Source: Prevotella sp. (lineage in GTDB: Bacteria; Bacteroidota; Bacteroidia; Bacteroidales; Bacteroidaceae). From it: a DNA stretch of 53,930 bases. This document shows, in pieces, positions 1 through 53,930 of this stretch. The stretch covers positions 1 to 53,930 of the forward strand of contig JAFSRY010000047.1 in the NCBI GenBank assembly GCA_017445845.1, in the 5' to 3' direction. The notes under the pieces are model-generated. The model was not told where the DNA came from. It did no database searches and worked only from the letters and a program-made list of their open reading frames with translations. The translations under genes and the position numbers were made by a program. Numbering within the stretch: position 1 is the stretch's first letter; each line of letters starts with the position of its first letter.

Positions 1-1
1 C

Positions 2-148
2 CTCTTTGGAATCAAGGTCACAGACAGAGTCAAGAGTTTCCTGTTCAGATTCATCGCTGTGCCTGCCAAGTGGATTAAAACGGCAAGACAATACAAACTC
101 AACATCTACTCAGAAAAGCCATACGACTTGATTTGGGAGCATGGATAG
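2..148 (+). CDS. C-terminal end of an IS1380-type transposase (cut by the window edge)
   Basis: An open frame enters from the left edge and ends at TAG 146-148, giving 48 residues. The translation includes RFIAVPAKWIKTARQYKL and ends DLIWEHG. The basic, aromatic tail with VPxKW..TAR resembles the C-terminus of IS1380-family DDE transposases of Bacteroidetes; this is recalled family knowledge. A matching N-terminal half, also on the plus strand, lies at 4295-4788, so the element type is present twice or has been split. The catalytic part is outside the window, so activity cannot be judged. It could belong to another DDE family. Confidence 0.55.
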   Translation, partial: LFGIKVTDRVKSFLFRFIAVPAKWIKTARQYKLNIYSEKPYDLIWEHG

Positions 149-320
149 ACTAACAATCTTCGTGGCTGCTTAGGGAAAACATACGCAGATTAAAGCCAGA
201 CTTATCATTTTTGAGGCAATATAGCAAAAGTAACAACGCTAGCCACAACACCACTTTGCCTTCACTTCAGCCTCTGATTGTTTTCAGAAAAGATCAAAGA
301 CCTGTCCCCATGATAGCCAC

Positions 321-462
321 GGCGAGGACGACTCAGAAACACGAACGTAGCATAGTGTGCCATCTGCCACACCAGGTCGGTCTTGTCAACATATACATAG
401 CTTTCGCGGATTATCTCCGAGAACGTCTGTATGCCTATAGGGTATCGTCTTGTCATTAGCAT
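321..462 (-). pseudogene. Truncated N-terminus of an AAA-ATPase-like / PD-(D/E)XK gene
   Basis: Read on the minus strand from ATG 462-460, the peptide begins MLMTRRYPIGIQTFSEI and continues through YVYVDKTDLVWQ to FLSRPRR. It matches almost residue for residue the start of the full gene at 2375-3970. Homology stops just where the full copy has FGKS, the end of the P-loop; beyond it the frame reads unrelated sequence and stops at 262. The copy therefore lacks the ATP site, Walker B and nuclease domain. Its promoter (479-486) is kept. It is a relic of recombination or insertion in this multicopy family. Confidence 0.8.
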
Positions 463-478
463 ACGCAGTTTTTTGGGG

Positions 479-486
479 CAAAGATA
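479..486 (-). promoter_or_regulatory. TAnnTTTG promoter of the truncated ATPase copy
   Basis: The minus strand reads TATCTTTG, a perfect Bacteroidetes -7 element, 17 bases before the relic's start codon. The same element and flank occur at 3989-3996 before the intact copy, so this is an inherited promoter that may still be active. Confidence 0.6.
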
Positions 487-602
487 GTGATTTTTCCTGA
501 GAACACCAAGCGGCGGCCACATTTTACTGCAATACTCTCTAAGCGGTTGCGGAAAAAAGAGAAAAAACATGTCGAATTTTTGGGTAGTTCCCACAATTTT
601 AT

Positions 603-610
603 TATTTTTG
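603..610 (+). promoter_or_regulatory. TAnnTTTG promoter for the secreted-protein pair
   Basis: TATTTTTG fits the Bacteroidetes -7 consensus on the plus strand. A start near 617 would give a leader of about 315 bases before the gene at 934, with the long hairpin 718-841 in its middle. Confidence 0.45.
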
Positions 611-717
611 CACCCCGAACTTATAGTTAACGGGAAGTTGAACTCTAAAAACAAGCGCTTATGAAGCAATAACAGACAAAAGACATATAGATAAGAAGCG
701 TTAGCTTTTTGTTCTTG

Positions 718-841
718 CTTTCTGACAAATTGGGGAATTTAGAAGAAAGCCGCAAGAGTAAAAGTTTCAACGCTCACGTTACATGACGTGGGCTTTTACT
801 CGTAAATGCGGCTAAAGGTTTTCCCCAATACCATCAGAAAG
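718..841 (+). other. 124-bp nested inverted repeat: structured leader or MITE
   Basis: Four pairs of complementary arms nest in order: CTTTCTGA (718-725) with TCAGAAAG (834-841), ATTGGGGAA (729-737) with TTCCCCAAT (821-829), GCCGC with GCGGC, and AGTAAAAG with CTTTTACT, closing on CACGT/ACGTG at the tip. This could fold as one long rod in RNA, or be a miniature inverted-repeat element. It lies between a promoter at 603 and the start codon at 934, so a 5' leader role is plausible. I cannot name an RNA family for it. The rest of 463-933 holds nothing else I recognise. Confidence 0.6.
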
Positions 842-933
842 CGTAGACGAAGTTAAACAGTCCACGTTTCTTTTTCTGTCTCCACTCAGGCGAATTGGAC
901 TTAACACAAATCACAGTAAATACGAATAAGAAA

Positions 934-1413
934 ATGGTAAAAATCAAGAGGACATTATCACTGATTTGCCTGCTGCTCACGCTGACTGGCATAAAGGCGG
1001 CAGACAGAGCGCTCATTGTAGAAACCACTACCAGTGGCAGGCTGTCCATCCGCTTGTCGGACAACCCGGAAATAACCTTCAGCGGCCAAACGATGCTGAT
1101 TTCATCGGCTGCAGGAAACTACAGCCTCGAAATATCCGACATTGTGCAGTATGCTTTCGAAAGCGTAGCCACCGGCCTTGGCCAAGTGCCGTCTGACGAG
1201 TTGCGATTCTGCTATTCGGCCAACGGCCAGATTACGATTGAGGGCGCAGAATCCCCGTCCGATGTGCGGCTCTATGCCGTTGACGGGCGCGAGCTGCCCA
1301 TACAAGTCTCTGCAAATGGCGACCGTATCACGGTTTCGCTCTCCACGCTCCCCAAGGGAGTCTATATCATTTCAGCAAACAACAAACAAAACCTAAAGAT
1401 TTACAAGCGATGA
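934..1413 (+). CDS. Secreted protein with a C-terminal sorting-like domain
   Basis: 159 residues from ATG 934; an upstream TTG at 895 would only add a polar extension before the signal peptide, so 934 is preferred. A basic start, a hydrophobic core (LSLICLLLTLTG) and a cleavage-like site before AADRALIV form a Sec signal peptide. The C-terminus has RLYAVDGRELP and a final LPKGVYIISANNKQNLKIYKR-like strand, which looks like the beta-sandwich tail of type IX (Por) secretion cargo in Bacteroidetes. Its stop overlaps the next start (ATGA), indicating translational coupling. The middle (40-110) is beta-rich with no recognised domain. Probably an exported surface or periplasmic protein of unknown role. 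Confidence 0.75.
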   Translation: MVKIKRTLSLICLLLTLTGIKAADRALIVETTTSGRLSIRLSDNPEITFSGQTMLISSAAGNYSLEISDIVQYAFESVATGLGQVPSDELRFCYSANGQITIEGAESPSDVRLYAVDGRELPIQVSANGDRITVSLSTLPKGVYIISANNKQNLKIYKR

Positions 1414-2336
1414 AAAAGTATATATTCACCATGCTCTGTGCCCTGATGGCCACAGCAATGAATGCCCAGGACGTGATGGTCATAGAGAAGAACGACGACA
1501 CGACGACGAAATTCAATCTCAGCGACATCCGCCGCATCTATTTTGAGAATAGCGGTAATCCAGTGATACCTCCCACCTCTAATTCACAGTTGATCTGCCG
1601 ACTCAAGGATAAGGACGGGAATCCTGTGCTCCTTTCCGGTATCCAGTCTACCTATAATCCAGACAGGTGGCTCTGCAAATACGACTATGATCAAAGTGGT
1701 AATCTTGTAAGTGTTATAGATAATGAAAATACCACGTACAATGTAAACGGACTGAATATTATCGGGCAATATGATGATACTGATGAAACTGAAGATATAA
1801 ACAGATATGAGATTCTGTTGAAACTGAATGAAGCCGGGTTCATATCAGAGGCAATCGTAACCATCAAAGAATTTTATCGAACTACAGGAACTATGAAAAG
1901 AATAGAATCTGTCTCATGTAGTTATAGCTATGATAAAGATGAGCAAATGATAGAATCGAAATGTGATGGCGGTATCGAAAAGTACAATGAGGATGGAACT
2001 TTGCGAAAAAGAACGGAACAACAGAGTACCACAGTCTATACATGGTCTGGAGGAAACCTGAAAAGTTGGAGTCGAGTAAAACGTGAAAAAGAAAATGGCG
2101 AATGGACTGAAAAGACATCAACAAAGGAATACGATTATGGTTCTGGAGTTAACATTACTCGACAGCAACTGGAGGAGTATTCCTACGATATAGATTGGCC
2201 ATGCTTGGAAAGACTCGGATATTTAGGCTTGTTCGGAGTAGGCTCGAAGAATTTTGAAGTCAAAACATCATCTTACTCCCTTAACAACAACGGAACAGTT
2301 GATACGGTAAGTGACCGTAAATACATCTATAAGTAA
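1410..2336 (+). CDS. Secreted protein of unknown function with YD-like beta repeats
   Basis: 308 residues with a clear signal peptide (MKKYIFTMLCALMATAMNA, cleavage before QD). Next comes VMVIEKNDDTTTKFNLSDI, an N-terminal motif seen in many short Prevotella/Bacteroides secreted proteins. After a proline-rich linker (residues 50-57) the chain has short tyrosine-rich strands such as YDYDQSGNLVSVI and YNEDGTLRKRT, resembling RHS/YD-type or DUF4595-like beta repeats. It is co-transcribed with the preceding gene through an ATGA overlap, and the hairpin 2361-2393 ends the unit. Codon use is more A/T-rich than in the core genes, suggesting an accessory origin. No catalytic motif is visible. Confidence 0.7.
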   Translation: MKKYIFTMLCALMATAMNAQDVMVIEKNDDTTTKFNLSDIRRIYFENSGNPVIPPTSNSQLICRLKDKDGNPVLLSGIQSTYNPDRWLCKYDYDQSGNLVSVIDNENTTYNVNGLNIIGQYDDTDETEDINRYEILLKLNEAGFISEAIVTIKEFYRTTGTMKRIESVSCSYSYDKDEQMIESKCDGGIEKYNEDGTLRKRTEQQSTTVYTWSGGNLKSWSRVKREKENGEWTEKTSTKEYDYGSGVNITRQQLEEYSYDIDWPCLERLGYLGLFGVGSKNFEVKTSSYSLNNNGTVDTVSDRKYIYK

Positions 2337-2360
2337 TGCTTGCAATACCCCAAAATTTGC

Positions 2361-2393
2361 AACCTCACAAAGGCTCACACTCTTTGTGAGGTT
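2361..2393. terminator. Bidirectional terminator hairpin between convergent genes
   Basis: AACCTCACAAAG (2361-2372) and CTTTGTGAGGTT (2382-2393) pair perfectly over 12 bp with a 9-base loop. It lies after the plus-strand gene ending at 2336 and covers the last codons and stop of the minus-strand ATPase gene. Confidence 0.75.
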
Positions 2394-3970
2394 TCAACAA
2401 CCCACTCCTGCGGCACGCGCGTCTCGGCATCGAACCTTACGCCCACCTTCACCACTGGTTTGTCGCCCGCTGCGTAAGGCAGGGCGTAGCTCTTTTCGTC
2501 AATCTGCGCCAAAGCTTCTGCCGCCGTGCCGCTTACCTTCATCTCGAAGACGTAGGTCGTATCTGGCATCCATACCACCATGTCTACCCTACCCCCCGCA
2601 CACTTTACCTGTGTCTTCACATACACGTTGAGCATAGAAAAGATGAGGTATAGCGTGTATTCGTAGAAGCCCTCCTTCGTGGCGGCCTCCTCCAATTTCT
2701 TCTTGAAACCTTCCACATAGGGAATACCCGCCATGTAGGCCTGCATCTCACGCATGGCCATCTCGACGTCGCCCTGCTTCAGGGCGCGCCAGAACTTCAA
2801 GGCGAAGCCCGACTGTACAGCTGCGTCATCGAGTCCGGTGTAAATGGGCATTAAACCCTTAGAATAGCCGATGCGCACCTCTAAGTTGGGCATCGACAGA
2901 GTATAAATCTCGCCTTCGCGGTCGTAGCCCTTGATGGTCAGGTAGCCGCTCTGGTAGAGCAGCGGCAGGGCATCCTTCATGTTTTCCGTGGGCTGGTCGA
3001 AGGCAGACGACGGCACTTCTAAATGTTCGAGCGAGGTGATGTCAGTCTTATAGTGCTGCAGCTGATGGATGAGGAACGTGGGAGTACCGGTGGAGAACCA
3101 GTAGTTCTGCACCTTCCGCTGCAAGAAGGCATTCAGCAGACTATATGGATTGTATATCTCAGGCGAGTCCTCACAGAATCGGTAGCCGTCATAGCGCAAC
3201 TTCAGCATGGTATGCATCTCTTCGTATGATTTGCCGTTGACGGAGGCCAGCCGTTCTGTGTCCTGCCTCAGCACGGTGGTCAGTTCCTCCTCGGTGATGC
3301 CGCAGATGGCAGCGAAGGTAGTGTCCATCGTAACGTTTACGATATTATTGATAGTAGAAAAAATGCTCAGCTGCGAGAACTTGGTGATGCCGGTGATGAA
3401 ACAGAACTTGATCTTCGCCTCGCGCTGCTTCAGCCGCTGGTAGAACTCCTGCATGATCTCACGCATCTCGGCCAGACGTCCGTCGTCGTGGAGCACGTCA
3501 AGCAGGGGCGAGTCGTACTCGTCGATGATGACTACCACCTGACGCCCCGTCTGCTCGTAGGCACGGTCGATGAGTCCTCCCAACCGCATGCCAGGGGTAG
3601 TCTCTTTCGGGTTCTCACCGTATTCTCTCTCATAGGGGGCCAATATGTTCTCCAGTTCCTGCCTCACGTCCTTTGGCGGCATGTGGCGGGCACTGCTCAG
3701 GTCGAGCCTAAGGGTGGGGTATGCTGTCCACTCCTGTTCCAGCCCCATCAACTTCAAGCCCTCGAACAACTCGCGCTCGCCCTTGAAATATGACTCCAGC
3801 GTCGAAGAGAGCAACGACTTGCCAAAGCGGCGAGGACGACTCAGAAATATATACTTGGCATAGTGTGCCAACTGCCACACCAGATCGGTCTTGTCAACAT
3901 ATACATAACCTTCGCGAATAATCTCCGAGAACGTCTGTATGCCTATCGGATATTGTCTAGTCATCAGCAT
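2375..3970 (-). CDS. AAA-ATPase-like protein with C-terminal PD-(D/E)XK nuclease domain
   Basis: 531 residues from ATG 3970; the frame is open further upstream but the promoter at 3989-3996 lies inside that extension, so 3970 (or 3964) is the start. The N-terminal part is the AAA-ATPase-like domain typical of Bacteroidetes multicopy genes: YVDKTDLVWQ, a degenerate P-loop SRPRRFGKSLL, and Walker B VVIIDEYDSPL. The C-terminal 100 residues carry GRVDMVV...TYVFEMKVSG, the D...ExK core of the PDDEXK_9 nuclease-like domain. The cellular role of this family is not established; expansion and decay of copies suggest mobility or conflict. A truncated sibling lies at 321-462. Confidence 0.85.
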   Translation of the reverse strand: MLMTRQYPIGIQTFSEIIREGYVYVDKTDLVWQLAHYAKYIFLSRPRRFGKSLLSSTLESYFKGERELFEGLKLMGLEQEWTAYPTLRLDLSSARHMPPKDVRQELENILAPYEREYGENPKETTPGMRLGGLIDRAYEQTGRQVVVIIDEYDSPLLDVLHDDGRLAEMREIMQEFYQRLKQREAKIKFCFITGITKFSQLSIFSTINNIVNVTMDTTFAAICGITEEELTTVLRQDTERLASVNGKSYEEMHTMLKLRYDGYRFCEDSPEIYNPYSLLNAFLQRKVQNYWFSTGTPTFLIHQLQHYKTDITSLEHLEVPSSAFDQPTENMKDALPLLYQSGYLTIKGYDREGEIYTLSMPNLEVRIGYSKGLMPIYTGLDDAAVQSGFALKFWRALKQGDVEMAMREMQAYMAGIPYVEGFKKKLEEAATKEGFYEYTLYLIFSMLNVYVKTQVKCAGGRVDMVVWMPDTTYVFEMKVSGTAAEALAQIDEKSYALPYAAGDKPVVKVGVRFDAETRVPQEWVVETSQRV

Positions 3971-3988
3971 ATGCAGAAATTTTTGGGG

Positions 3989-3996
3989 CAAAGATA
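3989..3996 (-). promoter_or_regulatory. TAnnTTTG promoter of the AAA-ATPase-like gene
   Basis: TATCTTTG on the minus strand, 19 bases before ATG 3970. It is conserved in position and flank with the copy at 479-486. Confidence 0.65.
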
Positions 3997-4130
3997 GTGA
4001 TTTTTTCCGAGAATGCCAAACAGTAATGCATTTTTCCCACAACACCTTCTGGAACAGATGCAGAAAACATGAAAAAAGAGGGATATGGGCAAATAAAACC
4101 AAAAAAGATTTTTTGGGGGAACTTTTTTTG

Positions 4131-4138
4131 TATATTTG
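4131..4138 (+). promoter_or_regulatory. TAnnTTTG promoter facing the IS1380 relic
   Basis: TATATTTG on the plus strand, followed after about 64 bases by a perfect hairpin (4202-4226) and then the transposase relic. It may be the transposase promoter. Confidence 0.45.
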
Positions 4139-4201
4139 CACATCGAAAAAGAACAATAACCTTAATTCCGCAGCACTTTAGTTTAACTTTCTTTATAAGT
4201 A

Positions 4202-4226
4202 CCTGAGCAACTTTTTGTTGCTCAGG
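4202..4226 (+). terminator. Perfect 10-bp hairpin upstream of the transposase relic
   Basis: CCTGAGCAAC and GTTGCTCAGG pair perfectly around TTTTT. No T-run follows, so it may be a weak terminator, an attenuator that limits transposase expression, or part of the element end. Confidence 0.5.
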
Positions 4227-4294
4227 ATTTGTCCATGTCAGATTTTTCACTTACCTTAGTGCTGCAAATCAAGACAAGCAAAATCATCAATGAC

Positions 4295-4788
4295 GTGGCA
4301 AAGGTACAACAAAAATCTGAGAAAATCACCGCTTTTGGCGGAATATTTTTTGTTTTGGACAAATTTGACCGTATTCTGTCCTCTGTAATCGACTCCCACC
4401 TAGGACTTCGCAGTAGGCTGATTGGCTATCAAAGCGCGAGATTATACGTGCGATCTTTTCCGTGTTCTGCTGTGGCGGCGACTGCATGGAAGACCTCAAA
4501 CTATATCTGAAGGACGTGCTTACCGAGCGTCCGCATACCCGTGTCCCAAGTGCGGACACTGTGCTGCGTGGCATAGAGGAACTGGCAACGGAGAACATAT
4601 CATATACAGCGGAGAAGACAGGCAACGTCTATGACTTCAATACGGCGGAGAAACTGAACCAGCTGCTCATCAAGCTGTTGCTGGCCACCGGGCAGCTCAC
4701 GGAAGGCAGCGGGTACGACGTGGACTTCGACTATCAGTTCCTGGAGGCAGAGAAGTACGACAGCAAGCGCAGAGCACAAGGGCGCTGA
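4295..4788 (+). pseudogene. IS1380-type transposase, N-terminal half, frameshifted
   Basis: From GTG 4295 the frame reads VAKVQQKSEKITAFGG and FDRILSSVIDSHLGLRSRLI, then loses frame near 4430-4436. The next frame resumes with REIIRAIFSVFCCGGDCMED, PSADTVLRGIEELATE, LIKLLLATGQL and FDYQFLEAEKYDSKR before TGA at 4786-4788. These blocks are in the order I recall for IS1380 transposases of Bacteroidetes (FCGGDC..ED, DTVLRGI, LDFDxQFIxxEKYD). One base appears lost at the shift, and the reading ends at about a third of the usual 430 residues. The DDE catalytic core is missing, so it is a dead fragment. Confidence 0.75.
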
Positions 4789-5084
4789 GGAAAACAACAA
4801 GTCTGTTCATGGTTCAAGGGTTCTTTTTCCTCTGCAAAGTTACGAAAAAAACGATTAAGTGAGGAAGAATAAATTCATTTATTTTTCCGAGCGTGAGTTT
4901 TTTATCCAAATAAAATGAGAAATGAAAAATGAAAAATTAGAAATTTATTATTGTTTTTATGTTTTGCCGAGCGAGAGTAACTTATTTAAAGTTCTTGCGC
5001 TCCATTGGTGATCTGGCGCTTTGCGAAGTCCAAAAAAGAGATGACAAATCAGGACAGAAACTTGCATAATCCGACGGAATTGGC

Positions 5085-5092
5085 TAACTTTG
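5085..5092 (+). promoter_or_regulatory. TAnnTTTG promoter of the sulfatase pseudogene
   Basis: TAACTTTG, 24 bases before ATG 5117. The preceding 4801-5084 is A/T-rich with AAATGARAAATGAAAAAT-like tracts and two CCGAGCG words; no gene is seen there. Confidence 0.55.
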
Positions 5093-5116
5093 CGGCAAGA
5101 AGACGAGGAAACAAGC

Positions 5117-5977
5117 ATGAAAAGCAAAACATTATGGCAGGTAGGAATGCCGGTCAGGCTGACAGGACTGGTAACGGCACTGACCGTTGCACCTGCTGCA
5201 TGGAGTTGGCAGCAACCGAACATCATCCTGTTCATGGTCGACGACATGGGATGGCAAGACACCTCCGTACCGTTCTGGACCGAGCGGACAGCCTTGAACG
5301 ATACCTTCGAGACTCCCTCCATGCAGCGGCTGGCCGACCATGGGATGCTGTTCACACAGGCCTATGCAGCGCCCATCGGTTCGCCCTTGCGCTGCTCGCT
5401 GATGACAGGTGCCAACGCAGCACGCCACCGCGTGACCAACTGGACGCTGCAACGCAACACGTCGACCGACCTTGACGACAATGACCTCTCAACGCCCGAC
5501 TGGAACATGAATGGTATCTGCCAGACAGCAGGCATCGACCACACCTTCACCGCACGCTCCTTCGTCGACATCCTCCGCGCAGGCGGCTACCACACCACAC
5601 ACATCGGGAAGGCTCACTGGGGTGCCATCGGCACACCGAGCGAACGTCCAGAGCACTTCGGCTTCGATGTGAACATCGGTGGTCATGCTGCCGGCGGACC
5701 TGCCACCTACCTGAGTGAGCAGAATTTCGGACATGACGCACAGGGCAAGCCAACAACGCCCATGCACACGCCCGGTCTGGAGGAATACTGGCAGACAGGA
5801 ACGTTCATCACCGATGCGCTCACGCGGGAATGCCTGAAGTAACTCGACCAGGCATGCAGCGACCGACGGCCGTTCTACTTGTATATGTCGCACTATGCCG
5901 TGCATATACCCGTCGACCGCGACAGCCGCTACTATCAGAAATACTGCGACAGAGGACTTCTCTTAGGATGCGCGTGA
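5117..5977 (+). pseudogene. Secreted sulfatase (S1 family), inactivated
   Basis: The start at 5117 gives a signal peptide followed by QPNIILFMVDDMGWQDTS, the sulfatase N-terminal metal site (Asp42, Asp43), and further on THIGKAHWG. The formylglycine motif C/S-x-P-x-R appears as GSPLRCSLMTG: codon 88 (5378-5380) is GGT, so the Cys/Ser that must be converted to formylglycine is Gly. An in-frame TAA at 5840 interrupts the gene; the same frame then continues with sulfatase sequence (RPFYLYMSHYAVHIP) until TGA 5975-5977. The rest of a normal 450-550-residue enzyme is missing. Three independent lesions make this a pseudogene. Substrate unknown. Confidence 0.85.
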
Positions 5978-5992
5978 AGCGAAAATACTAAT

Positions 5993-6823
5993 TTAGAGTT
6001 TATCTGGTTCAAGTTCTAAGGGTTGTGGAAACCGCCGGATGATGTCCTGAAAGTCTGCGGGCAGCAGGTTGTAGCACGCTTCGGCCCACGACTGTGGTAC
6101 AGCCATGCCTGCTGTTGCTGCCGCCAGACCGCCGGCGATGGATGCCATTGTGTCGGCGTCGCCACCCAGCGAGACGGCATTGCGCACGGCTTCCTCGTAA
6201 GTCGAGGACTGTAGCCAGCAGATGATGCTCTCCGGCACGCAGCGGTCGCACAGAATCTCGAAATGATAGTGGCGGCGGATGTCCTCTACCGTGCGCCTCA
6301 TGTTGTAGTGGAAGGTGTCCTCCAGATATTGGCAAACGGCAGCCTTGCAGGTTCCTAACCTTGTCAGACAAACGGCGCTGGCCACGGCTTGGGCTCCGTA
6401 GGCAGCCTCGTCGGAGTCATGGGTGATGCGTGCCGACAGCTCTGCCAGTCGCAGCACTTCGCTGAGGTCGTCGGCGGCATAGCCTATAGGAACCACCCGC
6501 ATGGCGGCACCGTTGCTGGCTACACCCTTGCGGTCGAGCGTGCCACCCGACTCAAACCACGCCTGAAAGCCTTGACCCCACACGTTCTTGTCCTTGAATC
6601 GGAGGGCATAGTCCAGCAGGTGCTGGCGCAGCCGCTGTTCCGTGCGTTCACCCATCAGCCAGTGGGCAATGGCGACAGTGAGGATAGTGTCGTCGGAGAA
6701 GTCGACAAGCTTCAGTGGGAAATCGTAGTCTTTGGTGCGGTTGGCACGCAACTCGTAGGGCAGTCCGGCTATGTCGCCGCAGACAGCCCCTATGATACCT
6801 GTTGTAGGAATGTTTATTTGCAT
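5993..6823 (-). CDS. ADP-ribosylglycohydrolase family protein
   Basis: 276 residues. Motifs of the DraG/ARH hydrolase fold are all visible: GAVCGDIAG near the N-terminus, FSDDTILT (metal-binding Asp pair), SNGAAMRVVPIG, THDSDEAAYGA and SLGGDADTMASIAGG at the C-terminus, which supplies the second set of metal Asp residues. Such enzymes remove ADP-ribose from proteins, nucleic acids or small molecules with a binuclear Mg centre in the cytoplasm. Its start overlaps the end of the FISUMP-like gene by 10 bases, so the two are translationally coupled. The true substrate cannot be told; no partner ADP-ribosyltransferase is visible nearby. Confidence 0.9.
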   Translation of the reverse strand: MQINIPTTGIIGAVCGDIAGLPYELRANRTKDYDFPLKLVDFSDDTILTVAIAHWLMGERTEQRLRQHLLDYALRFKDKNVWGQGFQAWFESGGTLDRKGVASNGAAMRVVPIGYAADDLSEVLRLAELSARITHDSDEAAYGAQAVASAVCLTRLGTCKAAVCQYLEDTFHYNMRRTVEDIRRHYHFEILCDRCVPESIICWLQSSTYEEAVRNAVSLGGDADTMASIAGGLAAATAGMAVPQSWAEACYNLLPADFQDIIRRFPQPLELEPDKL

Positions 6824-7437
6824 GCTACCGGTCTTATCATTACACCAGCCGTACGGTAGTAACTCGATACCGTTACACCTAGTTCTTCATGTACATGAAT
6901 ACACCTGCCATATCGCTTGGTCGTTATAAACATGTTGTTCGGATCGCTTGTATCGTTGTCCAGCGTGCCTGTCCAGAAAATGCCGAACGGCATGTCGATG
7001 CTCCGTCCGTTGGGCCCCGTCAGGCGTATGCCGCCCTCCACGAGCTGCTGTTTGCACAGCCTGACAAGTTCTTCCGCCTCATGTTCTTCAGGCATGCGCA
7101 CATCGTCGCCCAGCAGCATGTGGGCAACGTCCATGTCGGTGCCGCTGATGTTGCCTATGTCCTCAAACTCTTCTATGTCTATTTTTTTAGGACAGGCGTA
7201 GTCCTGAAACATCGGAGGTACGTCATAGTCGTATACTACGCCGTTCTTACCATGCTTATAGTTGCTGAACAGGTACTTGCTCTTCTCCTCGGTTTCGCCA
7301 AAGGCATAGAGCGCGCCTCGCTCCAAGGGCGACGCAGCCTTGAGGTTACACGAGGCCCATTTTACATGTAGGCCAAGGTCTACAAAGTTTTCTTTCTCAA
7401 TTGAAGGCCGCAGTTTCTGGTTTGTCTCTTTCATCAT
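6814..7437 (-). CDS. FISUMP-like domain protein of unknown function
   Basis: 207 residues from ATG 7437 (7434 is equally possible); a longer frame would run into repeat sequence. The signature VDLGLHVKWASCNL...GALYAFGETEEKSKY is the FISUMP-like (Fibrobacter/Prevotella paralogous) motif normally written VDLGLxVKWAxxN and FAWGETxxK. Near the C-terminus are RSIDMPFGIFWTGT and VSSYYRTAGVMIRPV, which end this domain in surface proteins. Unusually there is no signal peptide, so this copy appears cytoplasmic. It overlaps the ADP-ribosylglycohydrolase start and probably works with it, but no function is known. Confidence 0.7.
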   Translation of the reverse strand: MMKETNQKLRPSIEKENFVDLGLHVKWASCNLKAASPLERGALYAFGETEEKSKYLFSNYKHGKNGVVYDYDVPPMFQDYACPKKIDIEEFEDIGNISGTDMDVAHMLLGDDVRMPEEHEAEELVRLCKQQLVEGGIRLTGPNGRSIDMPFGIFWTGTLDNDTSDPNNMFITTKRYGRCIHVHEELGVTVSSYYRTAGVMIRPVACK

Positions 7438-7455
7438 TATCACATTTGGTTGGGT

Positions 7456-7489
7456 CAAGCATGGTCTGCACTCGCTGCTCCGTCCGTTG
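7456..7489. repeat. Partial copy of the 72-bp CAAG-hairpin repeat
   Basis: The stretch from CAAGCATGGTCTGC to CTCCGTCCGTTG matches the right half of the units at 11115-11330 with one change. It lies in the 129-base gap between the GH78 stop and the FISUMP-like start, so it is in the leader of the latter. Confidence 0.7.
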
Positions 7490-7566
7490 CGAGGCACCAT
7501 GTTCCTCTTTATTATCGAGACGACATGCAAAGACAGGGCGGTCTGTCTCAGCAGGGCGGTCGTCGC

Positions 7567-10164
7567 TTACTTCGTCACGGTGTAGATGCCGGCCTCATAG
7601 TCTTTCGACTCGGTCTCGCCTGGCAGGGTGACGGTGGCAGTGGTGCCTTCGGGGATGGTGAAGGTCCATGTCCAGGTGTCGCCGTCGTACTTCCATGCGC
7701 TCTTGATGAGTCCTGCTGCCGACTGGTATTGGGCATCGACGTGTCCAAGTCGCTTGTCGGGCAGCGGCTTCATGATGATGTGCTTGAAGCCGGGCTGGGC
7801 GGTGTCGGCGCAGATGCCGGCCACGGTCTCCCATATCCACTGGCATACGGCGCCGTAGGCGTAGTGGTTGAACGAGTTCATGCCCTGCGGTCCCATGCCC
7901 TTCTCTATCATGTAGCTGTTCCATCGTTCCCAGATGGTGGTGGCTCCGTTGTCGATGGAGTAGAGCCACGATGGGTTCTTACGCTGGAAGAGCAGTTCGT
8001 AGGCGATGTCACTCATGCCATTGTCGGTGAGGGTCTGCATGAGGATGGAGGTGCCGAGGAAGCCTGTCTGCAGGCAGTTCTCGTGGTCGGCGAAGTTCTG
8101 GCGCAGGCGGGCAATCATCTTTTCCTTGGCCTCACCCTCTACGAGCTGGTTCTTCAGGGCGAAGAGTGCCGGTGTCTGCATGGTGTTCAGGATGTCGGTC
8201 TTGAAGGTGCCGTCTTCGTTGAGGAAGTTAGTCAGGATGTATGCCTTTGCTTCTTCAGCCATAGTTGTGTAGGTGGTGGCGTCGCGTCCGGTAGCTACAG
8301 CCATGTCGGCCATCATGCGGGCATCGATGAGCCAGTAGGAGGCATTCAGGTAGTTCCAGTAGCCGATGGCATCGGGCAGAGGCTTGCCGTCGGCGAAGGC
8401 GCGTCCGCTGCAGCTCTCCAGAGGTTCGTAGCTGAGCCAGTCGGCCCATTCGTAGTTGCCGTTTTCGGCGATGAGGGCGTTGTGGTCGTACTTGGTCTCG
8501 GCAACGTGGTTGAGGAAGCGGTTCATGGCTTCCCAGTTTTCTTCGATGATGTCATTGTCGGCAAACTGCTTCCAGATGGTCCAAGGCACAATGACGCCGG
8601 CATCGGCCCAGCCGACGCGCATCATCTCGTTGCCATACTGTGCGATGGGTGCTACGCCGGGGAATCCGCCGAGTTCGTTCTGGGTGTCGCGCATGTCGCG
8701 CATCCATTTATGGAAGAACTTGTCGGTGTTGGCGAAGAAGGTACCGGTCTCTGTGAACACCTGCGTGTCGGCGGTCCATCCGAGTCGCTCGTTGCGCTGC
8801 GGGCAGTCGGTGGGCACGCTGAGGTAGTTGGAGCGCTGTCCCCAGAGGGTGTTCGAAATGAGTTTGTTGATGAGTTCGTTGCCTGTGGTGATAGTACCGG
8901 TCTCAAGGTTCTTGGCGATGGAGGTGACGGGCAGCGACTGTATCTGCTTGATGTGCACTTCGTTGGTGGCGGTGATGGAGACGAAGCGATAGCCGAAGAA
9001 GGTGCAGTGGGGACGGTAGGACTCGTAGTCATCGCCGCCCTTGAAGGTGTAGACGAGACGGATGGCATTGCCGCCCATGCGTAGGTTGTCGCGGTGGACG
9101 CTTCCCTCAGGTCCGTCCATGCCACGGCTGCGGGCGCCGTTGCCGTCGTTGAGGATCTCGCTGGGCAGACAGGTGAGCTCAGTGCCTTCATTGGCCTTGA
9201 AGACGAAGGAAGGTACGGCGGCTGCATTTTGACCGAAGTCTACGACGAGGGTCTGTCCGGCCTTGACGACCATTTCGGCACCGGGGGCAAACTCTTCGTC
9301 AATGACAATCTTGCCAAATTCCTTGGCGTCACCCTCGGCATCGTTGGCACCCTCCACGTCCTGCCATGTATAGGCCTTGACGGGGTTGATGGCAAGGTCG
9401 CAGCGCAGATAAACCTCTGCACCGTCGGAGGGCAGTATTTCGCCTTGGAACTCCGTGTTTTCTTCGGGTGTCGACAGCTTTTCGGGTGTCTCGAAGCCCA
9501 ATGGCTCGCGGGCATCATAGCGTTCGCCGTCGAAGATGCCGGCATGTTTCACCGGACCGGCAATGCCAGCCTTCCACGACTCGGTGTCGGTGCCCAGACA
9601 TTTCTTGGTGCCGTCGGCAAAGGTCAGCTCAAGCACACCGCGGAAGGCGCACTTGCGGCCTATCATGCCGTCGTGACCCCAGGGTGTGACAATCTTGTCG
9701 CCCCACCAGCCCGGCGTCACTTGGACGGCCAACTGGTTGTCGGCACCGGCCTTGGTGTTGAAGGCATCGGTCACGTCATAGGTAAACGACCGTTTGGTCT
9801 TCTGGTTGTGGGTGAAGCCTGGCTTCAGGATTTCTTCTCCTATAGGTTTGCCGTTCACATACAGTTCGTAGACACCGAGGCCAGCCGTCATCCAAGTGGC
9901 TTTCACCACTTTCTGTTCGTTCGTAATGTTAGAGACGAACCAGCTGGCACCATCGGCAGAGAGCTCTTTGTCGCCTTCGATGCTACCCTCTACGACGGGA
10001 GCGTCGACAACGGAAATCCACTTTGACGCGCCCCATGCCTCGTCGCTGAGTGCATCGGTGCGTTGTCCATACCACTGTGTGGTCTTGTTGCCACAGCCTG
10101 TCATCAAGGCAAGAGCAACCACGATGGCTATGCTTGCCAGACACTTAAAGATTGATTTTGCCAT
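7567..10164 (-). CDS. GH78 alpha-L-rhamnosidase, lipoprotein
   Basis: 865 residues. The N-terminus is a lipoprotein signal (LALMTGC, Cys24), so the enzyme is anchored to the periplasmic or outer membrane. Beta-sandwich domains (about 40-420) precede the (alpha/alpha)6 catalytic domain. The GH78 signature DCPQRNERLGWTAD carries Asp453, Glu459 and Asp466, and IWERWNS carries Glu746, matching the four acidic catalytic-site positions known for bacterial GH78 enzymes. A C-terminal beta domain follows. It removes terminal alpha-L-rhamnose from plant polysaccharides or glycosides. It lies 55 bases downstream of a NigD-like lipoprotein gene; no SusC/SusD pair is adjacent. It appears intact. Confidence 0.92.
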   Translation of the reverse strand: MAKSIFKCLASIAIVVALALMTGCGNKTTQWYGQRTDALSDEAWGASKWISVVDAPVVEGSIEGDKELSADGASWFVSNITNEQKVVKATWMTAGLGVYELYVNGKPIGEEILKPGFTHNQKTKRSFTYDVTDAFNTKAGADNQLAVQVTPGWWGDKIVTPWGHDGMIGRKCAFRGVLELTFADGTKKCLGTDTESWKAGIAGPVKHAGIFDGERYDAREPLGFETPEKLSTPEENTEFQGEILPSDGAEVYLRCDLAINPVKAYTWQDVEGANDAEGDAKEFGKIVIDEEFAPGAEMVVKAGQTLVVDFGQNAAAVPSFVFKANEGTELTCLPSEILNDGNGARSRGMDGPEGSVHRDNLRMGGNAIRLVYTFKGGDDYESYRPHCTFFGYRFVSITATNEVHIKQIQSLPVTSIAKNLETGTITTGNELINKLISNTLWGQRSNYLSVPTDCPQRNERLGWTADTQVFTETGTFFANTDKFFHKWMRDMRDTQNELGGFPGVAPIAQYGNEMMRVGWADAGVIVPWTIWKQFADNDIIEENWEAMNRFLNHVAETKYDHNALIAENGNYEWADWLSYEPLESCSGRAFADGKPLPDAIGYWNYLNASYWLIDARMMADMAVATGRDATTYTTMAEEAKAYILTNFLNEDGTFKTDILNTMQTPALFALKNQLVEGEAKEKMIARLRQNFADHENCLQTGFLGTSILMQTLTDNGMSDIAYELLFQRKNPSWLYSIDNGATTIWERWNSYMIEKGMGPQGMNSFNHYAYGAVCQWIWETVAGICADTAQPGFKHIIMKPLPDKRLGHVDAQYQSAAGLIKSAWKYDGDTWTWTFTIPEGTTATVTLPGETESKDYEAGIYTVTK

Positions 10165-10219
10165 ATTACAATTGTTATTTATAAGGTATCTTATTATCTT
10201 GATATTTTAGGTATTGGGG

Positions 10220-10891
10220 TTACAGGCTGAACGTCTTCTCGATGAGTCCTTGGTAGGTGTTGAGCCGTAGGGTGACCGCCTTGCCTTGCATGGTTTCGGT
10301 GACAGGGATGCTGACATAGTACCGTTGCGTGTAGTATTCGGGTATGCCACCCTGGACGTGGTCGAAGGTGAGGGTGATGGTGTCGTCGGTCTCGCTGTTG
10401 AGGACGACACCGATGATATGATGTGCTTTGTCGTCTTCGGGTTGTCCCATCATCAACAGTATGCCGAGGTTGATAAACTGTCCGTTGCTGCTCATCCATG
10501 CACTCTCCAGTCCCACGGGGTCGTCTTTCGGTTCTGTTTCAAGGTCTTCCACTTTGCGGGGGCGCAACACATAGACTGGTTGCAACGATTTCACCTCGAC
10601 TTTTTGCGCAGCCTTATCATTATTATAATACGCGAGCGCGCGATAGAGCGTGTCGGCCTTCTCTGCCCAGCTGACGGTGGCTTGCGTCTGCAGATTGACG
10701 GTCTCGCCTTCGTCGGTGACAAAGTGGTCTACGGTCTTGGCTGCGGCGGTATGCATCATCACGAAGTCTGCCCGCATATACGACATATCACCGTCACCCG
10801 TTTCATAGTTCTCGGTCGTGCAAGAGAAGAGAAAAAGTGAAAAGGTGAAAAGGTAGAAATGTGAAAAGATCTCCCTTGCCACCTCCCGCAT
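10220..10891 (-). CDS. NigD-like lipoprotein
   Basis: 223 residues from ATG 10891; an earlier ATG at 10921 would overlap the acyltransferase by 23 bases. The hydrophobic stretch HFYLFTFSLFLFSC ends in a lipobox Cys. The rest, with YMRADFVMMHT, TYQGLIEKTF and paired beta domains, resembles the NigD N- and C-terminal domains found in Prevotella and Bacteroides. NigD was first met in a nigrescin bacteriocin locus; the general function is unproven. The signal peptide core is encoded by a low-complexity TTCACCTTTTCAC-type repeat, an odd origin for an export signal. It lies between the acyltransferase and GH78 genes. Confidence 0.65.
   Translation of the reverse strand: MREVAREIFSHFYLFTFSLFLFSCTTENYETGDGDMSYMRADFVMMHTAAAKTVDHFVTDEGETVNLQTQATVSWAEKADTLYRALAYYNNDKAAQKVEVKSLQPVYVLRPRKVEDLETEPKDDPVGLESAWMSSNGQFINLGILLMMGQPEDDKAHHIIGVVLNSETDDTITLTFDHVQGGIPEYYTQRYYVSIPVTETMQGKAVTLRLNTYQGLIEKTFSL
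10829..10870. repeat. Low-complexity GTGAAAAGG repeat forming the NigD signal peptide
   Basis: On the plus strand GTGAAAAGGT-like words repeat (GAAAAAGTGAAAAGGTGAAA and so on). On the minus strand this encodes the Phe/Leu/Thr/Ser core of the lipoprotein signal. Confidence 0.55.
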
Positions 10892-10898
10892 GTTGTTC

Positions 10899-12299
10899 TT
10901 ACGATGATATCTTGCTTTCATTTTCTTCTATGTATTTACTTTTCCCCCTTAGATAGTTTCTCAGCGGATTGGCATACATCGTGAGGATGCGCTCGCGGAG
11001 GAACGGTTCATCCTTGTCGGGCAGGTCGATTTTGGCGAGTTGTCCGGCGAGATACTTCTCGAAGCGTTCCTTGTCCTTGTCGGTATAGTGGCTTGAGAGT
11101 TTGTCGTTTCCGTTGACTTCGTCTTCGTCCGTCACGACTCGGCCTACTTCATGCAAGCATGGTCTGCCCTCGCTGCTCCGTCCGTTGACTTCGTCTTCGT
11201 CCGTCACGACTCGGCATACTTCATGCAAGCATGGTCTGCCCTCGCTGCTCTGTCCGTTGACTTCGTCTTCGTCCGTCACGACTCGGCATACTTCATGCAA
11301 GCATGGTCTGCCCTCGCTGCTCCGTCCGTTGAGCAGGTCGAGTGCGATATAGTTGCAGGGGTAGAGGTGGTATTGGCTGTGTATCTGCCGGTCGATGTGT
11401 TCGGCAAGCGCCTTGAAGAAGTCGTTCTTTGGCAGTTGCTGTGCCTGCAGCTGTTCTATGAAGTCGTTGACGGTTGCTCCCCAATGGTAGTGCACACGTC
11501 CTTTGTAGCCAAAGATGCCCGTGCGCATGTTGTCGAGGTCATCCTGCTTACTCTTCTTGTGATGAGGGTTGTCGCGTTTCTGTTGGAACTCCTTGGCTTT
11601 GAGGTAGTCGCATGGGTCATATTCGTAGCTGATGGTCAGCGGCACGATGTTCAGTTCCTTCAGGTCGCCCCCCATCGCCAGCATCTTCAGCACCGACTCT
11701 TGCGTGCGGTCGTCAGAGTCTTTGGCTCGGCCTTCGCGTTGGGCAATCCAGATGTTTTCCTTCTTTGTGGTGACGGCATAGTGGATATATTGGCTCATGA
11801 GTTGGCTCGACCGCATCATCTCGTGCATCGACAACGCCCGTCGCACGATGAAGGCTTTGTTCATTCTCACCAGTCGCTTAATCCAAGGATAGATGAGCAG
11901 GTTGTCGCCAATGCCAATCTCAACGGTCGTGGGGAAATGGTTGTCGACGAGCAGCACGTCGAGGAATGCCGAGTCGAGCACGATGTCGCGATGGTTGGAG
12001 ATGAAGGTGTAGCGAGGTTTGAGGTTTGGGGTCGGGATGTCAGCGGTCAGCCCGTCGGTATGTTTCCTGATAATATACTTCACAACAGGTTTCATGAATC
12101 GTTTCTGGAAGTCTAACGGTGTCTTCACTCCCAGGAACACCAGTCGCAGAAGACCCTTTCGGAGAGCCTTGGGCATCCACGGAAGGAATCCTTTCAAGAC
12201 GAGGTTGAACTGTCGGTCGTCGAGTAGGGCCTCGAAAGCCTGCCGCATCTCCTCAGCCTCATAGGGCCGTATCTCATCGAAAATCTCTGGCGTCTTCAT
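10899..12299 (-). CDS. 1-acyl-glycerol-3-phosphate acyltransferase-like protein with repeat insertion
   Basis: 466 residues. FISNHRDIVLDSAFL (His103, Asp105, Asp109) is the catalytic motif of this Bacteroidetes acyltransferase group, a variant of HX4D; REGRAKDSDDRTQ about 100 residues later is the phosphate-binding region. Such proteins move acyl chains onto glycerophosphate-type acceptors at the inner membrane. Residues about 324-395 are three in-frame copies of a 24-residue unit beginning RSSEGRPCLHEV and ending TDEDEVNG, encoded by a 72-bp DNA repeat (11115-11330). The flanking sequence reads as normal protein, so the repeat expanded inside a working gene, in a position likely to be a surface loop. 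A TACCTTTG promoter lies at 12323-12330. Confidence 0.85.
   Translation of the reverse strand: MKTPEIFDEIRPYEAEEMRQAFEALLDDRQFNLVLKGFLPWMPKALRKGLLRLVFLGVKTPLDFQKRFMKPVVKYIIRKHTDGLTADIPTPNLKPRYTFISNHRDIVLDSAFLDVLLVDNHFPTTVEIGIGDNLLIYPWIKRLVRMNKAFIVRRALSMHEMMRSSQLMSQYIHYAVTTKKENIWIAQREGRAKDSDDRTQESVLKMLAMGGDLKELNIVPLTISYEYDPCDYLKAKEFQQKRDNPHHKKSKQDDLDNMRTGIFGYKGRVHYHWGATVNDFIEQLQAQQLPKNDFFKALAEHIDRQIHSQYHLYPCNYIALDLLNGRSSEGRPCLHEVCRVVTDEDEVNGQSSEGRPCLHEVCRVVTDEDEVNGRSSEGRPCLHEVGRVVTDEDEVNGNDKLSSHYTDKDKERFEKYLAGQLAKIDLPDKDEPFLRERILTMYANPLRNYLRGKSKYIEENESKISS
11115..11330. repeat. Three tandem 72-bp CAAG-hairpin units inside a coding sequence
   Basis: Units at 11115-11186, 11187-11258 and 11259-11330 each run from GACTTCGTCTTCG to CTCCGTCCGTT and differ at only two or three bases. 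Each has an inner stem CATG/CATG closing a CAAG loop and an outer GGCA/TGCC arm. The length is exactly 24 codons, so copy number can change without shifting the acyltransferase frame. Confidence 0.9.
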
Positions 12300-12322
12300 A
12301 CTAAACAGGTTAAATACACTTG

Positions 12323-12330
12323 CAAAGGTA
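12323..12330 (-). promoter_or_regulatory. TAnnTTTG promoter of the acyltransferase block
   Basis: TACCTTTG on the minus strand, 24 bases before ATG 12299. It probably drives the acyltransferase and NigD-like gene, perhaps also GH78 and the two genes after it. Confidence 0.65.
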
Positions 12331-12378
12331 ATGATTTTTTTGATAATATGCCATGTTTTTCTTTTTTTTTATTAAAAG

Positions 12379-12417
12379 CCCCACCCGAACCCCGCCAGAG
12401 GGGACCGGGGGGGAGTT
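12379..12417. repeat. C/G-rich hairpin repeat (degenerate copy)
   Basis: CCCCGCCAGAGGGG followed by ACCGGGGGGGAG belongs to the same loose family as the CCCCTCC-TTG-GGAGGGG elements elsewhere. It lies downstream of the minus-strand gene 12440-13081 and could serve as its terminator. Confidence 0.5.
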
Positions 12418-12439
12418 GTTGCGATGGGGCTGTGTGTGT

Positions 12440-13081
12440 TTAGTCCCAGTCGTCGATTTTGAAATAGAGGTCCTGCTCCAGGCCGTCTTTGTCCTCATTC
12501 CAATAGTGGAAGAACTCCTGCGCTTGAGGCGGCAGGTCGCCTTGTGCCTCGCGAAAGAGTCGCAAGGTGGTTTGCCGGTTGATGGCTTCCGTGCGTAGCC
12601 CGATATAGTGATTGCGCCAGCAGAACCAGTCGTTGTCGAACTTTTCATAGCGGAAACCGTCATACCATCCGTCGCCAGCCCAGTACTCCTTGCTCTCCAT
12701 TCCCTTGGGCTGGCTCCAGCCTCGGCGCCGTTCCACCTCGTCGATGTGTCGGCCCAGCATTTCGCAGACACCATCCGAGATGACTTCGTGGAAAGAGACA
12801 TAACGGTCGTTGAACCACACGTCCGACCACTCGTCGTAATCTTTGGCATGAATCTCGCGAATGGCAAACATCCACAGTCTGACGGCCCACCAGTCATGAC
12901 CTGTTTCTTCGCAGAGGCTTCCGATGCGCAGGGCTATCTGCGCCTTCTGTCCGCCATAGCGGGCACACCTGATGGCGTGCACGTCACGATTCACCAACTG
13001 CATCAGCAGCCTTGTCTCCAGCTGCTCAATGCGTCCGTTCGGTGTGCAGCGGCACACCCGATAAATACTTCGTTTTCTCAT
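12440..13081 (-). CDS. Hypothetical protein, aromatic-rich
   Basis: 213 residues from ATG 13081 (the longer frame starts eight residues earlier, inside the structured leader). Rich in Trp, Tyr and Arg: WWAVRLWMFAIREIHAKDY, EYWAGDGWYDGFRYEKFDN and WFCWRNHYIGLR. No signal peptide, membrane segment or catalytic motif is visible; the composition suggests a compact soluble alpha-helical protein. I do not recognise the family. It has its own promoter (13181-13188) and an unusual leader whose 12-bp inverted repeat touches the start codon, so expression may be regulated at the RNA level. Confidence 0.65.
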   Translation of the reverse strand: MRKRSIYRVCRCTPNGRIEQLETRLLMQLVNRDVHAIRCARYGGQKAQIALRIGSLCEETGHDWWAVRLWMFAIREIHAKDYDEWSDVWFNDRYVSFHEVISDGVCEMLGRHIDEVERRRGWSQPKGMESKEYWAGDGWYDGFRYEKFDNDWFCWRNHYIGLRTEAINRQTTLRLFREAQGDLPPQAQEFFHYWNEDKDGLEQDLYFKIDDWD

Positions 13082-13169
13082 TGTAACAATAATATAAAAG
13101 AACACCTAAGTCACCGGCCTTATCGGCCGGCTCCATCCAGTCGCAACCGCGACCTTCTTATTGTTACAA
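13081..13169 (-). promoter_or_regulatory. Structured 5' leader with inverted repeat abutting the start codon
   Basis: TTGTAACAATAA (13081-13092) and TTATTGTTACAA (13158-13169) are perfect 12-bp inverted copies. Between them is a second hairpin, CCGGCC (13114-13119) with GGCCGG (13125-13130). On the transcript the long stem would end on the first base of ATG 13081-13079 and could hide it. Confidence 0.5.
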
Positions 13170-13180
13170 TTATTTCGCTG

Positions 13181-13188
13181 CAAAGGTA
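13181..13188 (-). promoter_or_regulatory. TAnnTTTG promoter of the hypothetical gene
   Basis: TACCTTTG on the minus strand, about 100 bases before ATG 13081; the leader then begins just before the inverted repeat. Confidence 0.6.
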
Positions 13189-13373
13189 CTAATAAGTTGT
13201 CGAATAACAAAACTTTTTCGCGGAAACTTTCATCGATTTTTGTTTTTTAACTGAAGTCTCGGATGCATCTCAGGAGCACGACTTTCACTAATTTCAAAAG
13301 CGAATGATTCTTTCTTCATGTATACTAATACGTCAGGCGGTTTCGGCCCATCCAATTTGCATGACCGAAAATG

Positions 13374-13456
13374 AGACCAGCCTTTGGTCTCATTGTGACC
13401 AGCCTTTGGTCTCGTCGTGACCAGCCTTTGGTCTCATTGAGACCAGCCTTTGGTCA
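13374..13456. repeat. 11-bp-phased palindromic array, word (A/T)GACCA
   Basis: Eight six-base words start at 13374 and every 11 bases after: AGACCA, TGGTCT, TGACCA, TGGTCT, TGACCA, TGGTCT, AGACCA, TGGTCA. Each is the near-exact reverse complement of its neighbour; spacers are five bases (GCCTT alternating with CATTG or CGTCG). The array lies between divergent genes (13081 and 13618). The rest of 13189-13617 is A/T-rich and gene-free; GAACTTTG at 13579-13586 is a weak promoter candidate for the arginine operon. Confidence 0.9.
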
Positions 13457-13617
13457 CAAACGCGATACTTTTGATGTTCGTTGGCTATAAAAAGGTAATA
13501 TTTATGCAAAAAGCAGCCTTTATCAGGTCAAAACGACATATTTATGTGAAAATATTTGCATATTTCGAATATTTTTACGAACTTTGCCCCACAAAAACTT
13601 TGTTTTAAGGAATAAAT

Positions 13618-14241
13618 ATGCAAAACGAAAAGAACATTACTGTCCGCTATGCCACCGATGAGGATGTGAAATATGCCGAGCACATTTGTCGGATGATTTT
13701 TGAGTCGGCAAAGGCTCGCAATACGGGTATAGCCAAGCGCGAACCGTCGTATATCGCCCAAAAGATGACGTCGGGAAAGGCGGTCGTGGCCCTCGACGGC
13801 GACCGTCTGGTGGGTTTCAGCTACATCGAGTGTTGGGAGCACGGCGATTTTGTGGCCACCAGCGGACTCATCGTCGACCCTGAATATCGGCGCATGGGAC
13901 TCGCCGCACGCATCAAAGAGAAAACCTTCCAGCTGGCTCGCGAACGCTTTCCCTATGCCAAGCTGTTCAGTATCACCACCTCGCTGGCGGTGATGAAACT
14001 CAACACGCGGATGGGCTATCAGCCTGTCACGCTCGACAACCTCACGCAGGACGACGAGTTCTGGAAAGGTTGCGAGGGCTGTGTCAACTACGACATCCTG
14101 CAGCGCAACAACCGTCGTGTGTGCCTCTGCTACGGTATGCTCTACGACCCGAAGCAGGCTGAACAGAAGAAGCCTTCGCGCTGGGCACCCTATATGATGT
14201 CGTTCAAGAATGCATTCAATAAAGTCTTCAGAATCAAGTAA
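13618..14241 (+). CDS. GNAT acetyltransferase, candidate N-acyl-glutamate synthase
   Basis: 207 residues. The GNAT fold is visible as VRYATDEDVKYAEHI at the start, VVALDGDRLVGFSYI, then ATSGLIVDPEYRRMGLAARI, whose RRMGLA is the acetyl-CoA pyrophosphate loop, and AVMKLNTRMGYQPV. It is the first gene of the arginine operon, seven bases before argG. No other amino-group acyltransferase (argA or argJ) is present in the operon, so by position it is the likely enzyme that acylates glutamate for arginine synthesis. Because Bacteroides uses succinylated intermediates, the donor could be succinyl-CoA. Role is inferred from context. Confidence 0.8.
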   Translation: MQNEKNITVRYATDEDVKYAEHICRMIFESAKARNTGIAKREPSYIAQKMTSGKAVVALDGDRLVGFSYIECWEHGDFVATSGLIVDPEYRRMGLAARIKEKTFQLARERFPYAKLFSITTSLAVMKLNTRMGYQPVTLDNLTQDDEFWKGCEGCVNYDILQRNNRRVCLCYGMLYDPKQAEQKKPSRWAPYMMSFKNAFNKVFRIK

Positions 14242-14248
14242 GCTAAGA

Positions 14249-15445
14249 ATGAAAAAGATAGTTGTAGCCTTTTCAGGCGGATTAGACACGTCGTATACCG
14301 TGATGCGACTGGCCCAGGAGGGCAACGAGGTACATGCCGTATGTGCCAACACGGGCGGTTTCAGTGCCGGACAATTAAAGAAGAACGAGGAGAATGCCTA
14401 CAGGCTGGGCGCCAAGACGTATGTGACGCTCGACGTCACGCAGGAATATTATGAGCGTTCGCTGAAATACATGGTTTTCGGCAATGTCATGCGCAACAAC
14501 TGTTATCCTATATCAGTCTCTTCTGAGCGCATCTTCCAAGCCGTCGCCATCGCCCGCTATGCCAACGAGGTAAAGGCCGATGCCATCGCCCATGGCTCTA
14601 CCGGTGCGGGTAACGACCAGATTCGTTTCGACATGACCTTCCTGGTACTTGCGCCAGGCATCGAAACCATTACCCTCACCCGCGACGAAGCCCTCTCGCG
14701 ACAGGAAGAAATCGACTATCTCAATGCGCATGGCTTCTATGCTGACTTTGCCAAACTGAAATACTCTTACAACATCGGCATATGGGGAACGAGCATCTGT
14801 GGCGGCGAACTGCTCGACCCTTCTAAAGGGCTGCCCGAAGAGGCTTTCCTGAAGCATGTCACCGCAACGGCTCCGGAAGCAGAACTTCGCATCACCTTCG
14901 AGAAAGGGGAGATAGCCGCCGTCAACGGTGAAACGTTCGACGATAAGATCGCCGCCATCCAGAAGATAGAGGAGATAGGGGCTGCCTATGCCATCGGCCG
15001 CGACAGCAACGTCGGCGATACCATCATCGGCATCAAAGGGCGTGTGGGCTTCGAGGCTGCCGCTCCGAAACTCATCATCGAAGCCCATCGGCTGCTGGAG
15101 AAGTCGACACTTTCAAAGTGGCAGCAGTATTGGAAGGACCAGGTCAGCCAATGGTATGGTATGTTCCTGCACGAGAGCCAGTTCCTTGAGCCTGTCATGC
15201 CCGACATCGAAGCGATGCTCACCTCCTCGCAGCGCAATGTCAACGGCACCGCCATCCTGAAGCTGCGCCCCTATGGCTTCGAGACCGTCGGAGTCGACTC
15301 GCCCGATGACCTTCAGAAGTCGAAACTCGGCGAATACGGTGAGATGCAGCATGGCTGGACGGCAGCCGATGCCAAAGGCTTCATCAAGATTCTCTCCACA
15401 CCCCTCCGCATGTACTACGGTATACACCCCGAAGAAAAAAGATAG
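14249..15445 (+). CDS. argG: Argininosuccinate synthase
   Basis: 398 residues from ATG 14249; the frame is open further up but overlaps the GNAT gene. MKKIVVAFSGGLDTSYT contains the SGGLDTS pyrophosphate-binding loop, followed by HGSTGAGNDQIRF, another conserved ArgG block. The enzyme joins citrulline and aspartate using ATP. The length is normal for the family. It is followed after two bases by argC. In this operon ArgG acts late in the pathway, on citrulline released by deacylation; argH, needed for the last step, is not in the window. Confidence 0.95.
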   Translation: MKKIVVAFSGGLDTSYTVMRLAQEGNEVHAVCANTGGFSAGQLKKNEENAYRLGAKTYVTLDVTQEYYERSLKYMVFGNVMRNNCYPISVSSERIFQAVAIARYANEVKADAIAHGSTGAGNDQIRFDMTFLVLAPGIETITLTRDEALSRQEEIDYLNAHGFYADFAKLKYSYNIGIWGTSICGGELLDPSKGLPEEAFLKHVTATAPEAELRITFEKGEIAAVNGETFDDKIAAIQKIEEIGAAYAIGRDSNVGDTIIGIKGRVGFEAAAPKLIIEAHRLLEKSTLSKWQQYWKDQVSQWYGMFLHESQFLEPVMPDIEAMLTSSQRNVNGTAILKLRPYGFETVGVDSPDDLQKSKLGEYGEMQHGWTAADAKGFIKILSTPLRMYYGIHPEEKR

Positions 15446-15447
15446 AA

Positions 15448-16431
15448 ATGATTAAAGTAGGAATCGTAGGCGCGGCAGGCTATACGGGTGGTGAGCTCAT
15501 CCGCCTGCTCATCCATCATCCGGAGGCTCACATTGTCTTTGCCCATAGCGAGAGCAATGCCGGCAACCTTGTGGCCGACGTTCACGAAGGACTCTATGGC
15601 GACACCGAGCTGAGGTTCTCCGCCGACATGCCTTTCGACATGATTGATGTGCTGTTCCTCTGTTTCGGCCACGGAAAGAGTCGCCAGTTTCTGTCGGAAC
15701 ATCCTGTGCCCTCGCATGTCAGGGTCATCGACTTGGCACAGGACTTCCGCATTGCCGACGGCACTCATGACTTTGTCTATGGACTGCCGGAAGCCTGTCG
15801 CGAAGACATCAGAAAGGCCTGGCACGTCGCCAATCCCGGGTGTTTTGCCACCTGCATCCAACTGGCCTTGTTGCCTTTGGCTCGGAAAGGCTTGCTGAAA
15901 GGGAATGTCGTCATCAACGGCATCACCGGAGCCACTGGTGCCGGACAAAAGCCCGCCGCCCCGACCCATTATGCCTGGCGCGCCGACAACATCAGCGTCT
16001 ACAAGCCCTTCACTCATCAGCATCTGGCAGAAATCGACCAGACGCTTACTTCCGTTCAAGAAACCTCCTTCCGGGAAGAGGGTAGGGGGGAGACACCCAC
16101 GCTCACCTTCATCCCCTTGCGGGGTGACTTTGCGCGAGGCATCTTCGTGACGGCCGTCGTCGACATCGACCACGACCCCACCGACCTCTATCGTGAGGCT
16201 TACGCCAAGGAACCTTTTACACATTATTGTGAACGGGCCATCGACCTCAAGCAGGTGGTCAATACCAACAAGTGTCTTGTCCATTGCGACTGGCATGAGG
16301 GACGACTCCTCATCACCGCCTGCATCGACAACCTTTTGAAAGGTGCCAGCGGTCAGGCCATAGAGAACATGAACCTCATGTTTGGCCTCGGCGAAACCAC
16401 AGCCCTCCGCCTGAAGCCCCTCGCCTTCTGA
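15448..16431 (+). CDS. argC: N-acyl-gamma-glutamyl-phosphate reductase
   Basis: 327 residues. GIVGAAGYTGGEL is the NADP-binding loop and VANPGCFATC has the catalytic Cys. HYAWRADNISVYKPFTHQH matches the ArgC substrate region. Residues about 204-217 (SVQETSFREEGRGETP) are encoded by a C/G-rich repeat (16064-16092) and interrupt the normal passage from the IDQTL helix to the FIPLRGDFARGIF strand; the insertion keeps frame. The enzyme reduces the acylated glutamyl phosphate made by ArgB. It belongs to the arginine operon, with two bases to argG and 46 to argD. Confidence 0.93.
   Translation: MIKVGIVGAAGYTGGELIRLLIHHPEAHIVFAHSESNAGNLVADVHEGLYGDTELRFSADMPFDMIDVLFLCFGHGKSRQFLSEHPVPSHVRVIDLAQDFRIADGTHDFVYGLPEACREDIRKAWHVANPGCFATCIQLALLPLARKGLLKGNVVINGITGATGAGQKPAAPTHYAWRADNISVYKPFTHQHLAEIDQTLTSVQETSFREEGRGETPTLTFIPLRGDFARGIFVTAVVDIDHDPTDLYREAYAKEPFTHYCERAIDLKQVVNTNKCLVHCDWHEGRLLITACIDNLLKGASGQAIENMNLMFGLGETTALRLKPLAF
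16064..16092. repeat. C/G-rich hairpin repeat inside argC
   Basis: CCTCCTTCCGGGAAGAGG followed by GTAGGGGGGAG. It is diverged from the consensus CCCCTCC-TTG-GGAGGGG-nn-GGGGGAGG but keeps order and spacing. Confidence 0.55.
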
Positions 16432-16477
16432 CCTTCACCGTATGTTGCGACTCTGTCGCCCCCCTAAAGTAAGAACT

Positions 16478-17638
16478 ATGAACTTATTTCCAGTATACCC
16501 CCTCTTCGATGTCAACATCGTGCGTGGCAAAGGCTGTCATGTCTGGGACGACAAAGACCAGGAGTATCTTGACCTCTACGGTGGCCATGCCGTCATCTCC
16601 ATCGGTCACGCGCACGCACATTATATAAAAAAGGTGTCGGAACAAGTGGCGCAGTTAGGCTTCTATTCCAATTCCGTCATCAACAAACTGCAGGAAGAGC
16701 TGGCCTTCCGGCTCGGACGGGCCTGCGGCTACGCCGACTACCAGCTGTTCCTCATCAACAGTGGTGCCGAAGCCAATGAGAATGCCTTGAAACTCGCCTC
16801 TTTCAAGACGGGCCGCACCCGCGTTCTCGCCGCACAGAAAGCCTTCCATGGTCGCACCTCTTTGGCCGTAGAAGCTACTGACAATCCGAAAATCATTGCC
16901 CCCGTCAACCAAAACGGACACGTCACCTACCTTCCCCTCAACGACCTGCCCGCCTGGGAGGCCGAACTGCGGAAGGGCGACGTTGCCGCCGTCATCATTG
17001 AATGTATACAAGGTGTCGGAGGCATCCGTATGGCTAGAGAGACTTTTGCCCAAGGACTTGCCAAAGCCTGCAAGCAATACGGAACCGTTCTCATTTGTGA
17101 CGAGATCCAGTGTGGCTATGGCCGTACCGGCCGTTTCTTTGCCCATCAGTGGCTCGGCATCCGTCCCGACCTCATCACCTGTGCCAAAGGCATTGCCAAC
17201 GGGCTGCCCATGGGAGCCGTTCTCATCTCGCCCGACTTCGAAGCCATCAATGGACAGCTCGGAACGACCTTCGGCGGAAACCATCTCGCTTGCGCTGCCG
17301 CCCTGGCCGTCCTCGACGTCATAGAAGACGAACGTCTCATCGAGAATGCTGCCACCGTCGGCGACTACCTCTTAAAGCAACTGAAGGCCGTTCCCCAGCT
17401 ACACGATGTCCGTGGTCGAGGTCTGATGATTGGTTTCGATGTTGCCCGGCCCGCTGCCGACTTGCGTCGCCGCCTTATCTTCGATGACCATATCTTCACT
17501 GGCGGTGCCGGAGCCAATACCGTTCGCCTGTTGCCGCCCCTCTGTCTGTCGAAGGCTGAGGCCGACCGCTTCCTCACCGCCATCACCCAAGAAGTGTGCC
17601 CATCGGTCCCGCCGACGGGTTTAAAACAAAAGAAATGA
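16478..17638 (+). CDS. argD: Acetyl/succinyl-ornithine aminotransferase
   Basis: 386 residues from ATG 16478, chosen because MNLFPVYPLFDVNIVRGKG is the normal N-terminus; the earlier frame start adds a proline-rich stretch from intergenic DNA. Class III aminotransferase features: INSGAEANENALKLA (cofactor phosphate loop), AFHGRTS, LICDEIQCGYGRTG, then LITCAKGIANGLPMGAV with the PLP-binding Lys. It transfers an amino group from glutamate to the acylated semialdehyde made by ArgC. Five bases separate it from argF'. Length and motifs are normal. Confidence 0.94.
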   Translation: MNLFPVYPLFDVNIVRGKGCHVWDDKDQEYLDLYGGHAVISIGHAHAHYIKKVSEQVAQLGFYSNSVINKLQEELAFRLGRACGYADYQLFLINSGAEANENALKLASFKTGRTRVLAAQKAFHGRTSLAVEATDNPKIIAPVNQNGHVTYLPLNDLPAWEAELRKGDVAAVIIECIQGVGGIRMARETFAQGLAKACKQYGTVLICDEIQCGYGRTGRFFAHQWLGIRPDLITCAKGIANGLPMGAVLISPDFEAINGQLGTTFGGNHLACAAALAVLDVIEDERLIENAATVGDYLLKQLKAVPQLHDVRGRGLMIGFDVARPAADLRRRLIFDDHIFTGGAGANTVRLLPPLCLSKAEADRFLTAITQEVCPSVPPTGLKQKK

Positions 17639-17642
17639 ACCT

Positions 17643-18605
17643 ATGAACCAATTCCTGTTCCATAACGACCTCGGCAACCTGCAGCAGGCTCTGCAGGAAG
17701 CCCGACTCATCCGGCAAGACCGCTTTGCCTTCCAGCACTTAGGGAAGAACAAAACGCTGTTGATGGTGTTCTTCAACAACTCTCTGCGCACACGCCTCTC
17801 CACCCAAAAGGCTGCCATGAACCTTGGCATGAACGTCATCGTCCTCGACGTGAACCAAGGTGCGTGGAAACTGGAGACCGAGCGCGGTGTCATCATGGAC
17901 AGCGACAAGAGCGAACACCTCTTGGAAGCCATCCCCGTTATCGGCTGTTATTGTGACATCATCGCCGTCCGCTCTTTTGCAGGGCTCACTGACCGCGACT
18001 ACGACTATGCCGAGACCATTGTCCGGCAGTTCATTCAATACAGCGGCCGACCAGTCATGGCGATGGAGACGGCTACGGTACATCCTCTCCAGGCCTTCGC
18101 CGACCTGATAACCATTAAGGAGACTTCCCCCAAGCCTACGCCTCGTGTCGTCCTCACATGGGCTCCCCATCCGAAGGCACTGCCTCAGGCTGTCCCCAAC
18201 TCTTTTGCAGAATGGATGTTGGCAGCCGGTGCCGACCTTGTCATCACCCATCCCGAGGGCTATGAACTTGATCCGCGGTTTGTCAAGGGAGCCCATGTGG
18301 AATATAATCAGCGCAAAGCCCTTGAAGGAGCCGACTTCGTCTATGCAAAGAACTGGAGCTGTCCTGGCGTGAGCCGGCCAGAGGACTATGGAAAGATACT
18401 CTCGAAAGACATGTCGTGGACGATTGACGCCGAGCACATGTCGTGGACGAACGATGCTTACTTTATGCATTGCCTGCCGGTGCGTCGAGGCATGATAGTC
18501 ACTGACGACGTCATCGAAGGACCCCGTTCGCTCGTCATCCCCGAGGCTGCCAACCGTGAGGTCTCAGCCACTGTCGTATTGAAACGAATGCTCGAAAGCC
18601 TATGA
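17643..18605 (+). CDS. argF': N-succinyl/acetyl-ornithine carbamoyltransferase
   Basis: 320 residues. FFNNSLRTRLSTQKAAMNLG replaces the usual STRTR carbamoyl-phosphate loop with SLRTR, as in the Bacteroides enzyme that carbamoylates N-succinylornithine rather than ornithine. METATVHPLQAFADL (carbamoyl phosphate His) and YFMHCLPVRRGMIVTDDVI complete the family signature. The product keeps its acyl group until ArgE acts, so the pathway is the citrulline-via-acylcitrulline variant. The choice between succinyl and acetyl substrate is inferred from lineage, not seen. Its TGA overlaps the next ATG (ATGA), coupling it to the argB-argE fusion. Confidence 0.92.
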   Translation: MNQFLFHNDLGNLQQALQEARLIRQDRFAFQHLGKNKTLLMVFFNNSLRTRLSTQKAAMNLGMNVIVLDVNQGAWKLETERGVIMDSDKSEHLLEAIPVIGCYCDIIAVRSFAGLTDRDYDYAETIVRQFIQYSGRPVMAMETATVHPLQAFADLITIKETSPKPTPRVVLTWAPHPKALPQAVPNSFAEWMLAAGADLVITHPEGYELDPRFVKGAHVEYNQRKALEGADFVYAKNWSCPGVSRPEDYGKILSKDMSWTIDAEHMSWTNDAYFMHCLPVRRGMIVTDDVIEGPRSLVIPEAANREVSATVVLKRMLESL

Positions 18606-20416
18606 TGATAGAAGTGATAAAGATTGGCGGCAACGTCATTGACGATGAAGAAGCCCTGGGTGACTTTCTGAAGAGTTTTGCCGTGAAGAAAGGTCCGAAG
18701 GTGCTTGTTCATGGCGGCGGCAAGCTGGCCACGCGGCTGGCCTCACGGTTAGGTGTTGAGACCAAGATGATTGACGGACGGCGCATCACCGACGACCAGA
18801 CCCTCGACTTGGTGACAATGGTCTATGGCGGACTGACCAACAAGCAACTCGTCGCTCGCCTCAATGCCCTCGGCTGTCCTGCCATTGGACTCTCCGGTGC
18901 TGATGGCAACGTGATGCCTGCCACACTGAGGAAAAAAGACCCTGTTGACTACGGATGGGTCGGCGACCCCGATAGTTCCCATGTTAACGTGTCGTTGCTG
19001 ATGAGTATCTTGCAGCAGGGCATCACGCCCGTCTTCTGTGCCCTGACACACGACGGGCAGGGACATCTCCTTAACACCAATGCCGACACCATTGCCAGCA
19101 CCGTGGCCGTTGCCTTGGCGGCAAAGGCGGAGGTTACCCTTACCTATTGTTTTGGGCAGCCAGGTGTTTTGCGCAATGATGGCGACCCCTCGAGTGTCAT
19201 CCCCGTCATCACGCCCGACCTCTTTGAACAACTGAAAGCCGACGGCATCGTGTCGAAAGGGATGCTGCCCAAACTCCATAATGCCTTTGAAGCCTTGAAG
19301 AAAGGTGTGAGGAAGGTGAGGATATCAGAAACCATCATCAGCTGTGCAGCGACCGACGATGCCGTCATTCCCCGGTCACCCCTTCAGTTATTGGAACGGA
19401 TGATTGCCACCCCGTCCCTCTCCCGCCAGGAAGATGCAACGGCAGACATCATCTACGACTATCTTGTAGCCAACGGCATCACCGATGTGCACCGCTATTA
19501 TAATAATGTATGGGCACGGGCGGCACAATGGGACGACTGGAAACCGACACTCTTGCTGAACAGCCATCACGACACGGTCAAGCCGTGGACCGACGGACAG
19601 TACGACCCCTTTACGCCAACCGTTGCCGACGGACGCATCTACGGTCGTGGCAGCAACGATGCCGGAGCCTCTGTGGTCAGCCTTATCGCCACGTTCATCG
19701 AACTCTACCGTGAGCGCTTGCCCGTGAACCTCTTGCTGGCCATCACGGCAGAAGAAGAGGTGACGGGAGCCAACGGCATCCGTGCCCTGTTGCCCCAACT
19801 GCCCCCAATAGACATGGCTATCGTCGGCGAACCCACCCAGATGCAGGGTGCCATCGCCGAACGCGGATTGATGGTCATCGACGGTACGACCCACGGCAAG
19901 GCAGGCCATGCGGCACGCAACGAGGGCGTCAATGCGCTCTACAAAGCCATCGGTGACATAGAGAAGCTGCGGACCTTCCAACCCGAAAGAGTTTCCGACG
20001 TATTGGGCCCCATCAAGGTCAGCGTCACGCAAATCGATGCCGGCAGCCAGCATAATGTAGTGCCCGACACCTGCCGTTTCGTCTGTGATGTGCGTACCAC
20101 CGATGCCTATTCCAACGAAGAGACGCTGGCTCAGTTGCAAGCCCTTGTCACGTCCGACCTGACAGCGCGTTCCACCCATATCCGCGCCTCCGTATTGGAT
20201 GAGCGTCATCCCCTGGCGCTGGCTGCGAAGGCTTGCGGATGTCGACTTTTCATCTCGCCCACCACGAGCGATATGTCGCAGATGCCTTTCCCTTCGCTGA
20301 AAATAGGCCCTGGTGACTCAGCCCGCTCGCACACCACCGATGAATACATCAAAGAAAGCGAGATAGCAGAAGCCATACCCCTCTATATTCAGTTGATTAG
20401 TCGTTTGGCAGATTAG
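18602..20416 (+). CDS. argB/argE: Fused acylglutamate kinase (ArgB) and acylornithine/acylcitrulline deacylase (ArgE)
   Basis: 604 residues in one uninterrupted frame. Residues 1-248 are an amino-acid kinase domain: IKIGGNVIDDEEAL, VLVHGGGKLATRL, IGLSGADGN, NTNADTIASTVA and the final KVRISETI helix/strand. Residues 256-604 are a complete M20 metallopeptidase-type deacylase: His322 and Asp324 (SHHD), Asp353 (GSNDAG), Glu384-386 (AEEE), Glu410 (GEPT) and His577 (RSHTTDE) supply the two-metal site. Only about ten residues (CAATDDAVIP) link them. One polypeptide thus carries the second step and the deacylation step of the pathway. The last residues (RLAD and stop) come from a TTTGGCAGATT repeat. 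Confidence 0.9.
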   Translation: MMIEVIKIGGNVIDDEEALGDFLKSFAVKKGPKVLVHGGGKLATRLASRLGVETKMIDGRRITDDQTLDLVTMVYGGLTNKQLVARLNALGCPAIGLSGADGNVMPATLRKKDPVDYGWVGDPDSSHVNVSLLMSILQQGITPVFCALTHDGQGHLLNTNADTIASTVAVALAAKAEVTLTYCFGQPGVLRNDGDPSSVIPVITPDLFEQLKADGIVSKGMLPKLHNAFEALKKGVRKVRISETIISCAATDDAVIPRSPLQLLERMIATPSLSRQEDATADIIYDYLVANGITDVHRYYNNVWARAAQWDDWKPTLLLNSHHDTVKPWTDGQYDPFTPTVADGRIYGRGSNDAGASVVSLIATFIELYRERLPVNLLLAITAEEEVTGANGIRALLPQLPPIDMAIVGEPTQMQGAIAERGLMVIDGTTHGKAGHAARNEGVNALYKAIGDIEKLRTFQPERVSDVLGPIKVSVTQIDAGSQHNVVPDTCRFVCDVRTTDAYSNEETLAQLQALVTSDLTARSTHIRASVLDERHPLALAAKACGCRLFISPTTSDMSQMPFPSLKIGPGDSARSHTTDEYIKESEIAEAIPLYIQLISRLAD

Positions 20417-20604
20417 TGGTTTGGTAGATTGGGGATATATCTTGGTAGACCCCAACGACTAACTTGTCAACTAAAATTAACATTTTTCATTTCTCATTTC
20501 TCATTTTTAATTTGTACCTTTGGCATTCAAAAAAAACGATTAAACCGAAAGCTTATGAAAAATTCCCAATCTACCCATCTGCCAAACCACCAATCTACCA
20601 AACA
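20398..20604. repeat. Inverted CCAATCTACCAAAC / GTTTGGTAGATTGG repeats around a promoter
   Basis: 20398-20434 (TAGTCGTTTGGCAGATTAG and GGTTTGGTAGATTGGGG) is the reverse complement of 20564-20604 (CCAATCTACC, ATCTGCCAAACC, CCAATCTACCAAAC). The left arm encodes the end of ArgB-ArgE, the right arm the first 17 residues of the GH3 lipoprotein. Between them are a TAACTTGTCAACTAAAA word (also at 31163-31208) and a TTTCTCATTTCTCATTTTT tract (reverse complement of tracts at 4915 and 31138). Confidence 0.6.
20515..20522 (+). promoter_or_regulatory. TAnnTTTG promoter of the glycoside hydrolase operon
   Basis: TACCTTTG, 33 bases before ATG 20555, within the inverted-repeat interval. It separates the glycan operon from the arginine operon. 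Confidence 0.7.
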
Positions 20605-22738
20605 TCAGACCTTGGTGGCATTTGCAGCCCTCTGTCTGTTGGCCACGGCTTGCACGCAGCAAACACCGGAGAAACAAGCAAGCGACCTTGTCGCACAGTT
20701 GAACATCGAACAGAAGACCAAACTGATGTTGTTTGAATCGGAAGCCATCGACGAACTGGGTATCCCGTCATATAACTGGTGGAACGAGGCACTGCACGGC
20801 GTAGCCCGCAACGGCAAGGCAACCTCCTTCCCGATGCCTATCGGCATGGCGGCATCGTTCGACGAACCACTCCTTGAAGAAGTCTTTACTGCCGTCAGCG
20901 ACGAGGCGCGCGTAAAAAACCGTCAGGCAGTCAGAAGCGGTGAAGTAGGGCAATATGCCGGTCTGACCTTTTGGACTCCGAATATCAATATCTTCCGCGA
21001 CCCGCGGTGGGGCCGAGGCATGGAGACCTATGGCGAAGACCCCTTCCTGACGGGGCAGTTAGGATGTGCCGTGGTACGAGGACTCCAGGGACCCTCCGAT
21101 GCCCCCATGCTGAAAGCCCATGCCTGTGCCAAGCATTATGCCGTGCACTCCGGTCCGGAGTCCTTACGTCATACCTTCAATGCAGAAGTCTCCGAGCGTG
21201 ACCTCCGCGAAACCTATCTGCCAGCCTTCAAAGACCTTGTCACCAAGGCCGACGTGCAAGAGGTGATGATAGCCTACAACCGTTTCCGTTCGAAGCCCTG
21301 CGGAGCCAGCGACTATCTCGTCGGCGACATCCTTCGCGGTGAATGGGGCTATAAGGGATTGGTAGTGTCCGACTGCGGCGCCATCGCCAACTTCTTCGAA
21401 CCAGGATGCCATGACTATAGTGCCGATGCAGCTCATGCCGTGGCAGCCGCCGTCCATACCGGTACCGACCTGAACTGTGGCGACGTCTACCGGCACATTC
21501 CTGAAGCTGTAGGGCAAGGACTGCTCGACGAAGCTGACGTCGACCGTTCCGTCGTCCGCCTGTTGGCAGCCCGTATCCGTCTGGGTGAGCTTACCCACGA
21601 CACCACACCCTGGAACCACCTTGCCGACGGCATCGTCGAAGGTGCCGGCCATCGTGCCCTGGCCCGTAAGATGGCTCAAGAGACCATGGTGTTGCTGAAA
21701 AACGGAAGCCTCCCCCTATCCCCCTCCAAGGGGAAGGGGAACTCAGAGACTGCCAAACTCCCTCTCCCTTTGGAGAGGGGTGGGGAGAGGCTCGCCCTCA
21801 TCGGCCCCAACGCAGACAATAAGGAGATGATGTGGGGAAACTACAACAGTATTCCCGACAGCACCCTGACCTTTGCAGAAGCCCTTCGCGAACGAGTACC
21901 GAACCTTGTCACCTTCAAAGCCTGCAACTATACCGACGGTATGGAGAGCACCATTCTGAAACGCCTTGAAGACATCGGTACCGTAATCTTTGCCGGAGGT
22001 ATCTCGCCCGAACTTGAAGGCGAAGAGATGGATGTGAACATACCGGGCTTCCACGGCGGCGACCGTACCAGCATCGAGTTGCCCGAGGTACAACGAAACA
22101 TCCTGAAGCAGCTCCATGATGCCGGCAAGACAGTCATCCTTGTCAACTTCTCGGGTTCCGCCATCGGACTCGAACCCGAACAGGAGACCTGCGATGCCAT
22201 CCTTCAGGCGTGGTATCCGGGACAGGAAGGAGGCCGTGCCGTCTGCGACATCCTCTTCGGCGACGTCGTACCGTCGGGAAAGCTGCCCGTCACCTTCTAT
22301 CGCAATGTCAGCCAGTTGCCCGACTTCGAGGACTATGCCATGGCGGGTCGCACCTATCGTTATTTTACGGGGTCACCGCTCTATGCCTTCGGCTACGGCC
22401 TGAGCTATACCACCTTTGAATATGGCGAAGCCCGCGTCGAGGGCAACAGTCTCATCGTGCCCGTCAGCAACACGGGTCAGCGTGACGCCACCGAAGTCGT
22501 CCAGCTCTACGTCCGCAACACAGCCGACACGGAGGGACCCCAGAAGACGTTGCGCGGCTTCCGGCGTGTGTTCATTCCGGCAGGAGAAACCGCCAGCGTA
22601 GCCTTTCCGTTGACCGACGAGACCTTCCTCTCATGGTCTGAGGAGAAACAGGACATGGTGCCCACGAAAGGACAGTGGCAGTTGCTCTATGGCGGCAGCT
22701 CCGACCAATTGAAGACGTTGAACTATGAAACCAAGTAG
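20555..22738 (+). CDS. GH3 beta-xylosidase/beta-glucosidase, lipoprotein
   Basis: 727 residues from ATG 20555. A lipobox-like LLATAC puts Cys33 as the lipid anchor; residues 3-19 (NSQSTHLPNHQSTKHQT) are encoded by a DNA repeat and form an unusually long n-region. The GH3 N-domain follows: WWNEALHGVARNGKATSFP, RDPRWGRGMETYGEDP, AKHYAVHSG, then LVVSDCGAI with nucleophile Asp273. VSDCGAI and GRGMETYGEDP are typical of the xylosidase branch. Residues about 385-413 (LPLSPSKGKGNSETAKLPLP and ERGGE) are encoded by two facing C/G-rich repeats, just before the IGPNA strand of domain 2. A fibronectin-like C-terminal domain ends it. Nine bases separate it from the GH92 gene. Confidence 0.92.
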   Translation: MKNSQSTHLPNHQSTKHQTLVAFAALCLLATACTQQTPEKQASDLVAQLNIEQKTKLMLFESEAIDELGIPSYNWWNEALHGVARNGKATSFPMPIGMAASFDEPLLEEVFTAVSDEARVKNRQAVRSGEVGQYAGLTFWTPNINIFRDPRWGRGMETYGEDPFLTGQLGCAVVRGLQGPSDAPMLKAHACAKHYAVHSGPESLRHTFNAEVSERDLRETYLPAFKDLVTKADVQEVMIAYNRFRSKPCGASDYLVGDILRGEWGYKGLVVSDCGAIANFFEPGCHDYSADAAHAVAAAVHTGTDLNCGDVYRHIPEAVGQGLLDEADVDRSVVRLLAARIRLGELTHDTTPWNHLADGIVEGAGHRALARKMAQETMVLLKNGSLPLSPSKGKGNSETAKLPLPLERGGERLALIGPNADNKEMMWGNYNSIPDSTLTFAEALRERVPNLVTFKACNYTDGMESTILKRLEDIGTVIFAGGISPELEGEEMDVNIPGFHGGDRTSIELPEVQRNILKQLHDAGKTVILVNFSGSAIGLEPEQETCDAILQAWYPGQEGGRAVCDILFGDVVPSGKLPVTFYRNVSQLPDFEDYAMAGRTYRYFTGSPLYAFGYGLSYTTFEYGEARVEGNSLIVPVSNTGQRDATEVVQLYVRNTADTEGPQKTLRGFRRVFIPAGETASVAFPLTDETFLSWSEEKQDMVPTKGQWQLLYGGSSDQLKTLNYETK
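21707..21793. repeat. Two facing C/G-rich repeats inside the GH3 gene
   Basis: First copy 21707-21744 (AGCCTCCCCCTATCC, CCCTCCAAGGGGAAGGGG), second 21755-21793 (CTCCCTCTCCCTTTGG, AGAGGGGTGGGGAGAGGCT). The outer ends AGCCTCCCC and GGGGAGAGGCT are near inverted copies, so the pair can form one large cruciform. Length and frame leave the ORF open. Confidence 0.7.
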
Positions 22739-22747
22739 GATAGAGCT

Positions 22748-25609
22748 ATGAAAGCAAGAAACATCATCCTGTCCTGCCTCGCAGCAACAGCCGTCGCACT
22801 CGTAGCCTGCCACACACGGCAAGAGCCCCCGGAACCCCTCCTGCAAGTCAATGTCTTTAACGGAACAGCCTTCTCGGGCAACACCTATCCCGGTGCCACC
22901 CTTCCCTTCGGCACCGTGCAACTCAGTCCCGACACACACCGCGACCGTTGCTCGGGCTACCACTACGACGACACGTCCATCCTCGGCTTCAGCCACACCC
23001 AGTTGTCAGGCACAGGCTGCCCCGACCTCGGCGACTTCCTCTTCACACCAGCCCTGGGCGACAGTGTCAGATCCTTGCCGTTGTCGCACGATGATGAAGA
23101 CGCACGCCCGGGCTATTATAAGGTCACCTTCCCAGACGAAGGCATCACCGTAGAACTTACTGTCACGCCCCACACGGGCATCCACCGATATTCCTTCCTT
23201 GGCGAAGGCCTGCGCAAGCTACTCGTCGATGCCGTCTATTGCAACGGTGGCTGGTGCAAAGCCCTTGAGAAGGACCTCACCGTGACCGGTAGCCAGGAAC
23301 TGACGGGCCACCGCCTCGTCGACGGCTGGGCTGCGGGCCGCGACATCTACATGTCGGCAGCCTTCTCCGAGCCTTTTGCCGAGTGGGAAGAAGTGGCACC
23401 GGGCAAGCTGCTGCTGACCTTTGCCGACGACATCAGCGAGGTGACAGCCTTCGTCGGCATCTCGGGTGTCAGCATCGATAATGCCAAGGCTAACCGACTC
23501 GCCGAAACTGCCGGAGCAGACTTCAACACCCTTCTTGCCCAGGCCACACAGACATGGACAGAGACCCTTGCCACCATCGAAGTAGAAGACGGCCCGACCG
23601 CATTGTTCTATACCAACCTCTATCATGTCTTCCTCACCCCCAACCGTATCGACGACGTCGACGGACAATACCGTGACGAGCGTGGCCGCAACCGCCAGTT
23701 GCCTGAAGGTCATCACTTCTATTCAACCCTCTCCATTTGGGACACTTTCCGCAGTTGGAACCCCCTCATCAATATCCTCCGCCCGGATGTCACTGAAGAC
23801 ATCGTGGCAAGCATGATGGACATGTACGACTGTCTGGGCGACCTGCCCATGTGTCCCTTGGCCAGCAGCGAGACCGACTGCATGATAGGCTACCACAGCG
23901 TGTCGGTCCTCGCCGACGCATGGCTGCGAGGCATTCGTACCTTCGACGGAGAAAAGGCTCTGCAGGCCATGATAGAGACCTCCAATAAACACAATGTCAA
24001 CGCCTCCGAACTCTACAACAGCTACGGTTTCATTCCTGCCAACCTCAAGGCTGAGTCGGTGTCGCAGACCCTCGAATTTGCTTACGACGACTGGTGTATA
24101 GCCCGCATGGCAGAAGCCTTAGGCCATCCCGACATCGCCGAAGAATATGACCGTCGGTCCCAACGCTATCAGAACCTCTTCGACTCGTCGACAGGGTTTA
24201 TGCGCGGAAAGAACGACGACGGCAGCTGGAGCACCTACTTCAATCCCCTCGAAGCGTCGCGCGACTATACCGAAGCCACACCGTGGCAGTATCGGTTCTT
24301 CATGCCCCACGACACCGAGGGCATGAAGCAAATCATGGGCGGCAGCGAAGCCATGACGGCAGCCCTCGATTCCCTCTTCAGCTATCAGCCCGAAGGACAA
24401 AAGGCGGTCGATGCCGGCATTGGCGGCATGATAGGACAATATGCCCACGGCAATGAGCCCAGCCACCACATGGCATACCTCTACTACTGGGTCGGTGCAC
24501 CGTGGCGCAGCCAGGAACTCGTCAGGACAATCCTCACCGAGCTCTATACCACCGCCCCCGACGGCATCTGTGGCAATGAAGACTGCGGACAGATGTCGGC
24601 ATGGTATGTGCTGTCGTCGCTCGGCCTCTACCCAGTCTGTCCGGGCACAGGTGAATACATCCTCGTCGCACCATCGTTCAAAACCGCACGCATCCACCTG
24701 CCCAACGGCCGCACGCTGACCATCCATGCCGACAACCCAAAGTACTGCTATGTCAGCGCCGTGACCCTCAACGGAGAACCCCTTCAGCAACATTTCATCA
24801 CCTACGGTCAAATCATGCAGGGCGGCGAACTCTGCTTCACACTCTCAGACAAGCCCGACCACCGACGCGACAGCCTGCCGGCACCCTACTCGCTGACCAC
24901 AGAACCCATCGTGTCGACACCCGTCATCGGAGGCAACCTCTTCTACTTTGAAGGCTGGCAGACCGTCACCATCACCTCGCGCACGCCCCATGCCGTCATC
25001 CATTATACCACCGATGGCAGCGAACCCACCCCGCAGAGTCCAATCTACAAGCAACCATTCCAGATTGACAAAAGCTGCAACCTCAAGGCACGCGCCTACC
25101 GCGAAGGTTGGCAACCCTCGCCACTGGCATTCGCCAATGCCCGTAAGATGGAGTATCTGGAGCCACTTGATGCCACCACGGTCGTTATGCCTGGCTGCCG
25201 CTATAACTACTATGAAGGTCACTTCCAGTTGGTCAGCGACATCGAGCAGAGTAAAGTCGTCGAGAAAGGCATCATGCCCGAACCCGACATCACCAGGGCT
25301 TCCGCCGAGGAACATTTCGGCTATGTCTTCACAGGCTATCTCGACGTTCCCACCGACGGAATGTGGCGCTTTGCACTGAAAAGCGACGACGGCAGTGCAC
25401 TCTATATCAACAACGAACTCGTCGTCAACAACGATGGCTCGCACAGCAACACTACCGCCACCGGATGTGCACCGCTCCGCAAAGGACTCCATCCCTTCCG
25501 ACTCCTCTTTTTCGAAGACTACGAAGGACAGTCGCTCTCATGGGCTTGGCAGGCTGAAGGCGAATCCGACTACACACCCATACCAGCAAACAGATTATAC
25601 TATAAATAG
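22748..25609 (+). CDS. GH92 alpha-mannosidase with chitobiase-type and PA14 C-terminal domains, lipoprotein
   Basis: 953 residues. Lipobox LVAC (Cys21). The N-domain has NVFNGTAFSGNTYPGATLPFG and SGYHYDDTSILGFSHTQLSG with GCPDLGD, the GH92 signature; YHSVSVLADAWLRGI and GNEPSHHMAYLYYW, and NEDCGQMSAWYVLSSLGLYP belong to the (alpha/alpha)6 catalytic domain, which in this family uses Ca and an inverting mechanism. About 745-825 is a CHB_HEX-type beta domain (AVIHYTTDGSEPT), and 860-953 a PA14 domain (GMWRFALKSDDGSALYIN). Removes alpha-mannose from host or yeast-type glycans. The two C-terminal domains probably bind glycan. Part of a three-gene operon with GH3 enzymes. Confidence 0.94.
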   Translation: MKARNIILSCLAATAVALVACHTRQEPPEPLLQVNVFNGTAFSGNTYPGATLPFGTVQLSPDTHRDRCSGYHYDDTSILGFSHTQLSGTGCPDLGDFLFTPALGDSVRSLPLSHDDEDARPGYYKVTFPDEGITVELTVTPHTGIHRYSFLGEGLRKLLVDAVYCNGGWCKALEKDLTVTGSQELTGHRLVDGWAAGRDIYMSAAFSEPFAEWEEVAPGKLLLTFADDISEVTAFVGISGVSIDNAKANRLAETAGADFNTLLAQATQTWTETLATIEVEDGPTALFYTNLYHVFLTPNRIDDVDGQYRDERGRNRQLPEGHHFYSTLSIWDTFRSWNPLINILRPDVTEDIVASMMDMYDCLGDLPMCPLASSETDCMIGYHSVSVLADAWLRGIRTFDGEKALQAMIETSNKHNVNASELYNSYGFIPANLKAESVSQTLEFAYDDWCIARMAEALGHPDIAEEYDRRSQRYQNLFDSSTGFMRGKNDDGSWSTYFNPLEASRDYTEATPWQYRFFMPHDTEGMKQIMGGSEAMTAALDSLFSYQPEGQKAVDAGIGGMIGQYAHGNEPSHHMAYLYYWVGAPWRSQELVRTILTELYTTAPDGICGNEDCGQMSAWYVLSSLGLYPVCPGTGEYILVAPSFKTARIHLPNGRTLTIHADNPKYCYVSAVTLNGEPLQQHFITYGQIMQGGELCFTLSDKPDHRRDSLPAPYSLTTEPIVSTPVIGGNLFYFEGWQTVTITSRTPHAVIHYTTDGSEPTPQSPIYKQPFQIDKSCNLKARAYREGWQPSPLAFANARKMEYLEPLDATTVVMPGCRYNYYEGHFQLVSDIEQSKVVEKGIMPEPDITRASAEEHFGYVFTGYLDVPTDGMWRFALKSDDGSALYINNELVVNNDGSHSNTTATGCAPLRKGLHPFRLLFFEDYEGQSLSWAWQAEGESDYTPIPANRLYYK

Positions 25610-25615
25610 GAAATC

Positions 25616-28366
25616 ATGAGAAGAACCATCGTTTCTTTTTTTTGTTGCCTCGCACTCGCCATGGCCGCACAACCGATGGAGCAGCGAGGGCAATGCAAAC
25701 TTGTTTGCACATTGCCGAGTCGCGACAGAGGAAGACAAAGTCAACCGCAACTTCGTGAAGACAACATCGACGAAGTCCTACAAGCCATGACCACAAAAGA
25801 AAAGGCAACCCTCTTGGTGGGGGGCAGTCCCTACCACCTCGTGCAAGGGGCAGGGGGAGGTACGCGCGCCATCCCTCGACTGGGCATTCCTGCCACCGTC
25901 TTCTCCGATGGGCCTGCCGGACTGCGCATAGATCCCATCCGCAGTAATACCAACAAGACTTTCTATTGCACAGCCTTCCCCAACGGAACGCTGTTGGCAA
26001 GCTCATGGGATACCGAGTTGGTTGAGGAAATGACGACAGCCATGGGCAACGAAGTGAAAGAATATGGCGTCGATGTGCTGCTGGCTCCTGGCATGAACAT
26101 CCATCGCAATCCGCTCTGCGGTCGCAACTTTGAATATTTTTCGGAAGACCCCCTGTTGTCGGGAAAGATAGCAGCAGCCTATGTTCGAGGCATCCAGAGC
26201 AATGGCGTGGGCACCTCCATCAAGCACTTCGCTGCCAACAATCAAGAGACCAACCGCACAGAGAACGATGCCCGCATCAGCCAACGGGCCCTGCGAGAAA
26301 TCTACCTGAAGAACTTCGAGATTGCCGTGAAGGAGTCGCAGCCCTGGACCATCATGTCGTCCTATAACAAGATGAATGGTCTCTATACTCAGCAGAACCC
26401 TGAGCTGCTGACGACTCTCTTGCGCGATGAATGGGGCTATCGGGGCATTGTTATCACCGACTGGGGTAATAAGTCGAATACCGTTGGAGCCGTGAAGGCG
26501 GGCAATGACCTCATGGACCCAGGCGAACAGGAAGAAATCGACCGCATTGTAGAAGGCATCAGTGACGGTCGCATCACGCCGTCGGAACTCGACCGCAATG
26601 TACGACGCATCCTGGAATATATTGTCAAGACACCGCGTTTCCACCAGTATAAATACTCCGACGCTCCCGATCTGAAGGCCCATGCTGCCATGGCTCATAA
26701 GGCTGCCCGTGAGTCGATAGTGCTCTTGCGCAACGACCGCGGCACACTACCCCTGAAGGGCACCGAGCGTGTGGCCCTCTATGGAGTGTCGTCGGTGGAC
26801 TTCGTTGCGGGTGGTACGGGCTCCGGCGAAGTCAACAAAGCCTATGTCGTCGACATGCAAAAGGCGCTCACCGCTGCAGGCTTCAAACTCGATGAACAAC
26901 TTGCCAATTACTACCGTGTGCAGAAGGAGGCTCAATATGCCGCCTTCGGCATGGAATATGAAGAGGATGGCGGCCGCCGTTCGAAGGAGGTACCCATCAA
27001 AGCCGATGTCATCGACTATCAGGCCAAGAACAATGATGTCGCCATCGTCGTTCTCGGTCGCAATGCCGGCGAAGGCTTCGACCGCAGGCGTGCCGATTTC
27101 GAGTTGACCGACGTGGAACGCGAACTGCTCAGGAACGTCAGCGAGAGCTATCGGCCGCGGGGCAAGCGGGTTGTCGTTGTATTGAACATTGGCGGTGTCA
27201 TCGAGACGGCATCGTGGAAGGGCCTCGTCGATGCCATCCTTCTGCCTTGGTCGCCGGGGCAGGACGGGGCCTATGCCATTGCCGACGTGCTCACAGGAAA
27301 AGTAAACCCTTCGGGGCGGCTGCCCATGACTTTCCCGCTGAACTACCTCGACATTCCTTCATCAGCCAACTTCCCTTATGATTTCGACGAACACGATGCC
27401 AACACAAAGACTGAGAATGTGGACTATACCACCTACACGGAGGACATCTGGGTGGGCTACCGCTACTTCCAGACTGTAGGTATGGAGGTTAGCTATCCTT
27501 TCGGCTACGGGCTGAGCTACACGCGTTTCAGTTGGACGAAGCCTGTGGTGAAGGCCACTGCCGATGGTTTTACGGCTGCCGTCACCGTCACCAATTCGGG
27601 CGATGTGGCAGGGCGCGACGTTGTGGAAGTCTATGTCACCGCCCCTGCCGGTGGCTTGGAAAAACCGTGCCAGGAGTTGAAAGCCTTTGCCAAGACGCGG
27701 CTGTTGCAGCCTGGCGAAAGCCAGACGCTGTCGTTCCGCGTGTCGGCCTACGAGCTGGCGTCGTTCAATGAGGATGCATCGGCTTGGCAGACTGCCGCTG
27801 GCGACTATCAGGTGCGCTTCGGTGCTTCTGCCACTGACATCAGGGCCTCTGCCGCCTTCGCCATGAAGAAGTCGCAAGAATGGCCCGTCAACAATATCTT
27901 CGGCATCAAGGACTTTGAACACTTCCCTGCCGTCGGTGCACAGCCGGCAGGACGGGGGCTGCGCTATGCCTACAGCGAGGGTGGTTTCATGAGTGTGGAG
28001 GCTGTGGCGGCGGCACCGGTGAAGACCGAGGGTATCGCCCCCTTCTTCACTACCAACCTGAAGGAGCGTGACGACCACTTCGGCCTTATCTTCAAAGGAC
28101 TTCTGAAGATTGACCGTGGCGGTTTCTACCGCCTCTCCATGACATCCGACGACGGTGCCAAGCTATGGTTTGACGGCAAACCGCTCCTCGACCTCAACCG
28201 CGACGGGGGTGGACATGCCGACACATGGCTCCAACTCGGCAAAGGCTTCCATCGCATAGAAGTGCAATTCTTTGAGAACTTCGCAGAAGAGAGCCTGCAG
28301 GTAGGCCTGCAAGGTCCTGGCATCACTGCCGAGAATATCCCTGCGGAACTGCTCTTCCATGAATGA
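25616..28366 (+). CDS. GH3 beta-glucosidase-type enzyme with PA14 domain; 24-residue repeat insertion
   Basis: 916 residues. Signal peptide MRRTIVSFFCCLALAMAAQ. Residues 20-43 (PMEQRGQCKLVCTLPSRDRG and on) are encoded by a complete 72-bp repeat (25671-25742) placed between the signal peptide and the first conserved helix NIDEVLQAMTTKEKATLLVG. GH3 features: RLGIPATVFSDGPAGLR, GRNFEYFSEDPLLSG, SIKHFAANNQETNR, IVITDWGNKSN with nucleophile Asp282, and VVVVLNIGGVIETASW. A fibronectin-like domain follows, and the final 100 residues are a PA14 domain (YRLSMTSDDGAKLWFDG). Six bases after GH92. Probably a secreted exo-acting glucosidase; exact linkage unknown. Confidence 0.93.
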   Translation: MRRTIVSFFCCLALAMAAQPMEQRGQCKLVCTLPSRDRGRQSQPQLREDNIDEVLQAMTTKEKATLLVGGSPYHLVQGAGGGTRAIPRLGIPATVFSDGPAGLRIDPIRSNTNKTFYCTAFPNGTLLASSWDTELVEEMTTAMGNEVKEYGVDVLLAPGMNIHRNPLCGRNFEYFSEDPLLSGKIAAAYVRGIQSNGVGTSIKHFAANNQETNRTENDARISQRALREIYLKNFEIAVKESQPWTIMSSYNKMNGLYTQQNPELLTTLLRDEWGYRGIVITDWGNKSNTVGAVKAGNDLMDPGEQEEIDRIVEGISDGRITPSELDRNVRRILEYIVKTPRFHQYKYSDAPDLKAHAAMAHKAARESIVLLRNDRGTLPLKGTERVALYGVSSVDFVAGGTGSGEVNKAYVVDMQKALTAAGFKLDEQLANYYRVQKEAQYAAFGMEYEEDGGRRSKEVPIKADVIDYQAKNNDVAIVVLGRNAGEGFDRRRADFELTDVERELLRNVSESYRPRGKRVVVVLNIGGVIETASWKGLVDAILLPWSPGQDGAYAIADVLTGKVNPSGRLPMTFPLNYLDIPSSANFPYDFDEHDANTKTENVDYTTYTEDIWVGYRYFQTVGMEVSYPFGYGLSYTRFSWTKPVVKATADGFTAAVTVTNSGDVAGRDVVEVYVTAPAGGLEKPCQELKAFAKTRLLQPGESQTLSFRVSAYELASFNEDASAWQTAAGDYQVRFGASATDIRASAAFAMKKSQEWPVNNIFGIKDFEHFPAVGAQPAGRGLRYAYSEGGFMSVEAVAAAPVKTEGIAPFFTTNLKERDDHFGLIFKGLLKIDRGGFYRLSMTSDDGAKLWFDGKPLLDLNRDGGGHADTWLQLGKGFHRIEVQFFENFAEESLQVGLQGPGITAENIPAELLFHE
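25671..25742 (-). repeat. 72-bp CAAG-hairpin repeat inside the GH3 signal-peptide junction
   Basis: Reverse-complement copy, identical over all 72 bases to the units at 50140-50211 and 53800-53871. CAACCG occurs at both edges (25670-25675 and 25742-25747), either a short target duplication or the start of a next unit. It reads as 24 codons without a stop. Confidence 0.92.
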
Positions 28367-28406
28367 AAGTTAGAATTAGTCGTTGGGTCGTTTGGCAGAG
28401 CAGGAA

Positions 28407-28560
28407 CGTTTTCGTTAAGCCACAAGAGCAGACCAAGCTTGCTTGATGTCTGCCTTGGCGAGAAAAGGTCGGATGAAATCCAACGTTTTCGTTAAGCCAC
28501 AAGAGCAGACCAAGCTTGCTTGATGTCTGCCTTGGTGATAAAAGGTCGGATGAAATCCAA
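28407..28560 (-). repeat. Two tandem 77-bp mosaic hairpin units
   Basis: Units 28407-28483 and 28484-28560 run from CGTTTTCGTTAAGCC through the hairpin (outer GCAGA/TCTGC, inner CAAG/CTTG, loop CTTG as read on the plus strand) to GGTCGGATGAAATCCAA. They differ by two bases. Their end abuts the stop codon of the minus-strand gene at 28562, so they fill the convergent gap 28367-28561 and may act as a bidirectional terminator. Confidence 0.88.
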
Positions 28561-28561
28561 C

Positions 28562-28879
28562 TTATATAACGACGGCGGTGCCGCTGCAGGCGACCATGAT
28601 CATGGAGTTGCCTTGTCCGATGGTTTCGTAGTCGATGTCAACGCCTACGACGGCATTGGCGCGGAGGGCTTCCGCGCGTTCACACATTTCTTTCAGTGCT
28701 GCCTCTTTGGCTTCGATGAGCACTTTCTCGTAGCTGCCGCTGCGTCCGCCGAAGATGTCGCGGATGCCGGCCATGAAGTCTTTAAGGAAGTTTGCACCGA
28801 TGATGACTTCACCGGTGACGACGCCGCGATAGTCGTGAATGGGGCGGCCTTCAATGGTGGGTGTGGTTGTGATAAGCAT
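28562..28879 (-). CDS. YbjQ/UPF0145 family protein
   Basis: 105 residues. [50 protein letters not shown] and [14 protein letters not shown] are hallmarks of the UPF0145 (YbjQ) family, small pentameric proteins once suggested to bind heavy metals. Function is unproven. The last strand ends GTAVVI directly at the mosaic repeat. It appears monocistronic, and its upstream region (28880-28990) has no perfect TAnnTTTG element, the nearest being TAACTTCG. Confidence 0.88.
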
Positions 28880-28991
28880 AATGGTGTTGTCTTATGTGTT
28901 ATGGATATTCGGAAATTCTCCGTTTCTGTATATTTTGACGCGAAGTTACGAAAAAAAGTTGTACGACGGAAGCATAAAGGCGTTTTTTTTG

Positions 28992-28999
28992 TAATTTTG
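28992..28999 (+). promoter_or_regulatory. TAnnTTTG promoter overlapping the patatin gene start
   Basis: TAATTTTG ends only four bases before ATG 29004. With the usual distance from -7 box to transcript start, the message would begin at or next to the start codon, implying a leaderless or very short-leader mRNA. Confidence 0.55.
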
Positions 29000-29003
29000 T
29001 CGT

Positions 29004-29849
29004 ATGAAAACAGGATTGGTTCTTGAGGGCGGTGCCCTGCGTGGTTTGTTTTCGGCTGGTGTGATGGACGTGCTGATGGAGCACGGCATCGTGTTCGACG
29101 GTGTCGTCGGCGTATCGGCAGGTGCTGCCTTCGGGTGCAACTACAAGTCGGGTCAGCCGGGGCGTGCCATCCGCTACAACAGGCGTTTTGCCCGCGACTG
29201 GCGTTACTGCTCGGTGCGTTCGCTGCTGACGACGGGCGACCTCTATGGTGCGGAGTATGCCTACCATTATGTTCCCGACCACGAGGACCTCTTCGACAAG
29301 GAAGCTTTTCAGCAGAGTGCGACGGCATTCTATGTGGTCTGCACCGACGTGATGACGGGTCAGCCTGTCTACAAGCGGCTTGACCGTGTAGACTATGACT
29401 GCTACGAGTGGATACGGGCATCGGCCTCGATGCCGTTGGCGTCGAGGGTGGTCACTGTCGAGGGTCGGCGGCTGCTTGACGGCGGTGTCAGCGACTCCAT
29501 TCCTCTGCGGTTCTTCCAGCAGGAGGGCTACGGGCGCAACGTCGTCGTGCTGACGCAGCCTGCCGGCTATGTGAAGCGTCAGAACAACCTGCTGCCCCTC
29601 ATCCGCCTGGCGCTTCGCCGCTATCCTGCTTTCATCGATGCCATGCGTCGCCGACCGGAGATGTATAACGGGCAGCTGCGCTTCGTGGCTGACGAGGAGC
29701 GACGGGGCACAGCCTTCGTCATTCGGCCACCCTTCGACATTCCCATCGGCTACACCTCGCACGACCCTGATGCCATGCAGCGTGTCTATGACATGGGTCG
29801 CGACGAGGCCCAGCGATGCCTGACCCGTCTGGAGCAGTTCCTCATTTAG
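29004..29849 (+). CDS. Patatin-like phospholipase
   Basis: 281 residues. LVLEGGALRGLFSAGVM is the oxyanion-hole glycine loop, GVSAGAAFG holds the nucleophile Ser (GxSxG), and LLDGGVSDSIP holds the dyad Asp (DGG). The overall layout matches the bacterial YjjU-type patatin group of about 280-300 residues, cytoplasmic acyl hydrolases that cut phospholipids or other lipid esters. No signal peptide. The start is fixed by the conserved first strand. It stands alone, between UPF0145 and the SpoIIM cluster. Confidence 0.92.
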   Translation: MKTGLVLEGGALRGLFSAGVMDVLMEHGIVFDGVVGVSAGAAFGCNYKSGQPGRAIRYNRRFARDWRYCSVRSLLTTGDLYGAEYAYHYVPDHEDLFDKEAFQQSATAFYVVCTDVMTGQPVYKRLDRVDYDCYEWIRASASMPLASRVVTVEGRRLLDGGVSDSIPLRFFQQEGYGRNVVVLTQPAGYVKRQNNLLPLIRLALRRYPAFIDAMRRRPEMYNGQLRFVADEERRGTAFVIRPPFDIPIGYTSHDPDAMQRVYDMGRDEAQRCLTRLEQFLI

Positions 29850-29857
29850 TCGTCAGA

Positions 29858-30006
29858 GGGTGTGTCAAAATTGAAGGTAGTGCGCTTTGCGCAGAAATCT
29901 CACAAATCTATCCAAAATCTTTCATCTTGTCTATCAGGACTTTTGATTTGTATAGATTTGTAGGATTTCTCGTCCGTAGGACGACTGATTTCATTTTGAC
30001 ACGCGC
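29858..30006. mobile_element. MITE-like element with GGGTGTGTCAAAAT end
   Basis: The left end GGGTGTGTCAAAAT (29858-29871) faces a right end ATTTTGACAC (29993-30002). Inside are runs related to AAATCT..ACAAATC and the block TTTGTATAGATTTG, TCTCGTCCG, AGGACGACTGA. The right half recurs at 50269-50389 with the fuller end ATTTTGACACACCC. No ORF lies inside. It occupies most of the gap between the patatin gene and the SpoIIM promoter; the remaining 30007-30181 shows nothing recognisable. Confidence 0.6.
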
Positions 30007-30181
30007 TCACGATTTTGGACCCTGTTTTTTATGGATGCGATACCTCACCTTTTTGCCTCTTTTCGTGCTGTCCATCGGTCACATAGCCCGCTATGCCCCC
30101 TCTTCTCAACCCGAAACCAGCCTATTTTTACGATTACTAAAAAATTCTTTCTTCTTTCTTGCGCAGTCGGTAAAAACTTAT

Positions 30182-30189
30182 TATTTTTG
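30182..30189 (+). promoter_or_regulatory. TAnnTTTG promoter of the SpoIIM-MoxR cluster
   Basis: TATTTTTG, 11 bases before ATG 30201, so the leader is very short. Confidence 0.6.
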
Positions 30190-30200
30190 CAGGCGGTAAG

Positions 30201-31151
30201 ATGAAGGAACTGACTTTCATACATCGCAACTATGACAAGTGGAAAGTCGTGGAGGAGGCTGTGCGCACCGTCGACAGCCAGTCGCCCGACACGCTGGCCG
30301 ACATTTATGTCGACCTGACGAGTGACCTTGCCTTTGCCCGGAGCCACTATCCGCGGAGCCGCATCACGCTCTACCTGAACAACCTGGCTTCGGAGCTCCA
30401 TAACCACATCTACCGCAACAAGCGCGAGAAATGGTCGCGCCTGCTGACATTCTGGACGCGCGAGGTTCCGTTGACGATGTATCAGGAGCGGCGCGTATTG
30501 CTCACAGCTCTCGTCATCTTCCTCGTGAGCATGATGGCGGGTGTGGTGTCACAGCTGGCCGACGAAGACTTCTGCCGTGTCATCCTCGGTGACTTCTATG
30601 TCGACATGACGCTTGACAACATTGCCAATGGCGACCCAATGGCGGTCTATGGCGGTGACGGCGAGATGGGGTCGTTTGTTTCCATTGCGATGAATAACAT
30701 CCGGGTGGCGTTCAATTGCTTCGTCATGGGTCTCTTCACCAGCATTGGCTCGGGTCTGATGCTTTTCTACAACGGCATCATGGTGGGCTGCTTCGAGACG
30801 CTCTTCTTCCGGCATGGACTGCTCTGGCAGTCGTTTCTTGCCGTATTCCTGCACGGCACCCTTGAACTGACGGCCATCGTCATTGCCGGCGCATCGGGTA
30901 TCGCTCTGGGCAACGGCTTCCTGTTTCCCGGCTCGCTGAGCCGTCTGCAGTCGTTCCGTCGGGGTGCAAGGCGCGGGCTGAAGATGGTCGTAGGCACCGT
31001 GCCCGTCTTCATCGTGGCAGCCTTTGTCGAAGGCTTCCTCACCCGCCACACGGAGTTTGGCAACTGGCGTGTATTGTTCATCATTGCCTCCCTCGCGTTC
31101 ATTATTTATTATTATGTATATAGGAGCTGTCAATTAGGAAATGAGAAATGA
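30201..31151 (+). CDS. SpoIIM/DUF95 family membrane protein
   Basis: 316 residues. A soluble N-terminal region (1-90) with LADIYVDLTSDLAFARSHYP, then several membrane spans: VLLTALVIFLVSMMAGVV, NCFVMGLFTSIGSGLMLFYN, FLAVFLHGTLELTAIVIAGA and VLFIIASLAFIIYYYVY. HGxxELxAI and the FxNxxxVxF-like NNIRVAF segment are typical of SpoIIM-type proteins, which in non-sporulating Bacteroidetes always accompany MoxR/DUF58 clusters. The last residues (CQLGNEK) are encoded by an AGGAAATGAGAAATGAG-type repeat. Probably works with the downstream membrane proteins on envelope assembly or protein quality control; the precise role is unknown. Confidence 0.88.
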   Translation: MKELTFIHRNYDKWKVVEEAVRTVDSQSPDTLADIYVDLTSDLAFARSHYPRSRITLYLNNLASELHNHIYRNKREKWSRLLTFWTREVPLTMYQERRVLLTALVIFLVSMMAGVVSQLADEDFCRVILGDFYVDMTLDNIANGDPMAVYGGDGEMGSFVSIAMNNIRVAFNCFVMGLFTSIGSGLMLFYNGIMVGCFETLFFRHGLLWQSFLAVFLHGTLELTAIVIAGASGIALGNGFLFPGSLSRLQSFRRGARRGLKMVVGTVPVFIVAAFVEGFLTRHTEFGNWRVLFIIASLAFIIYYYVYRSCQLGNEK

Positions 31152-31212
31152 GTAATAACCTGTTTACTCGTCAACTAAAAGTAATGACTCGTTAGCTTGT
31201 CAACTAAAAAAT

Positions 31213-31282
31213 ATTACTCATGGCCTGCCAAAGCCTCCACAAACCGGCAGGCACTCCCCTCCTTGGGAGGGGCAGGGGGAGG
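31213..31282. repeat. 70-bp repeat in the leader of the membrane-protein gene
   Basis: From ATTACTCATGG through GCCTGCC...GGCAGGC (hairpin) to ACTCCCCTCCTTGGGAGGGG and GGGGGAGG. It differs by one base from 34269-34338 in the same operon and ends 10 bases before the start codon. CGTCAACTAAAA-type words at 31163 and 31189 precede it. Confidence 0.85.
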
Positions 31283-31292
31283 TCCTGAAAAT

Positions 31293-32222
31293 ATGGAAAA
31301 GGAAAGAATAGAGATTTTCAAGCGTCGCAGCTTTGGCGATAAGCTGAATGCCACCTTCGACTTTGTCAGGGAGAACTGGCGTCCGCTGTTTAAGTACATG
31401 ACTTACTTGCTGTTGCCCGTCAGCCTGGTGGCGGCATTCGGTATGCAGGGCTTGTCAAGCTTCTATTTCAACGCTGTCTTGGGGTCGTTGTCAGAAACTG
31501 CCGGCGATGCCTTTATGGAGTCGGAACTCTTTTCGATGGGCATTCAGTTTTTGCTGTTCATCGTGGCTTTCGGTTTCATGGGTATTCTCGAGGGCAGCAT
31601 TGTCTATGCCCTGATGAAACTCTACAGCGAGAGCCCCCATGGGCTTGAGGGCATCACCTTTGCTGATGTCAGGCCCTTGCTGAAACGCAACATCGGGCGG
31701 ATGGTGCTGATGGTGACAGTGTTTCTCTTCGTCTATATGCTGGCCGTAGGGGCGATGGTAGGACTGGCGGTGCTGAGTCCCGTGACACTGGTCATCACCA
31801 TTCCTGCGCTGATTGTCAGCATCCTTCCTTTGTCATTGTGGACACCCGCCTATCTGCTCGAAGACCTCTCGTTGTGGTCGTCGCTGGCCAAGGCCCTGCG
31901 GTTGGGGTTTGCCACATGGGGCGGCATCTTAGGTATCACCATCGTCATCGGCATCCTCGTCAACATTGCCTCGACGGTCGTCCAGCTGCCGTTCTTCATC
32001 GTGGCGATAGTGAAAGGCTTCCTCTTCACCTCGGATGACGGCGGTCCTACGGTGTGGATTGACTTCCTGAGCTACCTCTCTTCCATTCTCATGCTCTATG
32101 GAAGCATGTTGATTTCCTCACTCTCGTTGATTGCACTCGCCTATCAGTATGGCCATGCCTGCGATAAGGTTGACGGTGTCTCGATAGACCTCGACATCAA
32201 ACATTTCGACGAAAAAGAATAA
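31293..32222 (+). CDS. Polytopic membrane protein of the MoxR cluster
   Basis: 309 residues from ATG 31293; the longer frame would translate the C/G-rich repeat (PSLGGAGGGP). A cytoplasmic start (RIEIFKRRSFGDKLNATFDF) is followed by about six hydrophobic spans, including YLLLPVSLVAAFGM, IQFLLFIVAFGFMGILEG, LMVTVFLFVYMLAVGAMV and LGITIVIGILVNIAS. The family is not one I can name, but position between SpoIIM and DUF4129 is typical for Bacteroidetes. The plan resembles DUF4013- or glycerophosphodiester-membrane-domain-like proteins. No catalytic residues are obvious. Confidence 0.75.
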   Translation: MEKERIEIFKRRSFGDKLNATFDFVRENWRPLFKYMTYLLLPVSLVAAFGMQGLSSFYFNAVLGSLSETAGDAFMESELFSMGIQFLLFIVAFGFMGILEGSIVYALMKLYSESPHGLEGITFADVRPLLKRNIGRMVLMVTVFLFVYMLAVGAMVGLAVLSPVTLVITIPALIVSILPLSLWTPAYLLEDLSLWSSLAKALRLGFATWGGILGITIVIGILVNIASTVVQLPFFIVAIVKGFLFTSDDGGPTVWIDFLSYLSSILMLYGSMLISSLSLIALAYQYGHACDKVDGVSIDLDIKHFDEKE

Positions 32223-32307
32223 AAAAAGTTATTCAACTTTCTGAAGTAGATAAGTAGTCAGTAGTTAAGCCAAATGACTGTGTGGTGGAAGGCAGCCGAT
32301 AGAAGTA

Positions 32308-32928
32308 ATGTCCAACGATAGCATCAGCGTAGACTCCGTTCTGTTGCAGCAGTTGCAAGCTGACGAACGCTATGAGTACAGCCGCGACCTGTTGCAGGTC
32401 GACCGGGAGAGTGTGCTCTCTTGGCTCATGCGCACCCTGCGCCGGTGGATGAATGAGTTGTTCAACTCTGAACCGATGGAGAACATGGGTGAGTGGCTGT
32501 GGCCGGTTGTGGCGGTAGTGCTGTTGGCTGCCGTCGCCGCCTTCCTCTATTGGCGCCGCCATTCGTTGTTCGGTTCGGCAAGAACTGTGGAGAACCACGA
32601 TGCTGATGCTATTGAGGATACCATCTATGGCATCGACTTCCCCTCGGCCATCGCTGCGGCTCAAAGCCAGCGGCAGTGGAACGAAGTGGTACGGCTGGTC
32701 TACTTGCAGACGCTGAAGGCCCTGACCGATGCCAACCGTATTCAGTGGCGACCCTATAAGACACCGTCGCAATATCTTCATGAGGTGACCGGCGACGACT
32801 TCCGGGTCTTTACCTGTCATTTCCTGCGGGTGCGCTACGGTGGCTTCCCTGCCGACGAAGCCCTCTGCCAGGCGATGGCAGCTTTGCAGAGGGCCATAGA
32901 GAAAGGAGGTGAGACCGATGAAAGATAA
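32308..32928 (+). CDS. DUF4129-domain protein
   Basis: 206 residues with one membrane span (WLWPVVAVVLLAAVAAFLYW, about 64-83). The N-terminal part (YEYSRDLLQVDRESVLSWL) is extracytoplasmic; the C-terminal domain with AIAAAQSQRQWNEVVRLVYLQTLKAL and WRPYKTPSQYLHEV is DUF4129, seen next to MoxR ATPases and transglutaminase-like proteins. The C-terminus (EKGGETDER) overlaps the next gene, whose strong ribosome site lies inside this frame. The 85-base gap before it holds no recognised signal. Confidence 0.8.
   Translation: MSNDSISVDSVLLQQLQADERYEYSRDLLQVDRESVLSWLMRTLRRWMNELFNSEPMENMGEWLWPVVAVVLLAAVAAFLYWRRHSLFGSARTVENHDADAIEDTIYGIDFPSAIAAAQSQRQWNEVVRLVYLQTLKALTDANRIQWRPYKTPSQYLHEVTGDDFRVFTCHFLRVRYGGFPADEALCQAMAALQRAIEKGGETDER
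32902..32912 (+). promoter_or_regulatory. Strong Shine-Dalgarno site, rare for this lineage
   Basis: AAAGGAGGTGA, a near-perfect anti-SD match, sits five bases before ATG 32918 and within the last codons of the DUF4129 gene. It favours ATG 32918 over the earlier in-frame start at 32909. Confidence 0.7.
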
Positions 32929-34267
32929 CACTCGCTTTATCCTTGGCATCGTCGCCTTCCTCGTGCTCGTCTTTGTCCTGATGCTACAGATGCCCAGGCA
33001 GTTTAACTGGTCCATGTCGTTCCATCACGACAGCGACCAGCCCTTCGGCTGCAAGCTCTTCGACCAGTTGATGGAGGCTTCGCTGCCCAATGGCTATGAG
33101 GTCAGCCAAAAGACGTTCCCCATGCTCGTGAGGGAGAAAGACAGCCTGCAAGAAGACCGGTCGTACCTTGTCTTCAGCACCGACTATTCGTTCTGCTCTG
33201 ACAGCCTGACCATTGCGAAGCTGTTCCAACTGGCACGAAGCGGCGATAAGATTTTCCTTCTCTGCCAGGAGTTAAGCGGATTGTTGTCGGACAGCCTCTT
33301 TATAGGTAACCTCAATTATAACTGGTTTTCGCTGCATAATTTCAGGACTGCCAAGGATGTCGACACCATCTATTGGCACCGTGAACTTCCTGATACGACG
33401 CATCGGTATGTCGTTCCCGAGGTGCTGATACCGGGGGCGTTCTCTTATGAACCCACCCGACATGTCGTTGACAGCACCTCCTGTCAAGATGAAGACGGAG
33501 ACTCTGTCGTTCTGAATTATATCTACGAGGACGACCCCGAACCCCATCCGTGTGACACGCTGATGTCTACCTTCGTAGACAGATGGGATTCAGATATTCA
33601 GAATTATCGGAAAAAAGAGGCTGCGGTCCTCGTCCACTATTCCATAGGGGAAGGTGACATCTATGTCAGTACGATGAATCTGATCTTCACCAACTATGGG
33701 ATGCTCGAAGGCTACGACCGGCTGATCTTCGATGTAATGCCGCTGATAGCCGACCGCCCCGTGGTGAGGTTGGAAAGCTATATAAAGACGGACAGCATGT
33801 GGATGAACGAGATGTCGCCCACGCGTCATTTCCTCGCTCATCCGCCGTTGAAGTGGGCTTTGCGGCTGACCGTGCTTGCCATCGTTCTCTTCATGGTCTT
33901 CACCGCACGGCGCCGGCAACGCATAGAACCCGTCGTGGAGGTACCAAAGAACCGACAGATGGAGTTCATACAACTCATAGGTACCCTCTACCACCAACGG
34001 CACGACAATGCCGACCTCGTCAGCAAGAAATATAAATATTTCGCGGAGGAAGTGCGCCGGCTCACGGGGATTGACATCACCGATGAAGCCGACGACGAAC
34101 ATGTCATCAGTGCACTCGCCGAGAAAACAGGACTCAGCCAAGGCGACGTGAAGAGCATTCTGCTGCGGTCGCGGCTGGCAGCCCAACGTTCTCAGAATAT
34201 GGACGACCGCATGATGTGCTTCTATATTGATGAGATGAACCGAATGATGGAAAAGTTGACTAAATGA
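32918..34267 (+). CDS. DUF4350-domain protein
   Basis: 449 residues from ATG 32918. A single N-terminal span (FILGIVAFLVLVFVLML) anchors it. The first half, with DQPFGCKLFDQLMEASLPNG and DRSYLVFSTDYSF, has the GAT-like fold expected for DUF4350, a domain regularly found beside MoxR and DUF58 genes. A second span lies near 312-330 (LRLTVLAIVLFMVFTARRRQ), followed by a cytoplasmic helical tail (FIQLIGTLYHQRHDNADLV). It presumably forms a complex with the MoxR ATPase and neighbouring membrane proteins. Function unknown. Confidence 0.78.
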   Translation: MKDNTRFILGIVAFLVLVFVLMLQMPRQFNWSMSFHHDSDQPFGCKLFDQLMEASLPNGYEVSQKTFPMLVREKDSLQEDRSYLVFSTDYSFCSDSLTIAKLFQLARSGDKIFLLCQELSGLLSDSLFIGNLNYNWFSLHNFRTAKDVDTIYWHRELPDTTHRYVVPEVLIPGAFSYEPTRHVVDSTSCQDEDGDSVVLNYIYEDDPEPHPCDTLMSTFVDRWDSDIQNYRKKEAAVLVHYSIGEGDIYVSTMNLIFTNYGMLEGYDRLIFDVMPLIADRPVVRLESYIKTDSMWMNEMSPTRHFLAHPPLKWALRLTVLAIVLFMVFTARRRQRIEPVVEVPKNRQMEFIQLIGTLYHQRHDNADLVSKKYKYFAEEVRRLTGIDITDEADDEHVISALAEKTGLSQGDVKSILLRSRLAAQRSQNMDDRMMCFYIDEMNRMMEKLTK

Positions 34268-34268
34268 G

Positions 34269-34338
34269 ATTACTCATGGCCTGCCAAAGCCTCCACAAAC
34301 CGGCAGGCACTCCCCTCCTTGGGAGGGGAAGGGGGAGG
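34269..34338. repeat. 70-bp repeat in the moxR leader
   Basis: 69 of 70 bases match 31213-31282. It starts two bases after the DUF4350 stop codon and ends 11 bases before the moxR start, filling the whole intergenic gap. Its CCCCTCC-TTG-GGAGGGG hairpin could terminate, attenuate or protect the operon RNA at two points. Confidence 0.88.
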
Positions 34339-34349
34339 CTCCCTAAAAA

Positions 34350-35312
34350 ATGGAAACAAGAACAGACCTTACGCTTTTTGCCGAAAAGATGCAGGCACTG
34401 AAAAGTCAGATCAGGAAAATCATCGTCGGACAGGAGCAAGCTGTCGACCTCGTACTCACAGCCATTCTTGCCGACGGTCACGTCCTCATCGAGGGCGTGC
34501 CGGGCGTCGCCAAGACCCTCTTGGCACGACTCGTCAGCCGATTGATTGACGCCCGTTTCTCGCGCATTCAGTTCACGCCCGACCTGATGCCCAGTGATGT
34601 GCTCGGAACGACCGTCTTCAATGTAAAGACTTCCAACTTCGACTTCCATCAGGGGCCGGTCTTCGCCAATGTCGTCTTGGTCGACGAAATCAACCGTGCT
34701 CCTGCCAAGACACAGGCGGCACTCTTTGAAGTCATGGAGGAAAGGCAAGTGACCGTCGACGGCACCACCCATCGTATGGACCCGCTCTACACCATCCTGG
34801 CGACCCAGAACCCCGTAGAACAGGAGGGCACCTATAGGCTGCCGGAAGCACAGCTCGACCGCTTCCTCATGAAGATAACGATGGGCTATCCGCCAGTGGA
34901 GGAGGAAGTGGAAGTGTTGCGGCGACATCAGCAACACGCGGCCTTCACGCGTCTCGACGACATCCAGCCGGTCATTTCTCACGATGAACTCTTGCAGCTG
35001 AGACAACTCATTGACAGCGTCATCGTAGAAGAGTCGCTCTTGCGATATGTGGCAGAGATTGTCAGTCAGACACGAAACTCAAGGGCGGTCCAACTCGGTG
35101 CTTCGCCCCGTGCCTCGGTAGCCATCATGCAGGCTTCAAAGGCTTATGCGCTGCTGCAGGGACGCGACTTCGTGACTCCTGACGACATCAAGACCATCGC
35201 ACCCCATGTGCTCCACCATCGTATCATCCTCACGGCTGAAGCTGAAATGGAAGGCTATACGCCCATCAAGGTCGCACAGCGACTCATTGACAAAGTGGAA
35301 GTTCCGAAGTAA
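34350..35312 (+). CDS. moxR: MoxR-family AAA+ ATPase
   Basis: 320 residues. Walker A GVPGVAKTLLARLV, sensor and Walker B region VVLVDEINRAPAKTQAALFE, VMEERQVTVDG, and LATQNPVEQEGTYRLPEAQLDRF are diagnostic. MoxR ATPases act as chaperones, often to insert metals or remodel envelope complexes, with a DUF58/VWA partner encoded next door, as here. Starts at ATG 34350; the next gene begins eight bases after its stop. All ATPase residues are intact. Confidence 0.95.
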   Translation: METRTDLTLFAEKMQALKSQIRKIIVGQEQAVDLVLTAILADGHVLIEGVPGVAKTLLARLVSRLIDARFSRIQFTPDLMPSDVLGTTVFNVKTSNFDFHQGPVFANVVLVDEINRAPAKTQAALFEVMEERQVTVDGTTHRMDPLYTILATQNPVEQEGTYRLPEAQLDRFLMKITMGYPPVEEEVEVLRRHQQHAAFTRLDDIQPVISHDELLQLRQLIDSVIVEESLLRYVAEIVSQTRNSRAVQLGASPRASVAIMQASKAYALLQGRDFVTPDDIKTIAPHVLHHRIILTAEAEMEGYTPIKVAQRLIDKVEVPK

Positions 35313-35320
35313 TCGCTATC

Positions 35321-36622
35321 GTGTTTCTGACTCATCGCTTCTATATCGTCTTCGCCATCGTCATCCTGCTCATTGGCAGCGGCTATTGGTGGCTTCCCCT
35401 CTTCACGGTGGGGCGGCTGGCTCTTGCACTCTTTGCGCTGGCGGTTCTCATCGACATTACATTATTATATATGAAGAGTGGCATCGAGGCCGGGCGCTAC
35501 ATGGCCGACCGCTTTTCTAATGGCGATTGGAACCATGTACGCATCGACATTCAGAATTCCTATCCATTCCCAACCCGGCTGACCGTGATGGATGAGGCAC
35601 CGCCTTTTGAAAAGAAAGGTGGAGAAACATCATGGGACAAGGCCCTTTCGTCAGTCCTCCATTACTATCGGCCCACCCGGCGGGGAGCCTATCAGTTCGG
35701 CTACATCCGCATCTTCGTGCAGACACGCCTTGGACTCGTCGAACGTCGCTATACCTGCGGACAGCCGCAGGAGGTGAAGGTCTATCCGTCGTACCTCATG
35801 TTGCGCAAGTATGAACTTTTGGCCCACAGCAACCGGTTGAGTGAGCTTGGTCTGAAGCGCATCCGACGCATCGGTCATGACACGGAGTTTGAACAGATTC
35901 GAGACTATGTGCAGGGCGACGACTTCCGGACCATCAACTGGCGCGCCACTGCCCGTCGCAGTCAGCTGATGGTGAATGTCTTTCAGGACGAACGCTCACA
36001 GCACATTTTCTCGGTCATCGACAAGGGAAGAGTCATGCAGCAGGCCTTCCGCGGGATGACGCTCTTCGACTATGCCATCAATGCCTCGTTGGTGCTCTCG
36101 TATGTGGCCATGCATCGGGAAGATAAAGCGGGTTTGCTGACTTTCAGCAACACCCTCGACACCTACCTGCCAGCTCAACGAAGCCCCGGACACATGCAGG
36201 AAATCCTTGAGAGTCTTTATGCTCAGCAGACCGACTTTGGCGAGACCGACTATTCGGTCTTAATAGATCATGTCGTCAGACATGTGTCTAAGCGTTCGCT
36301 ACTCATCCTCTATACCAGTTTCGCAACGGCCGCCGCCATGCGTCGCCAGCTGCCCTATATGCTTCAACTTTCCCGATGGCATCGGGTGCTGGTCGTGTTC
36401 TTCCAGGACGAGGAATTGCGGCAGTATACCCACGAGAAGGCGACAACAGCCGAAGATTACTATCGGCATGTCATAGCAGAGAAGACTCTTTATGAGCAAC
36501 GGCTGATTGTCAGTCAGCTGCAACAGCATGGAATTCTTGCGCTGCTGACAACACCTGACCAACTCTCGGTAAACGTTATCAATAAATACCTTGAGCTGAA
36601 ACAGACCAACCGCGTTACTTGA
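35321..36622 (+). CDS. DUF58 (VWA-like) protein, MoxR partner
   Basis: 433 residues from GTG 35321. Two N-terminal spans (IVFAIVILLIGSGYWWLPLF and LALALFALAVLIDITLLYM) precede a beta domain and the DUF58 signature EFEQIRDYVQGDDFRTINWRATA followed by LMVNVFQDERSQHIF..ID, the start of a von Willebrand A-like fold. Later FDYAINASLVLSYVAMHRED fits the same domain. DUF58 proteins are regular partners of MoxR. Only 26 bases separate it from cysK, so cysK may be read through from here. Confidence 0.88.
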   Translation: MFLTHRFYIVFAIVILLIGSGYWWLPLFTVGRLALALFALAVLIDITLLYMKSGIEAGRYMADRFSNGDWNHVRIDIQNSYPFPTRLTVMDEAPPFEKKGGETSWDKALSSVLHYYRPTRRGAYQFGYIRIFVQTRLGLVERRYTCGQPQEVKVYPSYLMLRKYELLAHSNRLSELGLKRIRRIGHDTEFEQIRDYVQGDDFRTINWRATARRSQLMVNVFQDERSQHIFSVIDKGRVMQQAFRGMTLFDYAINASLVLSYVAMHREDKAGLLTFSNTLDTYLPAQRSPGHMQEILESLYAQQTDFGETDYSVLIDHVVRHVSKRSLLILYTSFATAAAMRRQLPYMLQLSRWHRVLVVFFQDEELRQYTHEKATTAEDYYRHVIAEKTLYEQRLIVSQLQQHGILALLTTPDQLSVNVINKYLELKQTNRVT

Positions 36623-36648
36623 TAAAACAATGATAACAGATAAAAATT

Positions 36649-37596
36649 ATGAAGAAAATAGCAAAGCAACTGACCGACCTCATCGGCCGCACCCCACTCC
36701 TTGAGTTGGGAAAGTTTTCTGCATCGCAAGGTCTCGAAAAACCCTTGATCGCCAAGGTGGAGTTCTTTAATCCTGGTGGTAGCGTCAAAGACCGTGTCGG
36801 ACTTGCCATGATTGAGGATGCCGAACAACAGGGCATCTTGAAGCCTGGTGCTACCATCATCGAACCGACCAGTGGGAACACGGGCGTGGGACTCGCCCTC
36901 GTCTCTGCCGTCAAAGGTTACCACCTCATCCTCACCATGCCCGAGACGATGAGCATAGAACGGCGTAACCTTGTGAAGGCTTATGGTGCCGAGGTTCGGC
37001 TTACTCCAGGGAAAGACGGAATGCCGGGAGCCATCAGGGCTGCACAACAACTGAAGGACAGCATCCCCGGTGCGGTTATCCTGCAGCAGTTTGAAAACCA
37101 AGCCAACCCAACCCGTCATTACGAAACGACGGGTGTGGAGATTTGGGAGGATACCGATGGGCAGGTCGACATCTTCGTGGCTGGCGTCGGCACCGGCGGA
37201 ACCGTCTCGGGTGTGGGCCGTCGCCTGAAAGAGCTGAACCCGAACGTGAAGATTATCGCCGTGGAACCTCTCTCGTCACCCGTATTGAACGGCGGACAGA
37301 GCGGGCCGCACAAGATACAGGGCATTGGTGCCGGCTTTATTCCCAAAACCTACGATGGAGATGTTGTTGACGAAGTCATCGATGTCGATAACGACGATGC
37401 CATCCGCACGGGGCGTCAGCTGGCACGGCAGGAAGGCCTCCTTGTCGGTATATCGGCCGGAGCCGCAGCCTTTGCCGCTGCGCAGGTGGCAGCCCGACCG
37501 GAGAACAAGGGAAAGAACATCGTCGTCCTCTTGCCCGACACTGGCGAGCGATACCTTTCCACCGTGCTCTATGCCTTCGATGAATATCCGCTCTAA
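36649..37596 (+). CDS. cysK: Cysteine synthase (O-acetylserine sulfhydrylase)
   Basis: 315 residues. [11 protein letters not shown] contains the PLP-binding Lys47; [12 protein letters not shown] binds the substrate carboxylate; [15 protein letters not shown] is the PLP phosphate loop. It makes cysteine from O-acetylserine and sulfide in the cytoplasm. Length is standard. It follows the DUF58 gene closely but has no functional tie to that cluster; no serine acetyltransferase gene is visible in the window. 24 bases to the helicase gene. Confidence 0.95.
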
Positions 37597-37620
37597 GAAA
37601 AAATGAGACTCTGAGGTTTG

Positions 37621-39534
37621 ATGAACACTTATAACCCGATATTGGAACTGCAACGGCAGCGGATGCTGCTGCAACTGGAGTACGTTGCCGAGAAAGAAGC
37701 ATTTGCGACGATGACCGAAACCTTCGGCATTGAACGCAGGGTGCGTCGTGGCGATGCATGGCTCAACGTGCGCATCGGAAAATGCTACTATAATTCATTG
37801 AACCAAAGAGTTGTAGAGGTGTTACGGACACAAGACCAGGACATCGAGCACAACTTTGAGTTCGGACGTCCTGTGGCGATAGGACAGGAGAGTGGCGGCG
37901 GTGAAGGCGCGAAGGGTTCCATACAGCGGAACATCATTACCGGAACGGTGTCGTTTGTCGACGGCGACCGTATGGTGGTCGTCATCCCCGACAAGACCGA
38001 TGTGTTGGCACTGCAGGCGGCAGAGCATCTTTTCGTACAGCTGTCGTTCGACGAAACCAGCTATCGGACGATGTTCGATGCCTTGGAGCGTGTCATGCGT
38101 TCGCGAGGTAACCGTCTGGCTTACCTTCGTGACCTGTTCTACACGAAGCAGCAGGCAGAAACCTTCAGTTTCGGCGACATCCGCTTTCCCTGGCTCAATG
38201 CCACGCAGGAACGGGCAGTCAATGAGGTGCTTCGTGCCAAGGATGTAGCCGTCGTTCACGGGCCGCCGGGAACGGGCAAGACCACGACTCTTGTCGAAGC
38301 CATCCACGAAACACTGCGCCGCGAGAGTCAGGTGCTGGTCTGTGCACAGTCGAACATGGCTGTCGACTGGATTAGCGAACGGCTTGTTGACCGAGGCATC
38401 AACGTGCTTCGCATCGGCAATCCCGTCCGGGTTGACGACAAGATGCTGTCGTTCACCTATGAGCGTCGCTTTGAAGCTCACAATGACTATCCGCAGCTAT
38501 GGGCGCTCCGCAAGGCCATCCGGGAACTGCGCAGCCGTAAGGCCCGTCGGGATGAGCGTTATCATCAGAAGTTGGAAAGCCTGAAGGGCCGTGCCGCCGA
38601 ACTGGAAATCCGTATCAACGCCGAACTGTTCGGTGAAGCGCGCGTCATCGCCTCGACCCTCGTCGGCTCTGCCCATCGACTCTTGGAGGGTATGAAGTTC
38701 GCGACCCTTTTCATTGATGAGGCGGCACAGGCGATGGAGGCAGCCTGCTGGATTCCCATCCGAAGAGCATCGCGAGTGATATTTGCCGGCGACCACTGTC
38801 AGCTCCCGCCCACGGTGAAGAGTCCTGTGGCTTTGAAAGCCGGCTTGGGAAAAACCCTCATGGAACGCATCGTCGAGCAGAAACCCGAAGTGGTGACACT
38901 GTTGCGGATGCAGTATCGAATGAATGAGGAAATCATGCGGTTCTCCTCCGACTGGTTCTACGATGGTAAGGTGGAGTGTGCGCCCGAAGTTAAATATCGG
39001 GGCATCCTCGACTATGACGTGCCGATGGTGTGGAAGAGTGTAGAGGTTGAAGACGGCGACGTGGAGTGGAAAGAAGAGTTCATCGGTGCTTCCTTCGGTC
39101 GAATCAATAAGGAAGAAGCCGCCTTGACACTTGATACGCTTGAAGATTATTTCACGAAAATCGGCAAGCAACGCATCCTGGAGGAACGCATCGACGTCGG
39201 CATCATCTCGCCCTATAGGGCTCAGGTGCAATATCTGCGCAGCCTTGTCCGAAAACGGGCCTTCTTCAAACCCTTCCGGCATCTGATCTCGGTGAACACC
39301 GTCGACGGCTTCCAGGGTCAAGAGCGCGATGTCATCCTCATCTCTCTCGTTCGTTCGAACGACCAAGGGCAGATTGGTTTCCTTCGCGACCTGCGCCGAA
39401 TGAACGTCGCCATCACCCGAGCACGCATGAAACTTATCATCCTGGGCAATCCGCATACCCTCTGCCGCCATCCCTTCTACCGAAAGCTCTATGAATATGT
39501 GGAGGCAATGAACGGTGTCAGTGAAAGCCCATGA
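37621..39534 (+). CDS. UPF1/IGHMBP2-like superfamily 1 helicase
   Basis: 637 residues from ATG 37621 (TTG 37618 directly precedes it). The N-terminal 190 residues form a beta-barrel-type domain. Motif I GPPGTGKTTTLVEA is near residue 214, motif II FIDEAAQAME, motif III FAGDHCQLPPTV, then LRMQYRMNEEIM, VNTVDGFQGQERDVILISLV and MNVAITRARMKLIILG. These are SF1B DNA/RNA helicase motifs of the IGHMBP2/UPF1 kind, 5'-to-3' enzymes. It is likely soluble. Its cellular task in Bacteroidetes is not defined. Confidence 0.92.
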   Translation: MNTYNPILELQRQRMLLQLEYVAEKEAFATMTETFGIERRVRRGDAWLNVRIGKCYYNSLNQRVVEVLRTQDQDIEHNFEFGRPVAIGQESGGGEGAKGSIQRNIITGTVSFVDGDRMVVVIPDKTDVLALQAAEHLFVQLSFDETSYRTMFDALERVMRSRGNRLAYLRDLFYTKQQAETFSFGDIRFPWLNATQERAVNEVLRAKDVAVVHGPPGTGKTTTLVEAIHETLRRESQVLVCAQSNMAVDWISERLVDRGINVLRIGNPVRVDDKMLSFTYERRFEAHNDYPQLWALRKAIRELRSRKARRDERYHQKLESLKGRAAELEIRINAELFGEARVIASTLVGSAHRLLEGMKFATLFIDEAAQAMEAACWIPIRRASRVIFAGDHCQLPPTVKSPVALKAGLGKTLMERIVEQKPEVVTLLRMQYRMNEEIMRFSSDWFYDGKVECAPEVKYRGILDYDVPMVWKSVEVEDGDVEWKEEFIGASFGRINKEEAALTLDTLEDYFTKIGKQRILEERIDVGIISPYRAQVQYLRSLVRKRAFFKPFRHLISVNTVDGFQGQERDVILISLVRSNDQGQIGFLRDLRRMNVAITRARMKLIILGNPHTLCRHPFYRKLYEYVEAMNGVSESP

Positions 39535-39619
39535 ATATTTTTTGGAAGTTGCATACTAAAACATGAAAACAAGCGTTATTATATATAGAATAATGCTAAC
39601 CCACAAAAAACAAGCACCT

Positions 39620-40702
39620 ATGACAGAAAACAGCTACTGTGTGATATTGGCAGGAGGCAAAGGCCGTCGCCTATGGCCTTGCAGTCGCGAACAATATCCT
39701 AAGCAATTTATCGACTTCTTTGGTACGGGACGAACGCAGTTGCAACAGACTTTCGACCGCTTTGCCCGACTGTTGCCAGCCGATCATATCTACGTCAATA
39801 CAAACGAACGCTATGCAGACATTGTCAGAGAACAGCTGCCCGAACTGCCTGCCGACAACCTTTTGGCCGAACCTATCTATCGCAACACGGCACCGAGTGT
39901 AGCCTGGGCCAATCATCGCATCTGGCGAATGAATCCGCAGGCTGTCATCGTCGTGACGCCTTCCGACCAGACCATTCAAAACGATGAGGCCTTTGCCAAG
40001 AATATCATGGATGGTATTTCCATGGTCAGCCGCCACGATGTCTTCCTCACAATGGGCATCAAGCCCACGCGGCCGGAACCCGGTTACGGCTACATACAGC
40101 TGGGTGAGCAGGAGGAAGAGAATGTCTATCGTGTGCAGTCGTTTACGGAAAAGCCCGAGCGCGACTTTGCACGGATGTTCATTGAGAGTGGCGAGTTCTA
40201 TTGGAACACAGGCATCTTCCTTGCCAGTTCGAAAGTCCTTGTCGAGAGTTTCAGCGTCTTGCTTCCTTCGGTGTTGCGCCAGCTCATCAAGGAGATTCCC
40301 GACTGCAGCATCGAACAGGAGAATGCCTATATCCACGAGCACTTCCCCTCGTATCCCAACCTCTCCATTGACTACGGCATCCTTGAACGGGCAGACAATG
40401 TCTGTGTGATGAAATGTGACTTCGGCTGGGCCGATCTCGGTACCTGGCATGGTATCTATGAGGCGATGCAGAAAAGCGATGACGACAATGTCGTCGTCAA
40501 CTCGAAAGTCATCATTGAGAACTCAAAGAACAACATCATCAAAATGCCCGAAGACCGTCTGGCAGTCATCGAAGGGCTGGAAGGATACATTGTTGCTGAG
40601 CACGACAACGTCCTGCTCATCTGCAAGAAAGAAGACTCTTCGGCCCTTGTCCGCAAGTATGCCAACGAGGTAGGCATCAAGTGCGGACCGGAATATGTCT
40701 GA
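39620..40702 (+). CDS. manC: Mannose-1-phosphate guanylyltransferase
   Basis: 360 residues from ATG 39620; earlier in-frame starts (39563) add a lysine-rich stretch unlike the family. VILAGGKGRRLWPCSREQYPK is the nucleotidyltransferase signature, EPIYRNTAPSVAWA and VVTPSDQTI follow, with FTEKPERDFA and FYWNTGIFL and FGWADLGTW. Makes GDP-mannose from mannose-1-phosphate and GTP for surface polysaccharide or glycoprotein sugars. No isomerase domain is fused; the chain ends after the left-handed beta-helix part. It overlaps the next gene by eight bases. Confidence 0.93.
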   Translation: MTENSYCVILAGGKGRRLWPCSREQYPKQFIDFFGTGRTQLQQTFDRFARLLPADHIYVNTNERYADIVREQLPELPADNLLAEPIYRNTAPSVAWANHRIWRMNPQAVIVVTPSDQTIQNDEAFAKNIMDGISMVSRHDVFLTMGIKPTRPEPGYGYIQLGEQEEENVYRVQSFTEKPERDFARMFIESGEFYWNTGIFLASSKVLVESFSVLLPSVLRQLIKEIPDCSIEQENAYIHEHFPSYPNLSIDYGILERADNVCVMKCDFGWADLGTWHGIYEAMQKSDDDNVVVNSKVIIENSKNNIIKMPEDRLAVIEGLEGYIVAEHDNVLLICKKEDSSALVRKYANEVGIKCGPEYV

Positions 40703-42431
40703 CGAAAGGAGCCTCTCGATGTTTCATCCTCTGCACTACGACGGCGAGTGGCCTGCGGCCATGAACAATCCTTTCGACTATGAGCCTCATGCCGTCTGCC
40801 GACAGGCTGTCAGCGAAGCCCTTCCTGCCATCCGTCGGCTGATGGAGGGTGTCGGCGAAGGTAAGATGTTCGGAGTGCTCGTGGTGGAGAAAGAGCCCGA
40901 CGCTACACCCTGTGGACGTGGTTTTCTGATGGCATTCTCCGGACAGATTGGCGACAGTGCCTCGTGGCCGGGATTCGTACCGCCCGTCTACGACTATCTG
41001 CAGCCCGACGGCTATTTTAAACAAGAGGAAGCCCGCATCACTGCCTTGAACCGGCAGATGACAGACATTACCACCGATTCCACCTATTTATATTTATTAC
41101 GCACGCGCGAAGCCCTTCGGCAGGAGGCCCAGACGGCTGTGCTGAAGGCCCAGACCGTCATGCGGATGGGTAAGAAGTTGCGCGACGAACGGCGTCGGGA
41201 AGGATTCCTTTCGGCAGCCGAACAGGAGGAGATGATTCGTGAGAGCCAGTTTCAGAAGGCAGAGCTCCACCGCACCCGACAGCGTTATGCCGGGCGCGAA
41301 GATGAACTGCAGACACTGTTGGAACCCTACGAGAGCCAGCTGAAACGGCTTCGAATGGAGCGGAAGGAACGGTCGGAAGCCTTGCAGCGATGGCTCTTTG
41401 AACAATTTGAAATGCTCAATGCGTCTGGCCAACGGCGCAACTTGCTCGACATCTTTGCCCCGACACCTCAGGGCTTTCCGCCGGCCGGTGCCGGCGAATG
41501 CTGCGAGCCCCGGCTGTTGCAGTATGCCTATGCCCACGGTTTGAAGCCCGTTCAGATGGCAATGTTTTGGTATGGGCCGTCGCCGCACGATGAGGTGCGC
41601 CACCACCTGCAGTGCTATCCTGCCTGTCGGGGAAAGTGCAAGCCGATTCTTGAATGGATGATGGACGCCACAGTCTCAAACAGCAGGCCTCAAGCCTCAA
41701 ACCTCCAATCGCCAACCTCTCAAGGGGTGGATTTGATGGGTTGTGAAGTCTTGCGGTCGTATCCCGATTTTCTCATCATCAAGAAGCCTGCAGGGCTGTT
41801 GAGCGTACCGGGAAAAGGCAGTGAACCGTCGGTATGCTCATGGGTGAGCGCCCATTATCCCGATGCCGAAGGCCCTCTGATTGTCCACCGGCTCGACCAA
41901 GACACGTCGGGACTGATGGTCGTTGCCCTGACGAAAGAGATGCATCGGCTGTTGCAGCAACTTTTTCTCGGCAGGCAAGTGGAGAAGACCTATGTGGCTG
42001 AACTCGAACGCCCTGTGCTGACACCCGGTCAGGATGGCATAATCCGTCTGCCCTTGCTGCCCGACCCTTTGAACCGCCCTTATCAGCGTGTTGACCATGA
42101 GAAGGGAAAGGAAGCCGTCACACGCTACAAGACTTTGACCCCAACACGGTTGGAACTGAACCCGCTTACCGGCCGTACCCACCAGTTGCGCGTGCACTGT
42201 GCCCATCAGGAGGGGCTCGGATGTCCCATCAAAGGCGACCGCCTGTACGGTCATTCCTTGCAGGTGGCTCCTGCTGACACTGATGGCGAACCACTGACTG
42301 CTGCCGATGCCTGTGCCGTAAAGCCACAGGCTGAAGGCGCCCAACGGCTGTTCCTTCATGCCCAGCGGCTGTCTTTCCCGCATCCTCTCACCCATGAGCC
42401 GTTGACCTTCGAGTGGGAGGCACCTTTCTGA
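40695..42431 (+). CDS. RluA-family pseudouridine synthase with long N-terminal domain
   Basis: 578 residues. The C-terminal 220 residues hold the RluA domain: LIIKKPAGLLSVPGKG, PLIVHRLDQDTSGLMVVAL with the catalytic Asp, and LNPLTGRTHQLRVHCA. The N-terminal 330 residues include a long charged helix (LRQEAQTAVLKAQTVMRMGK onward), a coiled-coil candidate, and GECCEPRLLQYAYAHGLKP with WYGPSPHDEVRHHLQCYPAC, a Cys-containing segment found in extended RluA proteins. Between the parts the linker NSRPQASNLQSPTSQG is encoded by CAAACCTCCAATC-like simple repeats. Isomerises uridine in rRNA or tRNA; exact target unknown. Confidence 0.9.
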   Translation: MSDERSLSMFHPLHYDGEWPAAMNNPFDYEPHAVCRQAVSEALPAIRRLMEGVGEGKMFGVLVVEKEPDATPCGRGFLMAFSGQIGDSASWPGFVPPVYDYLQPDGYFKQEEARITALNRQMTDITTDSTYLYLLRTREALRQEAQTAVLKAQTVMRMGKKLRDERRREGFLSAAEQEEMIRESQFQKAELHRTRQRYAGREDELQTLLEPYESQLKRLRMERKERSEALQRWLFEQFEMLNASGQRRNLLDIFAPTPQGFPPAGAGECCEPRLLQYAYAHGLKPVQMAMFWYGPSPHDEVRHHLQCYPACRGKCKPILEWMMDATVSNSRPQASNLQSPTSQGVDLMGCEVLRSYPDFLIIKKPAGLLSVPGKGSEPSVCSWVSAHYPDAEGPLIVHRLDQDTSGLMVVALTKEMHRLLQQLFLGRQVEKTYVAELERPVLTPGQDGIIRLPLLPDPLNRPYQRVDHEKGKEAVTRYKTLTPTRLELNPLTGRTHQLRVHCAHQEGLGCPIKGDRLYGHSLQVAPADTDGEPLTAADACAVKPQAEGAQRLFLHAQRLSFPHPLTHEPLTFEWEAPF

Positions 42432-42511
42432 CATTATTTGTAATTTTTTTCAGCTGAAAGGTTGATGTATATCAATAGAATTCAAGTTTTTGAAAACAAA
42501 TCGGAAGATTG

Positions 42512-42543
42512 TTTGCGTGCACAGCAAATATTTCGTACCTTTG
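42512..42543 (+). promoter_or_regulatory. Textbook Bacteroidetes promoter of a small-RNA or micro-ORF locus
   Basis: TTTG at 42512-42515, a 20-base spacer, then TACCTTTG at 42536-42543. Both boxes and the spacing fit the Bacteroidetes sigma consensus, the best match in this window. Confidence 0.8.
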
Positions 42544-42712
42544 CAGTGTCATTAAGAAAGACATCCGATAATTATTCGCAAAGCGTTGGGAATGAGAGGG
42601 TGTTAAAACAATGACGGTTTTTCATATTAATAGATTGTTTAGGTTAGTAGTAATAGATTTAGGTTTTTAGTTATTAGGTTTAAGGTAATTTTTTTAATGA
42701 TTGTTTAACAGG

Positions 42713-42766
42713 ATGATAATGGTGACCGTGAGGTTCCCATTTGACAAAGAAAAAGTTTTAAGTTAA
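42713..42766 (+). CDS. Possible 17-residue micro-ORF
   Basis: ATG 42713 to TAA 42764-42766 reads MIMVTVRFPFDKEKVLS; a second start at 42719 would give 15 residues. An AGG lies just before the start. The alternating hydrophobic and charged order looks non-random, and the frame ends 10 bases before the terminator stem, where a small coding gene would end. Too short to prove by inspection. Confidence 0.35.
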   Translation: MIMVTVRFPFDKEKVLS

Positions 42767-42776
42767 ACATAAAAAT

Positions 42777-42807
42777 GCCACTGCTCGTTGAGAGTAGTGG
42801 CTTTTTT
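42777..42807 (+). terminator. Rho-independent terminator of the small locus
   Basis: GCCACT (42777-42782) pairs with AGTGGC (42796-42801), with an inner CTC/GAG pair, followed by TTTTTT (42802-42807) and more T residues. Confidence 0.85.
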
Positions 42808-42873
42808 GTTTTCCAGTTTATCAGTGTCCTGAAAAAACAGCTTCGGAAAAGACGATTCTAAGCATCGGAATTG

Positions 42874-43000
42874 TTATCAGGCACAGGTAAGCATGTTATC
42901 AACCATTGGAAACACGATGATCTGTGCTTGATAACATGCTTATCAATGGTTGATAATCCGATTATCTGTGCTTGATAACACGCTTATCAATGGCTGATAA
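42874..43000. repeat. 11-bp-phased palindromic array, word TGATAA
   Basis: Twelve six-base words start at 42874 and every 11 bases: TTATCA, AGGTAA, TTATCA, TGGAAA, TGATCT, TGATAA, TTATCA, TGATAA, TTATCT, TGATAA, TTATCA, TGATAA. The right half is near perfect and alternates a word with its reverse complement over five-base spacers such as CATGC, CACGC, ATGGT and GTGCT. It lies between convergent genes (42431 and 43101). 43001-43100 shows nothing else. Confidence 0.88.
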
Positions 43001-43100
43001 GGATAAGAAGTGTAAGACTTCGCAGAAACGGTTCTGAATAACCGCAGGTGCGATGATGGGCAATGGATGTCAGAACGGCTGATGTCCATGATGGGCGGAC

Positions 43101-43802
43101 TCAGTTTTTGTGAGCATCTCTTGCATCCAACATGCGCAGGAAAGGTAGGTAGAGACGGCGTGTCTGGCTGATGATGTGGCGCGGCACGAGGCCTGACAGC
43201 GGTTGGCGAAGACGTATTCGCCGCCGGACTTCGGTAGAGCTGATGGGGTAGAGCGGGGTGTCGACGACGGTCACCGAGGGCAGCCCGTCGTCACCGGCTG
43301 TGGGCAGTGAAGCGGGGTCGATGGAGTACCCTTCGCGCGGATAGACGACGATGGGGGTCGTGGCAATAATCTGCTTGTATTCGCGCCAGCGGTCGAAGGC
43401 CAGCCAGTTGTCGGCTCCGATGAGGAGGATGAAGTGCTTTTCAGGATATTTCTTCCTGAGATACTGAAGCGTCTGCCAGGTGTAGGAGGGCTTGGGGAGC
43501 AGAAACTCGTCTTTGTGGGCATGAATATGTGGTTCGTTCTTCAGTGCTTCCTTCGCCAGTGACAGTCGCAGGTCGTCGCGCAAAAGGTCTGTTTCCTTCG
43601 ACTTGAACGGATTGAGGGGCGTGACCATGAGCCACACTTCATCGAGTTTGAGCACCCGTCTGAGTTGACGCGCCAGCTCTATATGTCCCGTATGAATAGG
43701 GTTGAAAGATCCGCCGAAGATACCGATAGTGGCCTCCCCAGGCCCCTCACAAGGAGGGGCGCCCATTCCCGAGCGCGTTTTGGTAGATGTGTCTTGCTTC
43801 AT
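43101..43802 (-). CDS. nadD: Nicotinate-nucleotide adenylyltransferase
   Basis: 233 residues from ATG 43802; the 43841 start would overlap the upstream gmk gene. TIGIFGGSFNPIHTGHIELA is the adenylyltransferase HxGH loop, LLIGADNWLAFDRW and PISSTEVRRRI (the SSTxxR motif) follow. Catalyses formation of deamido-NAD in NAD synthesis. The usual N-terminus begins right at the first strand; here 22 residues precede it, of which GMGAPPCEGPGEA is encoded by a C/G-rich repeat (43731-43763). It is third in yicC-gmk-nadD, a common Bacteroidetes order. Confidence 0.93.
   Translation of the reverse strand: MKQDTSTKTRSGMGAPPCEGPGEATIGIFGGSFNPIHTGHIELARQLRRVLKLDEVWLMVTPLNPFKSKETDLLRDDLRLSLAKEALKNEPHIHAHKDEFLLPKPSYTWQTLQYLRKKYPEKHFILLIGADNWLAFDRWREYKQIIATTPIVVYPREGYSIDPASLPTAGDDGLPSVTVVDTPLYPISSTEVRRRIRLRQPLSGLVPRHIISQTRRLYLPFLRMLDARDAHKN
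43731..43763. repeat. C/G-rich hairpin repeat in the nadD N-terminus
   Basis: GGCCTCCCCAGGCCCCTC followed by ACAAGGAGGGGCGCCC; encodes APPCEGPGE on the minus strand. Confidence 0.6.
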
Positions 43803-43825
43803 TCGATATGATGGTTTTCTGCATT

Positions 43826-44521
43826 TCACTCCGACTGGCACTCCCCGCCTTGTGAGGAGGCAGGGGCGGACTTGGCCAAGAACTCCCTCACCATCTCCAG
43901 AGCTTCCTGCTTGGCTGTTTCGAGGTCGTCGTTAATGAGGATGCGGTCAAACTGCGGGGCGAATGTCATTTCGTATTCAGCCTTGGCAATGCGTTCGTTA
44001 ATGGCTTCGGGGCTGTCGGTCTGGCGGCCTTCAAGTCGGCGGCGCAGTTCTTCTACCGACGGCGGCTGGATGAAGATGCTCAAGGCGCGAGTGCCATAGA
44101 ACTTCTTGATGTTGATGCCGCCTTTGACGTCGACATCGAAGACTACATTCTGCCCGGCGGCCAACTGCCTTTCCACCTGCTCTTTGAGTGTGCCGTAGAA
44201 GCGGTTCTCATATACCTCCTCGTATTCGAGGAACTCATCGCGTCCGATACGCTCGCGAAACTCTTCGGGCGATATAAAAAAATACTCAACGCCATTCTGT
44301 TCCTGTCCGCGTGGGGGCCGGCTTGTGCATGAGATGCTGAAGGCCAGCCTCAGTTCCGGATGTTCCTGTCTCAGCCAGTTCACGATGGTCGACTTGCCTG
44401 AACCAGAGGGGGCACTGACGATGATGAGGCCTCCCCCGACTCCTCCCAAGGAGGGGGGTGCCTGGCGGGTCAAATCTGATTCTACGGTGGTAGCGGAACT
44501 CTTAGGTATAATCTTGTTCAT
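43826..44521 (-). CDS. gmk: Guanylate kinase with repeat-encoded ends
   Basis: 231 residues. GLIIVSAPSGSGKSTIV is the P-loop, SCTSRPPRGQEQNGVEYFFI binds GMP, and VVFDVDVKGGINIKK is the next conserved block. Converts GMP to GDP in the cytoplasm. The normal enzyme is about 190-205 residues and starts a few residues before GLIIVSAP. Here residues 20-31 (RQAPPSLGGVGG) come from a C/G-rich repeat (44428-44470), and the C-terminal tail SAPASSQGGECQSE from another copy (43828-43870). Both ends were therefore altered by the same repeat family without harming the core. Confidence 0.93.
   Translation of the reverse strand: MNKIIPKSSATTVESDLTRQAPPSLGGVGGGLIIVSAPSGSGKSTIVNWLRQEHPELRLAFSISCTSRPPRGQEQNGVEYFFISPEEFRERIGRDEFLEYEEVYENRFYGTLKEQVERQLAAGQNVVFDVDVKGGINIKKFYGTRALSIFIQPPSVEELRRRLEGRQTDSPEAINERIAKAEYEMTFAPQFDRILINDDLETAKQEALEMVREFLAKSAPASSQGGECQSE
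43828..43870. repeat. C/G-rich hairpin repeat forming the gmk C-terminus
   Basis: ACTCCGACTGGCACTCCCC, GCCTTGTGAGGAGGC and AGGGGCGGA. On the minus strand it encodes the last residues and stop of guanylate kinase. The ACTCCGA lead-in is shared with 44622-44667. Confidence 0.65.
44428..44470. repeat. C/G-rich hairpin repeat in the gmk N-terminus
   Basis: Minus strand GACCCGCCAGGCACCCCC, CTCCTTGGGAGGAG, GGGGGAGGCC; encodes APPSLGGVGGG before the P-loop. Confidence 0.75.
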
Positions 44522-44621
44522 TTCCTTTTTTATGGTTTCTTGAATTTTTTTTCAGAAGATGATAAAAGGCTCCGTCTGCAGTTTCATATCCAAACTTATT
44601 CATCTCAAAGTGCTGTTTTTT

Positions 44622-44667
44622 ACTCCGATAGGTACTCCCCTCCTTGGGAGGGGATGGGGGAGGCTCT
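44622..44667. repeat. C/G-rich hairpin repeat between yicC and gmk
   Basis: ACTCCGATAGGTACTCCCC, TCCTTGGGAGGGG and ATGGGGGAGGC; a near-consensus copy that ends six bases from the yicC stop. Confidence 0.8.
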
Positions 44668-44672
44668 CAATT

Positions 44673-45551
44673 TTACAATGCATTCAGCACCTGCTCTTTG
44701 ATTTGTTCGAGCTCGTCTTTCATTTTCACGACGATGTTTTGCATTTCAGCATGGTTGCTCTTTGAACCGGTGGTATTGATTTCGCGCCCCATCTCTTGGG
44801 CGATGAACCCAAGCTTCTTGCCGACACCGTGACCTTCTTCCTGCATGGTCTCGCGGAAATAACGCAGGTGATTGGCCAGACGCTGCTTCTCTTCACTGAT
44901 GTCGAGTTTCTCGATGTAGTAGATGAGTTCCTGTTCGAGACGGTTCTTGTCGTAGTCGGCTTCGGGAATCTGTGCAAGCGAGTCCGTGATACGCTGGCGG
45001 ATCTTTGCCACACGTTCCTTCTCATAAGGCTCGATGCTCAGGAGTAAAGCTTCGATGTTGTCTGCCTTCTCTTGGAACTTCCGCTGCAGCGCGGCACCCT
45101 CTTGGCGGCGGAACTCCGTCAGTTGGGCAATGGCCTCGTTGATGGCACCGCATGCCACTTTCCATTCTTCCTCGTCGAGAACTTCCACTTCCGTCTTCGT
45201 CATTACGTCGGGCAACCGTAACAGCGTGCCTGCCCAGTCTTCAGGTTCGGGTATGCCTGTCTTGGCTGTCAGCGCCTTAATCTGTTGGTAATAATTCTCA
45301 ACAAGGGCAACGTTGATAGGCGTCGCCTCGTCGTCGGCATCTTTCTCTATCCATATACTGAAGTCTACCTTTCCCCGCTCCAATTCTGTCGCGATGAGTT
45401 GGCGCATTTCCATTTCCTTCTCCCGATAGAGAGGAGCAATGCGAGTGGAGAGGTCTAACGACTTGCTGTTGAGTGATTTTATTTCAACATTTATCTTTTT
45501 TGTCTTGTAGTTTGCTACGGCTTTACCGTAACCAGTCATAGATAGTATCAT
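44673..45551 (-). CDS. yicC: YicC-family endoribonuclease-like protein
   Basis: 292 residues from ATG 45551 (MILSMTGYGKAVANYKTKKI is the canonical start; the frame extends nine residues upstream into the promoter). EIKSLNSKSLDLSTRIAP, the central coiled helices (RRQEGAALQRKFQEKADNIE) and the tail EMGREINTTGSKSNHAEMQN mark the YicC/YloC family, recently shown to include an RNase acting on sRNA or mRNA. First gene of the yicC-gmk-nadD operon. Its stop lies beside a C/G-rich repeat. Confidence 0.93.
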   Translation of the reverse strand: MILSMTGYGKAVANYKTKKINVEIKSLNSKSLDLSTRIAPLYREKEMEMRQLIATELERGKVDFSIWIEKDADDEATPINVALVENYYQQIKALTAKTGIPEPEDWAGTLLRLPDVMTKTEVEVLDEEEWKVACGAINEAIAQLTEFRRQEGAALQRKFQEKADNIEALLLSIEPYEKERVAKIRQRITDSLAQIPEADYDKNRLEQELIYYIEKLDISEEKQRLANHLRYFRETMQEEGHGVGKKLGFIAQEMGREINTTGSKSNHAEMQNIVVKMKDELEQIKEQVLNAL

Positions 45552-45575
45552 ATCAAATAATGCGTTAATTTTTTG

Positions 45576-45583
45576 CAAAAGTA
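45576..45583 (-). promoter_or_regulatory. TAnnTTTG promoter of yicC-gmk-nadD
   Basis: TACTTTTG on the minus strand, 25 bases before ATG 45551. It is back to back with the tsaB promoter 33 bases away. Confidence 0.7.
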
Positions 45584-45616
45584 CGCATTATTTCGGAGAA
45601 AACGGACAAAATTGCG

Positions 45617-45624
45617 TAAATTTG
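45617..45624 (+). promoter_or_regulatory. TAnnTTTG promoter of tsaB and following genes
   Basis: TAAATTTG, 27 bases before ATG 45652. Confidence 0.65.
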
Positions 45625-45651
45625 CAAAATATTTTGCAGAGAAAGAACGTT

Positions 45652-46341
45652 ATGGCATGTATATTACATATAGAAACGAGCACGGATGTGTGTTCGGTAG
45701 CTGTCAGCCAAGACGGTGTGTGCGTTTTTGAACGTGAAGATCACAGTGGCCCGAATCATGCTGTTCAGCTGGGTGTCTTTGTCGATGAGGCCCTGTCGTT
45801 TGTCGATATGCGGCTGATGACCCTCGATGCCGTGGCGGTCAGTCAAGGGCCAGGCTCCTATACGGGACTGCGCATTGGTACGTCAATGGCGAAAGGTGTC
45901 TGCTATGCCCGCGACCTAAAACTCGTGGCTGTCCCTACGCTGGCGCTGCTCTGTGTTCCCGTCCTGTTGCGGCGCGAGATAGAAGACGACGCCCTGTTGT
46001 GTCCTATGATCGATGCCCGTCGCATGGAGGTCTATGCCGCCCTTTACGACCGTTCGTTGAAGGAAGTGAGGGAGATTCGCGCCGATGTCGTCGATGCCGA
46101 TACTTATCGCGAATACCTCGACCGGGGGCCGGTCTACTTCTTCGGCAACGGAGCCGCTAAGTGCATGGAGGCCATCGGCCATCCCAACGCCCGCCTCATC
46201 GAAGGCATCGAGCCGCTGGCACGATGGATGTTCCCGTTGGCCGAACGGCGTTGTTTCGATGAAAAGTTTGAAGATGTAGCCTACTTCGTGCCTTACTATC
46301 TGAAAGACTTCGTGGCCAAGCTGCCGAAGAAACTGCTCTGA
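45652..46341 (+). CDS. tsaB: tRNA threonylcarbamoyladenosine synthesis protein TsaB
   Basis: 229 residues from ATG 45652. ILHIETSTDVCSVAVSQDG is the ASKHA start, followed by HAVQLGVFVDEAL and VSQGPGSYTGLRIGTSMAKG, the TsaB signature. TsaB pairs with TsaD in the complex that puts t6A on tRNAs reading ANN codons. It is the first gene of a run with DUF4290, murA, rimM and dxr on the same strand; gaps are 24, 21, 22 and 1 base. Sequence and length are normal. Confidence 0.93.
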   Translation: MACILHIETSTDVCSVAVSQDGVCVFEREDHSGPNHAVQLGVFVDEALSFVDMRLMTLDAVAVSQGPGSYTGLRIGTSMAKGVCYARDLKLVAVPTLALLCVPVLLRREIEDDALLCPMIDARRMEVYAALYDRSLKEVREIRADVVDADTYREYLDRGPVYFFGNGAAKCMEAIGHPNARLIEGIEPLARWMFPLAERRCFDEKFEDVAYFVPYYLKDFVAKLPKKLL

Positions 46342-46365
46342 CTTCTTTAAGAAAACACTTTGATT

Positions 46366-46962
46366 ATGAACATAGAAGGATTAGATTACAACACCCACCG
46401 CGAGAAGTTGATGATGCCGGAGTACGGTCGGGAGATACAGAACATGGTCGATATGGCCATTGAACTCCCTACCCGGGAAGAGCGGCTTCAGGCTGCCAAG
46501 AGTATCGTGGCTGTCATGAAGCGCATGTCGCCGCAACCTCATGGCACGGAGAATGCCGAACAGAAATACTGGGACCACTTGGCATTGATGTCTGGTTTCA
46601 GACTCGACATCGACTGGCCTTATGACGTCAGAAATGCCGTCCATATTACCACGAAGCCCGAACCGTTGCCTTATCCCATGACCGACATTCCTGTCCGTCA
46701 CTATGGCAACCTGATTTTCGAGCTCTTCGAGAAGCTAAAGGTCATGGACGAAGGACCCGACCTCGACCAGCTGATAGCCGACACCGCCAACCAGATGAAG
46801 CGTTGCCTCGTGCAATGGGGCCACGGTTCGGCAGCCGATGAGAAAGTGGCTTCCGACCTTGCCCGCTATACCGACGGCCGCATACAAATCGACCTTGACA
46901 ACTTCCGCTTTGAGAAAGTGGAGCTGAATGCAGAACCCGAACGCAAACGAAAGAAGAAATAA
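46366..46962 (+). CDS. DUF4290 family protein
   Basis: 198 residues from ATG 46366 (an in-frame TTG at 46360 is less likely). LDYNTHREKLMMPEYGREIQ at the start and YGNLIFELFEKL further on are the signature of DUF4290, a family restricted to Bacteroidetes and regularly placed just before murA. Helical, soluble, with a basic tail (ERKRKKK). The function is unknown; constant linkage to murA and rimM suggests a housekeeping role in envelope or ribosome metabolism. Confidence 0.9.
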   Translation: MNIEGLDYNTHREKLMMPEYGREIQNMVDMAIELPTREERLQAAKSIVAVMKRMSPQPHGTENAEQKYWDHLALMSGFRLDIDWPYDVRNAVHITTKPEPLPYPMTDIPVRHYGNLIFELFEKLKVMDEGPDLDQLIADTANQMKRCLVQWGHGSAADEKVASDLARYTDGRIQIDLDNFRFEKVELNAEPERKRKKK

Positions 46963-46983
46963 ATAACGCCCGCAACGAAGCCT

Positions 46984-48294
46984 ATGGAGTCATTCGTTAT
47001 TGAAGGAGGACATCCGCTCAGTGGAACCATCAAGCCGCAAGGAGCCAAGAACGAAGCCTTGCAGGTGATTTGTGCCACGCTGCTTACTAACGATGTCGTG
47101 CGCATTGCCAATGTTCCCGACATTCTCGATGTGCGCAACCTGAACCTGCTGATGCAGAACATCGGGGTGAAGGTCGAGCGTCTGGCCCGTGATGAATTCT
47201 CCTATCAGGCCGATGAGCTGAACCTCGATTATCTCGGCAGCGATGCCTTTGTCAGAAAGTGTTCGGAACTTCGCGGCTCAGTGATGCTCATCGGGGCCCT
47301 GCTCGGCCGGTTCGGCAAGGCTACGGTGGCCCAGCCCGGTGGCGACAAGATTGGTCGACGTCGCCTTGACACCCATTTCTTCGGTTTTAAGAAGCTCGGT
47401 GCCCAATTAGACAAGATAGAGCATCGTAACGTCTACGAAATACATGCCGACCGGTTGAAGGGTTGCTATATGTTGCTCGACGAAGCCTCCGTCACCGGCA
47501 CCGCCAACATCATCATGGCTGCAGTGATGGCAGAAGGTACTACCACCATCTACAATGCCGCCTGCGAACCCTATGTCCAACAACTCTGCAGGATGCTCTG
47601 CCGGATGGGTGCCCGGATAGATGGCATCGGCTCTAACCTGCTCACCATCGAAGGCGTAGAAAGCCTTCACGGCACTGACCACCGTCTGTTGCCCGATATG
47701 ATTGAAGTGGGCTCGTTCATCGGAATGGCCGCCATGATTGGCAATGGCATCCGCATCAAAGACGTGTCGCAGCGCAACCTCGGCATCATCCCCGATTCCT
47801 TCCGCCGCATGGGCATCACCATCGAGGAAGAAGGCGACGACCTCTTCATACCGCGTCAGGACAGCTATTGTGTCGACTGCTATGTAGACGGAACCATACT
47901 GACCCTCTCCGATGCACCGTGGCCGGGACTCACCCCTGACTTGCTGTCGGTGATGCTTGTCGTGGCGACCCAGGCGCAAGGGTCGGTGCTGATTCATCAG
48001 AAGATGTTCGAGAGCCGTCTGTTCTTCGTCGATAAACTCATCGACATGGGTGCACAGATTATCCTTTGCGACCCACATCGGGCGGTCGTCATCGGCCACG
48101 ACCGTAAGCTGACGCTGAGGGCAGGCCGCATGTCGAGTCCCGACATCCGTGCCGGTATCGCCTTGCTGATAGCAGCCCTGTCGGCAAAAGGGACAAGCCG
48201 CATTGCCAATATCGCCCAAATAGACCGGGGCTATGAGAACATCGAACAGCGCCTCAACGCCCTCGGTGCCAAGATAGAGAGAGTGCAGTCGTAA
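46984..48294 (+). CDS. murA: UDP-GlcNAc 1-carboxyvinyltransferase with Asp at the fosfomycin site
   Basis: 436 residues. PQGAKNEALQVICATLL holds the catalytic Lys-Asn pair (Lys22, Asn23), and DMIEVGSFIGMAA and GLTPDLLSVMLV match the family. It attaches enolpyruvate to UDP-GlcNAc, the first step of peptidoglycan synthesis. The loop that in E. coli contains Cys115 reads PGGDKIGRRRLDTH, so Asp121 replaces Cys. In other bacteria Cys-to-Asp at this place keeps activity but prevents covalent attack by fosfomycin, so intrinsic resistance is expected. Full length, no other oddity. Confidence 0.95.
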   Translation: MESFVIEGGHPLSGTIKPQGAKNEALQVICATLLTNDVVRIANVPDILDVRNLNLLMQNIGVKVERLARDEFSYQADELNLDYLGSDAFVRKCSELRGSVMLIGALLGRFGKATVAQPGGDKIGRRRLDTHFFGFKKLGAQLDKIEHRNVYEIHADRLKGCYMLLDEASVTGTANIIMAAVMAEGTTTIYNAACEPYVQQLCRMLCRMGARIDGIGSNLLTIEGVESLHGTDHRLLPDMIEVGSFIGMAAMIGNGIRIKDVSQRNLGIIPDSFRRMGITIEEEGDDLFIPRQDSYCVDCYVDGTILTLSDAPWPGLTPDLLSVMLVVATQAQGSVLIHQKMFESRLFFVDKLIDMGAQIILCDPHRAVVIGHDRKLTLRAGRMSSPDIRAGIALLIAALSAKGTSRIANIAQIDRGYENIEQRLNALGAKIERVQS

Positions 48295-48316
48295 TCACCA
48301 TCGTTAAAGACAGAAG

Positions 48317-48841
48317 ATGATCAGGAAAGAAGACGTATTCCCCATCGGCCGCATCGGCAAACCTCATGGTGTCAGAGGCGAAGTGGCTTTCCATTTCGAC
48401 GATGACATCTTCGACCGTCTCGACAGCAACTATCTTGTCCTTGAGGTCGACGGCATCCTTGTGCCCTTCTTTATGGAAGAATACCGTTTCAGAAACGATT
48501 CAACGGTGCTGGTGAAATTCTGTGACATCGACACCCAAGAGAAAGCCCGCACGCTGACCCATTGCAATGTTTTCTTTGAGCGTTCGAAGGCAGAAGAGGA
48601 AGACGGCGACGACCTCTCGTGGGCGCAAATCATCGGTTTCTCTGTTGTCGACAGCTCCAGTGGTCACCCCGTTGGCACCATTAGCTCTGTCGACGACTCT
48701 ACCATCAACATCCTTTTCGAGGTCGTCACTCCCGGCGGCAAGGACCTGCTTATCCCTGCCTCCGACGATCTCATTGAAGACGTGAACACCCATCAACGAA
48801 CCATTACCCTCCATATTCCCGAGGGACTTTTAAGTATATAA
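48317..48841 (+). CDS. rimM: 16S rRNA processing protein RimM
   Basis: 174 residues. VFPIGRIGKPHGVRGEVAF is the typical start, RNDSTVLVKFCDIDTQEKA and the C-terminal PRC-barrel (GKDLLIPASDDLIEDV) complete the family. It binds ribosomal protein S19 and helps mature the 30S head. Its stop is one base before the dxr start, so the two are probably translationally coupled. Normal length. Confidence 0.93.
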   Translation: MIRKEDVFPIGRIGKPHGVRGEVAFHFDDDIFDRLDSNYLVLEVDGILVPFFMEEYRFRNDSTVLVKFCDIDTQEKARTLTHCNVFFERSKAEEEDGDDLSWAQIIGFSVVDSSSGHPVGTISSVDDSTINILFEVVTPGGKDLLIPASDDLIEDVNTHQRTITLHIPEGLLSI

Positions 48842-48842
48842 G

Positions 48843-50000
48843 ATGAACAAACTCCAAATCTGTATTCTCGGTTCCACCGGTTCCATCGGCACGCAGGCCC
48901 TCGATGTCATCAGCCAACATTCCGACCGCTACGAAGTGTATGCCCTGACGGCCAATACTCGCTATGAGCTGCTGGCCGAACAAGCCCATCGGTTCCGCCC
49001 TGCCGCCGTCGTCATTGCCAACGAAGGCTGTTACGAACCGTTGAGACAACTGTTGGCCGACCTGCCCGACACCAAGGTCTATGCCGGAGCGCAGGCACTC
49101 GAGGAGATTGTCGAGGCCGGGCCTGTCGACATGGTGCTGGCTTCGATGGTCGGTTTCAGCGGCCTTGCACCGACGGTCAGGGCCATCAAGGCACGGAAGA
49201 AAATCTGTCTGGCCAACAAGGAGACACTGGTCGTGGCCGGCGAACTCATCTGCAAGCTGGCCAATGAATACCATGTGCCCATACTTCCCGTTGACAGTGA
49301 GCATTCAGCCATCTTTCAGAGCCTTGCCGGCGAGGGTGACAACGAGATAGAAAAAATACTCCTGACATGTTCAGGCGGTCCCTTCCGCACCATGACGAAG
49401 GAGCAAATCCGTACTGTCACGGCAGCCGATGCCCTGCGGCATCCCACATGGGACATGGGAGCCAAAATCACCATCGACTCGGCATCGCTCATGAACAAAG
49501 GCTTTGAAGTCATCGAGGCGAAATGGCTCTTCGGCGTTCCCGTCGAGAAGATACAAGTGCTGATACATCCGCAGAGCATCGTCCATTCTGCCGTGCAGTA
49601 TGTTGACGGCAGTGTGAAGGCGCAACTCGGTGTGCCCGATATGCGGCTGCCCATACAGTATGCCTTCTCCTATCCCGAGCGGCTTCCCCTGCAAGGTCAG
49701 CGCCTTGACCTCTTCAAGACACCTTTGGAGTTCTTCGAGCCCGACATGGAGAAGTTCCGTTGTCTGCAGCTGGCTTACGATGCGATGGACCGAGGGGGCA
49801 ACATGCCGTGCATACTCAATGCTGCCAACGAAGTCGTCAACTTGGCATTTCGCGAGGGCCGTTGTTCGTTCCCCCAGATGGCCGACATCATTGCCGACAC
49901 CATGCAGCGGGCCACTTTCGACAAGAACCCTTCGCTCGACACCTACTTCCAGACCGACCGTGAGGCACGCCGTATAGCCTCAGACCTTCTCGGGGGGTGA
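48843..50000 (+). CDS. dxr: 1-deoxy-D-xylulose-5-phosphate reductoisomerase
   Basis: 385 residues. ILGSTGSIGTQALDVI is the NADPH loop; LANKETLVVAGE, LPVDSEHSAIFQ (metal-binding Asp and Glu), TCSGGPFR, HPTWDMGAKITIDSASLMNK follow. Catalyses the committed step of the MEP isoprenoid pathway and is the target of fosmidomycin. Ends at 50000 and is followed by a 400-base repeat-filled gap. In many Bacteroidetes dxr is followed by rseP; here a minus-strand Sel1 gene and repeats lie between them. Confidence 0.96.
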   Translation: MNKLQICILGSTGSIGTQALDVISQHSDRYEVYALTANTRYELLAEQAHRFRPAAVVIANEGCYEPLRQLLADLPDTKVYAGAQALEEIVEAGPVDMVLASMVGFSGLAPTVRAIKARKKICLANKETLVVAGELICKLANEYHVPILPVDSEHSAIFQSLAGEGDNEIEKILLTCSGGPFRTMTKEQIRTVTAADALRHPTWDMGAKITIDSASLMNKGFEVIEAKWLFGVPVEKIQVLIHPQSIVHSAVQYVDGSVKAQLGVPDMRLPIQYAFSYPERLPLQGQRLDLFKTPLEFFEPDMEKFRCLQLAYDAMDRGGNMPCILNAANEVVNLAFREGRCSFPQMADIIADTMQRATFDKNPSLDTYFQTDREARRIASDLLGG

Positions 50001-50040
50001 GGCGAATCATCCTTTTTGAGCAGCCTACGGCGAGAAATCT

Positions 50041-50268
50041 TTGGATTTCATCCGACCTTTTCTCGTCATGCCAAAGCTCAGACAAGTCTGGCTTTGGTCA
50101 TTTGACTTAATGAAAACGTTGGATTTCATCCGACCTTTTGACTTTGTCTTCCTCTGTCGCGACTCGGCAATGTGCAAACAAGTTTGCATTGCCCTCGCTG
50201 CTCCATCGGTTCTCGCCAAGGCAGACATCAAGCAAGCTTGGTCTGCTCTTATGGCTTAACGAAAAGGT
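50041..50268 (+). repeat. Mosaic of three CAAG-hairpin modules between convergent genes
   Basis: In order: TTGGATTTCATCCGACC linker; a module with outer arms CCAAAGC/GCTTTGG, inner CAGA/TCTG and loop CAAG (50062-50118); the linker again (50119-50139); the 72-bp module (50140-50211) with outer GGCAA/TTGCC, inner TGCAAA/TTTGCA and loop CAAG; and a module with outer GCAGA/TCTGC, inner CAAG/CTTG and loop CAAG (50212-50268). Three different stems share one loop, and each has its bulge on the 5' side. Confidence 0.9.
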
Positions 50269-50389
50269 TCAAATCTTAACAAATCAAACAAATCATAAGG
50301 GCAAAAAATCATAAAGATTTGACAGGTTTTGTATAGATTTGTCGGATTTCTCGTCCGCAGGACGACTGAATATCTATTTTGACACACCC
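50269..50389. mobile_element. Right part of the MITE-like element
   Basis: AAATCTTAACAAATC at the left, then TTTGTATAGATTTG, CTCGTCCG, AGGACGACTGA and the end ATTTTGACACACCC (50376-50389). The block matches 29930-30002, but the GGGTGTGTCAAAAT left end is replaced by the CAAG-hairpin mosaic. Confidence 0.55.
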
Positions 50390-50410
50390 CCTTTGACAGT
50401 AGTAAAAAAC

Positions 50411-50986
50411 CTACTGTTTGTTTACTATTTTCAGAATTTTCCTGGCGTCGCGATCGCCATCGGCAGCATCTTCTTTGAGTTCGGCCAACACCTCACTGCC
50501 ATCCTTTTTGTTGTTCACGGCCTTCATAAACCAGGACTTGGCCATCTCTTGGTCAGCATCCACGCCGTTGCCTTTCATATAGCACTTGCCCAATGCGAGT
50601 TGTGCCTCGCCATTGTCCTGCTTGGCAGCCTTGGTGAAGAATTCGACTGCTTTTCGGATATTCCTGGTTGTACCTTCGCCCTCCTTATAGCACTTTCCCA
50701 GCTGATACTGCGCCTTGGGATGACCCTGGTCAGCGGCCTTGCTGTACCACGAGAAAGCCACCTTGTCGTTCTCGGAAACACCATAGCCCTTGTCGTAGCA
50801 GCGGCCCAAGCGGTACTGCGCCTTCTTATGTCCCTTCTCAGCGGCAGGCTTTAGTTTGGCAATGGCAGCCTTGTAATTCTTCGCGTCGTAGAGAGCCTTG
50901 CCCTCTTCATAGAGTTTGTCGATGTTTTGTGCTCCAGCCATGGTACATACGAACAGGGCCAGCAATAATGTCATAACCTTTTTCAT
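50411..50986 (-). CDS. Secreted Sel1/TPR-repeat protein
   Basis: 191 residues from ATG 50986. Signal peptide MKKVMTLLLALFVCTMAGA, cleavage before QNID. Then four Sel1-type repeats of about 36 residues: KAAIAKLKPAAEKGHKKAQY, VAFSWYSKAADQGHPKAQYQ, KAVEFFTKAAKQDNGEAQLA and MAKSWFMKAVNNKKDG, with LGKCYxxGxGV turns. These form an alpha-solenoid used for protein binding. The earlier frame start (51040) overlaps the promoter. It is likely periplasmic; the partner is unknown. Confidence 0.9.
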   Translation of the reverse strand: MKKVMTLLLALFVCTMAGAQNIDKLYEEGKALYDAKNYKAAIAKLKPAAEKGHKKAQYRLGRCYDKGYGVSENDKVAFSWYSKAADQGHPKAQYQLGKCYKEGEGTTRNIRKAVEFFTKAAKQDNGEAQLALGKCYMKGNGVDADQEMAKSWFMKAVNNKKDGSEVLAELKEDAADGDRDARKILKIVNKQ

Positions 50987-51037
50987 AATGATAGTCTTTA
51001 GTTCAAGATGGATATTTATTAAGTCCTTGCAGACATG

Positions 51038-51045
51038 CAAAGATA
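51038..51045 (-). promoter_or_regulatory. TAnnTTTG promoter of the Sel1 gene
   Basis: TATCTTTG on the minus strand, about 50 bases before ATG 50986. Confidence 0.65.
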
Positions 51046-51170
51046 AGGGTTATTCAGATATGTCGCAAAAGATTTACATTCTTTAACAAAGCAAGAAACA
51101 TAAAAAAGACTTAAATTCCAATGCAGTAATTTGGCTATATGCAAAAAAATGCAGACCTTTGCAGGCAATT

Positions 51171-52568
51171 ATGGAAATATTTCTTATTAAACTGCTCCAG
51201 TTCATCCTGGCCATCTCGCTCCTGGTGTTGTTGCATGAGGGCGGACATTTCTTTTTCTCAAAGCTTTTCGGCGTAAGGGTAGAGAAGTTCTATATGTTCT
51301 TCGACGCCGGAATCGGCAAATGGGACGGCTCGCTGTTCAAGTGGAAGCCCAAGAAGAGTGACACCCAGTACGGCATCGGCTGGCTGCCATTGGGCGGCTA
51401 TTGCAAGATAGCCGGAATGATTGACGAGTCGTTCGACACAGAACAGATGAAACAGCCCGAACAGCCTTGGGAGTTTCGCACCAAGCCGGCCTGGCAGCGT
51501 CTGCTCATTATGATTGGCGGAGTGTTGGTCAATTTCCTGCTTGCCCTGTTCATCTATGCCATGGTCCTCTTTGCCTGGGGCGAAGACTATGTGCAGCCCA
51601 AGGACATGACGCTCGGCATGAAGTTCAATCAGGAAGCAAAGACATTGGGCTTCCAAGACGGCGACATCCTCGTCTCCACCGACCGCGGAGCCTTCAAGAC
51701 CTTCGGCGGCGACCTCTATCGCGACCTGTCGAAAGCCCATGAGGCCACGGTCATCCGCAACGGAGAGGAGAAGACCCTCGCGCTGCCCGGCGACCTCAAT
51801 ATGCTCAATATGTTGCAGTCCACACCGCGCTTCGTCACGCCCCTCGTGCCCGCCGTCGTCGACAGCATACTGCCCGACAGCCCCGCATCGATGACAGGGC
51901 TGCAGAAAGGCGACAGGATTGTCGCCATCAACGGCAAGCCCATTGACTCGTTCAACGAACTCACCGACCAACTGGGCCGCCTCACCGACGGACTCGTCGA
52001 TGCGAAGACCCATGACGACAGCCTTGCCCTGCGTCGGGTGATGATAGCGTTCGAGCGTTATAATGGTGCCGACACCCTGACATTCCCGGCCAATGCCACG
52101 CTGACGGAAGACATGAAACTCGGCTTCATGCCTCGCAACATCATTGACGACTACACGGTGACCCACGTCGGCTATAGCTTCCTGGAGAGCTTCCCTGCCG
52201 GAGTGAAGTACGGATGGAACGTGCTTGGCGGCTATGTAGGCGACATGAAATACATCTTCTCGAAGGACGGCGCGAAGTCGCTCGGAGGCTTCGGAACCAT
52301 CGGAAACCTTTTCCCCGCTACATGGGACTGGCACGCCTTCTGGCTGATGACGGCCTTCCTCAGCATCATCCTTGCCTTCATGAACATCCTGCCCATCCCT
52401 GCCCTCGACGGTGGTCATGTGCTGTTCCTCATCTATGAGATGATTACGCGGCGCAAACCGTCGGACAACTTCATGGTGAAGGCTGAATACGTGGGTTTCG
52501 GCATTGTCCTGCTCCTCCTCATCGTGGCCAACCTCAACGACGTGCTGCGTTGGCTGAATTTGATGTAA
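51171..52568 (+). CDS. rseP: Site-2 protease RseP
   Basis: 465 residues from ATG 51171. LLHEGGHFFFSKLFGVRV in the first span has the zinc HExxH motif (HEGGH). A GYWLPLGGYCKI-like loop, two PDZ-type regions (about 125-220 and 235-310, GLQKGDRIVAINGKPI), and NILPIPALDGGHVLFLIYE in the third span, with the second zinc ligand Asp, complete the family. It cuts membrane-embedded substrates such as anti-sigma factors and signal-peptide remnants. GACCTTTG at 51153-51160 is a near-consensus promoter, giving a very short leader. Confidence 0.94.
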   Translation: MEIFLIKLLQFILAISLLVLLHEGGHFFFSKLFGVRVEKFYMFFDAGIGKWDGSLFKWKPKKSDTQYGIGWLPLGGYCKIAGMIDESFDTEQMKQPEQPWEFRTKPAWQRLLIMIGGVLVNFLLALFIYAMVLFAWGEDYVQPKDMTLGMKFNQEAKTLGFQDGDILVSTDRGAFKTFGGDLYRDLSKAHEATVIRNGEEKTLALPGDLNMLNMLQSTPRFVTPLVPAVVDSILPDSPASMTGLQKGDRIVAINGKPIDSFNELTDQLGRLTDGLVDAKTHDDSLALRRVMIAFERYNGADTLTFPANATLTEDMKLGFMPRNIIDDYTVTHVGYSFLESFPAGVKYGWNVLGGYVGDMKYIFSKDGAKSLGGFGTIGNLFPATWDWHAFWLMTAFLSIILAFMNILPIPALDGGHVLFLIYEMITRRKPSDNFMVKAEYVGFGIVLLLLIVANLNDVLRWLNLM

Positions 52569-52611
52569 CGACAGAAAGACTTCTCATAGAGGGTTGAAAG
52601 CATAGAAAGTA

Positions 52612-52782
52612 TTATCACAGCCTGATAACTCGCTTATCAGGCTGTGATAATGCAATTATCAATGCTTGATAACACGCTTAACAATGCTTGATAACACGCT
52701 TATCAGTGCTTGATAACATGCTTACCTGTGCGTGATGACATGCTTACCAGGCACAGGTGATACTTCCGGTAATATTTACCGG
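52612..52782. repeat. 11-bp-phased palindromic array, word TGATAA, 16 words
   Basis: Six-base words start at 52612 and every 11 bases to 52777: TTATCA and TGATAA alternate through 52711 with one mismatch (TTAACA), then come TTACCT, TGATGA, TTACCA, AGGTGA and finally CCGGTA, TACCGG. The first four words with their spacers (CAGCC and GGCTG) form a perfect 17-bp inverted repeat around CTCGC. The array fills most of the convergent gap between rseP and the YitT-family gene. Confidence 0.92.
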
Positions 52783-52832
52783 TCCTTTCGGTGGCATACA
52801 TCGCATGGCCGAAACTAAGATAGGGTGGGGGA

Positions 52833-53738
52833 TTATTTCGAATGGAGGTTGTGGCGACGAACCTTAAACCGGTCGAAACCTTCGCCATAGACTCCGATGA
52901 CTTCGCTTTGCGAGACAAAGGCGGTGGGGTCTTCTTCGTTGATGATTTCGAAGATACGGGCACTCTCGCGTTTTTTGGCGAGCACGAACAGCATCTTCAC
53001 CTCGCGGCCGCTGTAGAAGCCCTGCGCATTGATGACGGTGCACCCCCGGTGCGGGTCGAGGTTGATGCGGTGGCCGATGGCTTCGTATTTGTCGGTGATG
53101 ATGAAGAACTGCACCGACTGCTTCATGGAGTTCACCACCTGGTCGATGCAGAAGGCGGTGATATAGAGAACGACATAGCCGTAGATGACTTTCTCCCAGC
53201 TGTGCAGCACGAGGAAGCTGCTCGAGATGATGACGACGTCGCAGATGAGGATGACGCGGCCGAGCGAGATGTCGTGGTATTTGTTGACGATGGCCGCAAT
53301 GATGTCGGTGCCGCCCGTGGAGCCGCCCACTGAGAGCCCCAGCCCGACACCCGTTCCGCAGAAGGCAGCGCCAAGGACTGCCGCCATGAAGGGTTGGTCG
53401 CGGAGCAGGCCGAGGCCTTGTGTCATGCTTGAGCTGATAGGGATGAGGGTGGTCAGGACGATAATGGCCCAGATGGTTTTGATACAGAATTTCAGTCCCA
53501 ATATCCTCAGGGCAAACACCATCAAAATGGCATTGATGGCGAAATAGCTCCATTGGACGGGTATGCCGAAACCCCACCAGAGCACTGACGAGACACCGGG
53601 CACGCCTCCCGTTGCAATGGCGTTGGGCAACAGAAATATAGTCCAGCCAACGCAATAGAACATCATGGCGACGGTGATGAAGGCGTAGTCGCGGGCCTCC
53701 TTCCAAAGGGCTTTCTTGTTGATTTCCTTTATACTCAT
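52833..53738 (-). CDS. YitT-family membrane protein (DUF161 plus DUF2179)
   Basis: 301 residues from ATG 53738; upstream the frame stays open only because it reads through stop-free repeats. Five to six spans: AFITVAMMFYCVGWTIFLLP, SYFAINAILMVFALRIL, AIIVLTTLIPI, GTGVGLGLSVGGSTGGTDII and VVIISSSFLVLH. GGVPGVSSVL and GGSTGGTDIIA are family signatures. The C-terminal 85 residues are the soluble DUF2179 domain (GCTVINAQGFYSGREVKMLF, VLAKKRESARIFEIINEEDP). Function not established. Its upstream region is the repeat mosaic 53743-53930. Confidence 0.9.
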   Translation of the reverse strand: MSIKEINKKALWKEARDYAFITVAMMFYCVGWTIFLLPNAIATGGVPGVSSVLWWGFGIPVQWSYFAINAILMVFALRILGLKFCIKTIWAIIVLTTLIPISSSMTQGLGLLRDQPFMAAVLGAAFCGTGVGLGLSVGGSTGGTDIIAAIVNKYHDISLGRVILICDVVIISSSFLVLHSWEKVIYGYVVLYITAFCIDQVVNSMKQSVQFFIITDKYEAIGHRINLDPHRGCTVINAQGFYSGREVKMLFVLAKKRESARIFEIINEEDPTAFVSQSEVIGVYGEGFDRFKVRRHNLHSK

Positions 53739-53742
53739 TTTC

Positions 53743-53930
53743 TTGAATTTCATTCGACCTTTTGACTTAACGAAAACGCTGGATTTCATCCGACCTTTTG
53801 ACTTTGTCTTCCTCTGTCGCGACTCGGCAATGTGCAAACAAGTTTGCATTGCCCTCGCTGCTCCATCGGTTGACTTTGTCTTCCTCTGTCGCGACTCGGC
53901 AATGTGCAAACAAGTTTGCATTGCCCTCGC
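53743..53930 (+). repeat. Mosaic of linker and tandem 72-bp CAAG-hairpin units (runs off the window)
   Basis: TTGAATTTCATTCGACC linker, TTTTGACTTAACGAAAACGC, TGGATTTCATCCGACC linker, then the 72-bp unit at 53800-53871 and the first 59 bases of another at 53872-53930. The complete unit is identical to 50140-50211. It lies directly upstream of the YitT-family start, so promoter or leader function is affected by it. Confidence 0.9.

Follow-up and report, generated by a model that had tools for sequence, protein, structure and literature searches.

Structured mobile hairpin elements of Bacteroidales that occur in frame within protein-coding genes

Results and Discussion

Hairpin Elements in the Window

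The window, a 53,930-nt contig from the assembly of a Prevotella sp. (GCA_017445845.1; 2.46 Mb in 103 contigs, 75.5% complete), contains hairpins of ∼70–80 nt between and within its genes. These hairpins are larger than first described and belong to one superfamily with a common plan, in which the target TT is followed by a mini-hairpin, then TT or GA, then the outer stem P1, a bulged hairpin, P1′, and a final TT. F1 units are mostly 69–75 nt long and 72 nt in the window (GACTTYGTCTTCSTCYGTCRCGACTCGGC-hairpin-CTCGCTGCTCCRTCSGTT), and F2 units are about 72–80 nt long and 77–78 nt in the window (GGATTTCATCCGACCTTTTCTCGCC-hairpin-GGCTTAACGAAAACGTT). The copies and their host genes are as follows.

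7456–7488, plus strand: 3′ fragment of F1.
10899–12299, minus strand: acyltransferase-like host gene encoding 466 aa, 72 of them in an insert (22.4 bits to Pfam PF01553, slightly under its 23-bit cut-off).
11115–11330, plus strand: three tandem F1 (3 × 72 nt, CATG-CAAG-CATG); the minus strand is in frame and gives three NGRSSEGRPCLHEVCRVVTDEDEV-like peptides.
25616–28366, plus strand: GH3 glycosidase host gene with Fn3-like and PA14 domains, 916 aa (Pfam).
25671–25742, minus strand: F1, 72 nt, in frame in the gene in the second sense frame (MEQRGQCKLVCTLPSRDRGRQSQP); by eye, it adjoins the predicted signal-peptide end.
28405–28481, minus strand: F2, 77 nt, second of a tandem pair (105.8 bits).
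28482–28558, minus strand: F2, 77 nt, first of the tandem pair (model match 28482–28560, 102.7 bits).
50043–50120, plus strand: F2, 78 nt, hairpin CCAAAGC-T-CAGA-CAAG-TCTG-GCTTTGG, CGTT end (model match 50041–50120, 91 bits).
50121–50139, plus strand: 5′ part of a second F2, split by F1 (mini-hairpin GGAT-TTC-ATCC, GA, outer-stem strand CCTTTT).
50140–50211, plus strand: F1, 72 nt, inserted in F2 after TTTT (94.1 bits).
50212–50269, plus strand: 3′ part of the split F2, hairpin GCAGAC-AT-CAAG-CAAG-CTTG-GTCTGC, GGTT end.
53745–53780, plus strand: F2 derivative without the main hairpin, both ends kept (39.7 bits).
53781–53799, plus strand: F2 5′ part joined to F1, from sequence and a GGATTTCATCCGACC match.
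53800–53871, plus strand: F1, first of a tandem array, by the F1 model.
53872–53930, plus strand: F1 cut by the contig end (F1 model positions 1–59).

The mosaic at 50041–50269 consists of one F2 and, after it, a second F2 that is interrupted by an F1. A preliminary description of this DNA had proposed modules joined by a common linker, GGATTTCATCCGACC. The sequence is indeed recurrent, with six window matches at up to three mismatches (shuffles average 1.7 and 0/100 reach six) and 23 places in the 2.46-Mb assembly at up to one mismatch, but it is the 5′ end of F2 (mini-hairpin GGAT-TTC-ATCC plus outer-stem strand) rather than a linker. A mechanical scan that tolerated no mismatches recovered hairpins with a 5′-side bulge and a CAAG loop at 50083, 50179, 50233, 53839, and 53911 on the plus strand and at 25700, 28438, and 28515 on the minus strand; its ninth match, at 7374, looks like chance, and the CAAG copies at 11115–11330 fall outside its matches. 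All four inner-arm types reported earlier are present, and the intragenic copies at 11115–11330 and 25671–25742, in the same window, had been missed. The CAAG loop had been taken as fixed and is not, since 151 parsed F1 hairpins carry CAAG in 77 cases, CGAG in 32, and other loops in 42, and F2 copies with a TAAA loop exist in the same genome. The bulge lies on the 5′ side in 133 of 167 F1 copies (none in 11, 3′ in 7, unparsed in 16). On the sense strand, the F1 main-hairpin loops read CTTG/CTCG and the mini-hairpin loops are GNA in 84/146 and AAA in 32/146; the mini-hairpin is not formed in 21/167 copies. P1 is a 6-bp subterminal inverted repeat, and by eye we saw no inverted repeats at the very ends of the elements.

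Other repeats are present in the window. Head-to-tail 22-bp units holding GACCAGCCTTTGGTC occupy 13375–13455, and a similar motif stands beside an F2 in locus L009. A dispersed GC-rich hairpin repeat (CTCCCCTCCTTGGGAGGGG-like) occurs on both strands at 31244–31289, 34300–34345, 43831–43876, 44429–44468, and 44625–44670, with copies 72–87% identical to the first and one of them a sub-threshold whalefall-1 match. A 42-nt repeat, 95% identical, lies at 29947–29988 and 50328–50369, the latter just downstream of the composite at 50041–50269, and two 149-nt repeat pairs lie at 42850–42998/52588–52736 (70% identical) and 320–468/3828–3976 (88% identical).

Stems Covary

Of 183 unique F1-model sequences, 167 could be parsed (the remaining 16 include F2-like, truncated, and composite sequences), yielding 101 distinct outer parts. 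The strongest covariation in these outer parts is in the outer stem P1, which was absent from the preliminary description. Pair R8–T5 carries 1.41 bits, takes all four Watson–Crick types (GC 36, CG 29, TA 22, AT 5; n = 101), and is paired in 94% versus 40% expected. R5–T2, R9–T6, and R4–T1 covary likewise around a 2 × 2 T·C mismatch that is paired in some copies, and the 5′ mini-hairpin of F1 covaries as GAC/GTC, GGC/GCC, and AAC/GTT. Covariation was also tested on 41 distinct 72-nt F1 copies against a 23-pair structure hand-drawn from such sequences. Two-sided changes with pairing kept are found at 20/23 pairs versus 9.5 after shuffling (0/500 shuffles as high) and in 112 cells versus 28, and 87.5% of cells are paired versus 74.0%; these shuffles leave the relatedness of the copies in place. 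When partners are slid, every F1 covariation measure falls. Helix 3 of F1 (columns 21–23/56–58) is nearly invariant and without covariation support, and the two central pairs of helix 2 are unpaired in 34/41 copies.

For F2, 77 unique sequences from 89 matches passed a filter on length and first letter, and 66 of them differ in their ends; P1 holds 5.32 of 6 Watson–Crick pairs versus 4.49 shuffled (maximum of 500 shuffles, 4.73). Unaided, RNAalifold recovers the mini-hairpin and main hairpin and not the outer stem. Among seven sequences for which fold energies were computed, F2 has the stronger values (z −3.0 to −4.6), those of F1 being modest (z −1.2 to −2.2). The covarying stems, in copies that are not just exact duplicates of one sequence, strongly support the selection on structure suggested in the preliminary description. 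Covariation by itself does not discriminate between DNA and RNA as the folded form. Mini-hairpins with GNA loops are very stable in DNA, and the GNA loops of F1 are no more than a hint of DNA.

In two cases, a pair of genomes has F1 at one shared site of one gene but with different stems (L117:1465–1536 and L142:1478–1546; L058:1501–1572 and L078:1501–1572); the element ends are nearly constant, and the gene flanks are just 55–78% identical. This pattern could arise if the stem is replaced, if the element inserts anew, or if compensatory drift is fast.

F1 Lies in Frame within Unrelated Genes

The F1 array at 11115–11330 adds 3 × 24 residues (72 aa) to the acyltransferase-like protein. Matches were found in 59/60 drawn genomes, and the 19 best loci besides our own were aligned; the insert is absent from 18 of them, which read xDx(L/V)-(N/S/E/Q)G at the site, and the remaining ortholog, L341, has a shorter, unrelated insert. 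The F1 at 25671–25742 adds 24 residues to the GH3 glycosidase that are absent from all 11 aligned homologs (36/40 genomes matched; identities 53–58%, with script-chosen starts), some of which may be paralogs and one of which, L492, aligns poorly at the insert site. When ten host ORFs were searched with Pfam, the hosts besides these two were an ABC transporter, a type I restriction R subunit, a carboxymuconolactone decarboxylase with a cupin, a zinc-ribbon/PNPOx protein, a HipA-like protein, one frame with carboxylesterase and GH3 domains, L142, which matched no family, and the ORF at L196:1680–1751, where an MsrA frame continues through F1 into a creatininase frame as one 492-codon ORF.

Of 257 F1 matches, 192 were kept after removal of those with less than 60 nt on either side and of near-duplicate contexts. 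Of these, 57 lie deep in an ORF, flanked in both directions by 60 or more open codons, with ORFs judged by openness alone. The reading frame through these 57 copies is sense-0 in 37, giving the peptide N-GRSSE...GRVVTDE, sense-2 in 11, sense-1 in 2, and antisense in 7. Counted per distinct ORF (n = 52, a few being the same site in related species), the numbers are 33, 11, 2, and 6. The antisense frames are open in 195, 199, and 225 of the 257 F1 and sense-0 in 185; because the antisense frames are open as often as sense-0, openness alone predicts sense-0 in 17%, against the 37/57 observed (p = 2.5 × 10⁻¹⁵, with copies taken as independent). The length is a multiple of three in 79/92 F1 inside ORFs versus 39/93 intergenic copies (coarser ORF map, not deduplicated, 11 edge cases excluded). 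This contrast has some circularity, since only copies that keep the frame can be crossed by an ORF. F1 is therefore often found within open frames, where its strand, frame, and length add a short peptide (N-GRSSE...GRVVTDE..) and leave the frame unbroken. Selection, rather than the mover, is the simpler reading of the strand and frame bias.

Junctions and Empty Sites

Among fetched loci of our genome, the F2 junction at which F1 is found is uninterrupted in 10 distinct contexts and interrupted in 6, by exactly 72 nt in five and 144 nt in one. F1 sits mostly after TT: on the sense strand, the sequence following F1 starts with AA in 153/192 contexts (139/178 once 14 unit–unit junctions are removed), and the preceding base is G or C in 168/192. 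No target duplication beyond a possible TT was found at the compared sites, and this TT could belong to either the element or the target. The P1 covariation adjoins the last TT and does not cover it. Units nest and form head-to-tail arrays.

One nearly identical multi-kb region with one F1 is found in five records (L192, L205, L210, L234, L236), which comprise Phocaeicola coprophilus, P. faecicola, Bacteroides faecalis, and two MAGs, with Paludibacteraceae and Bacteroidaceae among the records. Such near identity points to recent horizontal transfer carrying F1, and the region may be ICE-like. The joined flanks of one F1 of this region were searched in 301 family genomes, and 19 matched. Four F1-filled sites are 99–100% identical, and a fifth, in G219 (77–79%), has a diverged F1. 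Nine empty sites, 69–75% identical, could be aligned, and relative to them the filled form is a 73-nt insert. In seven of the nine, the junction is GGTC(T/C)(T)(A/C)AC-like with no base added beyond the element; two differ more. We note that, three positions left of the junction, the filled form has four bases (TCAC) that the empty sites lack, so the case for clean insertion draws more strongly on the comparisons made with F2 and with proteins. Sites that are otherwise alike thus differ in having or lacking F1, and the helices of F1 are maintained by compensatory change.

Distribution

Covariance models match our assembly 34 times for F1 and 33 times for F2. Scanning relatives in this way, a check proposed in the preliminary description, found F1 in 89/150 genus genomes (∼600 matches in total) and F2 in 61/100, our own included in each case. 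In a class-wide draw of 395 genomes, at E ≤ 1 × 10⁻⁶ and with stricter filters, F1 was found in our genome and two of the same order; two other same-genus genomes in that draw showed no F1. A pattern scan of named genomes found at least 113 F1-type stretches. Among the 80 matches listed, all titles but one name a Bacteroidales taxon, the exception reading "Bacteroidetes" only, and four are isolates, three of them with the multi-kb F1 region. IMG/VR holds 11 F1-type stretches (L469–L479), several with a longer hairpin, and the phage and plasmid collections gave one record each at 76% identity. Titles and abstracts outside subscription papers gave none describing these elements in Prevotella or Bacteroidales.

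Candidate Movers and Alternative Explanations

Taken together, we consider it likely (probability roughly 0.7) that F1 and F2 are non-autonomous structured mobile elements of Bacteroidales, joined as single strands 3′ of TT by an enzyme acting in trans. A folded single strand would be excised or copied and then joined 3′ of TT, and our best guess is single-strand transposition by an enzyme supplied in trans, much as at IS200/IS605 ends. The P1 strand, which precedes the main hairpin on its 5′ side, would pair next to the 3′ cut, in a position comparable to that of an IS608 guide, and selection would then clear those insertions whose frame is harmful. Against this explanation count the lack of a Y1 transposase over the cut-off in eight F1-bearing genomes and of an autonomous relative in the fetched loci, the differing stems of same-site copies, and the ordinary F1 fold energy. 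Members of IS200/IS605 are described as inserting 3′ of a short target with asymmetric hairpin ends, for which a guide-strand model exists (PMC8266576). Like these ends, F1 sits 3′ of a fixed short target without duplication (the TT shift and TCAC aside) and has an asymmetric hairpin, and its P1 strand may pair close to the 3′ cut as a guide would. Unlike in these ends, the P1 pairing stops 2 nt before the cut, no transposase over the cut-off was found in eight genomes, and the whole element is 70–80 nt.

A more tentative possibility is that the elements form a new single-strand mobile class with its own mover and no Y1, in which TT cuts would be set by P1 pairing, sequences would drift while helices hold, and the frame would be tuned for life in protein genes.

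We regard spread through RNA, in which a reverse transcriptase copies the unit from a folded transcript, as improbable. The covariation fits RNA equally, the sense-strand loops are CTTG/CTCG, and truncated copies exist; full-length copies nevertheless predominate among the model matches.

The preliminary description likened the hairpins to REP/BIME elements driven by a RAYT transposase. The likeness is a fair analogy in its bulged hairpins and mosaic arrays, but by eye the 41 aligned F1 have no GTAG foot. No Y1_Tnp was found in our genome (75.5% complete) at E ≤ 0.001, and no Y1 transposase exceeded the cut-off in eight F1-bearing genomes chosen as negatives of an earlier 150-genome Y1 scan (8–34 F1 matches each, four of them 97–99% complete; weak sub-cut-off matches, best E 0.001). 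A known class of single-strand mover is thus missing there, and a RAYT would have to have been lost since from some rich genomes, which we judge a shade less probable than RNA-mediated spread. Presence across the 150 genomes is positively associated (both 61, F1 only 28, Y1 only 26, neither 35; p = 0.0023), G049, among the most F1-rich genomes with 33 matches, has Y1 genes, and a ∼280-aa RAYT-like class, hand-picked from weaker Y1 matches, is accompanied by F1 in 24/28 of its genomes (p = 0.0014). The strong IS200-like Y1 class, in contrast, is unassociated with F1 (p = 0.41). The proposed check for a Y1 gene flanked by the same repeats also gave little. The 30 strongest Y1 loci contain one clear F1 match, one F1 at E 0.086, and one F2, and a plain bulged-hairpin search near them was positive in 5/30 with a CAAG loop in none; 20 RAYT-like loci (L449–L468) have F1 at E ≤ 0.001 in 3/20 and F2 in 0/20. 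By eye, ∼14/20 of these RAYT-like genes are flanked on both sides by their own unrelated repeats of the GGGGACAGG...CCTGTCCCC kind. The presence association notwithstanding, these results do not bear out RAYT drive, and we would not file F1/F2 under REP/RAYT, while retaining, as an inference, a working like that of IS200/IS605 ends.

As a side observation, many of the ∼280-aa Y1 proteins at L449–L468 have flanking inverted repeats, e.g., GGGGACAGGTTTTTGATT...AATCAAAAACCTGTCCCC, a separate repeat family.

Autonomous parents with the same ends were sought in fetched loci, where 13 lone 5′ halves had no 3′ half 150–5000 nt downstream; several of these are truncated or diverged full copies. Two further candidates were rejected. 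F1 pairs 1.6 kb apart in L187 and L196 enclose ordinary-looking ORFs, and the identical F1 in five named records reflects the shared multi-kb region instead of a parent transposon.

Host-kept RNA-end or terminator hairpins, as the preliminary description suggested for convergent gaps, are very improbable as a general explanation: the two F2 places in the window do lie between convergent ORFs, but such placement holds for just 9/196 F1 and 4/37 F2 (approximate ORF map, not deduplicated), 92/196 F1 copies are inside ORFs on that map, presence is patchy, and the three sub-threshold Rfam matches in the window at E ≤ 1 include none at the elements. Integron attC sites have inverted R boxes, RYYYAAC/GTTRRRY. 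Integron-like attC sites with a tyrosine recombinase acting at GTT, to which the GTT at junctions, head-to-tail arrays, one-sided bulge, and structure kept over sequence would be suited, are just as hard to credit, since by eye the GTT end has no RYYYAAC partner: the two arms of the mini-hairpin pair with each other, and the outer stem ends short of TT.

Comparison with Known Repeat Families

The closest known kind appears to be the Rickettsia palindromic elements (RPE), described as short palindromic mobile repeats that lie in frame in unrelated genes and add a conserved peptide (PMC10969869, PMC3733652). According to these sources, Rickettsia provides the best-known examples of mobile peptides inserted in frame, and some other bacteria have REPs inside genes (PMC3733652, PMC10969869). 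Like RPE, F1 occurs within protein genes in a frame that encodes a recurrent peptide (37/57 in the same strand and frame; empty orthologs). Unlike RPE (∼150), F1 is mostly 69–75 nt, with several covarying helices, TT junctions, and hosts across Bacteroidales, in another phylum, and the likeness drawn here is one of behavior.

GTAG and CGTC REPs, BIMEs, and REPINs are described as hairpins, some bulged, that form arrays and have some intragenic copies (PMC3733652, PMC8266576), and Bacteroidetes are listed among CGTC-repeat hosts (PMC3733652). F1 contains a CGTC/TGTC string as CGTC REPs do, although in the outer stem and not at the hairpin foot, and shares with REPs an imperfect palindrome with a bulge (5′ in 133/167). 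F1 and F2 differ from REPs in being longer and in their mini-hairpin, head-to-tail arrays, and want of a Y1 gene in the eight F1-bearing genomes. They resemble DDE-type MITEs in being short, non-autonomous, and dispersed, and differ by eye in having neither inverted repeats at the very ends nor a duplication beyond the possible TT.

Conclusions

Several questions are now testable: what the mover is, whether the inserts are translated, and whether selection or the mover sets the frame. The repeats occur at contig ends, as in the window, which ends in an F1 array, and their recurrent peptides appear in many predicted proteins. Should the elements prove to be a new mobile class, they could lengthen, tandemly repeat, or fuse host proteins. 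This behavior, comparable to that of RPE, is seen here in Bacteroidales of the gut and rumen, cultured ones among them. F1 and F2 are a real, widespread family with an architecture of its own and, by analogy, appear to extend the way of life of RPE to another phylum.
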